Positions 1 through 64,000 of a stretch of 64,000 nucleotides of DNA are shown here, piece by piece. The stretch is taken from positions 2,695,501 through 2,759,500 of the forward strand of contig CALYLW010000011.1 in the NCBI GenBank assembly GCA_944989445.1, in the 5' to 3' direction. The DNA comes from Ampullaceana balthica. Its lineage: Eukaryota; Mollusca; Gastropoda; Lymnaeidae. Every line of letters begins with the position of its first letter. Position 1 is the stretch's first letter. Both the position numbers and the translations under genes were made by a program. The notes beneath the pieces are model-generated. The model was not told the DNA's origin, did no database searches, and saw nothing but the letters and a program-made list of their open reading frames with translations.

Positions 1-1225
1 CAGTACAACTGCAATACATTTGTTGATAAAATGAGATTCATGCCCCTTCCTCCCATATCAAACAAAATGTTAAACTTTCTATAGCCCCGTTTCAAAATTG
101 ATTGTTGTACAATCGCCGTGATCGATGGGGACCATTTCTACACATTCTTTCTATGTTCTGTGGCAGTTTGGTAAGCACGTTGGTGACTTATATCTATCTT
201 TACCCGAAAAGTGCGTCCTCATATCAGACAAGAGATGGTCGGGATGGCATTAAGAAGGTTTCTTGCACTCTTTCCTAGCATGTCTTCTGGATTTGGCAGC
301 CTTTTGTCAGTTTGTTTCATAAGTTGCTGCGCTGTTCCATATAGTAGGGTGACAGGAGGCTGCTGCTTCCCAGGGTTCAAGGTCAATGCCAAAAGTTTTT
401 AGTTTGGTTTTCAGAGTATCCTTGTAACACTTTAAAAAAAAACTCAGCGGGCTATCCTTTCATGTTTAAGCTCACCATAGAAGAGCAATTCTTTAATAGA
501 ATATAGTCTGGCATGCGCACGACGTTTCCCGCCTAATTTAGTAGTTCTGACTGCATCAGACTTGTATAGATTCTTAGGGGTCCTGCCCTGATGAGTACTT
601 CAGAGTATGGAAATTATCCTGAATTTAGATATTGAGGAATTTCCTCAGGCTTGTGTGAAGGTGGTTCAGACACCTTGCATGGCGTTGGTACACAAGTCAT
701 GTTTGCCATGCACACATCTCTGTGATACTTTTATTTAGGTTTCGATGCTGATTCCCCATCTGTTCAAGCCACTGTCATACAGTATGTCAAACGTTGCACT
801 GGCTGTAGAGATACGCACATTCCCTTCATCATCAATATTGGCACCCTGTGAACAATATGCTGCCGAGGTAGATGAAACTTTTCAGTGCTTTGATTTTTAG
901 CCATTGATGGTTATACTTAGGGCTTGCCTCAAATACCATTCAATCATACCAGAAAATATTTTTACTGAGATTAAAGAAGTTGAGAGCAGTGAGGTTTTCC
1001 CTAAATGAAATTTTAAAATGGTATAAATATCTCAGAGTTTAAATCATTAGAAAGTATTTAGATGAATCTAAACCTAAATGAAAGAATATATAATGTCACG
1101 CGATTTAAGAGTTGTAACTATAAAACTATTTCATATTTTCTGGCTGCCTCTATGAAATTTTGATTGTGTTTTTCAAGTTAAAGAACGAACAAAAAATCCG
1201 TAACTTCGGTATGGTGACTACTGAC
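1..1225. other. Intron or flank of GPCR paralogue B, nothing recognised
   Basis: AT-rich sequence downstream (minus-strand sense) of the exon at 1226-1432. I searched by eye on the minus strand for a TM2 exon of the LAxAD type and did not find one, so the remaining exons of that gene probably lie left of the window. No repeat family recognised. Confidence 0.4.
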
Positions 1226-1432
1226 CTGTGTAGTCCTCAGTGACTTGGTGCTCCACACTGACACAATCGTCAGGGCATTCCCCGTCATGATGAGAATACA
1301 CAGAAAAAAATGGATCACAACAATAAGGGCTTCGAAAGGATCCCTCAGTGCCTGGTCTCCGGTCAGCATTATTGTACGAATGGCCATCGTCGTGTTGTCG
1401 AAAAGTCTGGAAACATCTGTGACGTTATCCAT
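1226..1432 (-). CDS. Class A GPCR paralogue B, exon 1 (N-terminus and TM1), gene truncated by window edge
   Basis: Sixty-nine codons from ATG at 1432 to a GTCAGT splice donor at 1225. The predicted extracellular N-terminus carries two N-glycosylation sequons (N3-V-T, N13-T-T). TM1 covers about residues 35-59 and contains the GN motif of class A receptors (TGNALTIV, N52 = N1.50). The end, STKSLRTTQ, is the usual TM1-ICL1 boundary and the intron is phase 0. The first exon of the complete receptor at 17022-17228 has the same 207-nt length, the same phase and N1.50 at the same residue number, so the two are tandem paralogues about 10 kb apart on one strand. Exons for TM2-TM7 are not in the window. 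The ligand is unknown; family assignment rests on TM1 plus paralogy. Confidence 0.75.
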
Positions 1433-2440
1433 GTCTTTTTTGGCAAAGTTGCTCCAAAAAATGGTTTAAAGAAACGTAACTGAAGCAATAAAAGAGCAAT
1501 CGACGAAAAGCTTGAACGCAGACACAGTTCTCATTCTTCAGAGGGAAACTTTGAACAGAGTTACTCCCCTTACAAGGGAACAGCAGATATTACATTAATC
1601 GGGGGCAAGTTTTGTGTACACTTAACATTGTTTGCCAGTGTGTATAATTTAACAGTTTGCCAGCATTACAAACTTTAGATAATCGTTATCTGCCAATGGT
1701 GCTGACGTCCTACGTGTTCCTAAATAATTAAAGGATGAGTCAATCATGTATGTCATAATTAAACACATCCAGCTAAGAATCAAGTTAAAAGACAGCCATG
1801 CATTTTTTATAAAACAAAAAATAATATATCTGCTGACAACATTAACAAAACTCACTTTTGGTTAAAAACTCATTTTCGGTTAAAAATTGCCTCTTGTTTG
1901 AAAACGCACTCTTGATTAAATACTCACCCTTGGTTAAAAACTCTCTTGGTTGCATCAATCGTTCTCAAAAACTGTTACATTGGAGACAGTCAACTCAGGG
2001 GATTGTCGCTATGTACAGTTCTTTGATCAGTGGGAAAGACTGCATGTAATAATGGATCAATGTATGGTATTGCTCGCAGCATGCATTAAACACAGTTCAA
2101 ATATTGAGACAGGCGCTTGTCGACTTGGGACAAGTGTTTCCTGCTACTTGGTCATCTAATCCTGACCAAAATAAGGCTTAAACTTTAAGTAACTCAAGGA
2201 TGGGCGTTTTCATTTCAGATCCGAAGTAAAGAAGACAGTCCTAAAAGCCTTGGGGGGGGGAGGGTAGTCAGAAACGTAATCTCATATCAGAGTCATAGTT
2301 TTACCATCTTTATTGAAGAACCGCGACGTTGTGTTTATCAAACGTGGTGGGAGCCAGTTAATTACGATGGATGTTTGGAACTGTTTTTGATTGATGTCTG
2401 CCATTGTGGAGAGAAGAAAAGGGGGAGGGGGGAAGCTGGT
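1433..2440. other. Intergenic; short degenerate repeats only
   Basis: At 1857-1950 there are about four degenerate copies of a unit containing GGTTAAAAACTC. The rest shows no gene or element I can support. Confidence 0.35.
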
Positions 2441-2815
2441 TGGAATAAATAAGTTGCATGGACAAAATATTTCATTAAGTAAGTTGGACTTGGCCGCGTC
2501 GGTGGTCTTAAATTAGCTGGACCTCATGTTATTAAATAATGTGGACAATACTGGTAATATTAAAATGTTCTGGCCACATTGTGCACAATAAATTATACGG
2601 AAAATATTTATTGTATGAAATTAGTGGGGACCAAAATTTTTGGGTAAAATTAGTTGGGGTGTAATGGTCGGATTAAATAAGTTGCACCACACTTGTCAGA
2701 TTAAATTAGTTGAACCACAATGGTGGGATCACATTATTTAGACTTCAATGATTGGATTAAATTAGTTAGAACTTAGAATACACCTGTCAGATAAAAGTAG
2801 TTGGCGCCCAAGGAT
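2440..2815. repeat. Degenerate tandem repeat, unit about 35-40 bp
   Basis: The core GATTAAATTAGTTG followed by ACCACA recurs with variation (AAATAAGTTGCACCACA, AAATTAGTTGAACCACA, AAATTAGTTAGAACTT). The copies are strongly diverged, suggesting an old minisatellite. Confidence 0.55.
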
Positions 2816-2899
2816 GGGTAGGTCAAGGCAGCAGAAGAATACTAAACTCGGAAAATGTTGAAGTAGACTGCCCAAGAGATCTAGTTTGCTACTCAAACT

Positions 2900-3190
2900 A
2901 AATACAACAGATCCAGCTAGCTGCTCATGTAGCAGCCCATACTACATACAACAGTTTCAACTAGCTGCTCATGTAGTAGCCCATACTACATACAACAGTT
3001 CCAGCTAGCTGCTCATGTAGTAGCCCATACTACATACAACAGTTCCAGCTAGCTGCTCATGTAGCAGCCCATACTACATACAACAGTTTCAACTAGCTGC
3101 TCATGTAGTAGCCCATACTACATACAACAGTTCCAGCTAGCTGCTCATGTAGCAGCATATACCGCATAAAACAGATCCAGCTAGCTGACA
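2900..3190. repeat. 44-bp tandem repeat, about 6 copies
   Basis: Units share CTAGCTGCTCATGTAG and CCCATACTACATACAAC. Inner copies are nearly identical and differ mainly at TTCAACT/TCCAGCT and GTAGTAG/GTAGCAG. The outer units are more diverged. Confidence 0.9.
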
Positions 3191-3314
3191 TCTAGTTGTC
3201 TGGGCTAGATTTTCTGTTATTCAAATAAACGTATAACTTATACATATTTTTAATGTCATTCCGATACATTTCTAAAAATTGTCAAATTGTCAATTGCATG
3301 TTTAACCATAAAAT

Positions 3315-3480
3315 ACAAGATACATAAACGAATTATGTGATAAAAACAATAAATTAAAGCTTTATTAACAGGCTAAAACACAAGTAAACGTTTCGGCTAA
3401 TGCCTTCATCAGTAAAAATAAATAAACACATGTATTTAAATTAAATTTACATTATATAAATACTTACTATCCCAAGGGAA
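3315..3480 (-). mobile_element. Hammerhead-ribozyme-bearing retroelement remnant, copy 1
   Basis: This stretch is homologous, in the same order, to 17685-17860 and in part to 41975-42053: an ATACAA-ATACA end, an ACAATA...AAGCTTTATT block, then the hammerhead core at 3386-3413. On the minus strand the ribozyme comes first and the ATTTTGTAT-like end last. Hammerheads in such a context are known from Penelope-like element pseudo-LTRs and from retrozymes. No coding part is present, so which of these it derives from is open. Confidence 0.6.
3381..3416 (-). ncRNA. Candidate type I hammerhead ribozyme
   Basis: On the minus strand the conserved core is complete: CTGATGA at 3412-3406, stem II GGC-ATTA-GCC, GAAA at 3394-3391, then ACGT as a minimal self-complementary helix III and T at 3387 as the expected cleavage-site nucleotide. 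One extra A sits between CTGATGA and stem II. Helix I is weak (two clear pairs, TA with TA, then mismatches), so activity is uncertain. The very short helix III matches ribozymes that are thought to act as dimers in retroelements. Confidence 0.65.
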
Positions 3481-3898
3481 AATGATAATTAAGTAATGCT
3501 TAAAAACACAGTAAAGGTTGGGCCAGACTATCAAATGCTCGCGCGAGCATTTGATCAAACGCACTATTTTATTGGCGAATGCAGATGTAATAGAAGTAAA
3601 CATTAATCACGTGACTTGACTTTACAGCTGATCTTAATTTTAATGGCTGCCACTTTCTTCGATTCTAGTCTAATTATTATTTATCAGCTCTTCTAAATCG
3701 TAATGAAAACAAGGATAATACGCTAATATTCACAATGAAAACAAATCCTCAGCATACCAAATGGTCTTTAAAATCTAATAATATCTACGCGACGTCTTCA
3801 CTTTAAAGGACAAAATTTGAATCGAACAAATACTCTGATCATACTTCGTGACATAATAATAATAGTAATAGTGCTACTAGGCTACTAGTAATTCTACC

Positions 3899-3899
3899 T

Positions 3900-3963
<64 letters not shown>
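3899..3963. repeat. (CTA)n microsatellite
   Basis: Uninterrupted run of about 21 CTA/ACT triplets. It lies just upstream of the possible micro-ORF start inside the 4.8-kb TIR element. Confidence 0.95.
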
Positions 3964-3964
<1 letters not shown>

Positions 3965-4026
3965 GAAATAGTCTGCTGTTACTGATCACTGATAAGTTAT
4001 CAAGTTCAAGAAACTTCAAAATCATA

Positions 4027-4798
4027 ATGGTAAGTTCAGTTATTATTTTTTTTTATATTATAGCTTAGTTTTTATGGAAAGCACATGAATATTATATTAT
4101 GATATAATATTATATTATTAATTTTAAAAAATTAATATATTAATTATTAATATCTAAATTTAATATTATCAATATGGACCATAGACCTGGAATGTATGAA
4201 TCACTTTGAATTAATTAATAATAACTTAATAACGATAATAAAACATAATTGTCATATTATTAATATTATTATCGAATGAATTTGCTTATTTATATTATAA
4301 TACTAATAACTTTTATTAAAATATTAATATTAAAAATAGGGCTGCGGAAAATAACAATAAATTAATCGATTAATCATTAAAAATAAAATTTAATTAAAAT
4401 TTAAGAAAATATTTTGAATATTTTTTTAAAAAATTTATTATTAATTTATATTTTTTGTAACTAGCATACTTTTCCCTTGTATTATTTTTATTTATTTAGA
4501 CGCGCATACGTAAACAAAAAGGTTTTTCTACCTTATTTCTTGCATAGCAATGAAAGAGTAAAACATAATTAAATTACCAAAACAATGTGTAAATTTCCAA
4601 ATTTTAGCTACAAGTCCTTTTTTTAATATATTGAGTTTTAAATATTTTTTTTAAATATAGTTAAAAATATGCAAATTTGTTTTTCAGAAAGAAAAGACTA
4701 CATCCAATAGCACTGACTTTCATTTAGATGATGACAGCATGTTTGAATCCTATTCAATACCAAGTCACTCTACTAAGTTATTGGAGCAAGAGATATAA
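4027..4798 (+). CDS. Possible two-exon micro-ORF (37 aa) inside the TIR element
   Basis: ATG at 4027-4029 is followed at once by a consensus GTAAGT donor (4030). An AT-rich intron of 658 nt ends in a T-rich tract and CAG at 4685-4687. Exon 2 (4688-4798) continues in phase for 36 codons to TAA. The predicted peptide is Ser/Thr-rich with an acidic patch (LDDDSMFES) and ends in LLEQEI. I recognise no family. The frame is also open upstream of the ATG through the CTA repeat, so the true start could lie elsewhere. A CACGTG E-box sits at 3609-3614. It may be a captured host fragment or chance; no expression evidence is available. Confidence 0.25.
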
Positions 4799-6460
4799 AA
4801 AAATTAATTTAATTATGAAGAATGAAACAAATTCCTCATTACTATTCTTACTACTTACATAAATGTATTTAAATTCATTTTTATCCTCTTTCTGTTAATA
4901 TTACAAGGCTAAGAGACGTTAATATGTTTTAGATTCAATACTACCACAAGACTTGTAAAATAAGCAAATTATTTTGAAAATCATGAAATATCACCCGATC
5001 ATTTCAGTAGTTATCATGATTAGAAACTAGTTACCAACCATCTGAAATTTATATCAATAAATGTTTAATAGTATTGTAAATATTTTTTTTTAAAACAACC
5101 AAAATTAGGTTACTGTTTTAATTGTAGTTGTATCAAATTACTCTATGTTGAGGCAATTTTGTTCCTTGCCTAAACACAAAAATTTAAAAGCCATCACTGC
5201 TAGAATGATATTGAGAAGTTGAAAGATTAGGATTGAAAGGCTTAAGTACTAAAATAGATTTGGGCTCTATTTAACATTTTTTTCTCCAATTTGTAGAGAA
5301 TTGGTTAGAGTAATAGTAATAAGACCAAAGAAAAGATGAATATCTAATAAATAAGAATTTTAATGAATCTAAACAATTTGAAAGGAAAACAAGTAATCAA
5401 TAATCAAAAGTAATGCATTTAAATTAAACTAAAATAAATGTTTGTTTAAATAGGAGTTATTATTAAATAATCTGTTGTGAATGTTTTTTGAAAAATTAAT
5501 AAGTTTGTAAATCTATATTTGATTTATACAAGTTATAACTAATAATTAAATCTAAACATTACTTGTTCCTTTTACTGCTACATACATTTTTAATATATTG
5601 TATAAAAATAAATATAAATATAATGTATATAAAATAATATATATATACACAATGATAATTACATGATTTGAGCACCTATGCACACATGCAGTTTCAAAAT
5701 GTATTCAAAAATAAAGTTATGGTTTTTAATGTGTCTTTCATTCAAATTTTGACAATAAATTATAGTGAATAATCTTGTTTCTACATAAAAATAAAAGAGT
5801 AAAAGTGTTTGGGACTTTAAAAAAAGTTTAGAAAGTGAAAGCTAATGGGTGCAATATTTCATAAAAGTATATATATGTTTTCATTTTCAGATTTGGCTTT
5901 TAGCAATAAATTTTAACAATCTTCCATTTTCTAAAGTTTAAAAAGAAAAATATTATTAACTTAATATCCTGCATTTTTTTCAAGTAAAAATAATATGGTT
6001 TTTATTTATAAATAACCTGAATACACCTTCTGATTACATCTTAGTGTCTGCTATGTTTTTATTACATATAATTTATTTATAAATAAATAAAATAGTTTAG
6101 GCCATGTTGCATTAAACTGTAATAAATTGCTACTTTTTATTTAATTATACATTTTTTATTTTATGTTTGATGAAATTTTTGTATTCAGTCCTGTTTATAA
6201 TACACATCACTCACCTCAAATAAAATTGTAAGTGCATATGGAAAATATTGGTCAGAGAATTTTGCAATATATGTGTATAGTACAATAACAATTGAATTGA
6301 AGTTTTATGGAATAAGTAAGTTATAGGACAGTTACATTTTCTTAGTTATATTTGAAGAGAATAGGTTTTGTATTTTATTTGGATTGTTGTTTTTCTTGTA
6401 CATGCACCAATTAAAAATACATTCAACAAAGTTGAAAGTATTGGCCAGACATAATGTAAC
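4799..6460. other. Very AT-rich interior of the TIR element, no genes seen
   Basis: Mostly A/T runs and short ATTA/TAAT-rich sequence. No open frame with coding character, no tandem array. Confidence 0.5.
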
Positions 6461-6504
6461 CAGAGGTAAAATTAGATAGGGGGGGTGTGGACCGCACCGG
6501 GGGA

Positions 6505-7107
6505 CAGTGGCATAGCCAGGGTCATCTGCGCCCGGGGACATTACACAAATTCTGCGCCCCTTCTCGGACTGACAGATTTTTCCTTAAAACAAATTGTTTG
6601 CAATCGCATAGAGAATTATTAGTCCGTATTGTAATTCATTAAAATACCAGATACTTTGAAAATGAACCATATAAATCGTAAAATTTCAAAAATTTTTCTG
6701 GGGGGCTCATTGAGCCCCCAGAATTTATCGGTCCGGGAAGGGGCGCAAACTTTGTGTCATGTCCCCGGGCGCAGATGACCCTAGCTACGCCACTGGTCAT
6801 TGCATCAGCATTGTTATGTTATTGTGACCGACAGTCGGCTAGAGGTATGTTAACATATTCCAGTTTCTCTACGATAACCCTTTCAAGGCTTGCTGCGTCT
6901 TTGGAATGTATATGAACAAAACCTAAAATGATTCTTTAATGGTTACTTTTTTAGTTTGAAAATCCACATGGCGCCCCTTAATGCTCAATGGGGGTGCCAA
7001 AATCATGCTTGCCAACTGGTTTGTAAAGAAGATATTTGTGGAGCTCCAAAACCTAACGTGGCGCCCGGGGACATATGTCCTCCCTGCACCTCCTAGCTAC
7101 GCCACTG
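6505..7107. mobile_element. hAT-like non-autonomous insertion(s) with CAGTGGC...GCCACTG ends
   Basis: The left end reads CAGTGGCATAGCCAGGG followed by TCATCTGCGCCCGGGGACAT. A matching inverted copy ends at 6795 (long TIR of about 35 bp) and a second CTAGCTACGCCACTG end lies at 7107. The outer pair is flanked by similar octamers, CCGGGGGA (6497-6504) and CTGGGTGA (7108-7115), two mismatches apart, consistent with an aged 8-bp hAT duplication. The octamers split a GTGCGGTCCACACC-type sequence of an older repeat. Confidence 0.6.
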
Positions 7108-7349
7108 CTGGGTGACACCATCACAAGGGTGATACCAAACTGTAAAATTCCGTATGTTCTGTTGTTTGGCGGAGGAGTTTGTTTTTTTTTGTTCCGCGCG
7201 GCAAAGCTCTGTGACGTCATCTTGGAGGGGTGTCTAAGTTTCTGTGGCCGGGGTAATAAAATAGGAAAAAATTGCCAATAAGTAATTATGTATAAAATAA
7301 ATTAACGTAAATATATATAGGCATAGGCCCAATTAACTAATTAAAATAA

Positions 7350-7549
7350 GGGGCCGTCCATAAAGTATGCCACGCTATTTTAACTCCCCCCTCCACCCTG
7401 TCACAAATCTCGGACACCTAAAGTACGTCACTCTTTCGAAACAAAAAATAATTTTTTATTAACACAAACTGTCACACAATTTTTCCCCTGTCACACTTTC
7501 TTACACCCCCTCCCCCCTCTGGGGCGTGACTTACTTTATGGACGGCCCC
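7350..7549. mobile_element. MITE, GGGGCCGTCCATAAA family, copy 1 (200 bp)
   Basis: Ends are GGGGCCGTCCATAAAGTA and TACTTTATGGACGGCCCC, perfect inverted repeats. TAA flanks both sides, suggesting a 3-bp target duplication. The interior is C-rich at both flanks with TGTCAC motifs. Two further copies lie at 15624-16068 and 53116-55009. Confidence 0.85.
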
Positions 7550-8429
7550 TAAGCTTAGGCGTAGGCCTTAGCCTTAGGCTGAACAAAATTTGATTAACAA
7601 AGTATTGAAATATAATTTAGAGTTATAGTTATAGATCTAGACTCTTGGCAAGCTTTTTATTTTTTCTTGTGTTTATGATCAAGGAGGGGCAAAATAATTT
7701 TTTAAACATACCTTCATCTATCTTATAACATCATTATTAATTATTAGTTCTATTTCATAGTTTCGAAATAACGAATTTTTTTTGCGTAATTTAAATTTCT
7801 ACGAACGATGGTAGACTCCTTAGCCACAGTAGTAGATAGTATGACTATTTAAACATATTAACTCATTTTTAAACATGAGCCATAGTTATACTCATTCTAC
7901 ACATTCATTTGCATATTTTGAATTTAAAGTTGAAGTCTTTATAATATTATTATTTTATTATTTATTTTCATTCTTTTAATTTTAAAAAATCTCTGTTTTT
8001 AAAAGCCTAATTTAAATAAAATGCATATCTACTTCGTAATAAATCGTATATTGTTGTTGTTTTGACATTTTTTAAATAATAATGATTTGATAAAAATTTG
8101 GTTGATCACGAGCAATTTTATTAAATTAATAGCACATCGTAGTCAACATAAGCAACTCTCCGATGATGAACTTTGAACTTCAATTTGTAATAATTTACCA
8201 TGTGATATGGAGGTTGCGTAATAATACAAAAATATTTATAGTGCGTGTGTTTGATCAAATGCTTGATCAAATGCTCGATGGCATTTGATAGTGTGGCCCA
8301 ACCTTAACGCAAAGAAGAAAGGTGGACACAATTACTAAACAAAAACAAAGAATAGAAGAAGAGAAAGTAAGTATCAAAAGTTTCAGTTAAAACCACAACT
8401 GGAAAAAATATTTAACCAATAAACGCCGG

Positions 8430-9660
8430 TTATAATTTAACACAGCACCCACAGATATTAACTTAACAAAACACACTCAGGCATTAACTTAACACAGCAC
8501 ACACGAACATTTACCAATCAGAGTAAACAAAGACTTTATATAAACACAACAAACATCGAAAGAAACTAAAAACAGCCCACACACACATTAGCTAAATGCA
8601 GACCACGTCGATTTTAACTAAACACAGCACACACATACATTAACTAAACACAACACACACAAAAATTAACTAAACACAGCACACACAAACATTAACTAAG
8701 CGCAACACACACAAACATTAACTAAACACAACACACACAAACATTAACTAAACACAACACACACAAACATTAACTAAACACAACACACACATACATTAAC
8801 TAAACACAACACACACAAACATTAACTAAACACAACACACACATACATTAACTAAACACAACACACACAAACATTAACTAAACACAACACACACAAACAT
8901 TAACTAAACACGACACACACAAACATTAACTAAACACAGCACACATAAACATTAACTAAACACAACACACACAAACATTAACTAAACACAGCACACACAA
9001 ACATTAACTAAACACAGCACACACAAACATTAACTAAACACAGCACACACAAACATTAACTAAACACAGCACACACAAACATTAACTAAACACAACACAC
9101 ACAAACATTAACTAAACACAACACACACATACATTAACTAAACACAACACACACAAACATTAACTAAACACAACACACACATACATTAACTAAACACAAC
9201 ACACACAAACATTAACTAAACACGACACACACAAACATTAACTAAACACAGCACACATAAACATTAACTAAACACAACACACACAAACATTAACTAAACA
9301 CAGCACACACAAACATTAACTAAACACAGCACACACAAACATTAACTAAACACAGCACACACAAACATTAACTAAACACAGCACACACAAACATTAACTA
9401 AACACAACACACACAAACATTAACTAAACACAGCATACACAAACATTAACTAAACACAGCACACACACACATTAACTAAACACAGCACACACACACATTA
9501 ACTAAATACAAAACACACAAACATTAACTAAACACAGCACACACACACATTAACTAAACACAACACACACAAACATTAACTAAACGCAACACACACAAAC
9601 ATTAACTAAACACAGCACACACAAACATTAACTAAACACAGCACACACAAACATCAACTA
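8430..9660. repeat. 26-bp minisatellite, about 40 copies
   Basis: The unit is CATTAACTAAACACARCACACACAAA-like. The first 150 bp are degenerate and the rest is regular from about 8620. A marker variant pair (CGACACAC followed one unit later by CACATAAACATT) recurs exactly 312 bp apart (8911 and 9223), that is 12 units, showing block duplication within the array. Confidence 0.95.
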
Positions 9661-10261
9661 ATCTTCAAATACCTTATTAAAATAAACAGTTTTTTATAAC
9701 TGAAAGCAATTATATATAAAACAGGAATCGGTGAAATTTATCTCTTTAATATTAGAGATATCACAATCTACGCGCACATGTAAATATGCAATTTAACAAA
9801 AACAACAAGAAGAATGGAAAATTTCTAATTTATTACTTTGTAACCGATAATCAATGGAGTCGTTATCGTGTTCCATGATTTAAATAAATTGACATTTCTT
9901 TCAAAATCCACGACAAATATTTGAGCTGCTAGTTGCTTGGCTAATAGAGCTACCATCACTGCTAATGGAAGGGACGGGAAGAGCAGTGGTTCCCAAGGAA
10001 ATGTTCACACAGGCACACGGTAACTGTATTGTAGCATTTAGGGGAAATATCCACGGCCTTTACTATATCATTATGAAATTAAATTGTATCACCATCTGAC
10101 ATATTTACATGCCATTGATTTTTTAGAAATAGGTATATTTAATACGTGCAGATTATTTAGCATAGAGACACGTTTTTAAATGTGAGGTGTTAAATCTCAA
10201 TTTTTATAGGGGGGGGGATTTGTTTTCAACCCTTTCTGACCCATAAAGGGAAGGGGATGAG
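9661..10261. other. Intergenic, nothing recognised
   Basis: Unique-looking AT-rich sequence between the 26-bp array and a small TIR element. No coding or repeat signal found. Confidence 0.4.
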
Positions 10262-10424
10262 CAGAAGCGTAACTGCGCCCTTGGCTAATTTATTTTTGGC
10301 GCCCTTGACAAATGGATATTAAAAAATCCAAAAGGTAGAAAAATACTAAATTTGAATAAATAGAAGGATTAGCCCTCGGCGCCCTTGGCAACTGCCCCGA
10401 TGCCAAGGCGTTGTTACGCCTCTG
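10262..10424. mobile_element. Short TIR element (163 bp)
   Basis: Ends CAGAAGCGTAAC and GTTACGCCTCTG are near-perfect inverted repeats. GGATGAG flanks both sides (10255-10261 and 10425-10431; the left copy extends to GGGATGAG), consistent with a 7-8 bp hAT-type duplication. The interior repeats GGCGCCCTTGGCAA-like blocks. Confidence 0.7.
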
Positions 10425-10831
10425 GGATGAGTATATGTGCTGAATATTCTTAACGCAAAAGAAAAAAACAGCTGTTGTGGGAAATTTTTTCAAGCGTTGA
10501 CTTCTGCCTTACATTTTAATGTTACGAGATCAACAAATTGTGCTACGATATTTATGTCGTCAATACACCGTCATGATTAATTAAACATTGATTTTCAGGA
10601 AATGGCTTTGGAAAAATTTGTTTTTGGTTGCTGACATTTAAGGTCTAAAACGCTTCTTTCGACTTTAAGACTGATTAGATATAGCTGTGTTCAAGGTTTA
10701 AACCATCATTTGAAACATCGTAATCATAAATCATGATCATAGGAGCTGATAATTGGTTTTAAATTATTATCATACAGTGAGTAAATTTAAAAAGAAACAC
10801 AAAAAAACTCAATTCATTTGTTTGTCTAATC

Positions 10832-11019
10832 CAGGGGTCTCCAAACTTTTATGCCGGAGGGCCGCATTAACTACCAAACAGCAATTTTGGGGCTGACTAC
10901 TAACCCCCAAATACTAAGTTTTGTGGTAAACTACAGGTAAAAATGGTATATTTTCCCGAGATTAAAAGGTCTCCAAGGGCCAGATGAGAGGGCCACGGGC
11001 CGTAGTTTGAAGACCCCTG
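10832..11019. mobile_element. hAT MITE (188 bp) with exact 8-bp target duplication
   Basis: Ends CAGGGGTCTCCAAAC and GTTTGAAGACCCCTG are inverted repeats. GTCTAATC is duplicated exactly at 10824-10831 and 11020-11027, the hallmark of hAT transposition. No coding capacity. Confidence 0.93.
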
Positions 11020-11230
11020 GTCTAATCTATAGAAATCAATAATTTTACGACATTTGGTCATAGCAGCGGCTTAAGATTCACATGTGTGCCGTTAAAACAA
11101 AATAGCCTTATACTATATAGTCTTATAAAGTTGGTTTTTGGGTTCCAAGAAATGTTTTCTGTATTGTAAAACAATAGTTATTTTGATTAAAAATCTAAGT
11201 TAATATGCTCCTCTTACATTATTCCTTTAC

Positions 11231-12007
11231 TTAACCCACACATACGCACATAATTCTTTTTTGAATAACTTTTCTAAAACCTTTTGTATGCATGGAGTAC
11301 ACAAAAAAGTTAACTGCCGAATTGGCCACGCCAAACATGGAGAAAACGTAGACTATCTTTGGCTCAACCTGGTACGTTTGGGAAATGAGGACACAAGCCA
11401 TACATGGTGTCCAGCAGATAACAAACAGGCCAAACACGATCAACATTTGCTTCAGCCATTTGAAGGAAGCGACTTTTGATGCTCCTGCCGCTTGACTTAT
11501 TTTTAACGGATGTTGTCGCACAGTAGGTTTGGTATTTAAGTTATTTACACTTTGCTGTTGTACCGATGAATTTTCAGAATTGGCTTGTAGTCGTGAAGGG
11601 GACCCATTATAAAACCCAGCCCTTGATTCAATATTGGTGAAACGTTCGTTTGCATCGTGGCGCATGCTTCCAGATGCTTCAAAGATGTCGACGTAAATTA
11701 AGTATTTATTGAATTGATGATTTACCGGCTCGTTCATTAATACTAGTCTCCCTGGTTGAAAACCGATGTCTTCTTGCTGTTTTGCGCTGAAGAAGCGACT
11801 CATCGCCATGTTGTTATCTACAACTGTTTTTTTCGACAAAATGGAATCGACTTGAACGCGTCTCTGATGTTTCCTGTCGTGGTGTTTCTTGGCTGTTTTA
11901 GCAATCAGGCCGTAGGTTAGGCTGATGACAGCACACAACATAAAAAAACACAGGGGATAGAAGCCTCTGACATATTTTCTTTGCAGTGTGTTGTACGGGT
12001 TGCAGCC
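11231..12007 (-). CDS. Class A GPCR A, exon 4 (ECL2 to C-terminus, residues 177-434)
   Basis: Terminal exon of the receptor that starts at 17228. It begins in phase 0 after a TTCTACTTCAG acceptor. C178 is the expected ECL2 disulphide partner of C104. TM5 covers about residues 190-213. A long third intracellular loop of roughly 145 residues follows, rich in basic, Ser and Asn residues. TM6 carries the CWTP signature (374-377) and TM7 ends in ANSAVNFFVY, so the family motif NPxxY is NFFVY here (409-413), with Pro7.50 replaced by Phe. A helix-8-like segment (TKGFRKVIQKRI) and a Cys-containing tail close the protein; stop at 11231-11233. Role: plasma-membrane receptor presumed to signal through a G protein, ligand unknown. 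Confidence 0.88.
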   Translation of the reverse strand, partial: GCNPYNTLQRKYVRGFYPLCFFMLCAVISLTYGLIAKTAKKHHDRKHQRRVQVDSILSKKTVVDNNMAMSRFFSAKQQEDIGFQPGRLVLMNEPVNHQFNKYLIYVDIFEASGSMRHDANERFTNIESRAGFYNGSPSRLQANSENSSVQQQSVNNLNTKPTVRQHPLKISQAAGASKVASFKWLKQMLIVFGLFVICWTPCMACVLISQTYQVEPKIVYVFSMFGVANSAVNFFVYSMHTKGFRKVIQKRIMCVCVG

Positions 12008-12297
12008 CTGAAGTAGAACGATTTTCAAAAGTAAACAAATTTTACAATCCTGAAGTCTAGTACTTTGATGCATAAGGTATCGGTTCGTGGTTATTTTTAC
12101 AATGGATAAAATCAGAAGTTCGATAATTAAATACAATGTAAAGACAGCAATCTATAGTAAAGTTATAAAAGATGTACTTTTTTCTTTCTATACATTCAGT
12201 TTTAAATACGAAACAAACAGGGAAACATCCTCCCAAAGACAGCGATGATGTTTATTTCAATATTTGTAAGAAATACGTGTTAGACAAATGAGCTTAC

Positions 12298-12516
12298 TTC
12301 AGACTGTCTTTGTGAGAATGCATACGCCGCTGTAAACCCGTGAGTGGAAGCGAAGAACCATTGCAGACAAATGCTAACATTAACCCTGGTAGATGTTACA
12401 AGGCGTCTGTAGGTGAAGGGGTGAATGATATACAAGTACTGGTCCAGCGCCACGGTCAGCATGATGAACATACTTATGGTGATGCTTGAGTAGAGAACAG
12501 CAACCACATACTGGCA
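12298..12516 (-). CDS. Class A GPCR A, exon 3 (TM3, ICL2, TM4; residues 104-176)
   Basis: Phase-0 exon of 73 codons between a TTTACTTTCAG acceptor and a GTAAGC donor. It opens with C104, the conserved Cys3.25. Counting from it, the position 3.32 residue is Leu, so the Asp used by aminergic receptors is absent. The DRY motif is DQY (128-130): the codon is CAG, read directly from the sequence, so Arg3.50 is lost. IIHPF follows as in many receptors of the class, and W156 is W4.50. The intron to exon 4 is 290 nt. Confidence 0.9.
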
Positions 12517-13675
12517 CTGAAAGTAAAGGGGGCGTCCTTTTATATGAAGCACACTGTTTCCTCTGTAAGGTCCGTTGGTTCGTGTGCAAAGTTAGTGTCT
12601 TTTTGTGTGTGCTAAATGATAACCCCTCAAAGAAACATGCATCAATTAAAAGGACTATATAATATAATTTATGAGATTTAAAATAAATTCCATCAAATAA
12701 AGTAACAATACTTAATTCAATTATAATTAGACTTTTTTTTCTAATACCGATATTTATCATATCAAGCAACTAAGTGCAAACACATCCACTGGTCACTAAT
12801 AATTTCTGGGGGTACTCAGTCGTCAGTCTTACGAGACCCAGCTTTTATAGACATCGTTATGGTTGATTTTATGCCGATTATTCCAAAATAATTTAATCCT
12901 CGTAAGCATTATTAAGTTTAAATCATCGAGCCTCTTTGTTCATTCCTTTATAAATAAGAGTTCATTTTGCTGATACCATGCTCACAATCCGTGCTTGACG
13001 CAAGAATGTTGCACAACTATACAACGAATGGAATGCCGCAGAAATTTGTATAATTGAGAACAAATCGAAACAACTCGTCAAAAACCTGCATCAACCCAAA
13101 GTTCTTATTTTCTGCAAGCAAAAACTTTAAGTAAAGATACCCATCAATAATGCAAATGTATTAATAGCTTTCAGAAAATGCCTTGCATTTAAAAATTATT
13201 TCTGTAAGTTGATTGGACAAAATTAAAACTTGACCTGTCGACCAATGCTGATACCTCAAACTTTCGGCATGCACTGCACTCAAATAATTCTTGGACGGGA
13301 CTCAAGATTTCATCATGAAAAGAGCAGCTTAAAACTATGGGTCTCTGGTCTCTGGTTTCAAATTATATTTATTGACAGGATCATTATCAGCTCTTGTAAG
13401 TGTCTCAACGATTATTGTAAAGCTAAGTGCCCTGAAAGCCACCTGAATTCATGCAATGGCTGTAAGACTACGGGATTACTATTAAACTCCTTAATAGTTT
13501 AGTGAACTGTGTGCTTTCAGTGAGTGTTCTAAGAAATTTTTCAAAGACATGTTATGGCAACCATGCTTAAATGTTCACGATGGTCAGCGTAATGTTTCAC
13601 AGTTGATGTGTAATATTTCTGCGAAGACTTGAAGCAACTCCATTATTCTTGCCTCATGGCATAAAATCGTGGATA
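12517..13675. other. GPCR A intron 2, left part
   Basis: Intron sequence between the TM3 and TM2 exons. AT-rich, no element recognised. Confidence 0.5.
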
Positions 13676-14308
13676 CAGACACAAACACTACCCTATATTT
13701 TATACATGTCTAATGGCATTTTTTAAATGAACATTTGATTTCACATATTGACTGTCCCTGGATGACAGACACAAACACTACCCTATATTTTATACATGTC
13801 TAATGGCATTTTTTAAATGAACATTTGATTTCACATATTGACTGTCACTGGATGACAGACACAAACACTACCCTATATTTTATACATGTCTAATGACATT
13901 TTTTAAATGAACATTTGATTTCACATATTGACTGTCACTGGATGACAGACACAAACACTACCCTATATTTTATACATGCCTAATGACATTTTTTAAATGA
14001 ACATTTGATTTCACATATTGACTGTCACTGGATGACAGACACAAACACTACCCTATATTTTATACATGTCTAATGACATTTTTTAAATGAACATTTGATT
14101 TCACATATTGACTGTCACTGGATGACAGACACAAACACTACCCTATATTTTATACATGTCTAATGACATTTTTTAAATGAACATTTGATTTCACATATTG
14201 ACTGTCACTGGATGACAGACACAAACACTACCCTATATTTTATACATGTCTAATGACATTTTTTAAATGAACATTTGATTTCATATATTGACTGTCACTG
14301 GATGACAG
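13676..14308. repeat. 90-bp tandem repeat, 7 copies, inside GPCR intron 2
   Basis: CAGACACAAACACTACCC recurs every 90 bp starting at 13676. Copies differ at only a few positions (GGCATT/GACATT, ATGTC/ATGCC, TGTCCC/TGTCAC), so the expansion is recent or homogenised. Confidence 0.97.
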
Positions 14309-14964
14309 AGATAAACAGACCTACAAACTCCGTTTTGTAAATACGACTTTCATTTGGTCGGAATGTGCGAAGTAAGATTCAGCTCTTTCGTCACTGATAA
14401 ATCAGGCCTATCAAATACGGTTAACGTGTGGAACTTTGCATTTGGGAAGTTGATAATTGTAGCATGTATCCTTCAGTACTAAATTGATAAAATCAAGAAA
14501 CGCAAATGCATTTTTTTTGCTGCGCCAGCTATCGGGTATTGAAACATTATACTTAGTCAAATCGTTGTAAATGTCTTGAAGTACAAATAGCCAAGAGGAC
14601 GTTGTCTATCAAAACTTTTTTTTACCCGTTATATTTAGCACGTTGACGTCGAGATATTTCTTGATAATGTTTTCTTTTTGTTGAAATCTCCCCGTAGTTT
14701 AGGTGTGACTTGTGCGGTGTAAGAGTGTATATACATGTATTGCATTGTGTTTTTTAAAAATTTGAAATCATCAATCTATATATAGAATGCCTTACATAGA
14801 AACCCTTCCTTCCCTTGCCTGCCCATCGTTGGTCTATAAACATGCGCACTGATGTTGAGCTACCGCCCCCCTCCAGCTCTGCAGCGTATGCTACGCCGTG
14901 GATCGGCTTGTATTGCTTATTAAGTTGAAAAAGAACGTTTTAGAAAAAATACAACGATACTCAC
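14309..14964. other. GPCR A intron 2, right part
   Basis: No array or element recognised. A GCAGCGTATGCTACGCCG near-palindrome at 14881-14898 resembles the hairpin motif of the repeats near 33.1 and 33.7 kb. Confidence 0.4.
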
Positions 14965-15066
14965 ATGCAACCACTCAGGTCTGTATACATAGTTCTGTAC
15001 ACGAAGTATGAGCAGTGCTAACCCTACCATCAGATCCGCCCCTGCTAATGTGGAGATGAACTTGTT
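14965..15066 (-). CDS. Class A GPCR A, exon 2 (TM2, residues 70-103)
   Basis: A 102-nt phase-0 exon between a TTTTATTTGCAAG acceptor and a consensus GTGAGT donor. It encodes 34 residues with the TM2 signature LAGADLMVGL, including D80 (Asp2.50), and ends RPEWLH. Both ends join in frame to the exons at 17022-17228 and 12298-12516, and the next residue is the conserved Cys3.25. Too short to be found by open-frame length; I located it from the GPCR motif and splice sites. Confidence 0.9.
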
Positions 15067-15310
15067 CTTGCAAATAAAAGTTTTAAAAAATTAAATAAGT
15101 AGGTCTATTAGAATAATAAACAATGAAATCATCCCTATTGAATAGATGATGAAATGTAAAGAGCAATTATGAAAATAGGATATGATAAACATTGCTAAAT
15201 ATAACGCGCCATGAAAATACTAACATATCCATTTTTGCTTCCTTGGTAAAATTGTTGGATGTTATCATAGAAGGAAATACAACAATAAACATAAGAAAAC
15301 AAAACGAAAC

Positions 15311-15489
<179 letters not shown>

Positions 15490-15623
15490 AGAGAATCCTT
15501 GAACGTCACTAAAAAAATTGTTTGCTTTTAATGCATTAAAAAACAATTAAGTACCCTTTTCAGACCATGCAGACCTATGAGGCAAGTGAAGCAGCGTTCA
15601 CAAGTTTCTTTAGCCACGGCAAA

Positions 15624-16068
15624 GGGGCCGTCCATAAATGACGTCACGCGATTTTGGCCCGATTTTTGACCCCCTCCCCCTTCGTCACAGGTCGTCACAA
15701 AAAGTTATACCCCCCTCCAATACGACGTCACAAGCTTTGCACGCTCCCCCCCCCCACCCCGCAATAAAAGACGTATTTTTTATTTCAAAATTAGTATGTT
15801 TCAAATCGATTCGTTGTCATTTAAGTATGTATTTATTGTAAGGCTATACTCAAATATGGTAACCCGCGAAGCCATGTAAAATGTCATTAAATAAATTGTA
15901 AGCAATCAAATATTTAAGTGGCACTTTCATGTTAAGTTGCGAGTTTTTTATGTGACGTCACAGTCCTTAAACCCCTTCCCCCTCTCGTCATACATTGTCA
16001 CAAATTTTTGACCCCCTCTCCCCCCCCTTTTTTCCCCTAGGTGCGTGGCGTCATTTATGGACGGCCCC
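15624..16068. mobile_element. MITE, GGGGCCGTCCATAAA family, copy 2 (445 bp)
   Basis: Ends GGGGCCGTCCATAAATGACG and its exact reverse complement CGTCATTTATGGACGGCCCC. Subterminal C-rich tracts with GTCACAA motifs mirror each other on the two sides. No clear target duplication here (AAA against GTA). Sits in intron 1 of the GPCR. Confidence 0.9.
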
Positions 16069-16109
16069 GTACGAAGGTATTGTGTGGCTAGTATTGGTAC
16101 AATGCCCTG

Positions 16110-16258
16110 TCGCCCTTACTTTACCCCAACTAATGTCAGTCAGGTATCCATTCGGAGCTAGATGGACTCAGGGACGCTCTTGACTACGGGAACGAGCCCC
16201 CGCCTTCTCGGAGATTCGAACCCTTGTCTCTAGGTACGTTGCCACTCGACCAGCGCTA
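16110..16258 (-). mobile_element. tRNA-derived SINE fragment
   Basis: On the minus strand a box A-like TGGTCGAGTGGC (16252-16241) and a box B-like GGTTCGAATCTC (16222-16211) are spaced as in a shortened tRNA head, followed by non-tRNA body. The acceptor stem does not pair well, so this is a SINE or tRNA pseudogene, not a working tRNA. Confidence 0.6.
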
Positions 16259-17021
16259 TTTAAAAAAAAGTGCTTAATGTTGTTTAACAATTTTAAAAAA
16301 AAATGTGTGTACACTTTTGAAATTATGTTTTAAAAATTCACTATTCATTTCATTTAGGCCTTGCAGCAATAGAAAGTTTATATTGCTGTTTAGTTCTTAT
16401 ATAGACATGTTATTTCATGTTCCGGGGCGAAAATAAAAATATCTCACGTTTAATTTTTGTATTTGATTTTATCTCTCACCGGTGTAAGAAAATGGCTTGA
16501 AACAGACCAATAGGAAGTGATAAGCAAAGAAGAAAAAAACAACAACATTGTCCAAAGCAAATCAAACTTAAAACGATTCAATAAAAAGAAACAAGTGAAC
16601 GCCAATCATAATTAATTAAAATATATCTTATATAAAAATTGCATATAAGTCTATATATAATAACTAATTTAGAATAAATAATTCTAGTTTAAGTTGACAG
16701 ATACAATAGGATCATGAAAACTTAATATCGCCTCTGTGGTAATGTTAACACAATAGAGAAAAAAATATCTCTCCAGCGTTCTAACACTGAAAGTGAATGC
16801 CACTATTGTATAGAAAATTAAACTATTATCTCTATTTTAAGCACTGTGATGAAATATTGAAAATTAAAACCGAAAATATTGTCATTTTGTTAACGCTTAT
16901 ATCTACTATTGAAAATAAAATAATAAATAAACTGAACTCATTTGAAAGTGATTATTATTGTTAATCATCATAAAAATTGCAGAGTCGTTAACAAAAAAGC
17001 GCCAGAAAAGACAATATTTAC
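16259..17021. other. GPCR A intron 1, right part
   Basis: AT-rich intron sequence between the SINE fragment and exon 1. Nothing else recognised. Confidence 0.5.
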
Positions 17022-17228
17022 CTGTAATGTCTTCAGAGTCTTGGTCGTAGCAATAGCAACCAGGGTTAAACTGTTACTTGTAATGATTACACAGCTCAGG
17101 ACCAACTGGCAGGCGGCCATGACAGTCTCAAACGGCTCATCGGTCAGCTGTGAGATGTCCTGACCATTTGTCACATTGAAATAGTGTTGACAACACGGTC
17201 GTGTTGAGACTTCATCGGGGAATTCCAT
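17022..17228 (-). CDS. Class A GPCR A, exon 1 (N-terminus and TM1, residues 1-69)
   Basis: First exon of a four-exon receptor (17022-17228, 14965-15066, 12298-12516, 11231-12007; 69+34+73+258 = 434 aa, normal for the class). All three introns are phase 0. ATG at 17228 has an in-frame upstream TGA. The extracellular N-terminus has a sequon at N18. TM1 spans about 36-60, with SN52 in place of the usual GN1.50 pair. The exon ends TTKTLKTLQ before a GTAAAT donor. Class A identity follows from D2.50, Cys3.25, W4.50, CWTP and the TM7 motif seen across the four exons. Motifs for amine, peptide or opsin subfamilies are lacking, so it is an orphan, possibly from a lineage-expanded set; a chemosensory role would be a guess. 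Confidence 0.88.
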
Positions 17229-17684
17229 TATTGTGGCACACGAATATAATAATCAAAAGACACCATTAAAATTAAGTTATGACATACATTTATTGTTTCT
17301 TTAACAACTGTCCGTGATGTCAAAATAATTATACTATATGGAAGGCTGAGCTTTGATGATTCATAAATAAAAATCAGGTATAATATCTGTCTGCGATGAC
17401 GACTGCATGCAAACAAATCAAACTAAATTCCAAGTCCATGTGCTTGCAGACCATGTCGTAACCCCTGGCAACGTCAAAAGCGTGGGAAAGGAAACAACCA
17501 ATCACCAGGCCAGAGACCACAGGTCGCGGTACTGCACAACGTCATTCTAAATCTTTGCCTAAATAGCAGTATTTAGAGATAACCAGTGGCGTTAAACGAA
17601 TTGTTGTCATCAACTGTGGTTAACGTGGTGTCACTCATTGTGGTTATCTGAGGGTGTAGCCCTCATCTCTCCTGACTAGTCAAA
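17229..17684. promoter_or_regulatory. Upstream region of GPCR A
   Basis: Sequence 5' of the GPCR start on the minus strand. No core promoter element stands out; the 5' UTR limits cannot be set from sequence alone. Confidence 0.25.
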
Positions 17685-17860
17685 TACAAAATACACAAGT
17701 TGTGTAATGAAAGCAATAAAGTTAAGATTTATTATTGAACTAATACAACATTAAACGTTTCAGCTAATGACTTCGTCAGTACAAATAACATAGAGTACTT
17801 ACTTAAGTATTAAAATTATATTTAAACTAGTGTAGTGTATTACCCGTCAAAAGTGACAGA
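17685..17860 (-). mobile_element. Hammerhead-ribozyme-bearing retroelement remnant, copy 2
   Basis: Shares with 3315-3480 the blocks ATACAAAATACACAA, GCAATAAAGTTAAG..TTTATT, AACTAATACAAC and the ribozyme core, in the same order and orientation. It diverges beyond the ribozyme but keeps TACTTACTTAA. Confidence 0.6.
17747..17784 (-). ncRNA. Candidate type I hammerhead ribozyme, variant core
   Basis: Minus strand: CTGACGA (17779-17773; position 7 is C, a tolerated variant), stem II AGT-CATTA-GCT with a wobble pair, GAAA (17761-17758), ACGT helix III, T at 17754 as cleavage-site nucleotide, helix I starting TA/TA as in copy 1. The core and the flanking TA pairs are shared with the 3.4-kb copy while stem II differs. 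Confidence 0.55.
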
Positions 17861-18649
17861 AATTTTCAAAATAAATATATTTTAGCTGATTTAAGCATAG
17901 TTTTTGTAATTGTCCCTTTGCCTGATTCCCCTACAACCTAGCACCCCCCCCCCATCCCGGCCTCCGGTTTAACGACCTTATCCACTATGGCAACCATAAT
18001 ATTTATAAAATCCGCATACACAGTTCAAAACTGATATCAAAATTAAAGTAGTGATTTGAAAAATGTACAGTTTTAAAATAAAATCAATGGTCCTTGATGG
18101 GAATGTGTCTCCAACTTTCTCAAGGTATTACAATAATAGTCTAAGTCTAAGTCTAATAACTGAGGTCAAAGTGATTGTTTTTCATTATTGATAACATCGT
18201 TAGTTGCACCCGGACGTTATATTTCATTTCTATAAAGATTGAGTGATTGAGACGTCATTAATTATTAATTTGATGAGAGATGACATTATCTTACCGAGAA
18301 TTATGTAGCTCTCTCTTCGAATAATTGAAGGAAACAAAACACGCAATAAATATCAGCGGGTAAACTGTTCAATGTACTTACCACGCTCGAGGATAAAGTG
18401 GATTTTGGAACTTGACAGAATGTAAATAGAAGGGAGGGGGCGGGATATGATTGGTATTGCTGCTCATTTACTTGAATTTTGTGTTAATGCGCACGGGGAC
18501 GGGATGTCAAATAATAATAATAAAACCATCTATCGCACAGGACTTATTTGAAAGATATGATCACGGCTCTAACCCTAAGTTGTATGGTATTGGGCTTTTC
18601 CTTGTATATTCATGATATATAGTCATCAAAATTTACTGGTAGATTTATA
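17861..18649. other. Intergenic, nothing recognised
   Basis: AT-rich sequence with a C-run near 17945. No coding or mobile-element signal I can support. Confidence 0.4.
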
Positions 18650-19180
18650 CATTGGCCTGCAAAATCCATTGGCCTGACTGAAACATCCATTGTCCTGACT
18701 AAATAGTTATATGTTTTACAAACAGGGTATGTATGGGCCTGACAAAACGTCAAAGAACATATTGTATTGTTGTATTGTATTGTTGTATTGTATTGTTGTA
18801 TTGTATTGTTGTATTGTATTGTTGTATTGTATTGTTGTATTGTATTGTTGTATTGTATATTGTTGTATTGTATTGTTGTATTGTATTGTTGTATTGTATT
18901 GTTGTATTGTATTGACTGAAGAAACAGCTATTGGCCTGACCACAACATTCATTGGCTTAACTGAAACATCCATTGACCTGACTTAAAACATCTCTTTGCC
19001 TGACTGAAATATCCAATGGCCAGACGAAACATCCATTGCGCTGACTGAAATATCCATCGGCCTGACTGAAATATCCATGAGACTTACTGAAACATCCATT
19101 GACCTGACTTTTAAAAAAAACATCCATTAGCCTGACTGAAATATCCATTAGCCTGACTGAAATATCCATGTTCATTGTTA
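18650..19180. repeat. Degenerate 21-24 bp repeat with an embedded 13-bp array
   Basis: CATTGGCCTGACTGAAACATC-like units recur on both sides of a regular 13-bp array (TTGTATTGTATTG, about 11 copies, 18765-18915). The outer units vary in length and sequence; the inner array is almost uniform, with one 3-bp indel. Confidence 0.9.
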
Positions 19181-19445
19181 CTGTCTTTGGCTGTGGAGTT
19201 CCAGTTAGACAGAATTTTCGTAAGACTCATGAAGTTTTTTGTTTTTTTTGGTTTTTTTTAAAATGTTAAATGACGCACATTTTCCACTATTTAATTTCGT
19301 TGAACTACTTTTGCAAGCTAGTTTAAATCGAATAAATTATTTTAAAATAATCTTGACTTTGATTTATTTAAAGAACGCCTTGAATTTAGTCTTAAAGGTC
19401 AGTTAGGGTTTGACTATAGACCACGGGGTCATCTAGAAAAGAACC

Positions 19446-19754
19446 AGGTAAATGCATAAAATAAAAAAAGGGTATTAGTAGGCCTGACAGGACGTAACAC
19501 AACAGCGAACGTTTCGGCAAAGAGCCTTCTTCAACGGACAAATAGTACACAAATGAAACGAATAAAACGATGGATCTCTACTGGACTACTTGGATTTCAC
19601 CGCAGCTAAGTGTTTTTTTTTCTATTATTTCGTTTTATTCGTTTCATTTGTGTACTATTTGTCCGTTGAAGAAGGCTCTTTGCCGAAACGTTCGCTGTTG
19701 TGTTACGTCCTGTCAGGCCTACTAATACCCTGTTTTTATTTTATGCATTTACCT
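19446..19754. repeat. 309-bp hairpin: two 125-bp inverted arms, 59-bp spacer
   Basis: Arm 19446-19570 and arm 19630-19754 are reverse complements with one mismatch seen (AAAAAAAGGG against CTGTTTTTATT side). Each arm carries TTGAAGA, stem GGC-TCTTT-GCC and GAAACGTT, a hammerhead-like core with the first C replaced by T. This looks like two copies of one retroelement terminus in inverted orientation. The spacer contains CTACTTGGATTTCACCGC. Confidence 0.93.
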
Positions 19755-20275
19755 TTTTAAAAGCCTGATTGCAGTCTCACCCCCATTACTTTAGAAAAAA
19801 ACCAGCATGTTGCTAATGCTAATGCACTGAAACAGGCGGGAGAGATCCGTATAATATATTTGTATACTGGACGACACGTGTCCACCAAGGTCTCACAGGT
19901 AGACTTCATATTTTAATTAATTTGTCATTGGTTTAAAATAATTTAAACATTCACTTTTAAAATAGTTTTACAATGAATACTATATAATTTCATGAACTCT
20001 ATTATCCCAACTTTAGTCTTTTATGTATGCAATATTTCGTAAGTGTTGAAAATTGAAAAGCTTATATATTATATAGACATATATATAAATATTCAGAAAA
20101 TTATTAGTCACTTATTACTCTATTAAACGTGTTTTTAATTATCTTTTTTAAGTCTCATCTTCTCTATTAAAAATATCATTAAAAAGGTATATCTATAATT
20201 CTGTAATAAAAAGACGTAAAAAATCAGTAAGCTTCACTAATATGAGGCTAGTTATTGACAAACAAATACAAACGC
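19755..20275. other. Intergenic, nothing recognised
   Basis: AT-rich sequence between the hairpin and the 31-bp array, without supported features. Confidence 0.4.
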
Positions 20276-20457
20276 CATTGTCAACACAGACTCAGTGCTA
20301 GCAGACATTTGTCAACACAGACTTAGTGCCAGCAGACCATTGTCAACACGGACTCAATGCTAGCAGACCATTGTCAACACAGACTCAGTGCTAGCAGACC
20401 ATTGTCAACACAGACTCAGTGCCAGCAGACCATTGTCAACACGGACTCAATGCTAGA
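20276..20457. repeat. 31-bp tandem repeat, about 6 copies
   Basis: Unit CATTGTCAACACAGACTCAG plus TGCTAGCAGAC, with variants ACGGACTCAAT and TGCCAGC. It ends only 20 bp from the stop codon of the minus-strand gene at 20478, so it probably lies in that gene's 3' UTR. Confidence 0.93.
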
Positions 20458-20477
20458 AGCTACATTTGTTTATTATT

Positions 20478-20663
20478 TCACTCTGACACGTGTTCTTTCC
20501 TTGTAAACATCTCCACCTCGAGGTCCTGGGCCTTGGTGTCCTCCCCGTCCTTCTCGTAGCTCGTGTCGTCAAACCTCTCCACAGTCTCACCCACAGACAA
20601 CCTGTTCTTGAAGCTGTCCATCTGTTTCTGCATGCTTCTCTTGTTGGCCTTCATGGCCAGGCT
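20478..20663 (-). CDS. Last exon of an unidentified membrane protein gene
   Basis: Phase-0 terminal exon of 61 codons plus TGA. It is hydrophilic and highly charged: SLAMKANKRSMQKQMDSFK, then an acidic tail with DTSYEKDGEDTKAQDLEVE. It joins in frame to the exon at 21579-21738, whose last codon is the CAG of KYFLQ. The acceptor is a tandem GAGCAG, so use of the first AG would add one Gln. By its composition it is a cytoplasmic tail. No family recognised. Confidence 0.7.
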   Translation of the reverse strand, partial: SLAMKANKRSMQKQMDSFKNRLSVGETVERFDDTSYEKDGEDTKAQDLEVEMFTRKEHVSE

Positions 20664-21578
20664 CTGCTCGGGAAGAAAAATATTTGATAACAATATAATA
20701 ATTCAACACTTACACACACACATGACGGGGGGTGGGGGAGCGGGGGCTAATATCATTTGGGTTTATTTACACCAAACAAAAGTCACAAAAGAAAAGTCGT
20801 AGGTTCGTTAACGTCATTGAGTCATAAAGTCATTGTGTTCAAATAGCAATGATATCACTGATATCAATGGGGTTTAATGTCATTGGGTCACTAAAATAAA
20901 GACTTAATACATTTCTCGAAATACTAAATTATAGCGCCCTAATTTTATGGAGGTCTCTAATGTTATAGCGCCCTAATGTCATGGACGTCTCTAGTGTTAT
21001 AGCGCCCTATTGTCAAGGACGTTTCTAATACGCCACTGAAATGTGCGATTCCTCTGGGTCTTATGTGCGTTCTCTCTGTTCCTACGACACGCACCAAAAC
21101 GTTTGGTGAAAGGTCATTCTCTTTTTGTGCAGCCAAACAATGGAATTCTCTACCATTACACATACGTAGTATTCAAACAACCAAGTCTTTCAAGACTGCA
21201 CTTAAGACACATCTTTTCACAATTTATTTTTAAAATTGATGAAACAACATTTCTTGTAAATGATTAACGTAGCTTATGTATAATGTATTGTAATTTTTTG
21301 TGTTTGTTGTGATATGAAAGTTAATTTAATACTTATAAGTATGTTATTTCTTTCATGTAAAGCGCTGTGAGCCCAGTTCCTTACTGGGATACAGCGCTAT
21401 ATAAATAATCAATTTATTATTATTATTATTATGATCCTTAATAGAGAAATAACTCACGACTAATTATGTCATGTATTTGTTTATGTCATGTGGTTACAGA
21501 GTTATTTTCTCACCGCCGACATGACGTAATGAGATGACACATAAATGTTTCTCCCCCCACCCGCAATGACCACCAAAC
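20664..21578. other. Intron of the 20.5-21.7 kb gene, holding a CR1/L2 fragment
   Basis: Intron of 915 nt. Contains three GCGCCCTAATGTCATGG-like repeats at 20930-21010 and the retroelement 3' end at 21030-21425. Confidence 0.6.
21030..21425 (+). mobile_element. 5'-truncated CR1/L2-type non-LTR retrotransposon, 3' end
   Basis: The plus strand encodes the C-terminal signature of CR1/L2 ORF2: VPTTRTKTFGERSFSFCAA then KQWNSLPLHIRSIQTTKSF, ending KTHLFTIYF and a stop near 21230. The 3' UTR has the typical hairpin-like GTAAAGCGCTGTGAGCCC...AGCGCTATATAA and ends in (ATT)n at 21415-21430. Opposite strand to the host gene, within its intron. Confidence 0.85.
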
Positions 21579-21738
21579 CTGTAGAAAGTATTTGTCCATC
21601 TGCTGCCGGACCCAGTAAGGCGTGTAGAGAAGTATCAGAAAGGCCAGGGTACCGTAGATGAGGAAGCTGACCGCCTCGTAGCACAGAAGAGAGGGAAACA
21701 CATCGGTTGCACTTGTCATGGAGACTTGCTTTGCGTCT
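21579..21738 (-). CDS. Internal exon of an unidentified membrane protein gene
   Basis: 160-nt exon between a TTTTCCTCCCAG acceptor and a GTTTGG donor (GT, otherwise weak). It encodes a short hydrophilic lead (DAKQVSMTSATDVFPS), one strong hydrophobic span (YEAVSFLIYGTLAFLILLY) and TPYWVRQQMDKYFLQ. With the next exon the protein ends in one last membrane span followed by a roughly 75-residue charged tail, the layout of a multi-pass membrane protein C-terminus. Upstream exons should lie at higher coordinates but I could not find them before the 29-bp array. Family unknown. Confidence 0.65.
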
Positions 21739-22250
21739 CTGGGAGGAAAAGAATACAACTCTTTAAAAAAACAGAGCTGATTTTATTATGTTAAAAACAA
21801 TGCGATCAAGTTTTAAATATTATTATTTTTATTTATTTTTAATTTAAATAATTTGTTGATGAAATTTTGAAAGTATTTGCAAGTAATTTTAATTCAGGAA
21901 ATATTTAGAAATGCTTTGCTTTATCTTTATTCTTTATCAGAAGACTTATCTTTTTACAGAAAAAAGGCAACATACTATTTTACAAAAATCAAAATTCCAA
22001 GTATTATCTTTCAGTGGCTTTCTCTAATTAAACTGATTATCGTTTTGAATTGCAACCTTCCCCAACTCATGGTCTAGAAACATCTAAGAATATTTAGAAC
22101 AATGTTGGAGACGGAATATTGAAAAATCTTTTTTCGATCGACTCCCGAAATTTTAGCAGCAACTTGTAATAGCACTTGTTTTGTTTAGTTTCAGAATTAT
22201 TGATTTGAAATGACTTTTAATGTAATCTAGAAAGATAGTTAATGGGGTTT
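21739..22250. other. Probable intron, nothing recognised
   Basis: AT-rich sequence upstream (minus sense) of the membrane-protein exon. No further exon supported. Confidence 0.35.
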
Positions 22251-22415
22251 TCACGCTTTGAGAATGCTAATTTTGTGTGTGTAACTATGTTTAGGAAGAT
22301 TTAGAGTGCAATGTGTTATCTGTAATTGTTGAACAGGTTTGTAAAGTGCTGTGAGCCCAGCTGTAGGCTGCAGGTACTGCGCTATATAATAAGTGAACAA
22401 AATAATAATAACACA
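22250..22415 (+). mobile_element. CR1/L2-type 3' tail fragment
   Basis: GTAAAGTGCTGTGAGCCCAG...TACTGCGCTATATAATAA at 22337-22391 matches the tail of the 21.4-kb copy, followed by an (AAT)n-like end. The coding part is missing. Confidence 0.7.
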
Positions 22416-23855
22416 AACCGCTTGAGACAGCCCACCTAAATTTGACAGCCCTCACGAAGAAAGATCTGCACCACCAAAGACTGATCTATATAGAGTTATG
22501 TGATTCATCATCAAAGTTAATCATGAAGGTTGTGACTGCCATGGACTTGCTTGCTCCCAAAAGATATGGGCCGATTGCTTTATATGCCATTCAGTACACT
22601 TCCGCATTCATCGATATAAAATTGGCGTCCAGAGATGATGCTTCATTTAAAGTGACGCGATAGTTTTTCGGGAAAACACTTTCTAAGAACATAATGTGTG
22701 CTGTCGTGATCTAATGCGAAGCTTTTCGTTTTCGAAACGTGAGTCATGGACGTCTAAGTTTAAGGTGACAATAAAAGTAATAAAATATATTTGGCAAAAT
22801 ACATTTGAACAAGAAAATCTATTCAATACTTTTTTTCTTCTTCTAAGATTCAAAATCTAATCACTTAAATTTCAATGAGTTTATTTATTTGCTTTCTTAT
22901 AATACACTTTCCCAACTTTGTGTTACTGGCTTGTGTTACTGGTTTGTGTTACTCGTTATCTGAGAGGTCAATTACTTTTTGTAAAAAAAAATTGCGGAGT
23001 GTAAATAAAGTTAGCTGGACTTAAACAATATTTAAAAGAAATTCATACACTTTCGGAATCACCACAAGAGTGGTTTGTACCCGGCTAGTAAATCGGAAAG
23101 AAAGTTGAGCACAACACATACTATTTTATTTTCTGTAACCATTATTTCAGGCTTACGGTATGCGAATGCCTTTAGTTCTACAGTTGTATATACAACGAAA
23201 ATTATACAATAAATAATTAGATTAAAAAATATTTTAAAATAAAAAAAAACTCCAATTAGATGGCAGTTTTAATACAAAGATGCCACCATTTTTAACAATG
23301 TGAATATGGCTCTTATATTTTCTGAGAGGCTGCTACGAAATTTGTGCTGTACCGTTCAATTAATACTCTATGTAAAAATTCGTTTTGTTTTTATTTCGAG
23401 GTGGTGACTTTATATTTGAGATAGTTGCAAATATTTTTAGATCTCATGGATGTTTGAAATTGAAAGTCGTAATTATTTTTATGTCATGTTTACTAGCACC
23501 GGAAATGACTCATTTTTAAGGACTCTTCTATTCTTCCGGTTTGAAAGCCTCGAAGGATGAGGGTCAGCATCACACAAACCTATGCAGTTTTTGTAAGTGT
23601 TCATTAAGTGTCATTAAAACACTTCATTTTCGTTTATTAACTCGACTAATACATCAGATCATGTGCCATAGTTAAAATTGCTTCTCTTGCCAGACTGTGA
23701 AGACGTCTTATTCAATACTAATTTTTTGACAAGCTTCTTGCTAAGACTTAGAACAAGGGACTGTGGATATACTAGAAATGTAGAAACATTATAGAAAGAT
23801 GATTGTGACGTTACATAGAATTAATGGTAAAAGCAAAAAGAGCGTGCGTCTTTTT
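22416..23855. other. Intergenic or intronic, nothing recognised
   Basis: Holds a 73-codon plus-strand open frame at 22442-22663 without recognisable domains or clear splice context. Otherwise AT-rich with no repeats seen. Confidence 0.35.
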
Positions 23856-24370
23856 AAATCCCTTATATTAACTTCACCGCCGTCTCTCTCTGTCTCTCTG
23901 TCGTTCTGTCGTCATCTCTCTCTGTCTGTCTGTCTTGGGCGGGTGAAAAAACAAAAGTAAAAAATGACCCACTTCCCGTGATCCGATCGAGCTAAAATTT
24001 GGCACACGGACCCGTCTCACCTAACAATGCATCGTATCAAAATGTCAGATCGATCGAACGTATCGTAATTAAATTTATGCCTTTTTAGTTTATCCTTATA
24101 TAACGTTTGTAATTCAAACTCACTGTTTGTTATTGTGTTTTTTTCACGGGATTATTCAGTCACGCGTTGACGCGACCCATCGAAGTACCGGCATGCTTTT
24201 GTTTACATTTTACGTGTCACGCTGAGCTCGGTCAAGCGATCGGTGACCAGACTTTTCCCCTCTCCCACCCCCCCCCACCCAAAGGGTTATGAAGCAAAGT
24301 TGAGTTAAGACAGATTCAGTCTGTAAATATTTGTAAATACTTTTAGTTATGTCTCATATATAAGGGATTT
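23856..24370. mobile_element. Dispersed TIR-like repeat, tandem copy A (515 bp)
   Basis: Starts AAATCCCTTATAT and ends ATATAAGGGATTT, perfect 13-bp inverted ends. The interior has (TCTG)-rich sequence, GCTAAAATTTGGCACACGGA, a CATCGAAGTACCGGCATGC block and a C-run. The copy that follows begins 553 bp later with only small differences. Confidence 0.8.
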
Positions 24371-24408
24371 ATAGTCAAAAACTTTGTTTAAACGGGTTTG
24401 TTTTATTT

Positions 24409-24928
24409 AAATCCCTTATATTAACTTCGCGGCCGTCTCTGTCATTCTGTCGTCATCTCTCGCAGTCTGTCTGTCTTGGGCGGGCGGAAAAACCAAATTA
24501 AAAAATGACCCACTTCCAGTGATCTGATCGAGCTGAAATTTGGCACACGGACCCGTCTCACCTAACAATGCATCGTATCAAAATTTCAGATCGATCGAAC
24601 GTACCGCAATTAAATTTATGCCTTTTTAGTTTATCCTTATATAGCGTATGTAATTGAAACTCACTGTTTGTTATTGTTTTTTTTTCACGGGATTATTCAG
24701 TCACGCGTTGACGCGACCCATCGAAGTACCGGCATGCTTTTGTTTACATTTTACGTGTCACGCTGAGCTTGGTCAAGCGATCGGTGACCAGACTTTTCCC
24801 CCTCCCCCCCCCACCCCACCCCCCAGGGTTATGAAGCAAAGTTGAGTTAAGACAGATTCAGTCTGTAAATGTTTGTCGCGTTTGAAAATATTCAATACTG
24901 TTAGTTATGTTTCATATATAAGGGATTT
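24409..24928. mobile_element. Dispersed TIR-like repeat, tandem copy B (520 bp)
   Basis: Same 13-bp inverted ends and interior order as copy A. The linker ATAGTCAAAAACTTTGTTT...ACGGGTTTGTTTTATT follows both copies, so the duplicated unit (553 bp) is longer than the TIR-bounded part. A third diverged relative is at 51555-51887. Confidence 0.8.
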
Positions 24929-25785
24929 ATAGTCAAAAACTTTGTTTTTACGGGTTTGTTTTATTATTGTATTTTAGCCGCCATCTTTGTTGTCAACACG
25001 TGAAAAAGATGGCGGAAAAATAGTGCATAAAATGAAGAAAAAAGTTGAAAAAAAAGAAGTAAGAACTGAAATTAAAAATTAGACCACTAAACCTTTACCC
25101 TAAACCTATCCCGAAACCTAAAACCTATCCATAAACCTATCCATAATCCTAAAACCTATCCCTAAGCCTAAACCTAACCTTAAACCTAAAATGGGGATCT
25201 GTCAGGGGAAAACTATAAAATTTAAAAAAAAATATATATCAATTCATGAATTTAAAAAAATGAAGAGCAAAAAGTTCATCAATAGATTACATTCAATTAA
25301 ACGGCGAAAATCGAGTGACTAACTATAAAAATATCAATATGCAGGTCGTCCAATAGTATATGTCAATTGCGCTTCTCCCAAGTTCGCGTCGTATGAATAC
25401 ATAATTCCATTCCCGGAAGTACGCCTCGCTCTGCCATAACAAATTAGCCGAATAAACTTATTTTAGCTATTGAAATATTGTTATCGAAACATACATCATT
25501 TGAAAGATGTCCACAATGTGACCCTGCTTCTCCATTATTTCAGATATCTAATATTCCATTAACAACGACAGTCCTTGATTGAAGTATGGATCTTTGGAAG
25601 GTTTACCCATCACCGTCATCCACTGGTTAGTCTCGAAGCTGACTGGTCCACTCGATGTGTACAGTCATGGATGTCCACGTCACTGCTATGGTCATCGGCC
25701 TCCACGCGCAGTCCCACCTCCCACCGGGTTGGTCAAGTTTCGTGTTTGGAGTCGCTGGGGCCGCGCTGTACGCATTCTACGAAGT
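24929..25785. other. Intergenic; degenerate CCTAAA-type repeat at 25080-25195
   Basis: Contains about 15 irregular CCTAAAC/CCTATCC units (25080-25195), reminiscent of decayed telomere-like sequence but too variable to call. The remainder is unremarkable up to the start of the 29-bp array. Confidence 0.5.
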
Positions 25786-28700
25786 CTGGCCAAAGTAAGA
25801 CACCAATAGATGGTCTGGCCAAAGTAAGACACCAATAGATAGTCTGGCCAAAGTAAGACACCAATAGAATTTGGCCAAAGTAAGACACCAATAGAATTCG
25901 GCCAAAGTAAGACACCAATAGATAGTCTGGCCAGAGTAAGATACCAATAGAATCTGGCCAAAGTAAGACACCAATAGAATCTGGCCAAAGTAAGACACCA
26001 ATAGATAGTCTGGCCAAAGTAAGACACCAATAGAATTCGGCCAAAGTAATAGTCTGGCCAAAGTAAGACACACATAGATAGTCTGGCCAAAGTAAGACAC
26101 CAATAGATAGTTTGGCCAAAGTAAGACACCAAAAATAGTCTGGCCAAAGTAAGACACCAAAAATAGTCTGGCCAAAGTAAGACACCAACAGATAGTCTGG
26201 CCAAAGTAAGACACCAATAGATAGTCTGGCCAAAGTAAGACACCAACAGATAGTCTGGCCAAAGTAAGACACCAACAGATAGTCTGGCCAAAGTAAGACA
26301 CCAACAGATAGTCTGGCCAAAGTAAGACTCCAACAGATAGTCTGGCCAAAGTAAGACACCAATAGATAGTCTGGCCAAAGTAAGACACCAATAGATAGTC
26401 TGGCCAAAGTAAGACACCAACAGATAGTCTGGCCAAAGTAAGACACCAATAGATAGTCTGGCCAAAGTAAGACACCAACAGATAGTCTGGCCAAAGTAAG
26501 ACACCAACAGATAGTCTGGCCAAAGTAAGACACCAAAAAGATAGTCTGGCCAAAGTAAGACACCAACAGATAGTCTGGCCAAAGTAAGACACCAACAGAT
26601 AGTCTGGCCAAAGTAAGACACCAATAGATAGTCTGGCCAAAGTAAGACACCAACAGATAGTCTGGCCAAAGTAAGACACCAATAGATAGTCTGGCCAAAA
26701 AAAGACACCAACAGATAGTCTGGCCAAAGTAAGACACCAACAGATAGTCTGGCCAAAGTAAGACACCAATAGATAGTCTGGCCAAAGTAAGACACCAACA
26801 GATAGTCTGGCCAAAGTAAGACACCAATAGAATTCGGCCAAAGTAATAGTCTGGCCAAAGTAAGACACACATACATAGTCTGGCCAAAGTAATACACCAA
26901 TAGATAGTCTGGCCAAAGTAAGACACCAATAGATAGTCTGGCCAAAGTAAGACACCAACAGATAGTGTGGCCAAAGTAAGACACCAATAGATAGTCTGGC
27001 CAAAGTAAGACACCAATAGATAGTCTGGCCAAAGTAAGACACCAACAGATAGTCTGGCCAAAGTAAGACACCAACAGATAGTCTGGCCAAAGTAAGACAC
27101 CAACAGATAGTCTGGCCAAAGTAATACACCAATAGATAGTCTGGCCAAAAGTAAGACACCAATAGATAGTCTGGCCAAAGTAAGACACCAACAGATAGTC
27201 TGGCCAAAGTAAGACACCAACAGATAGTGTGGCCAAAGTAAGACACCAATAGATAGTCTGGCCAAAGTAAGACACCAATAGATAGTCTGGCCAAAGTAAG
27301 ACACCAACAGATAGTCTGGCCAAAGTAAGACACCAACAGATAGTCTGGCCAAAGTAAGACACCAACAGATAGTCTGGTCAAAGTAAGACACCAATAGATA
27401 GTCTGGCAAAAGTAAGACACCAATAGATAGTCTGGCCAAAGTAAGACACCAACAGATAGTCTGGCCAAAGTAAGACACCAACAGATAGTCTGGCCAAAGT
27501 AAGACACCAAAAAGATAGTCTGGCCAAAGTAAGACACCAACAGATAGTCTGGCCAAAGTAAGACACCAACAGATAGTCTGGCCAAAGTAAGACACCAATA
27601 GATAGTCTGGCCAAAGTAAGACACCAACAGATAGTCTGGCCAAAGTAAGACACCAATAGATAGTCTGGCCAAAAAAAGACACCAACAGATAGTCTGGCCA
27701 AAGTAAGACACCAACAGATAGTCTGGCCAAAGTAAGACACCAACAGATAGTCTGGCCAAAGTAAGACACCAATAGATAGTCTGGCCAAAGTAAGACACCA
27801 ACAGATAGTCTGGCCAAAGTAAGACACCAATAGAATTCGGCCAAAGTAATAGTCTGGCCAAAGTAAGACACACATACATAGTCTGGCCAAAGTAATACAC
27901 CAATAGATAGTCTGGCCAAAGTAAGACACCAATAGATAGTCTGGCCAAAGTAAGACACCAACAGATAGTCTGGCCAAAGTAAGACACCAACAGATAGTGT
28001 GGCCAAAGTAAGACACCAATAGATAGTCTGGCCAAAGTAAGACACCAATAGATAGTCTGGCCAAAGTAAGACACCAACAGATAGTCTGGCCAAAGTAAGA
28101 CACCAATAGATAGTCTGGCCAAAGTAAGACACCAACAGATAGTCTGGCCAAAGTAATACACCAATAGATAGTCTGGCCAAAGTAAGACACCAATAGATAG
28201 TCTGGCCAAAGTAAGACACCAACAGATAGTCTGGCCAAAGTAAGACACCAACAGATAGTGTGGCCAAAGTAAGACACCAATAGATAGTCTGGCCAAAGTA
28301 AGACACCAATAGATAGTCTGGCCAAAGTAAGACACCAACAGATAGTCTGGCCAAAGTAAGACACCAACAGATAGTCTGGCCAAAGTAAGACACCAACAGA
28401 TAGTCTGGTCAAAGTAAGACACCAATAGATAGTCTGGCAAAAGTAAGACACCAATAGATAGTCTGGCCAAAGTAAGACACCAACAGATAGTCTGGCCAAA
28501 GTAAGACACCAATAGATAGTCTGGCCAAAGTAAGACACCAACAGATAGTCTGGCCAAAGTAAGACACCAACAGATAGTCTGGCCAAAGTAAGACACCAAC
28601 AGATAGTCTGGCCAAAGTAAGACACCAACAGATAGTCTGGCCAAAGTAAGACACCAATAGATAGTCTGGCCAAAGTAAGACACACATAGATAGTCTGGCC

Positions 28701-31700
28701 AAAGTAAGACACCAACAGATAGTCTGGCCAAAGTAAGACACCAATAGATAGTCTGGCCAAAGAAAGACACCAACAGATAGTCTGGCCAAAGTAAGACACC
28801 AACAGATAGTCTGGCCAAAGTAAGACACCAATAGATAGTCTGGCCAAAGTAAGACACCAACAGATAGTCTGGCCAAAGTAAGACACCAATAGATAGTCTG
28901 GCCAAAGTAAGACACCAACAGATAGTCTGGCCAAAGTAAGACACCAACAGATAGTCTGGCCAAAGTAAGACACCAATAGATAGTCTGGCCAAAGTAAGAC
29001 ACCAATAGATAGTCTGGCCAAAGTAAGACACCAACAGATAGTCTGGCCAAAGTAAGACACCAATAGATAGTCTGTCCAAAGTAAGACACCAACAGATAGT
29101 CTGGCCAAAGTAAGACACCAATAGATAGTCTGGCCAAAGTAAGACACCAATAGATAGTCTGGCCAAAGTAAGACACCAACAGATAGTCTGGCCAAAGTAA
29201 GACACCAATAGATAGTCTGGCCAAAGTAAGACACCAACAGATAGTCTGGCCAAAGTAAGACACCAATAGATAGTCTGGCCAAAGTAAGACACCAACAGAT
29301 AGTCTGGCCAAAGTAAGACACCAACAGATAGTCTGGCCAAAGTAAGACACCAACAGATAGTCTGGCCAAAGTAAGACACCAACAGATAGTCTGGCCAAAG
29401 TAAGACACCAACAGATAGTCTGGCCAAAGTAAGACACCAAAGTCTGGCAAAGTAGACACCAAAGATAGTCTGGCCAAAGTAAGACACCAACAGATAGTCT
29501 GGCCAAAGTAAGACACCAATAGATAGTCTGGCCAAAGTAAGACACCAACAGATAGTCTGGCCAAAGTAAGACACCAACAGATAGTCTGGCCAAAGTAAGA
29601 CACCAACAGATAGTCTGGCCAAAGTAAGACACCAACAGATAGTCTGGCCAAAGTAAGACACCAACAGATAGTCTGGCCAAAGTAAGACACCAACAGATAG
29701 TCTGGCCAAAGTAAGACACCAACAGATAGTCTGGCCAAAGTAAGACACCAACAGATAGTCTGGCCAAAGTAAGACACCAACAGATAGTCTGGCCAAAGTA
29801 AGACACCAACAGATAGTCTGGCCAAAGTAAGACACCAACAGATAGTCTGGCCAAAGTAAGACACCAACAGATAGTCTGGCCAAAGTAAGACACCAATAGA
29901 TAGTCTGGCCAAAGTAAGACACCAATAGATAGTCTGGCCAAAGTAAGACACCAATAGATAGTCTGGCCAAAGTAAGACACCAATAGATAGTCTGGCCAAA
30001 GTAAGACACCAATAGATAGTCTGGCCAAAGTAAGACACCAATAGATAGTCTGGCCAAAGTAAGACACCAATAGATAGTCTGGCCAAAGTAAGACACCAAT
30101 AGATAGTCTGGCCAAAGTAAGACACCAATAGATAGTCTGGCCAAAGTAAGACACCAATAGATAGTCTGGCCAAAGTAAGACACCAATAGATAGTCTGGCC
30201 AAAGTAAGACACCAATAGATAGTCTGGCCAAAGTAAGACACCAATAGATAGTCTGGCCAAAGTAAGACACCAATAGATAGTCTGGCCAAAGTAAGACACC
30301 AATAGATAGTCTGGCCAAAGTAAGACACCAATAGATAGTCTGGCCAAAGTAAGACACCAATAGATAGTCTGGCCAAAGTAAGACACCAATAGATAGTCTG
30401 GCCAAAGTAAGACACCAATAGATAGTCTGGCCAAAGTAAGACACCAACAGATAGTCTGGCCAAAGTAAGACACCAATAGATAGTCTGGCCAAAGTAAGAC
30501 ACCAACAGATAGTCTGGCCAAAGTAAGACACCAATAGATAGTCTGGCCAAAGTAAGACACCAATAGATAGTCTGGCCAAAGTAAGACACCAACAGATAGT
30601 CTGGCCAAAGTAAGACACCAATAGATAGTCTGGCCAAAGTAAGACACCAACAGATAGTCTGGCCAAAGTAAGACACCAATAGATAGTCTGGCCAAAGTAA
30701 GACACCAACAGATAGTCTGGCCAAAGTAAGACACCAACAGATAGTCTGGCCAAAGTAAGACACCAACAGATAGTCTGGCCAAAGTAAGACACCAACAGAT
30801 AGTCTGGCCAAAGTAAGACACCAACAGATAGTCTGGCCAAAGTAAGACACCAACAGATAGTCTGGCCAAAGTAAGACACCAACAGATAGTCTGGCCAAAG
30901 TAAGACACCAACAGATAGTCTGGCCAAAGTAAGACACCAACAGATAGTCTGGCCAAAGTAAGACACCAATAGATAGTCTGGCCAAAGTAAGACACCAACA
31001 GATAGTCTGGCCAAAGTAAGACACCAATAGATAGTCTGGCCAAAGTAAGACACCAACAGATAGTCTGGCCAAAGTAAGACACCAACAGATAGTCTGGCCA
31101 AAGTAAGACACCAATAGATAGTCTGGCCAAAGTAAGACACCAACAGATAGTCTGGCCAAAGTAAGACACCAATAGATAGTCTGGCCAAAGTAAGACACCA
31201 ATAGATAGTCTGGCCAAAGTAAGACACCAACAGATAGTCTGGCCAAAGTAAGACACCAATAGATAGTCTGGCCAAAGTAAGACACCAATAGATAGTCTGG
31301 CCAAAGTAAGACACCAATAGATAGTCTGGCCAAAGTAAGACACCAATAGATAGTCTGGCCAAAGTAAGACACCAATAGATAGTCTGGCCAAAGTAAGACA
31401 CCAATAGATAGTCTGGCCAAAGTAAGACACCAATAGATAGTCTGGCCAAAGTAAGACACCAATAGATAGTCTGGCCAAAGTAAGACACCAATAGATAGTC
31501 TGGCCAAAGTAAGACACCAATAGATAGTCTGGCCAAAGTAAGACACCAACAGATAGTCTGGCCAAAGTAAGACACCAATAGATAGTCTGGCCAAAGTAAG
31601 ACACCAATAGATAGTCTGGCCAAAGTAAGACACCAATAGATAGTCTGGCCAAAGTAAGACACCAATAGATAGTCTGGCCAAAGTAAGACACCAATAGATA

Positions 31701-32791
31701 GTCTGGCCAAAGTAAGACACCAATAGATAGTCTGGCCAAAGTAAGACACCAATAGATAGTCTGGCCAAAGTAAGACACCAATAGATAGTCTGGCCAAAGT
31801 AAGATACCAATAGATAGTCTGGCCAAAGTAAGACACCAATAGATAGTCTGGCCAAAGTAAGACACCAATAGATAGTCTGGCCAAAGTAAGACACCAATAG
31901 ATAGTCGGGCCAAAGTAAGACACCAATAGATAGTCTGGCCAAAGTAAGACACCAATAGATAGTCTGGCCAAAGTAAGACACCAATAGATAGTCTGGCCAA
32001 AGTAAGACACCAATAGATAGTCTGGCCAAAGTAAGACACCAATAGATAGTCTGGCCAAAGTAAGACACCAATAGATAGTCTGGCCAAAGTAAGATACCAA
32101 TAGATAGTCTGGCCAAAGTAAGACACCAATAGATAGTCTGGCCAAAGTAAGACACCAATAGATAGTCTGGCCAAAGTAAGACACCAACAGATAGTCTGGC
32201 CAAAGTAAGACACACATAGATAGTCTGGCCAAAGTAAGACACCAATAGATAGTCTGGCCAAAGTAAGACACCAATAGATAGTCTGGCCAAAGTAAGACAC
32301 CAATAGATAGTCTGGCCAAAGTAAGACACCAATAGATAGTCTGGCCAAAGTAAGACACCAATAGATAGTCTGGCCAAAGTAAGACACCAATAGATAGTCT
32401 GGCCAAAGTAAGACACCAATAGATAGTCTGGCCAAAGTAAGACACCAACAGATAGTCTGGCCAAAGTAAGACACACATAGATAGTCTGGCCAAAGTAAGA
32501 CACCAATAGATAGTCTGGCCAAAGTAAGACACCAATAGATAGTCTGGCCAAAGTAAGACACCAATAGATAGTCTGGCCAAAGTAAGACACCAATAGATAG
32601 TCTGGCCAAAGTAAGACACCAATAGATAGTCTGGCCAAAGTAAGACACCAATAGATAGTCTGGCCAAAGTAAGACACCAATAGATAGTCTGGCCAAAGTA
32701 AGACACCAATAGATAGTCTGGCCAAAGTAAGACACCAATAGATAGTCTGGCCAAAGTAAGACACCATAGATAGTCTGGCCAAAGTAAGATA
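25786..32791. repeat. 7-kb minisatellite, 29-bp unit, about 240 copies
   Basis: Unit AGATAGTCTGGCCAAAGTAAG plus ACACCAAT/C. The main variant is a T or C at one position (CAATAGAT against CAACAGAT), arranged in runs. The left kilobase has truncated units (AATAGAATTCGGCC) and point variants; the right 4 kb is much more uniform. A block carrying AATTCGGCC-AAAGTAATAG, ACACATACATAG and GTAATACACC recurs about 1.0 kb apart (26831 and 27834). The unit has no stop in any minus-strand frame and 29 is not a multiple of 3, so three long overlapping minus frames (up to 2345 codons) arise automatically; none should be taken as a protein. Confidence 0.98.
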
Positions 32792-33124
32792 ACAACTGTC
32801 AATATATTTGTCATTAATTACGTGATTGGCAGTTTGTATGAGCAGCTTGTTTCTTGTACTAAGCAAGGAATAAAAACTTATATTTATTGAAAAAAAACAA
32901 CTAGAATTTGATCGATATACACATAATTTTAAATTCTTCTTTAAATTTTACTTTCATTAATAAAAAAATTGAGTAAAAAAGGATTTTAACAACACGCTTT
33001 TATTCCATTGAACTAAATAGGAGAAAATAAATGATTCGCACACACACTACGATTTTCTTTCAATTTTTCATGTCTACAAAAATAAAGGCGCAATAGAAAC
33101 ATGGATTATTACTACTTTTATGAT
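32792..33124. other. Unique AT-rich flank of the minisatellite
   Basis: No gene or element recognised. Confidence 0.4.
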
Positions 33125-34170
33125 ATTAAAAGATACCACCCGCAGCGTAGCTTACGCCGCAGACTTGCTCATCATAGATATTGCAAAGAACGAGGGAGGA
33201 GGTGAGATAACGGACACAAACAGCAACACGAAGTAATGGAGAGAAAAAAAAGATAGCGAGTAAACTTGGAGAAATGTACAAAGCGGTTGTTGCTACCTGC
33301 CCCCCTCCACCCTTTACTAACATTCCTTGCCAACCATACACTGTGATTTGCCGAGCCTAGGGTTAGTAATGTTCGCAAAAAATGGGGAAAAGAACGAGCC
33401 GAAAAACATTTAATTATATTTTTTTAATTATTCCCTCTGGGGCTTGAACCCAGGACTTTCCGCGTGCAAGGCGGACGTGATAACCACTACACTACGAATC
33501 ATATGTTACTCTGAGAAGAAACAATGCAAGTGAACGCAGGAAGCATTGTTGCCACCCCCCCCCACCTTTTTGTCATCCTACTACGCTTGCCAACTCTGAT
33601 CTTGCGACCCCAGCGAGGGTCATTCGTCATGCTCATTTGCACATGCCGTTTAAGTGAATTATACATACTAGACGCCCCGCGGCGTAGCATACGCCGCAGA
33701 CTTGCTCGTGGAGAGTGCAAAGAAAGTTGAGAAAGAACGGACACAAACTACAGCACGAATAAATCAAAACAACGCGAGTGAACGTCGGTTGAACTGCCAA
33801 CTCATTGTTTATTTTCGAGACATTTGCAGGCGAAATTCGGTACAACCCTAACTTCTATGAAGTCAGTTGTAAAACGATAATCGGTTTAAAATCGGAGTTA
33901 CATAATCGATAATCGGTTTTTCAAAACACGCCATTAACAACCCTAAATATGTTAACCAGTACACTACGAATTTCACGTTTTCTGTGAAGGAACAATGCAA
34001 GTGAAACGCAAGGGCCATTGTTGGTCACCCCTCCACTACCTTCGCTTGTCAACCGTTAACTGTGTTTAGTTGACCCGAGCGAGGGTCATTCGTCATGCTC
34101 TGTTGCACATACTTGCAGCCTGCTTGCCTCGCATGGTCCCATGAAGAGAATTATATATATATAGAAAGAT
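33125..34170. repeat. Three related repeat blocks with shared modules
   Basis: Module TACGCCGCAGACTTGCTC occurs at about 33153-33170 and 33689-33706, each preceded by a palindromic GCGGCGTA-GCA-TACGCCGC or a near copy. Module GAGGGTCATTCGTCATGCTC occurs at 33615-33634 and 34080-34099. Module AACAATGCAAGTGAA occurs at 33521 and 33990. Blocks near 33.43 and 33.95 kb also share the tRNA-like end ACACTACGAAT. This looks like a composite, tRNA-associated repeat family in three partial copies. Confidence 0.65.
33430..33499 (-). tRNA. tRNA-like sequence, probably a pseudogene or SINE part
   Basis: Minus strand: GTGTAGTGGTTATCAC (D-arm with box A), anticodon arm CCGC-CTTGCAC-GCGG with TGC in the anticodon position (alanine by code), and T-arm CTGGG-TTCAAGC-CCCAG. 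The body resembles tRNA-Val rather than tRNA-Ala, and the acceptor stem pairs at only about four of seven positions. Association with a repeated module argues against a working gene. Confidence 0.5.
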
Positions 34171-34484
34171 TACCATAAAAACCAGAAATGTGATTATGCA
34201 CTAACATGAACATCTTTCTGTCGACCATTGATTCAAAATGGGAAATACTCTCTTGATACAATAAGTTACGTCACATAGTGTACCCTTGTCTCCGTCAGTG
34301 CATTAACGGCACAATGACAATATTGATAACATTCTGTGAGAATATTAAAATTTTAGAAAAAATATTGGAATGACCGCACAGGTCAATGACGTAATTTTCG
34401 GTTTTTGTTTTCTCACAGCCGCTATATTCACAGATACTCTCGTCACTGCGAACAGTGGGATCACTTTGTTGAGACCGGTGCCAG
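34171..34484. other. Intergenic, nothing recognised
   Basis: Short unique-looking stretch ahead of the 18-bp array. Confidence 0.35.
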
Positions 34485-34630
34485 CTGCACAAGGGAGCAA
34501 TCCTGCACAAGGGAGCAATCCTGCACAAGGGAGCAATCCTGCACAAGGGAGCAATCCTGCACAAGGGAGCAATCCTGCACAAGGGAGCAATCCTGCACAA
34601 GGGAGCAATCCTGCACAAGGGAGCAATCCT
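34485..34630. repeat. 18-bp tandem repeat, 8 copies
   Basis: Unit CTGCACAAGGGAGCAATC, identical copies. Because 18 is a multiple of three every frame reads a hexapeptide repeat (AQGSNP, SCTREQ, CRIAPL). One plus frame opens at 34370 with a hydrophobic, signal-like lead before the AQGSNP repeats and ends at 34633, but nothing else supports it as a gene. Confidence 0.95.
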
Positions 34631-35554
34631 TGACGGACTTCGAGGTTCTCAGAGAGCTGGAGTCATCAGAAGTGTAACTGGGGCTGTCTTCAGTGGCGGA
34701 TCCCAGGTTAAAACATGGGATACGCCTTTCGACGGTTGGGGTTCTTCAATTTAAAAAAAATCAATGAAGTGGATTTAAAGAAAAGGCTGTATTAAAAAAT
34801 CGATTCATTCAATTTAAAAATTAATAATAATAATAATTTCCTTGAAGATACTAATGTCACGTACATGCGCTATAAAACTAACAAGTGTGCACCATCAAAA
34901 TTTAAAGTAATGAAAATGTTTGGTTGTTTTAAATTCGAGTCAAAATTACATCTTTCTTCGTGGAATTTAAATCTATGCTTTTGTATACGAAATTTTTGTA
35001 TTAATATTTTATCTTGAGATCTTTAAAGAAATATGTTTACATATATTTGACTCTAAGTGAAGTAAAAAGACAGATTTCAATAAATTATTATTTAAAATTT
35101 CATTAGTTCTTGCAATGTCTTATGAAAGAACAATAACTCCAACATTTTGAATAACATTGTTTTTCATGAGTAGTTTCCCATTGACCATAAAATAAAAATC
35201 TCATGGGATCTTTTAAGACACGCATTAGATTCGTTCAAAGAATTTAGCTACGTACTTGCAAAAAAATTAAAGTGAATATTTCCATACGTTTTCAATCTTT
35301 AAAAACTTTTCCACTAAAAATTTTATACATTATTTTTAAATATATTCACATCTGAGTGTCCGTTTGGTTTGACACATAAGATGACATTGTTCCAAGTACT
35401 TCCAAGCAAGACTCAACATTTCAAAATTGTCATGTGAAAAAGCTTTCTTACCGTCTTAAAAAAGAAAAAACCTTCCACACTCAAATTTTTTTGCGTTTAA
35501 ATATCGACGTAAGAAAAGTTTCGAGACATTTGGACGTCTGCTAGCAATATTTAA
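34631..35554. other. Intergenic, nothing firm
   Basis: CAGTGGCGGATCCCAGG at 34691 resembles the left end of a hAT-like element but no partner end was found. The rest is AT-rich. Confidence 0.35.
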
Positions 35555-35866
35555 ATGAACAAATATTTATGTGTTTTAAAGAGATTGGCTGTGACACTCT
35601 CTGACCAAACGGTTACAAAATATGAAGGTAAACCTCAATACGAGACGCCATTTTTTTTAAAAAAAAGACGTCATATTAATGATGTCATCGAGGATATATG
35701 TGAAACGTCATTGCCGGGAACGTTTATTCTGACGGCGGTCCCATCCCATCTGCCACCATCTTTAAGTGACCACTTGAAATTCAAACTGACAAAAAGACAT
35801 TTTAAATGGCTGCTCCCAAACGAAATCGCTGGCACACTAACTTTATTATTAGGATTTATTATTTAA
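35555..35866 (+). CDS. Hypothetical 103-codon open frame
   Basis: Opens with MNKYLCVLKRLAVTLSDQ and ends NEIAGTLTLLLGFII. Composition is mixed and plausible for protein (a charged KKRRHINDVIEDICE segment and a PSHLPPSLSDHLKFK segment), with a hydrophobic C-terminus. No family recognised, no clear promoter or splice sites. It may be chance in this AT-rich setting. Confidence 0.2.
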   Translation: MNKYLCVLKRLAVTLSDQTVTKYEGKPQYETPFFLKKRRHINDVIEDICETSLPGTFILTAVPSHLPPSLSDHLKFKLTKRHFKWLLPNEIAGTLTLLLGFII

Positions 35867-36390
35867 AACCTTCATTTGTAAAAGTTGATACTTTATGAAA
35901 AGAGAAAAGAGAGTCAAAAGAGCAACAAATCGTGTGGTCGAATAAGGCAATTGTGCTGTATTTTCCAAGGCCCTAGAAAACTGTCAGAGACCGACACCAA
36001 GGATTCAACGTAAAATAATTGAAAGAATGAAATATTAAAAACTCGTTACTTTGAGTTCTTAGAATCTGACTTGGAACTAGGGACAAAACGTTCAATCTCC
36101 CTCAACACTGAAATACATTTCTTTCTTGAAACAAAACAACAACAAAAAACTCATTTTTGTGCCCCAACTTTCCTGGTGTCCACGGATAGTTGTCCATCCC
36201 CTCCCCACATTCTGTGTTACACAACCGTCTAGGGAAAGTAAAAAATGTAAAACAAAGAAGAATTTCTATTTTTTTAAAAAGACCCTTAAATGAAAAGTAT
36301 TACTTAAAAAATTCAAGTATTAAGCATTATCTCAAATGTTGAATCTCTTGAAACCTTGCGATGTGACATTGCAGTTGTCACACCTAATAA
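35867..36390. other. Intergenic, nothing recognised
   Basis: AT-rich, no supported features. Confidence 0.35.
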
Positions 36391-36708
36391 CAGCTGACCT
36401 GTGTGTTGTCATACATATAACAGCTGACCTGTGTGTTGTCATACATATAACAGCTGACCTGTGTGTTGTCATACATATAACAGCTGACCTGTGTGTTGTC
36501 ATACATATAACAGCTGACCTGTGTGTTGTCATACATATAACAGCTGACCTGTGTGTTGTCATACATATAACAGCTGACCTGTGTGTTGTCATACATATAA
36601 CAGCTGACCTGTGTGTTGTCATACATATAACAGCTGACCTGTGTGTTGTCATACATATAACAGCTGACCTGTGTGTTGTCATACATATAACAGCTGACCT
36701 GTGTGTTG
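36391..36708. repeat. 30-bp tandem repeat, about 11 copies
   Basis: CAGCTGACCTGTGTGTTGTC plus ATACATATAA, perfectly repeated across six consecutive 60-base lines. Nearly no variation, so a recent expansion. Unit divisible by three, hence open frames on both strands. Confidence 0.98.
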
Positions 36709-36814
36709 TCATGCTTTTAAAAATGGTGGGCTTCTACCACCCCTCAATACCCAACAACCCCCCCCTCTCTCTATCAACATCGGATTATGACATTTTGCTT
36801 TGACTCAACCTAAT

Positions 36815-37040
36815 CACTGTCCCCATCAGTCAAGTTTAAATATATTCACTGTCCCCATAAGTCAAGTTTAAATATAATCACTGTCCCCATCAGTCAAGTT
36901 TAAATATATTCACTGTCCCCATCAGTCAATTTTAAATCTATTCACTGTCCCCATTAGTCAAGTTTAAATCTATTCACTGTCCCCATAAGTCAAGTTTAAA
37001 TATAATCACTGTCCCCACTAGTCAAGTTTAAATCTATTCA
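36815..37040. repeat. 32-bp tandem repeat, 7 copies
   Basis: Unit TTCACTGTCCCCATCAGTCA plus AGTTTAAATATA, with ATAAGTC/ATTAGTC/ACTAGTC and ATAATC variants. Confidence 0.93.
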
Positions 37041-37089
37041 AATTCTAACTCATGTCGTGTTATCTTAAAAGATAAATGTTTTGGTAAGC

Positions 37090-37740
37090 TTTAAGTATGA
37101 TGAGACAAAATACGAATTGAAACGTTTCAGCAAACAACTTCACCTACAACTACAAGTTACCAGTACAAGACAGAATATCAAGTTTCTATTTCAGCACAGA
37201 ATAGCAAGCTATATTTTCAACACAGATTATCAATTTTCTTTTACAACACAGAATATCAAGTTAATATTTCAACACAGACGATCAAGTTTTTATTACAACT
37301 CAGAAAATCAAAAGTACAACAGAAAACATCAAGTTACAACTATAATACAACATATCAAGTTACAACTATAATACAACATATCAAGTTACTAGTACAACAC
37401 ATAAGATCCACTTACTAGTACAGCACATAAGATCCACTTACTAGTACAACACATAAGATCCACTTACTAGTACAACACATAAGATCCACTTACTAGTACA
37501 ACACATAAGATCCACTTACTAGTACAGCACATAAGATCCACTTACTAGTACAACACATAAGATCCACTTACTAGTACAACACATAAGATCCACTTACTAG
37601 TACAGCACATAAGATCCACTTACTAGTACAACACATAAGATCCACTTACTAGTACAACACTTAAGATCCACTTACTATAGTACAACACATAAGATCCACT
37701 TACTAGTACAACACATAAGATCCACTTTCTAGTACAACAC
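37090..37740. repeat. Degenerate 25-30 bp repeats leading into a 26-bp array (about 14 copies)
   Basis: 37385-37740: CTAGTACAACACATAAGATC plus CACTTA, regular. 37140-37385: related but diverged units (TATCAAGTTACAACTATAAT, ACACAGAATATCAAGTTT). At 37118 a TTGAAACGTTTCAGC...CTTCACC stretch faintly resembles the ribozyme element on the minus strand. Confidence 0.9.
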
Positions 37741-38160
37741 ATATCGTCAAGTTAGAAGTTCAACGTAGACATAGAATATCAATACAATTATCATTTATAT
37801 ATAATCGGTGAAAATTAATAAGTAAAAATGACTTTTTAGGATTTCAGAAATAGCATAGCAAACCCTGACAAAAGACAATATTTCTTACAAAACTGATTAA
37901 ACTAATAATAATATAGTAGATAAACTGTAATCGAATTTCACATAAATAATCTGAGTACCAGACTAGCTGGGGATCTTTGGGTCACATCACAAATTTGAGA
38001 GTTGAACTAATTGAAAGGTGTATCAAAAATAATTGTGTTCGTTGATTTGATGTGTGTGTGTGTGTGTGTGTAAATGAAAATGAATGAGTAATACGAAATG
38101 CGGAATACAGCAATATAAATAGATGGAGTTTAAAAAGATCATGAGATTATAATAATAATA
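37741..38160. other. Intergenic with (TG)n microsatellite at 38051-38071
   Basis: Short TG run, otherwise AT-rich sequence with no gene signal. Confidence 0.5.
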
Positions 38161-38164
38161 AAAT

Positions 38165-38320
38165 CATAAAATGGCTTGGCATGACGGCAGCTCCATCTCT
38201 CCCTCCACGATCCATCAAGCTCAGCCATCAAGGTGATATGCCAAATGGAACCCACTGATGCCAAGCAAGAGGCCTGTGGCTTGCTTATATGTAGTCCTCG
38301 ATATTGATATCAGAATGTAC
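38165..38320. promoter_or_regulatory. Compositionally distinct non-repeat island, possible conserved element 1
   Basis: About 150 bp of higher-GC, high-complexity sequence (GCTTGGCATGACGGCAGC, CCATCAAGCTCAGCCATCAA) in an AT-rich setting with no open frame or repeat structure. Candidate conserved non-coding element by composition only. Confidence 0.25.
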
Positions 38321-39344
38321 GAAATCATAGGCCAAAAGGTCAAAGTTTGATCAGATGTTTGATTATGAAACTAAAAAATACAATTCTTTCTTTTTAAAAA
38401 AAAATTAACACTGAGGAACTGCGTACTATTCGACGTGTTAAGTCATAAATCTGCCCATTAACGAAAACAAGAGTTCGAAAATCTGACAGAAATAAGGTGA
38501 ATAACTCAGTTTCTCACTTGAGTTGTCTTACCTTGAGCACAAGTCAACAAAGTTCAAGCTGTAATGACGAAAATGCTATATTATATTATAAAAACTTCTA
38601 GGAAAAATTAGCTTTTGTGTGTTATTTGCTTTTTCTTGTTGTATGTGTATGTTTTAATTAATAAAAATGAAAATATGCCTTCCGTCGAACTAATGAAAGT
38701 CTATAACTAGACAATTAAATAAAGAAATCTAGGCGAATAAGTGAGGTACCGGTATTGGCAATGAGTTTAAACCATTTAGTCTCGAGAAGACAAAGAGCCA
38801 ACAGATGGCAAAAATGTCTTGTAATAATCGTTCACTTTGTTTTTTGAAGAGCTGGAAGACAAAAGCTATTGAGAGCCCTTGGATTTATTGGACCGCGAAG
38901 GTAATAAATTTGCACCTTTGGGGGGAATTCCTTCTTTTTAAAACTCAAGGCTTTAACAAAGGATGAGAGAATGGTTCTCAAATATTATACCATCATTTCA
39001 GTTATTAAACTAGATTAAAAATCCCCCACCACCTTCCTTTAAAGGAGTCAACCATTTGTAAAACTTTCATGTATTTAATATTTTAGTATACTTCAATAAG
39101 TACACCAGCTAAGTAAGAAATTTAATATGAAAAACTGATCTTTTTAATTTGAAGTATGAATCCATATGAGAAATGACTTTTTAAATGAGTTACTAAATAA
39201 AATAATATAAATAGCGTTATGTTTATCTTAAAAAATATATATCAGTTTTTCCTAATTGCCAGTAGCTTTGAATCACTGAAATATCAGAGGGAGAAATAGG
39301 CACCTACCCCGATGAGGCTTTACGGTACAAGATGATCATCTATG
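38321..39344. other. Intergenic, nothing recognised
   Basis: AT-rich, no supported features. Confidence 0.35.
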
Positions 39345-39690
39345 AGAACCGCTGTTAATTAGCCAATCAGCGGGGTGGAGTAAACTTCAGTCCGTTTGCG
39401 ACCTGGTTCCGGTATGACACCCATGATGCATTGCTACGTGGCCTTGATTTGGCATGTGTCATCCCCATTAGCCCCTCGTTATGGGGCAGTAAAGGATCTC
39501 TTAAAACCTCAGGCCCCGAGTGCAGTAAGCATCCCTCCCAGACAACCCGGTGGTTTTATTAGCGTTTTGTCTAATCGAGTTTTCTTTGACAGCTTTCATA
39601 CAACGCTAAAGTCTCTCCTCATCTCCTGCAAGCGAGCTGGTAACGTTGGGTAATTAGCCGCGGGAGATGTAAGAAAGAAGACCTAAAAAG
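39345..39690. promoter_or_regulatory. Compositionally distinct island, possible conserved element 2
   Basis: About 340 bp, bracketed by TTAATTAGCCAATCAGC and GGTAATTAGCCGCGGGAG, homeodomain-type ATTA sites next to a CCAAT-like motif. GC-richer than its surroundings and free of repeats. An 85-codon plus frame crosses it but reads like non-coding sequence. Confidence 0.3.
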
Positions 39691-39784
39691 TGGGACGTTT
39701 AGCTCGATGTATAATATTAGAAGTTGTTTGTTTCCACAAATTTACCTGTAAGCAATTTAAAAAAAAAGATGCTTAAAATATTTC

Positions 39785-40098
39785 TGTATGTATATTTGTA
39801 TTCATGTATGTATGATTGTATTCATGTATGTATATTTGTATTCATGTATGTATGATTGTATTCATGTATGTATGATTGTATTCATGTATGTATATTTGTA
39901 TTCATGTATGTATGATTGTATTCATGTATGTATGATTGTATTCATGTATGTATGATTGTATTCATGTATGTATATTTGTATTCATGTATGTATATTTGTA
40001 TTCATGTATGTATGATTGTATTCATGTATGTATATTTGTATTCATGTATGTATGATTGTATTCATGTATGTATATTTGTATTCATGTATGTATGATTG
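39785..40098. repeat. 20-bp tandem repeat, about 16 copies
   Basis: TGTATTCATGTATGTATGAT alternating with a TATATT variant. The two variants alternate irregularly. Confidence 0.96.
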
Positions 40099-40100
40099 GC

Positions 40101-40571
40101 CAAACTGTAAGAATGTTTGCATGACACAAATATGTAACTTCTAGTAATACTGGTTTGTAGTTATTCTGCTAAAAGTGTATGTAACCCTATGTATGTGTAT
40201 GCCTGTGTTATTGACCAGAATGTAAGAATGTTTGTAAATTATTGACATGTAACTACTAATACTAATATTGTTGTAGGTTTCAAAACAGCAAAAGGGGAAA
40301 TCTATAGAAAGTGGCCGTAGGAAGAAAAAACAAACATAACTAAAATTCCCACAAGTTAGAACTGGTTTTGGGATTCTTACGATCCATGTTTTGTTATAGA
40401 GTCGAGTTTACGGATGTGAAGTTCACAGTTGTCGCCACCATTCCTGAGTGAGTTCCTTCTAGTTTCATAAAAATAAATGGTGGAAAACTACTTGCAACCA
40501 CCACCACCCCACCCCCTTCCCACACCCACACTTACATTAACAAACACGAATTTTCTTCTCACGTACATCAG
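40101..40571. other. Upstream of candidate exon, nothing recognised
   Basis: Two TATGTAACT...AAGAATGTTTG-like segments near 40110 and 40225; no other signal. Confidence 0.35.
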
Positions 40572-40776
40572 AAAGACATGGAAATGTTTAACTGAGAGGA
40601 TGAACAAAATGGAGAAAAAAAAGTTGCCAAAGGTAGAAATGATTGATTTCGTTAAAGAGATTTTCCCGCGTTTCTTTGCAACGGCGAACTTGTGGGATCA
40701 CATTGTCCGTCTGGCCGGACATGCCGCGTCTGATTTCTTTGAAGTCTGCGCTGAAATTTGCTATTGTATCTTAAAG
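40572..40776 (+). CDS. Candidate internal exon of an unidentified gene
   Basis: 205-nt segment between a good acceptor (TTTTCTTCTCACGTACATCAG) and a GTAATG donor. After one split-codon base it encodes 68 residues: a basic stretch (MNKMEKKKLPKVE), then MIDFVKEIFPRFFATANLW and DHIVRLAGHAASDFFEVCAE, ending CYCILK. Codon usage and residue mix look protein-coding, unlike nearby frames. No domain recognised. Together with the exon at 44024-44168 on the same strand it brackets the hAT element, suggesting the transposon sits in an intron; their phases (ends 0, starts needing two bases) mean the two cannot be directly joined. Confidence 0.45.
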
Positions 40777-41585
40777 GTAATGATATTGTTAAACAAAAAA
40801 ATAATAATAATAAATGTTGAATTCAAAACAAGCTTTTGTAATTGTGAGTTTTGCACTTTTGAATAATTAAAATAATTTAAAGACATTTTTTAACCTAAAA
40901 AATGCCAGATTAAAGACATTTAGGTACTCGCGTTGTGGCATTTGAGTGTTATGTGACACATACGTTACAACATATAAAGTATTACATCTTGGAAATGATT
41001 TTTTTCCCCCAAACTTCCTTGCATCAAGGTGTATGCTCTCATTTAGTGGCGTAGCTAGACCTTTTGCCGCCCGGGGCGGTCTCCAATTTGCCGCCCTTTT
41101 TAAGTAGATAGTATCATAGTTTTTATAAATTAATAAACATAAATAAATAATTGTAATTGAAACAAAGTAAAGGTGGCGAACATTTCTACCATTGAATGCA
41201 ATATTTAAGTTAGTGGCAATAAAGGAGGCCAAATAAGATGTTATACCTATAAATACATATTTTATAAAAATACAAGATACTTTTTTTTTAAAGTTTACAA
41301 GAAAGTTACTGAGGTTGCATCCCCCCCCCAATGAGACAAACGTATTCAGAATTTACACCAAAAAATTAAATTACGAATTAGTATGCTTTTATTTTGTATT
41401 TATAAATACATGATTTAATTATATTTTTACAAACAAATTGTGTACATTAGTATGTATACATATTATTTATACATTTATTTTACTAACTTTCATAGTAGAA
41501 AAACCGTGTATTATGCTATCAAAATTTAAATAATTTGTTATATTTTGTTGTATGGACAATATTGCAAGATTTTGTAGTCTTAAAT

Positions 41586-41864
41586 CAAGGCTTTGTGAAA
41601 CGTTTTGTCTGAGAGAGCCATACATTATTTTTAAAACTAAAAATTCAAGTAAATGTGTGCATTTTGTGTAATTTTAACACTAAAAGTACCATAATTATGT
41701 CTCTTAATTCTTTTTAATATATATCATTGTTATGCTGTTTATTGTTTATGCAATTCAAAGGAATCTGAATAAACGTATTTTTAAAGAATAGTCGAACATT
41801 TGTCTGAAATGCAGCCATCAATAGAGCCACATCTGGCTCGCGAGCCATAGTTTCCCAACCCCTG
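41586..41864. mobile_element. hAT MITE (279 bp) inside the hAT transposase pseudogene
   Basis: Right end GTTTCCCAACCCCTG, left end degenerate CAAGGCTTTGTGAAAC. TCTTAAAT is duplicated exactly at 41578-41585 and 41865-41872. It contains GAGAGAGCCATA and AGCCACATCTGGCTCGCGAG, as in the 57.5-kb copy. It interrupts the transposase C-terminal coding sequence. Confidence 0.9.
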
Positions 41865-41974
41865 TCTTAAATCATTCACTCATTGTGGAACGAAGATAAT
41901 TTTTTATCAACTTCAGTTTGGAGAAGCTCCTTTCACAACTAGCGACACTGATAACAATAATTGTTATCAAAATT

Positions 41975-42053
41975 CTTAGAATACAAAATACACAAACAAA
42001 TTGTGCAATGCAAACAATATATTTAAGCTTTATTTATAAACTAATACAACAAG
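41975..42053 (-). mobile_element. Fragment of the hammerhead-bearing retroelement, ribozyme missing
   Basis: AATACAAAATACACAA...ACAATATATTTAAGCTTTATT...AACTAATACAAC matches the 3' portion (minus sense) of 17685-17760. It stops where the ribozyme core would begin. It lies within the hAT transposase sequence, so it inserted there. Confidence 0.65.
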
Positions 42054-44023
42054 CGGACCTTTTCCTCCATTTTCCCAACGCAATGCCTCTTTGTGTAGTA
42101 TAGGTACAGCCACAAAACCTGGATCATTTTTCTTTCATTATGGAACTTTTCTTTATCAATGTCAATAAAATCATTTATTTGACATTCAATTTCTTCACTT
42201 AGTATGTTACATGGGATTATACACGAATATTTTCTGACATGGACATGCAACTGATCAAAGAGTTCTTTTAATTCCTTTATAATTCGATCCATGGATTAAA
42301 ACATTTATCGTTGTACTTCATGTTCTAAAGATAGGACCACGTCTTGTGAATTTTCCCCACTCACATGTTTTTCCTTTCTAACTTGGCGTTTCCTTTATTT
42401 TCTACAAAATAAATAAACGATTCTACAACTTTAACTTCGCCAACATCAATAACTACGTATCTTTTAATTTGATTAGTTTAATATTTGTGGGAAATATCTG
42501 GAGAGCTGTCAAATATCATACAAAAGTTTTTAGCTTGCTTTAATTGGTCCATTATTGTTTTTCTCGCTGCACCTCTCAATAGGTCTATGAATTCATTTTG
42601 AATCATTTTCCACAAATAGGAGACACTATATTTATTACCCATCTTAATTTGTACTAAATGTTCACATAATACTGGGTCGTACTTGGCCAACAAGTCCAAA
42701 AGCTCTAGAAAATGTCCTATATTTCCAATTGAATTGATGTCTTCCTCATGAATACTTTCACGATGACCTCTCAACGCCAAATTTTGTTTTGCTAAGAATT
42801 TAATTATATCAAGTATTGTGAGAATTTCCTTTCATTTTTTCTTATTTCTTTATCAATATTCTGTTGTAGATTATCAAAAGATGCACCATGTCCAATTCTT
42901 ATTTCTAATTCCTTCCATTGGGAAAATGATCGAATCTGCAGTAGACTCAACTCGTGTTGACTTATTCAGTAGACTCAACTCGTGTTGACTTATTCAGTAC
43001 ACACAACTCGTGTTGACTTATTTTGAGATTAAATTTCCACTATTTTTTAAAACTATTTTCCGTGTTACAATTTTATTGGAAAAATCATCTAACAGTTGAC
43101 AGCAAAAAAAAATATTTAATTTTCTTCAATGGTGTATACTCCATCCACGATCTTAACAAATTTTCACCATTTTCACCAAAGAAAACAATCGCGATTCATC
43201 TTTCTTGTGAAAAATCGTAATAATTTTCACTAAAATAGACTAATTCAAACCATCTAAACATTACTTTAATAGGATATGCATAACATTTTTAGTGAAGAAA
43301 CGTATTTTAATGAAACACATTTTGTTTGTGCTACTTTAATGAAAAAAACAAACAAAAAGAAAAACAAAAAATTAATTTTTAATAAATTACCTTAGAATAA
43401 TTTTCTGAAACTTGCACAGTAATATAAATTACTACTTGCAAGTTAAACACAATATTTGAACCACAATGCCATGTGGGTACTTTTTCGCGTATGATTCTGT
43501 GCATGTCGAAAATCCACGCAATAACTGTCGCGGCGATATTAATAGTAAATTCGGTCCAGCAGTGATGTGTTCATTGTGTTGTTTTCTTATAAAAAGCGTC
43601 ATCTGTGATGTATACCGCTTAATTTTCAAAACAAATCGATACAATTTTTAAACGATTTTAAATTTCTTAACGGTTATGCATTAGTTATAACAAACAGTAT
43701 GTAATAAAAAATTGTCTTGAGAATCCGTTAATTACGACTCGAAAGTACGAATATTTTATTTTCACCCGGGTTTTCCTCTTTCAAAAGAAAAAGGGCGGTT
43801 GTCCGAAAGGGCTGTACTTTTCAAATGCCCCCAAATGCCGCCCCCAAATTGTGTGCCGCCCGGGGCGGACCGCCCCCACCGCCCCCCCTAGCTACGCCAC
43901 TGCTCTCATTCACTGTTCAATGGCTCCACGAATGTTGTCTTTGTTTGATATTTATTGCTCTATAACCACACTAAATTTTGATATTTATTTATTCTATTCT
44001 TGTGTTTTATTTACATGTAACAG

Positions 44024-44168
44024 TACTTTAAAAAAAAACAATATCCCATTTGAAGGGACATGGAAAGCCTGTATTAAATACAAATTACAGAAAGCAAGTT
44101 TAACTTTCGTCTGCAAAAACAAATCTTTTGTTACATCTGGTGATCACATTTATGGAGTCTTTCCTTAT
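44024..44168 (+). CDS. Candidate internal exon of an unidentified gene
   Basis: 145-nt segment between the acceptor TTTATTTACATGTAACAG and a GTAAGC donor. After one split-codon base it encodes 48 residues: TLKKNNIPFEGTWKACIKY, KLQKASLTFVCKNKSF, VTSGDHIYGVFPY. The mix looks protein-coding and the end is in phase 0. No domain recognised. It lies just right of the hAT element and may belong to the same gene as 40572-40776. Confidence 0.4.
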
Positions 44169-45096
44169 GTAAGCGTGACGCGCTTTCGGTAATTCTAAAT
44201 TAATTTGTATTTCTTAATAAACTTTAAATGTTTTTTAAAAAAATAAGTTTTTTAAAATTTTAATAAATTATAATGACTAATTTTTTAAAGATAGAAAATC
44301 AGTTTGACAAATGTTTCTCATTAAAAAAATCTACTGCTTTTCGTATCGCTTTTTACCTCCCTAAACTTTCCTTTGTCCCGCAGCCCTGACTAACTCTACC
44401 CCCCCCCCAACCAAGCCCTGACTACGTCCAACACCAATAAGCCGACGCCTATTCTTCGGCCGTCACCCCTTAACTTCTCTCCCGCCCCCTGCATTACCAG
44501 ATGACACGATAGCGGCCCCTGGACGTTGCAGACGACACAAGAAACATTCGCCACCGTTTCATCTGTCGATGATGATAACTTGTGTGGGGGGGGAGGGGGG
44601 AAGGAGAGAGAAAGTCTTTTCTTTTTCCGGTAGTGAAAACTGTGTGAGTGTAAATAGGAGGGGATGGGGGTCTTTGCCTCGTAGAATCCACCCCTTTCTC
44701 CACATCAACCTTTCCACCTCCTCCCCCCCCATTTTCAAGCCCATTCTTCATTGCCGTCAACGGTTGTATCTTATCTGTGACATATCGGTCCAGATATCCG
44801 GGGATGTATCTTCCAATAGAATCTCAGGTTTTGTTGAAGTCGTTAGTCGGGTATTCATTTGGACTCAATTATCGCTGGGTGTGAACCTGGGCCATCTAAG
44901 AGGGGCTCATTGGTGTGAACATGAAGGTCTATGAGGGGCTCAATGCCCCTAGGCTATGCTATTAAAAAGATCGTTAGAGTTTTTACACCCCCCCCCCAAA
45001 CGCAACCTTTACAAAATAGGGGGGGAGGGGCCCGTCCGGGTGTTCTGTAAGGGACCAAAGTAAGGTCTCGAGCTATCTTTGATGTAATTGAGACTT
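44169..45096. other. Intergenic or intronic with C/G runs
   Basis: Several long C or G homopolymer tracts (44400, 44585, 44725, 44990, 45020). No gene recognised. Confidence 0.4.
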
Positions 45097-47375
45097 GAGA
45101 AGGCCTGTCCTCGGTTTCTTATGTTGGCTTAATGATTCCCTGCCCTTGGTTTCTTTAGTTGGCTTAATGATTCCCTGCCCTTGGTTTCTTATGTTGGCTC
45201 AATGATTCCCTGCCCTTGGTTTCTTACGTTGGCTTAATGATTCCCTGCCCTTGGTTTCTTTAGTTGGCTTAATGATTCCCTGCCCTTGGTTTCTTACGTC
45301 GGCTTAATGATTCCCTGCCCTTGATTTCTTATGTTGGCTCAATGATTCCCTGCCCTTGATTTCTTATGTTGGCTTAATGATTCCCGGCCCTTGGTTTCTT
45401 TAGTTGGCTTACTGATTCCCTGCCCTTGGTTTCTTATGTTGGCTCAATGCTTCCCTGCCCTTGGTTTCTTTAGTTGGCTTAATGATTCCCTGCCCTTGGT
45501 TTCTTACGTTGGCTTAATGATTCCCTGCCCTTGGTTTCTTATGTTGGCTCAATGATTCCCTGCCCTTGGTTTCTTACGTTGGCTTAATGATTCCCTGCCC
45601 TTGGTTTCTTTAGTTGGCTTAATGATTCCCTGCCCTTGGTTTCTTACGTCGGCTTAATGATTCCCTGCCCTTGATTTCTTATGTTGGCTCAATGATTCCC
45701 TGCCCTTGATTTCTTATGTTGGCTTAATGATTCCCGGCCCTTGGTTTCTTTAGTTGGCTTACTGATTCCCTGCCCTTGGTTTCTTATGTTGGCTCAATGC
45801 TTCCCTGCCCTTGGTTTCTTTAGTTGGCTTAATGATTCCCTGCCCTTGGTTTCTTATGTTGGGTCAATGATTCCCTGCCCTTGGTTTCTTTAGTTGGCTT
45901 AATGATTCCCTGCCCTTGGTTTCTTTAGTTGGCTTAATGATTCCCTGCCCTTGGTTTCTTATGTTGGCTCAATGATTCCCTGCCCTTGGTTTCTTTAGTT
46001 GGCTTAATGATTCCCTGCCCTTGGTTTCTTATGTTGGCTCAATGATTCCCTGCCCTTGGTTTCTTATGTCGGCTTAATGATTCCCTGCCCTTGGTTTCTT
46101 TAGTTGGCTTAATGATTCCATGCCCTTGGTTTCTTATGTTGGCTAAATGATTCCCTGCCCTTGGTTTCTTATGTTGGCTCAAAGATTCCCTGCCCTTGGT
46201 TTCTTATGTCGGCTTAATGATTCCCTGCCCTTGGTTTCTTATGTTGGCTCAATGCTTCCCTGCCCTTGGTTTCTTATGTCGGCTTAATGATTCCCTGCCC
46301 TTGGTTTCTTACGTTGGCTTAATGATTCCCTGCCCTTGGTTTCTTATGTTGGCTTAATGATTCCCTGCCCTTGGTTTCTTATGTTGGCTCAATGCTTCCC
46401 TGCCCTTGGTTTCTTTAGTTGGCTTAATGATTCCCTGCCCTTGGTTTCTTATGTTGGCTCAATGATTCCCTGCCCTTGTTTTCTTTAGTTGGCTTAATGA
46501 TTCCCTGCCCTTGGTTTCTTTAGTTGGCTTAATGATTCCCTGCCCTTGGTTTCTTATGTTGGCTCAATGATTTCCTGCCCTTGGTTTCTTTAGTTGGCTT
46601 AATGATTCCCTGCCCTTGGTTTCTTATGTTGGCTCAATGCTTCCCTGCCCTTGGTTTCTTATGTCGGCTTAATGATTCCCTGCCCTTGGTTTCTTACGTT
46701 GGCTTAATGATTCCCTGCCCTTGGTTTCTTATGTTGGCTTAATGATTCCCTGCCCTTGGTTTCTTATGTTGGCTCAATACTTCCCTGCCCTTGGTTTCTT
46801 TAGTTGGCTTAATGATTCCCTGCCCTTGGTTTCTTATGTTGGCTCAATGATTCCCTGCCCTTGGTTTCTTTAGTTGGCTTAATGATTCCCTGCCCTTGGT
46901 TTCTTTAGTTGGCTTAATGATTCCCTGCCCTTGGTTTCTTATGTTGGCTCAATGATTCCCTGCCCTTGGTTTCTTTAGTTGGCTTAATGATTCCCTGCCC
47001 TTGGTTTCTTATGTTGGCTCAATGATTCCCTGCCCTTGGTTTCTTATGTCGGCTTAATGATTCCCTGCCCTTGGTTTCTTTAGTTGGCTTAATGATTCCA
47101 TGCCCTTGGTTTCTTATGTTGGCTCTATGATTCCCTGCCCTTGGTTTCTTATGTTGGGTCAAAGATTCCCTGCCCTTGGTTTCTTATGTCGGCTTAATGA
47201 TTCCCTGCCCTTGGTTTCTTATGTTGGCTCAATGCTTCCCTGCCCTTGGTTTCTTATGTCGGCTTAATGATTCCCACCCTTGGATTTCTTACTTTGGCTT
47301 AATGATTCCCTGCCCTTGGTTTCTTATGTTGGCTCAATGATTCCCTGCCCTTGGTTTCTTATGTCGGCTTAATGA
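45097..47375. repeat. 35-bp minisatellite, about 65 copies
   Basis: Unit TTGGTTTCTTATGTTGGCTC plus AATGATTCCCTGCCC, with a main two-state variant TATGTTGGCTC or TTAGTTGGCTT and a third ACGT/ATGTC form. A marked block (CCCGGCCC then ACTGATTCCC then ATGCTTCCC) recurs exactly 350 bp apart (45411 and 45761), ten units. Another marker (ATTCCATGCCC) recurs 980 bp apart (46111 and 47091), 28 units. Confidence 0.98.
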
Positions 47376-47376
47376 T

Positions 47377-47493
47377 TCATGGACTTTTTTGCCCGTTACC
47401 CCAGAATAGACAAGTTTATGTGTGCGTTACCCCCCCCCCAACCCCCAGACTCTAGGTTCTGCTCACATGACTCGGGGATTTGGGGTAGCATCG
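47377..47493. repeat. Dispersed 117-bp segment, copy 1
   Basis: Starts TCATGGACTTTTTTGCCCG and ends GGGGTAGCATCGT. Nearly identical to 53525-53643 in the same orientation, differing in C-run and G-run lengths. Confidence 0.92.
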
Positions 47494-47496
47494 TTC

Positions 47497-47703
47497 TCAA
47501 GGTAACATGAATATTCTCTGCCCTTGGCCTCCCATGATGACTTGATCACGTCTACCCTTGGCTTCTAGTTTCATTTCTTGTATTGGTCCCAATGATGTTT
47601 TGACTGAGTTTATTTGATTAGTCTGTTCTTGAGCAATCTGATGTTTGAGCCTAGAGTCCACAACGTACATTAAGTAGCACATCACATTGTCAGCCTCATC
47701 CAT
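47497..47703 (-). CDS. Hypothetical 68-codon open frame with strong Kozak start
   Basis: Starts MDEADNVMCYLMYVVDSRL from ATG in the context CACCATGG, then QEQTNQINSVKTSLGPIQEM and a basic-rich end. It could be a first exon or a whole small protein. No family recognised; the 3' end abuts a dispersed repeat. Confidence 0.2.
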   Translation of the reverse strand: MDEADNVMCYLMYVVDSRLKHQIAQEQTNQINSVKTSLGPIQEMKLEAKGRRDQVIMGGQGQRIFMLP

Positions 47704-47974
47704 GGTGAATGTATCAAATACACAATGTCGCTGAATATAATGACAGCCAAGATTCCCTCAGTTAGTCTTCATAAAAGTAGTCATAGTTCTCATTTGTTCT
47801 TTACAACTATTTTGCATTTAATCATTGTCTCAAAGAACTACATTAGTGATGTACATTTAAGTATATATATATATATATTTACGCGTTATAAAAATATAAT
47901 TTTTCGAAATTAATCGATTAATCCAGTAAATATTTTCTCTATTGTTCGAACACATTTTTTTAATCAGTACTAAG

Positions 47975-47981
47975 CCATACA

Positions 47982-48060
<79 letters not shown>
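47975..48060. repeat. (CA)n(TA)n compound microsatellite
   Basis: CA run passing into a TA run of about 25 repeats. Confidence 0.97.
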
Positions 48061-48061
<1 letters not shown>

Positions 48062-48922
48062 GTATATATATCGGTGTATATATATAAATTAAGACTTTTA
48101 CTTTTATGTCTCTAACCACATATTTATGTATACGAGCGTCAGCCGTATGAAATTAATGTGAAGTGCTGTGATGGGTAAATTATACCCAAAATATAACTGA
48201 CTCATTTCACAACAAACTAAAATATTACGGGGGAAAATCCTGTTTATAGACATTTATCACTAAATTTTTTATTGAACCAAGTAAATTTTAAATCCAATGT
48301 TCTTCTAAAAGTCGGCTTGTCGTCCAGCTGGAAGCTGTGAATATCAGTTTATCGGTCTAACCAAGTTTCGATGCCCTGATTCATCATCTCTTGCACTTTG
48401 ACAATATCTCTCGACTTATCTTTAAACCCGTTTCCAACAAAACCCATCCCCATTATTTGGTACGACTGCCAGAATCTCCAGCTTTTAGGTCATGTTGTGA
48501 CGTTCTGGTTTCAGTGCTTATCTTTCTTGGCAGTTGACCTGTCATGACCTCACGGGTATCTTCTGTGGCATCAAGTACTGTGTATGAGACCAGAAAACTG
48601 ACCCGACCCAACCCTTTCCATATACGAGATTGTTTTGTGTGTGTGTGTATGTGTGGTGTGTGTGTGTGGACTTGGTGAAAAATAACAGTACTAGTTTTTT
48701 TTGGTTTGTTTTAGGCTCGGTGTTAGCGTTAGAGTTTGGGTTAGTGTTCGAATTAGTGACGATTGGGGTTATATTTAGGGTTGAGGTGATGTCAGGGTTA
48801 GTTTTGGGCTGTTATGTTGATAATATTATTGTAAGATTGTAAGTCTGTTCTAGATTCCAGAACTTCCTATTATAGATTGTGAAAATAAGTAGAGAATGGG
48901 AATCTGAAGCCAGGTCTTCTGT
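48061..48922. other. Intergenic; (GT)-rich and degenerate GGGTTA-type stretch
   Basis: GT-rich run at 48635-48670, and irregular GTTAG/GGTTAG units at 48715-48812. No gene recognised. Confidence 0.45.
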
Positions 48923-48938
48923 ATTTTCTTATACTAAA

Positions 48939-50897
48939 CTAAACTAAACACATATTCTGTAGGCCTGAGACTAATCTCTTAAGGCCTTGGCTAGAACCTG
49001 GGCAATCTGCTCCATCTGCTGAGCATTGCCATACAACATTGTCTTTACATGGGACTCGCCCGCCTCCCTCACCCCCCCGGCTATATCGAGCGCCGGGCAA
49101 GACGTCACCAGGTGTTCGACTGTCTCAGGGGCTTGGCTGCAATGACGGCAGTTCGAGTCCCTGTTGTGGTCTAGCCTGTGAAAGTAAGAGTTGGTTGGGC
49201 AATGTTCGGTCCTCATCTGAGTCACCAAGCCCTGGTGTTTGCGACTCAGGTTCCACCACTGGTCTGAACGGCTTGGCCTGGGCATGTTAGCGAATACCCC
49301 TCTGGCTGTTGTGTTGTCAGCCCACTCCTGGTACCACTTATTCCGAAAGTGGTCCTTTAGCCAGTTTTTTGCCCCGAGATAGGTGACTGGGGTCTCTGGT
49401 TGGGGCAGTGCTGCGCCTGCTTTGGCCAGGGAGTCTGCTTTTTCGTTGCCATTAACATTCACGTGGCTCGGGATCCACTGCACTGTTACCTTACCTCCAA
49501 GTCTTTCGAGTCTACCCACGTCTTCCAAGATGACGTCAACCAAGTGGGTACTACGATTCTCACTAGCCAGGACTTCGAGGGCTGATCTCGAGTCACAAAA
49601 CAGTACCGTGTCGAAACCAAATATTTCCGACCCCTGCAGTGTCTGGTGCACACTTTCCAGGGCCCTGTGTATAGCCTCGAGCTCCGCATCGTAGTTCGAT
49701 GCCATAGTCCCACAGGGACCTAGAAGTTCTTCTCTTGGTGGCCCTCCTATTGGGTATAAGATGAGCGCACCGTATCCTGCAATTCCTTCACTCGAACTGG
49801 CAGACCCATCCGTGAACACTTTCACTTGGGTTCCCGCGAACCCTTCTATCGTCTCAAGGGCAGCCGCTTTCTGTACATGTTCAGGGCTGCGTTTCGTCAC
49901 CGCTGTGTCAGTCAGAGACAAACGTATTTCGGGACGTGAGCATTCCGCATAGGGCGGTTTGAGTGGGACACTTATAATTTGTCTTCTATTTTGTGGGGGT
50001 TTGACGTTCCTATCAAGTTCCGTTACTTGATGCATAAATGAGGAACGTTTCAAACACCCACGTCCGCCCCAGTTGTGCTGCATCTGGTAGCAGGGCTCCC
50101 TATAGTCTAACCTGCGATACCTCTCTGCAGTCGTTATGATTGCCTTGTCCCTACGAATATCGAGCGGTTCTACGTTTGCAATGACTTCCACAGCAGCTGT
50201 GGGTGTCGTTCTATATGCGCCACAGATAAATCTTAAGGCCTGGTTCTGGATTCGACCCAGTTTTTCCAATGCCGTTTTGCTGGCAAAGGCTTGGACGGGC
50301 ATGCTGTAATCCATAATCGACCTCACACTACCCAGAAAGAGAGCTCTGAGTGTACTTGCTCCAGCGCCCCAGTTCGTGCATGCAAGCTTTTTCACCAGGT
50401 TGAGCTTGGCGGTAGCCTGGGAGCACAGGTCTTGTACAAAGTTATGCATTTGCACCTTTTGATCCAGTTTGACTCCCAGATATACCGGTTGTTTGTCCCA
50501 TTTGAGCGCCACATCGTTTATTTTGAGCACTATCTCCTCTTTGAGAATGGTTCTGCCGTTAGTGAAAAGGGAATAGACCGTCTTCTCGGTATTGATTTCC
50601 ATCTGCCACCTCTGCATGTACCTACTGATATACGAAAGGTCTCGCTGTAGTAGCTGTTGCAGTCGGTTGGCATCTTTACCGGTGCTCCAGATGACCAAGT
50701 CATCTGCATACATAGCCGCGCTGGATTGCAACATTCCAGGGAGGTCGTTGATGAAAGCCAAGAACAGTGTGCAACTGAGTGCTGACCCTTGGGGCAGCCC
50801 CTGTTGCAGCGTTCTCTTACTGGAGGTTTCACTGCCATAAATTGTTTGGATCGTCCGGTTTGTAAGGAAACCTTGGATCCACCTGTACATGTTGTAC
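48939..50897 (-). mobile_element. 5'-truncated I-type non-LTR retrotransposon with 16-bp target duplication
   Basis: ATTTTCTTATACTAAA is duplicated exactly at 48923-48938 and 50898-50913. On the minus strand the element starts inside the reverse transcriptase and ends in a short (GTTTA)n tail abutting the duplication. An intact frame and perfect duplications point to a recent insertion. The N-terminal part of the RT and the expected upstream endonuclease are absent. Confidence 0.93.
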
Positions 50898-50899
50898 AT
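48971..50899 (-). CDS. Reverse transcriptase-RNase H polyprotein, 5'-truncated (642 codons)
   Basis: Open from 50899 to the stop at 48971. The RT palm is present from LPQGSALSCTLF (35-46) to the catalytic AMYADD (Y64-A-D-D67). A thumb/connection region follows. An RNase H domain has its acidic residues in place: D364 (FTDGSAS), E406 (DAELEAI), D436 (FCDSRSA) and D489 (NEKADSLA, after the IPSHV motif). A Cys/His cluster (C-R-H-C ... H-L ... C near 585-605) closes the protein as in I/Ingi/Nimb-type elements. The ATG at 50899 borrows two bases from the target duplication, so it is not the native start. Endonuclease and RT fingers are lacking, so it cannot move by itself. Confidence 0.92.
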   Translation of the reverse strand: MYNMYRWIQGFLTNRTIQTIYGSETSSKRTLQQGLPQGSALSCTLFLAFINDLPGMLQSSAAMYADDLVIWSTGKDANRLQQLLQRDLSYISRYMQRWQMEINTEKTVYSLFTNGRTILKEEIVLKINDVALKWDKQPVYLGVKLDQKVQMHNFVQDLCSQATAKLNLVKKLACTNWGAGASTLRALFLGSVRSIMDYSMPVQAFASKTALEKLGRIQNQALRFICGAYRTTPTAAVEVIANVEPLDIRRDKAIITTAERYRRLDYREPCYQMQHNWGGRGCLKRSSFMHQVTELDRNVKPPQNRRQIISVPLKPPYAECSRPEIRLSLTDTAVTKRSPEHVQKAAALETIEGFAGTQVKVFTDGSASSSEGIAGYGALILYPIGGPPREELLGPCGTMASNYDAELEAIHRALESVHQTLQGSEIFGFDTVLFCDSRSALEVLASENRSTHLVDVILEDVGRLERLGGKVTVQWIPSHVNVNGNEKADSLAKAGAALPQPETPVTYLGAKNWLKDHFRNKWYQEWADNTTARGVFANMPRPSRSDQWWNLSRKHQGLVTQMRTEHCPTNSYFHRLDHNRDSNCRHCSQAPETVEHLVTSCPALDIAGGVREAGESHVKTMLYGNAQQMEQIAQVLAKALRD

Positions 50900-50913
50900 T
50901 TTCTTATACTAAA

Positions 50914-51554
50914 ATTTACAATTTGGTCAATTTTTTTTTAAAAAAAGTATACTATTTAGTATAACCTATAATTCGAACTTAGGTCAATTTTAAAAAAATC
51001 ACCGTATGACACCTGCAATCCGGAAGGTTTGTATTTTTAGAACTCGTTCTAAGTAATCGAAAAGTCATAGTATCTCTATCATAGTATTCCAAAGTATCAT
51101 AGTATAATGATAAATATTTTGTTATCCCCGAATTGGCACCGGTAAAAACATCTTTAAGTGTTCCTTGAATTCTAAGAAATAGTATGTATTGTTTGTAACC
51201 TCATTTTTCAAAGACATTTTAATATGATAAGGAGAGAAAATGTCGGGATTGGAAAGGTTTTTCGGGTGTGGGAGCTAAGGCAATACAAAAACAACTTTAA
51301 GATTTTTTTGGAATTTCCAGTTCTACGATATACGCTAAAAAAGGTAGACAAAACTTATTATCTCCTTTGGCATTGCATAAAACCGCTTGTAGAAGAGTGC
51401 GTTCCATTTTTAAAAAAGTACATCCTTAAATTAATTCATGGTGTCTGCTTGAGGCCTTGCATGCCGAAAAAATCGTTGGATAGATTTTTAACCCACTTCG
51501 CCCTATGCTGGCGAGCGAAATTTTGCGGGCAGACTCGTGGTGATGATAAAAATG
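50914..51554. other. Intergenic; one plus-strand frame of unclear status
   Basis: A 123-codon plus frame runs 51224-51595 and enters the dispersed repeat below; it reads as repeat-derived or chance. Otherwise nothing recognised. Confidence 0.35.
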
Positions 51555-51887
51555 ATCAATCAAAATTTCAGATCGATCGAATGTACTGTTATTAAATTAA
51601 TGAATTTTTAGATTATCTATATTTATCTCTATGTAGCATGTTAGTTTTTGTGCTAGAGAGTTGTGATGCGTATTATATTGAACAACCTTTCCTTTCGCGC
51701 GGTAAGGTGCGTATTATATTGAACATACTTTAAAAAATATATATTTCCGATCGATGCGCATTGTATTAAACATGTTTTACGAGACATAACTAAAATGTTG
51801 TATTCTTGGATTTTCTTGCGCTGCGTATTATAATGAACGTTCTTTTAGTTATGTCTCTTATATAAACGATTTATAGTCAAAAACTGT
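51555..51887. mobile_element. Diverged copy C of the 23.9-24.9 kb repeat family
   Basis: CAAAATTTCAGATCGATCGA, ATTTTTAGATTATC and the end TTATATAAACGATTTATAGTC-AAAAACTG align in order with copies A and B. The left inverted end and middle are lost or replaced. Confidence 0.65.
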
Positions 51888-52059
51888 TTTTTTAAACGGT
51901 TTTTTAAAATGTCATATTTAATTTTTATGAGAAATATTAATATTAAGACGTAATCTAGGTATCAATTTTGATTATTTTTCCCCTATCATCCCTCCCCCCA
52001 TTTTTTTTCGGGTCATTTCATTTTTCTCTCAGATTCCGCCCCAGGCTTGTTATCTAGAA

Positions 52060-52350
52060 ACAAACTACAACAATGTAGCGATGTCTAGAAGGTGATCCCA
52101 CCGCCAGCCCCAACCACGTGCACACCAACTGACAAATGATGGTGTCCCACAATGCCAAGCGATCGTCGGTGACACCTAAACCCCAAAATCATATCGGCCA
52201 TTGATTACTGTTGTTAGCCGCCATTAGGGGCTTGCGAGAGAGTCGCCCGGTTGGCTAATTTCCTGGTCGCTCCTACTCTCCCATGTCACCGTAATGGCAG
52301 GCTTTTATTGAAAGAAAACAAACCCCCTAGCTGCACACGAGAGGGGTATT
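52060..52350. promoter_or_regulatory. Compositionally distinct island, possible conserved element 3
   Basis: GC-richer, complex sequence with CCATTGATTACTG, TTAGCCGCCATTAG and TTGGCTAATTTCC motifs (homeodomain-type cores). No repeats or open frames. Candidate only. Confidence 0.3.
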
Positions 52351-52875
52351 AGGGACTGCCAGGCCTAGAGATGGTGACTTATCCCAGTCCGATAGCAAAC
52401 GGAGGCTTGATTTCCAGAAGGAAGTGCTTTAAAATTGTCCAAAAGTGATTTCACTGAAGGAAATACCGCAGATTTTAGGACTAGTCTAATTGCCTCCCAT
52501 TTCCATTTGGTTACCCTTAAAAAAAAATGAATAGTAGAACATCGACAGTAGAGGGTTCTCATAAGTACACGTCTTTTTGTCTATAATATGTACCCCAATC
52601 ACTTACGCACCGCCAACTTAAAGGTTTTAATGAGTTCCTGTAAGATTTAAACCAAGAGCAGAAGTTGTTATCGTGGCATAAATTGAAATTGTAACAAGAA
52701 ATAATTAATTGTAGCTAAGATCTTTGAAGCTAGAAATGACTTAAAATGGAGGCATCTAACAGCTCCAGACCCCGAACGATTGGATAGTGTGCCTCGAGCT
52801 CAGTTCTAACATTTTAACAAGAGGCTACAAGATTTTGCGTATTAAAATTGTTTAAAATTATATTAATCTAGCGCG
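52351..52875. other. Intergenic, nothing recognised
   Basis: AT-rich with no supported features. Confidence 0.35.
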
Positions 52876-52986
52876 GTGACAAGACAAAACGACAAATGAC
52901 AAAACGACATGTCACAAAACGGCAAGTGATGAAATAGCAAGATGTCTTTTTGTCACCTTGTCGTTTTGTCACTTATCGTTTTGTCA
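52876..52986. repeat. Inverted repeat built from TGACAAAACGAC units
   Basis: The left half repeats GACAAAACGACAAATGACAA and the right half is its inverted counterpart (TTGTCGTTTTGTCAC). It ends ten bases before the next transposon end. Confidence 0.8.
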
Positions 52987-53524
52987 TGTTATATAACAGG
53001 GGTGGCCAGACCTGTAGTAACTGAGAGCCGTTTTAAAATATTAAAAAAAAATTGTCGAGAGCTGCAAGACCAGAGGGTCATTAAACACGGCTTGGAAATC
53101 TTACAGTTATCCTTGGGGGCCGTCCATAAATGACGTCACGCACCTAAAGGGGGGAGGGGGTCACACTTTTGTGACGTTGCGTGACGAGGGGGAGGGAGGG
53201 GGTTTGAAGAAGTGTGACGTCACATCAAAAGGGTAACTTTAAATAAAACTTCCACTGAAATATTTGGTCCCTTACAATTTATTTAATTCCTTTTTTTTTA
53301 ATTTAAAAAAAATATTTTTTTTTAAAATCAGTGCTTCTCATTGTGCCAGGCGGTAGGCCATCGGACGCTGGTTGGCGTATAATAAGCTATCAAGACACGA
53401 AAATTAAATCTAATTATAATCCTTAAGTTTGAGAATCCACAAGATAACATGAAATTGTTACACTGCGTTGTTTGATGTTGACATCAAAACATTTGTGATG
53501 TAACCGCAGCTCCGTTTGGTTCTC

Positions 53525-53643
53525 TCATGGACTTTTTTGCCCGTTACCCCAGAATAGACAAGTTTATGTGTGCGTTACCCCCCCCCCAACCCCCAGACTC
53601 TAGGTTCTGCTCACATGACTCGGGGATTTGGGGGTAGCATCGT
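53525..53643. repeat. Dispersed 119-bp segment, copy 2
   Basis: Same sequence as 47377-47493 in the same orientation. Followed by a C-run. Confidence 0.92.
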
Positions 53644-53881
53644 AAGCCCCCCCCCCACCCGAAAATGTTACTGGTGAGTTTTACAAGCATGACAAGTGTC
53701 TAAAAATGATCTGAATAGGACTGTGTAGATATTTTAAGTCAAAACGACATGGAATATCCTTTTTCTTTAAAAGGAGAGGGGGGTCTATTTGATAGAATTA
53801 AAAACGTTTTAAGTTTGATATAATTGTTTTTGTTCGATTGGTTTTTGGTCAAACGCCCCTGGACATTCTATTCTTCTAGAT

Positions 53882-54066
53882 CAGTGATTCTCAAAGTGGT
53901 GGTCCGCGGACCGGTGCCGGTCCGTGGGCCATCCGCTGCCAGTCCGCAGATGTTCTAAAAAAAGGACAACAAAAATTGTCAGTGCAGGGAAAATAGTGAC
54001 CGGTCTTTGGTGCAATGGCAAAAATTCCAGCCGGTCCACCATACTAAAAAAAAATGAGAAGCACTG
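53882..54066. mobile_element. hAT MITE (185 bp) with exact 8-bp duplication
   Basis: Ends CAGTGATTCTCA and TGAGAAGCACTG; TTCTAGAT duplicated at 53874-53881 and 54067-54074. The interior has GGTCCGCGGACCGGTGCCGG. Confidence 0.93.
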
Positions 54067-55100
54067 TTCTAGATATAATGGTAAATGAGCCCATTTAAAA
54101 TGAGTCAAGTATTCATTAACTTTATTGAATGCATTAAATTCTTGACATCGAAATTCGAGAGGAGCACAAAACAACTTTTCTTCTTAGCTCAGTTTTTAAG
54201 GCATTCATTTTAAATATCATAGAAAGGATATGTGATACAGACAAGTCATGTGGATTAAGATTATTGACACTCGTGTCAATATAAATGAAAGTAGGGTATA
54301 TTTGGGTGTCTTGGTATAGTACGTAGGTAAGAAATCTACATAGTTGTCAAATTTTTAAAAAAATGCATTTTCTGGAAGGAACCGGTTCAATAATGGGCAC
54401 ATGTTCCAAGCGTACACGTACACATGATGTATTTTAATATATCTAGTGGATTGTAGTGGATGTTATATGTCCCAAATGAGTCTTCATTGCCCCCAATAAT
54501 TCCCTTTTTGACCCCAGATGAGGTTATTTACCTCTGTTCGCCGACCTCTTTCTTACGGGACGCCCTGTCAGTCAATTGAGGGATTTTTTTAACAAATACA
54601 TTTTAAAAATGCTATTTTTAAATATTTTTTTTTCTAAACAAAGACGTTAACTGTGATGATTAATAGTCAATGTTTAATTTGAATGCATTTAAATAAAATA
54701 TAATCTAAGGATGTTAACACAGTTCGTTTTCTGAAGGCCGGTAAAACGTTTTAAAAAAATGCTCCACGCGGGTTACGATATTACAATGTAAATCTTCACT
54801 AAATAAATAATAAATACTTAAATGACAATAAAAGTGATTTGAAACATACTTATTTTCAAATAGAAAATAAAGTTTTATGTTTTTTTAGAGGGGTCAAAGA
54901 TTTGTGACGTATTTTAGAGGGGGGGTCTAAGATTTTGTGACGACGCGTGACGAAGGGGGGGGGGTAAAAAATCGGAAAAAATCGCGTGACGTCATTTATG
55001 GACGGCCCCTTGTAACATATATTTCATAAATTGTGCACTAGCCGCATGTAAACACAGAAGAGTCGCATGCTGCTCGCGAGCCTCGGCTTGGCCACTGTTG

Positions 55101-55540
55101 GTATTTCAGACAAAAAATGACTTAATAGGCCCACCCGATCCGAAACGGTACACTATGTAAATTTAAAAAATTTCAATATTTTATTCTGGATTACAATAGT
55201 TATGTGTGCCAAGTTGGGTCAATATCCATTAATCCATAAGTGGAAAACAAAAACAAAAAATAAATTGTGTAAATTTTTTTTCTTCCAGGCCATTATTTTT
55301 GTCTGTAACATTTTTGCCATTACTTTTTTCCTGATGTTTTCCCTTGACCCCCCCCCCACACACACACACGCTATCAATTACCATGCAGCTAATCACGTAA
55401 ATATGACGACTTCTGATAAGGGTGGTGACGAGATCTTGTGACGCATGACATCACCCTCATATGTCACATCATCACAATGGCAGTGATAATTTGACATTTT
55501 GTGCTTGGTGACGTGACTTTTTATGGCGATGTGAGCTTTG
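55101..55540. other. Intergenic, nothing recognised
   Basis: Short (CA)n run at about 55358-55370. No gene signal. Confidence 0.4.
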
Positions 55541-56355
55541 CTGGTACGTGACATTTTTGGGGGATGAGAACAAACGGTACGTGACATTTTGTGAGGATTT
55601 GAAAACTGGGATTTGACATTTTGTGAGGATTTGAAAACTGGGACGTGACATTTTGTGAGGATGTGAACAGACGGGACGTGACATTTTGTGGGGATGTGAA
55701 CAAACGGGACGTGACATTTTTGGGGGATGTGAACAAACGGGACGGGACATTTTGTGAGGATTTGAAAACTGGGACGTGACATTTTGTGAGGATGTGAACA
55801 GACGGGACGTGACATTTTTTGGGGATGTGAACAAACGGGACGTGACATTTTGTGGGGATGTGAACAAACGGGACGTGACATTTTGTGGGGATGTGAACAA
55901 ACGGGACGTGACATTTTGTGGGGATGTGAACAAACGGGACGTGACATTTTGTGGGGATGTGAACAAACGAGACGTGACATTTTGTGAGGATGTGAACAGA
56001 CGGGACGTGACATTTTGTGGGGATGTGAACAAACGGGACGTGACATTTTTGGGGGATGTGAACAAACGGGACGGGACATTTTGTGAGGATTTGAAAACTG
56101 GGACGTGACATTTTGTGAGGATGTGAACAGACGGGACGTGACATTTTTTGGGGATGTGAACAAACGGGACGTGACATTTTGTGGGGATGTGAACAAACGG
56201 GACGTGACATTTTGTGGGGATGTGAACAAACGGGACGTGACATTTTGTGGGGATGTGAACAAACGGGACGTGACATTTTGTGGGGATGTGAACAAACGGG
56301 ACGTGACATTTTGTGGGGATGTGAACAAACGAGACGTGACATTTTGTGGGGATGT
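55541..56355. repeat. 33-bp minisatellite, about 24 copies
   Basis: Unit GACGTGACATTTTGTGGGGA plus TGTGAACAAACGG; variants GAGGATTTGAAAACTG and TTTTTGGGGGATG. A block with the variants in the same order recurs about 329 bp apart (55712 and 56041), ten units. Since 33 is divisible by three, all frames give 11-residue repeats (DVTFCGDVNKR on plus); I treat these as non-coding. Confidence 0.96.
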
Positions 56356-56912
56356 ATCGTATAGGTTGAGAACCCCATACAGCAGCAGGCATTCACAAAT
56401 TGTGTTTTATTCTTGAACTGATGTCGCTCCACGGAAAGCTGTTGCTCACAAGAAAGCTGTTGCTGTAGTTAATCTGAGTTCGTCGACGTATGGGAGAATC
56501 TGGTCACATTGATTATGGAAAGCACGTGCCGGCTAATGCGATATGAATAGAACAGATATATTGAAAACAAAGAACTTTTAGGGTACACGGTTGTGTGGTG
56601 GTGGCGGGGTGGATGTGGATTAGGGGGCCATTCGGGGAGGGGGGAGTTTGATTTAGGTCACCAATGTTAAAGTTTATTGTGCTGGGATGTTCTTTGATGG
56701 AATTTTGTATTTAGTTTTTAATAAATAACTCTCACTCTGTCTGACTTGCCGTTAACACACACACTCACTCATTTTCTCTCTCTCTCCTAATCTGTCTCTT
56801 TGTGTGCATACACGCTCACACATTCCAAACGCTCTCAAACCCAATCCTTGTGTCAACAAAATATTAGTAGATCTACACACGACACTCTACATCACTCTGT
56901 CCTAAAACCATC
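56356..56912. other. Intergenic, nothing recognised
   Basis: G-rich stretch near 56600-56650 and CT-rich stretch near 56770. No gene signal. Confidence 0.4.
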
Positions 56913-57397
56913 TCCCCATCATACAACCTGCATGTCTCCCATCATACAACCTGCATGTCTCCCATCATACAACCTGCATGTCTCCCATCATACAACCTGC
57001 ATGTCTCCCACCATACAACCTGCATGTCTCCCACCATACAACCTGCATGTCTCCCACCATACAACCTGCATGTCTCCCACCATACAACCTGCATGTCTCC
57101 CATCATACAACCTGCATGTCTCCCACCATACAACCTGCTTGTCTCCCACCATACAACCTGCATGTCTCCCACCATACAACCTGCATGTCTCCCATCATAC
57201 AACCTGCATGTCTCCCACCATAAAACCTGCATGTCTCCCACCATACAACCTGCATGTCTCCCACCATACAACCTGCATGTCTCCCACCATACAACCTGCA
57301 TGTCTCCCACCATACAACCTGCATGTCTCCCACCATACAACCTGCATATCTCCCACCATACAACCTGCATGTCTCCCACCATACAACCTGCATGTCT
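56913..57397. repeat. 23-bp minisatellite, about 21 copies
   Basis: CATGTCTCCCACCATACAAC plus CTG, with CATC/CACC as main variant. Highly uniform. Confidence 0.97.
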
Positions 57398-57488
57398 ACT
57401 CTCATAGACCAAGCTCTGCACTCACACAAATCAGTGGACAAAATCTAACATGGTGAGAAATTCCTTTGTTGCCGAGTTATTGTTAAAT

Positions 57489-57817
57489 CAGGGGTCGGGA
57501 AACTTTTTGTCTGAGAGAGCCATAAACACCACATATTTTGAAAATTAATTCCGTAAGAGCCATATATTATGTTTAAAACTAAAAATTCAAGTAAATGTGA
57601 TCATTTTGTGTAATTTCAACAATAAAAGTACAATTATTATGTCTCTGAATTCTGTTAAATAACATTGTTATGTTGTTTTTGTTAATATGCAATGAATATG
57701 TAGATCAAATGGGTCTGAATAAACATTAAAAAAATAAAATAAGTATTTGTCTGAGAGCCAGATGCAGCCATCAAAAGAGCCACATCTGGCTCGCGAGCCA
57801 TGGTTTCCCGACCCCTG
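57489..57817. mobile_element. hAT MITE (329 bp) with exact 8-bp duplication
   Basis: Ends CAGGGGTCGGGAAAC and GTTTCCCGACCCCTG are perfect inverted repeats. TGTTAAAT is duplicated at 57481-57488 and 57818-57825. It contains GAGAGAGCCATAAA and GAGCCACATCTGGCTCGCGA. Best-preserved member of the family also seen at 41586-41864. Confidence 0.96.
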
Positions 57818-57825
57818 TGTTAAAT

Positions 57826-58689
57826 CGTCAAATTATTCATTCCTTTTTTTTTGGTGTTGTTTTTTCTTTGTTTTTAAATCAAAAATCTCCAACTCCAATT
57901 TACTTGAACACAAGTTCTCTTTCGGATATTACTGAAATGTTAGCGGATACGACCTCTCGTGTCAGACGTGCCCTGGACTACAGCTTCAAAACGACACACT
58001 CCTTGGTTTCAATACTACAATTCCCAATCATAACATTCTCCCCTTTCTCTCTCCCTATCTCTCACTCTCTCTGTCACTCAAATCTCCCTGACCCCCCTCT
58101 CTTTCTGTCAACACATGTCATATACTCTTACTTTCAGTGCACTCACCTACACTCCTTCATGCTATGCACAGACAATAAATACTGACTAATTTTGATTATC
58201 TGGTTTCGGTCGGAAGATTACAGTACGAAAACGAAATCTTATAATATTTTATAGTGTAACGGAACCCATACGATACCCATGCGCTAGAGATTTCAGGGAG
58301 AGCACACACATATGTTGTATTTTAATTATTTGGCAGTGAGGATTGTCCCCCATCCCCTCCCCCCACCCACCTTGCTTATGAATAAAATGGACTGCTCCCA
58401 AAACAATTAATATAAACAAATAAAGGGGAATAATTATAGGTGGGGCGATAAGAAGGGGTGGGGCTGGGGTGGAACACATCAACGACGGAGCACCGTCTCC
58501 AAGGTATCACGTGACACAAATGGAGTTAAAAACAAGTTTCCATTTGATAACGTGACACGCGAAAAGCTCGTTTTTCGTTGTCGTTATTAACTCATTGTCA
58601 ACGAAATATAAGTTTAAAAAAAAAGAACATCCCCATTTTGTCAAACCGAGTGTTATAATCGCTCAGCTTGTTATCTTTCATGCGCTCTG
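57826..58689. other. Intergenic, nothing recognised
   Basis: CT-rich stretch at about 58040-58110, otherwise no supported features. Confidence 0.35.
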
Positions 58690-59010
58690 GCGAGGGCCTC
58701 GGCAAAACGTTACCCGTATTCACTGAGCCGTGACCCTGGTAAAACACTGTTTGGGAATAATAGCACGACGCATTTAAAGGCCATCAACGGGAGCAGATGA
58801 AACACGCAACTATTCGAATTATTCCCCGTAATATACGAGCTTAATTAGAAACGCAAGAGTTCGCCCTGGGGTCGCAACGCCATCGGTGTCGAGGCCATCA
58901 CGAGGGCATGCTCCCGAGTGTTGCCGTAAACCATTTCCCCCCTCTCTCGTAGAAATAGGAATCTTCATCCCCCCTCCCCGCTCGTTTTGTGGTCATGGAC
59001 TTTGTCTAAT
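58690..59010. promoter_or_regulatory. Compositionally distinct island, possible conserved element 4
   Basis: GC-richer complex sequence (GAGGGCCTCGGCAAAACG, GCATTTAAAGGCCATCAA, GAGCTTAATTAGAAACGC, GCATGCTCCCGAGTG) without repeats or open frames. Candidate only. Confidence 0.3.
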
Positions 59011-59570
59011 TCACTCTGGCAAATAACCGTAAACCTTCTTGTACGGTTTGTAATTGTAGAGTTATTGTGTGCGTGAGTGAGGCGAGTATCTGTAACGAGG
59101 TTCTGAGCCACAAAAGAGGGCAGAATTGTTCTTAAAAGATATCTTTGTTTTTTCGATCTATACTTAAACGAATTTTCTTTCCTTCAATACGAAAAAAAAA
59201 GAGAATTTAAATATTGCGATACAAGAGGGAAAACTGAAAGTACAAAACAGAACCACATCCTAGTGTCAACACACTGACCACCCACTAACTGAACACCCAC
59301 TAACACATGTCTTCATTTTGACACAACGTGAGCTGTTTCAGAACTGCGAGTTATTTTAACGTGTTCTATAATTACACTTTGGTACGGCCAAACAAAATTT
59401 TTAAAAATGATTCGAGAAAATGTTGAGTTTGAGAATGTAAACATGCTCATATAAAACATGAAATAACGTTCATAATTCCAGATATCAAATGAATTGATGT
59501 CTGAGAACCATCGGTCCAAGCGACAGACTCAGGTGTGTGGGATACAACAAACACACAAAAGGATCTCATG
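59011..59570. other. Intergenic, nothing recognised
   Basis: A CACTAACTGAACACC doublet at 59283-59303. Otherwise AT-rich. Confidence 0.35.
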
Positions 59571-59840
59571 CGTGTTCAATGACAGCTCCTGATGTACGTC
59601 AAAAACTGCTGCGAATGGCGATACAGGAGCCATGGCTGATAAAAGCCTGGTGGTTTTATCGCCGTTTCGTCGCTGCGTGCCAGATTAGGCGGACATATTT
59701 GATTCCATCCCGGTAACCCACGACTGTGGACAAAAATTATCCCCGACACGTAATCCACATTAAGTCGATCCAATGGGGATACCTGAAAATGAGGGCCCTA
59801 CGGGAGGCGGTTGATTCATTTCCTGTTTTATATTACCTCA
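59571..59840. promoter_or_regulatory. Compositionally distinct island, possible conserved element 5
   Basis: About 250 bp of balanced composition (GCTGATAAAAGCCTGGTGG, TTTTATCGCCGTTTCGTCG, ACACGTAATCCACATTAAG) with ATTA-type and TTTATCG sites. No repeat or coding support. Confidence 0.3.
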
Positions 59841-60110
59841 TCTAGATAAACTTAAAATCGTGGTTATCGTGAGAAGTTTTGGAAATTTAAAGATATTTTC
59901 ATCCGGGAATTTAATCCTCTTCCTCTAATTGACAAGATAGAAGGTTTAGTGGTTAAAAAAAATTATCAAATAAAACTTTTTGGAATTTCGGTTTTGTTGC
60001 TTTAACTTGGTGGACGGCGATGTGACTAACGAATCAAAGGGAAGGAATTCATACCAAAGCGAAATATGGAAATATAACGGCACGCAGAGATTCCGTTCCG
60101 CGATCAGTCT

Positions 60111-60273
<163 letters not shown>

Positions 60274-60424
60274 TGCGTAATGAAAGCTCAGACTCTACTA
60301 CCGGCTCTTCAGTCAAGGGTTAACTATGCAAACATGAAAGTATTTGGCTGAAAAGTTTGACTTTTTGAGACAGAAGTCAGAAGTAGTTGGAAGACAATAT
60401 AAGTAAGTACAAAGTTGTGATTCT

Positions 60425-60730
60425 AACACCGCCATATTTCTGAAATAGCCATATATGACTAAGACTGTTTTTGGAATATCCATATCTGCAGGATAGCCAT
60501 ATTTCTGAAATATCTCCAAGAAATACTCATATCTCCAAGATAGCAATATTTCTGAGATAGTCATATCTCCAAGATAACACTATTTCTGAAATAGTCATAT
60601 CTCCAAGATAGCAATATTTCTGAGATAGTCATATCTCCAAGATAACACTATTTCTGAAATAGTCATATCTCCAAGATAGCGCTATTTCTGAGATGGTCAT
60701 ATCTCCAAGATAGCGCTATTTCTGAGATAA
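60425..60730. repeat. 34-bp tandem repeat, about 8 copies
   Basis: ATAGTCATATCTCCAAGATA plus GCAATATTTCTGAG; outer copies at the left are degenerate. Confidence 0.9.
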
Positions 60731-60783
60731 CTGAGTTTTGTCAAAGTCATCAACCGTTTTAATGTAGGGGAAGTAACCCTCTC

Positions 60784-60785
<2 letters not shown>

Positions 60786-60849
<64 letters not shown>

Positions 60850-60857
60850 AACACACT
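60786..60857. repeat. (AC)n microsatellite
   Basis: AC run of about 26 repeats with two AAAC interruptions at the right end. Confidence 0.98.
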
Positions 60858-61840
60858 TCTGTCTCTGCTCGTGCCCACACCTAACTCTTCTTTGTAGGCT
60901 GCTCACTTCAGCCGTGTTCCCATCCATCACTCTCGTCATCCGAATCTGTCCGCGCATGTCCGGGACGCTTGGTCGCGCATCTGCTCAGCGGCTTGCATGA
61001 ACCAAGATGCGCGCGCATTCCCACAGTCGCTAGGGACACAATTAAAACTGTTTTACAATTTTACCGTCATAATGCTCTCTACTTCACTGGGGATATTATT
61101 TACCTACATATATGTTTTATTGTATGAGATGACATATAGGAAAACTAGCTTCCTACCTGCCCCATTCCAAACATGTGTCAAGTGTTTCATAATGTTCGTC
61201 TCAATGAAAATTTAAGTATCATTTGGTTTTTTATATAATAAAAATGAACAATTTCACCGCTCTGTAATAATACCTTAAAATTCCAATTTATTTATTGGTC
61301 AAAACACTATGACTCTTGTGTCGTTGTGACCGGTTCATTTATTTAACTGAATTCAAGGGTATAGACATTTCCAAAGTATTTATTGTTAGGAAGGCATTTA
61401 AAAAGTTAAAAGTGAATGTTAAATGATATAAACTTGGAAAGAGTTTTAGATGCAATTAAAAAATAAAAAAATAAAAAAATAAAAAAATTAAAATAAAAAA
61501 AAATCATTAATCCGAAGAATGTTAAAGAGTTCAATACGGTCGATCCTCCTTTTATTAGATTTGAGAAAACAGCTTTTATCAAATGTTAAAAATGAACAAT
61601 GGTGAACCTAAAGTTTTCAGTAAATTATCTCTTGAGATAATACCTTCCCAAATGCAACATTTTTCAACATGCTAATTAAGTTTGATAATTTGAAAGATAA
61701 CAATTCTTGTATCGCACAAGTAGCTTAGCTTAGCTTTAATTCATAAAACATCTCACAAACTAATATAATCAGTAATGTACATCAAAATGGTTATGAATGA
61801 GATTATTCAAAAGCTTTTATTGAAACACATTGACATAAAA
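60858..61840. other. Intergenic, nothing recognised
   Basis: Poly-A-rich at 61455-61505. No gene signal. Confidence 0.35.
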
Positions 61841-63652
61841 GAAAACTTGAGAAAACATATATTTACGGTAATAATCCAAGTTTTCAGAGGTTGGGACTTT
61901 GAAAGGAGTGGGTACGAAATAGATTGTTGGTGAAGAGAAATTAAATAAAAATACTGAAGAAATTAACATTAGAAGTTAAGTGCCCTTAAATATTTTAATA
62001 TGGGCTACCAAGTTTTTGTATAAAAGGTTTAATTAAGATCCATTCATTTACTCAGTAGCAAACGCATAAAGTAATTTTTATATAGCTCATATAAGCAAAA
62101 AATGACATTATGGGCCCCCGGAGCCCCATGAGTGTGAAATTTAGAAAAAAAAGTTGCCAGTTAGCATCCCGGGAGCGCACTCAACAGTCTCCAAAAATTT
62201 CATGACGATCGGGTGAATGGTTTAGTCAGATATAAGGGACATGCACACACACACAGACATAATTTCATTTATATAACTAGCAGACCCGTCGTGCGTTGCA
62301 ACGATCTCAGTAAAAAGGAATACATATAGATAAAAAAAAATTGCATTAAGGGTCTCTGGGCCCATCTAATTACATTAAGGGTCACTGGGCCCATCAGTTT
62401 AACATATGACGTTCGAAAATCTGTTCATTTCAATCAATTTCATAACAAATATATACATATATTTATCTATTTTCCTCAATATTGTGTAAAATTGAATGGG
62501 GGAATAAAATATTAAACGTTTAGTAAAAATCACATTTAGGGCCCCCCGCCCCGAGGAAATGGACATTAGGAGTCAGGAGTTCAGTACCCTATAGTAATTT
62601 AATATCGGCTCTTAAGATTTTATATACCAAGTTTGGTCAAAATCAAGTTATTTTCTCATTATATAACAATTAAACTAATTTTTTATTTAGCTAATATAAG
62701 AAAAAAAATACATTAAGGGGCCCCTGGGGCCCTTCGGTTCAAGATGTACATTTTGAAAACCTGTTAATTTAAAATTTAGTTTCATCATTGATATGTTTCT
62801 AAAGATCGTTAAAAACTGAGTGGGAAATAATATCTTAGAGTATACAGAAAAAAAAGAAATTTGGGGCCCCCGGCCTTTTCTATGTAAGATGTAAATTTCA
62901 AAATGCTGTTCATTTTAATTCAGTTTCATCATGAATATATTTCTCAACATCGTTAAAAATAAAATGGCAAATAATAACTCAAACATTTACGAAAAAAAGA
63001 CATTTTGGGCCCCCAGCCCTGAACAATTGGACATTAGAAGTGCAGTGCCCTTTTTTATTTTAATATGGGCTACCAAGTTTTTATAGACTACAATTGGTTA
63101 AGATCCATTCATTTACTCAGTAGCTAACGCATAAACTAATTTTTATATAGCTTATATAACCAAAAAACGACATTAAGGGCCCCAGGGCCCATTTAGTTCA
63201 AGCCGTCAAGTTCAAAACACCTGTTTATTTCAATCAATTTCATAGCGGATATATTTATCTATATTTCTCAACATCCGTAATAATTGAATGGGTAATAAAA
63301 TCTTAAACGTTTGTGAAAAAAGACATTTTTGGCCCCCAGCCCCGAAGAAATGGACATTAGGAAATTAATGCCCTATAGTATTTAAATAGTGGCTACCAAG
63401 TTGTTGTATACAAATTTTGGTTAAGATCCATCAATTTACATAATAGCTAACACTTAAACTAATTTTTATATAGCTCATATAAGAAAAAAATCATATTATG
63501 GGCCCCCAGCGCCCCATGAGTGTTAAATTTTGCCCCCAAAAAAGTAGCCAGTGTACCTCCCAGAAGCGTACTCAAAAGTCTCAAAAACGTTTCATGGTGA
63601 TCGGATTAATGGTTTAGTCAGCTATAAAAGACATGCATACATACTTTCATTT
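61841..63652. repeat. Degenerate cluster of dispersed-repeat copies
   Basis: Modules recur with spacing of 330-600 bp: GAAATGGACATTAGGA-like (61955, 62549, 63012, 63345), TACCAAGTTTTTGTATA, AAGATCCATTCATTTACTCA, CTAATTTTTATATAGC, and GGGCCCCCAG/GGGCCCCTGG. TTTCATG-GATCGG-TAATGGTTTAGTCAG occurs at 62200 and 63590, each followed by an ATGCA/CACA-rich tail. Looks like several partial copies of one non-coding element. Confidence 0.65.

Positions 63653-64000
<348 letters not shown>

Follow-up and report, generated by a model that had tools for sequence, protein, structure and literature searches.

The window, that is, the whole stretch of 64,000 nucleotides of Ampullaceana balthica DNA that was analysed (contig CALYLW010000011.1, positions 2,695,501 to 2,759,500), carries a minimal hammerhead core, c1, on the minus strand at 3386-3412. 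Read from 3412 to 3386, its letters are CTGATGA-A-GGC-ATTA-GCC-GAAACGTTT, and the cut is predicted 3' of H17, between 3387 and 3386. The order and spacing of these motifs, along with the cut site, had been described in the same way by an earlier, sequence-only reading; the unpaired A between A9 and stem II was absent from that description. The core had also been called 'complete', which is right for order and spacing but not for helix III, since ACGU leaves no loop and the helix is impossible within a single c1 molecule. The sequence elements of a hammerhead (CUGANGA, helix II, GAAA, A15.1-U16.1 and an NUH cut site) are all present, with the extra A after A9; three helices do not form in one molecule, and c1 has only two proximal helix I pairs. 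The c1 family differs from the published minimal hammerheads of Penelope-like elements (PLEs) in its helix II loop ATTA and perhaps in the unpaired A after A9.

Around the core lies the 5'-truncated, decayed end of a PLE (about 3310-3520, minus strand). Its extent is given by the alignment of 3311-3453 with a second copy, c2, and by alignment with a relative elsewhere in the genome (L230), which carries it to about 3520; the element ORF is absent. Near its 3' end, a small hairpin, ACATAA/TTATGT (3322-3338, minus strand), is weakly supported: one of its seven pairs is compensatory among three copies, and 175 of 500 shuffles did as well. It may be compared with the AC-rich stem loop at which a lizard PLE begins reverse transcription. 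Beside c1, at 3529-3556, there is a near-perfect palindrome, TATCAAATGCTCGCGCGAGCATTTGATC, in a stretch that partly matches 8263-8308.

Copies of the repeat in the window

The copy c2 (17682-17822, minus strand) is 73% identical to 3311-3453 and has its core at 17753-17779 (CTGACGAAGTCATTAGCTGAAACGTTT). Its helix I has decayed, and helix II is found only in an alternative register. Between c1 and c2, identity is 26/29 in the core and 79/115 in the remainder (Fisher p 0.033). A third copy, c3 (41977-42056, minus strand), consists of the tail only; it begins just downstream of the expected place of the core and shares its 3' end (TTTTGTATT) with the c1/c2 repeat. All three copies have the short 3' end. 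It sits among traces of a hAT-type transposase: 41875-42831 (minus strand) matches the hAT dimerisation domain and, below the cut-off, DUF4371, with c3 between or within them. A possible, badly decayed core at 37110-37155 (minus strand) obtained 16.1 bits (E 0.24) with a covariance model of the four window cores. Its alignment score was 34 against c2, where the best of 300 shuffles reached 24, and 20 against c1, no better than its shuffles.

The other two cores belong to a second family and form a head-to-head insertion. One arm, d1 (19448-19566, minus strand), has the core TTGAAGAAGGCTCTTTGCCGAAACGT at 19534-19509 and no tail; the other, d2 (19630-19791, plus strand), has its core at 19666-19691 and the tail TTTAAAAGCCTGATTGCAGTCTCA. 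The inner boundaries of both arms are approximate. The insertion is flanked on the left by TAGAAAAGAACCAG (19434-19447, plus strand) and on the right by TAGAAAAAAACCAG (19792-19805, plus strand), which are identical at 13 of 14 positions. It thus resembles the other pairs described below, since only d2 has a tail and the target duplication, 14 bp long, contains a single mismatch. Both cores, at 19534 on the minus strand and 19666 on the plus strand, read TTGAAGA-A-GGC-TCTTT-GCC-GAAACGTT, so that position 3 is U, not C. They keep the two innermost helix I pairs, helix II and GAAACGUU. A miRNA-like Rfam match at 19489-19711 (80.9 bits, gathering score 200) is the d1/d2 inverted repeat itself.

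Elsewhere in the window, an ORF of 645 aa at 48974-50908 (minus strand) carries RVT_1, RNase_H and zf-RVT and belongs to a LINE-type element. Coding pieces of a 7tm_1 receptor, probably a host gene, lie at 11234-12151 and 12283-12591 (minus strand). A tandem array of about 240 units of 29 bp (25782-32789) gives a mechanical ORF of 2,345 aa. At 33429-33499 (minus strand), Rfam reports a tRNA match of 43.9 bits, where ARAGORN makes no call.

Genomic abundance and Penelope-like identity

The core of c1 is genuine, and chance is excluded. The idea that it is an accidental match in AT-rich DNA draws on its AT-rich surroundings and on the missing Rfam hit, and its probability is negligible. A search for the 27-base core with up to three mismatches succeeded twice in the window and never in 100 shuffles, and a generic minimal core with paired stem II, likewise found twice in the window, was absent from 10 Mb of first-order simulated sequence. 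In the genome (1,097,344,711 bases in 3,363 contigs), the pattern CTGATGAN{4,16}GAAACGT was found 2,801 times (1,382 + 1,419) against 34 (18 + 16) for its reversed control, and it is this comparison that refutes a chance origin. By eye, CTGATGAAGGCATTAGCCGAAACGT, identical to the c1 core at 3386-3412, occurs in 70 of 100 listed places out of the 2,801. Neighbours within 6 kb of these 100 places, also counted by eye, include 15 head-to-head, one tail-to-tail and one same-direction case.

A search with the Rfam hammerhead covariance models had been proposed beforehand as a check on c1, with a missing hit as part of its refutation. The outcome was negative: there was no hammerhead match at the gathering score in the whole window, and none at E values up to 10 in 3101-3700 or 17600-19800. 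Apparently, Rfam does not cover the minimal variant of the c1 type. Viral contigs contained no exact match to the core pattern. At least 120 degenerate matches were found in viral contigs, and 73 matches in prokaryote contigs; these were rejected as family members, as there was no likeness outside the core among the matches listed. On 23 of 193 such loci, the covariance model of the four window cores scored at best 24.3 bits (E 0.0044, at L158), against 60.9-67.1 bits on its own four source cores.

The identity of the repeat comes from the related loci. For these, 60 stretches were fetched around listed places, 20 of them chosen for their varying cores, together with 8 loci from the genome search. 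Among 23 separate places (L194-L221), an ORF of at least 120 aa on the same strand ends 189-199 nt upstream of the core in 11 (16 arms, by eye) and is missing in 12. RVT_1 and/or GIY-YIG was detected in five of seven scanned ORFs, with one of the three RVT_1 matches below the cut-off. The longest, of 609 aa, has 776 protein relatives; the best, 892 aa long, matches 89% of it at 99% identity and carries RVT_1 and GIY-YIG above the cut-off. Among the 120 relatives listed, the named ones include the gastropods Arion, Biomphalaria, Physella, Bradybaena, Littorina and Nucella, as well as a coral and a sea urchin. The c1 repeat is assigned to the PLEs; an ORF with reverse transcriptase and GIY-YIG domains adjoins it in related loci. 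In the window, a Pfam scan of 30 ORFs, selected from 336 stop-to-stop ORFs of at least 50 aa, gave no GIY-YIG and a single reverse transcriptase, of LINE type.

The anatomy of the insertions agrees with this assignment. In 30 distinct flanks, which represent the commonest, nearly identical subfamily of the c1 family, two forms of the 3' end occur, a short one (...TTTTGTATTTTA) and one that runs about 40 bp further (TTTAAAAGCTTTATTGCAG...); the long form is present in 13 by eye. An optional tail of 30-40 bp in some copies is one mark of a PLE. Another is the inverted, head-to-head arrangement of pseudo-LTRs, which is seen in 14 pairs and in d1/d2; c1 is without a partner arm. The long tail is on exactly one arm in all 14 pairs, and direct repeats of 9-17 bp stand at the expected insertion ends in 12 of 14 as a raw count. 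A search at the ends of the L209 pair found no direct repeat, and in the L214 pair the best match lies within a flanking repeat; L208, with three cores, was excluded from the pair analysis. The ORFs, the tail, the inverted copies and the target duplications at related loci together bear out the Penelope-like character already proposed for this hammerhead. The copy c1 is a member of an already known and abundant kind of animal element, for which minimal hammerheads have been published.

The second family is similar in build. The pattern TTGAAGAAGGCN{3,7}GCCGAAACGT gave 708 + 721 genomic matches, including the pair in the window, and its reversed form none. There are, therefore, at least 1,429 copies with U3; the pattern demanded U3 and is silent on copies with C3. 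Around the listed places of this family, 16 head-to-head and three same-direction neighbours were counted by eye within 6 kb. In the two d-family ORFs scanned, GIY-YIG reached 22.9 bits in L263 (cut-off 22.6), while in L265 both GIY-YIG (19.3 bits) and RVT_1 (18.6 bits) were below the cut-off. From the c to the d family, the innermost helix I pairs both change on both sides (U-A/A-U to C-G/G-C), a double change that involves three distinct sequences only and was equalled by 54 of 500 shuffles.

Conservation, folding and competing explanations

Conservation was followed in 49 distinct copies. Two of them are c1 and c2; the other 47 come from the fetched loci, which gave 85 matches, those with short flanks or a different helix II spacing being left out. 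The conservation of the core is partly built in, because the copies were found by the core pattern. H17 is U in 30 copies, C in 18, A in one and never G. The three proximal helix I pairs are present in 46, 47 and 40 copies; a register shifted by three does almost equally well (45, 40 and 41), because the columns hardly vary. At position 2.3, G is found in 43 of the 49 copies and U in c1. The third helix I pair is lost in both window copies, owing to this U in c1 and an A at 1.3 in c2. The weakness of helix I, already noted for c1 by the sequence-only reading, is thus real, and it looks like decay of that copy.

A fold of the monomer had also been suggested as a check, and the minimum-energy folds of single copies do not contain the hammerhead. 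The fixed set of helices is unable to form in 16 of the 49 copies; for the remaining 33, the cost of the hammerhead fold is 2.0-12.7 kcal/mol, with c1 at 7.4. Such a cost in single copies is expected, as helix III is absent. It is concluded that c1 is most likely a dead, 5'-truncated fragment. It is probably inactive and unlikely to cleave itself or to give rise to circular RNA.

The explanation that accounts best for these observations, and in which we place high confidence, is that c1 represents the minimal type I hammerhead carried by an abundant PLE, situated in its terminal pseudo-LTR, in a 5'-truncated and most likely dead copy. In such an element, the hammerhead lies in the terminal (pseudo-LTR) region, and the RT/GIY-YIG ORF ends about 190 nt before it. 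In the better copies, helix I (A-U, U-A, G-C) and helix II (GGC/GCC) form beside the core. Helix III, made from the palindromic ACGU, may arise when two RNA copies pair and not otherwise, or a protein of the element may stabilise the fold; for the better copies, dimer action via a putative ACGU-ACGU helix is possible. The cut would come after GUU or GUC. The two 3' ends would be explained by reverse transcription that starts at two sites, one about 75 and the other about 115 nt downstream from the core.

Two other explanations have to be weighed against this one. A non-LTR retrozyme, a small tandem repeat with a canonical type I hammerhead that forms circular RNA, would have the hammerhead core in common with c1. 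Retrozymes are also described alongside PLEs in mussels and other invertebrates in PMC7229834, and a few same-direction neighbours (one in the c family, three in the d family) occur within 6 kb among the places listed. Yet no tandem array listed in the window covers the core, helix III is missing, RT/GIY-YIG ORFs adjoin many members, and head-to-head neighbours number 15 and 16 in the two families among the same places. With c1 truncated as well, the retrozyme or circular-RNA reading proposed earlier finds no support, and it is considered very improbable.

A more serious contender, though still a tentative one, is that the hammerhead-like sequence is kept for some other role, such as binding of RNA by the element protein or priming, with cleavage being secondary. 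This is compatible with the identity of the repeat as a PLE. According to PMC11167929, hammerhead mutants of a lizard PLE insert normally in vitro, and its RNA cleaves only with protein. The U3 of the second family in at least 1,429 copies and the unfavourable single-copy folds point the same way. On the other side, H17 is never G and the pairs of helices I and II are mostly kept in the 49 copies, as a cleaving hammerhead needs, although something other than cleavage may account for the conservation of these columns.

With the PLE hammerhead as the preferred explanation, the U3 core of the d family is the unusual part. Its presence in at least 1,429 copies makes it a family feature rather than the decay of one copy. 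As G8 stays while position 3 is U, the d core has a U-G wobble. The C3-G8 pair covaries to U3-A8 in some hammerheads, as stated in PMC3088659, and PMC7151607 mentions a core that combines U3 with an insertion of two bases. It is conceivable, if somewhat doubtful, that the d family has either a fixed U3-G8 hammerhead that still cleaves (e.g., with Mn2+ or a bound protein) or a PLE that multiplied with a crippled ribozyme. If the latter holds, hammerhead cleavage would be dispensable for the spread of PLEs, whose hammerheads have a role termed a mystery in a passage of PMC7761336. This genome holds a PLE family whose hammerhead core keeps the consensus and another whose core has a fixed change, each in more than 1,000 copies; such a natural comparison could show whether mobility depends on the PLE hammerhead. 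As for c1, it is one of the many copies of a very abundant element family rather than a special ribozyme locus.

Comparison with known systems

The metazoan retrozymes, as presented in PMC7229834, share the type I hammerhead core with c1 and differ in their tandem non-coding repeats, canonical helices and circular RNA. The core is also like the minimal PLE hammerheads of Cervera and De la Pena (2014) and Lunse et al. (2017), as summarised in PMC7761336 and PMC6155905. These minimal type I hammerheads are without helix III and dispersed in thousands, some of them in PLE pseudo-LTRs, and they may act as dimers.

For the anatomy of the insertion, published PLEs have inverted pseudo-LTRs, one of which carries a tail of 31 bp (PMC3846280). 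The Penelope elements of Adineta vaga in that paper similarly show head-to-head pseudo-LTRs, a tail on one arm and short target duplications; the host is another one, and the word 'hammerhead' is absent from the paper. Poseidon of Anolis carolinensis (PAc; PMC11167929) has its hammerhead at the start of the ORF, whereas in the loci read here it follows the ORF end. In PAc, reverse transcription starts at two internal sites downstream of the hammerhead, and its optional tail is attributed to these two starts. As in the present family, the PAc hammerhead is in the pseudo-LTR, the insertion ends tens of nucleotides downstream of it, and there are an optional tail and, near the end, an AC-rich stem loop.
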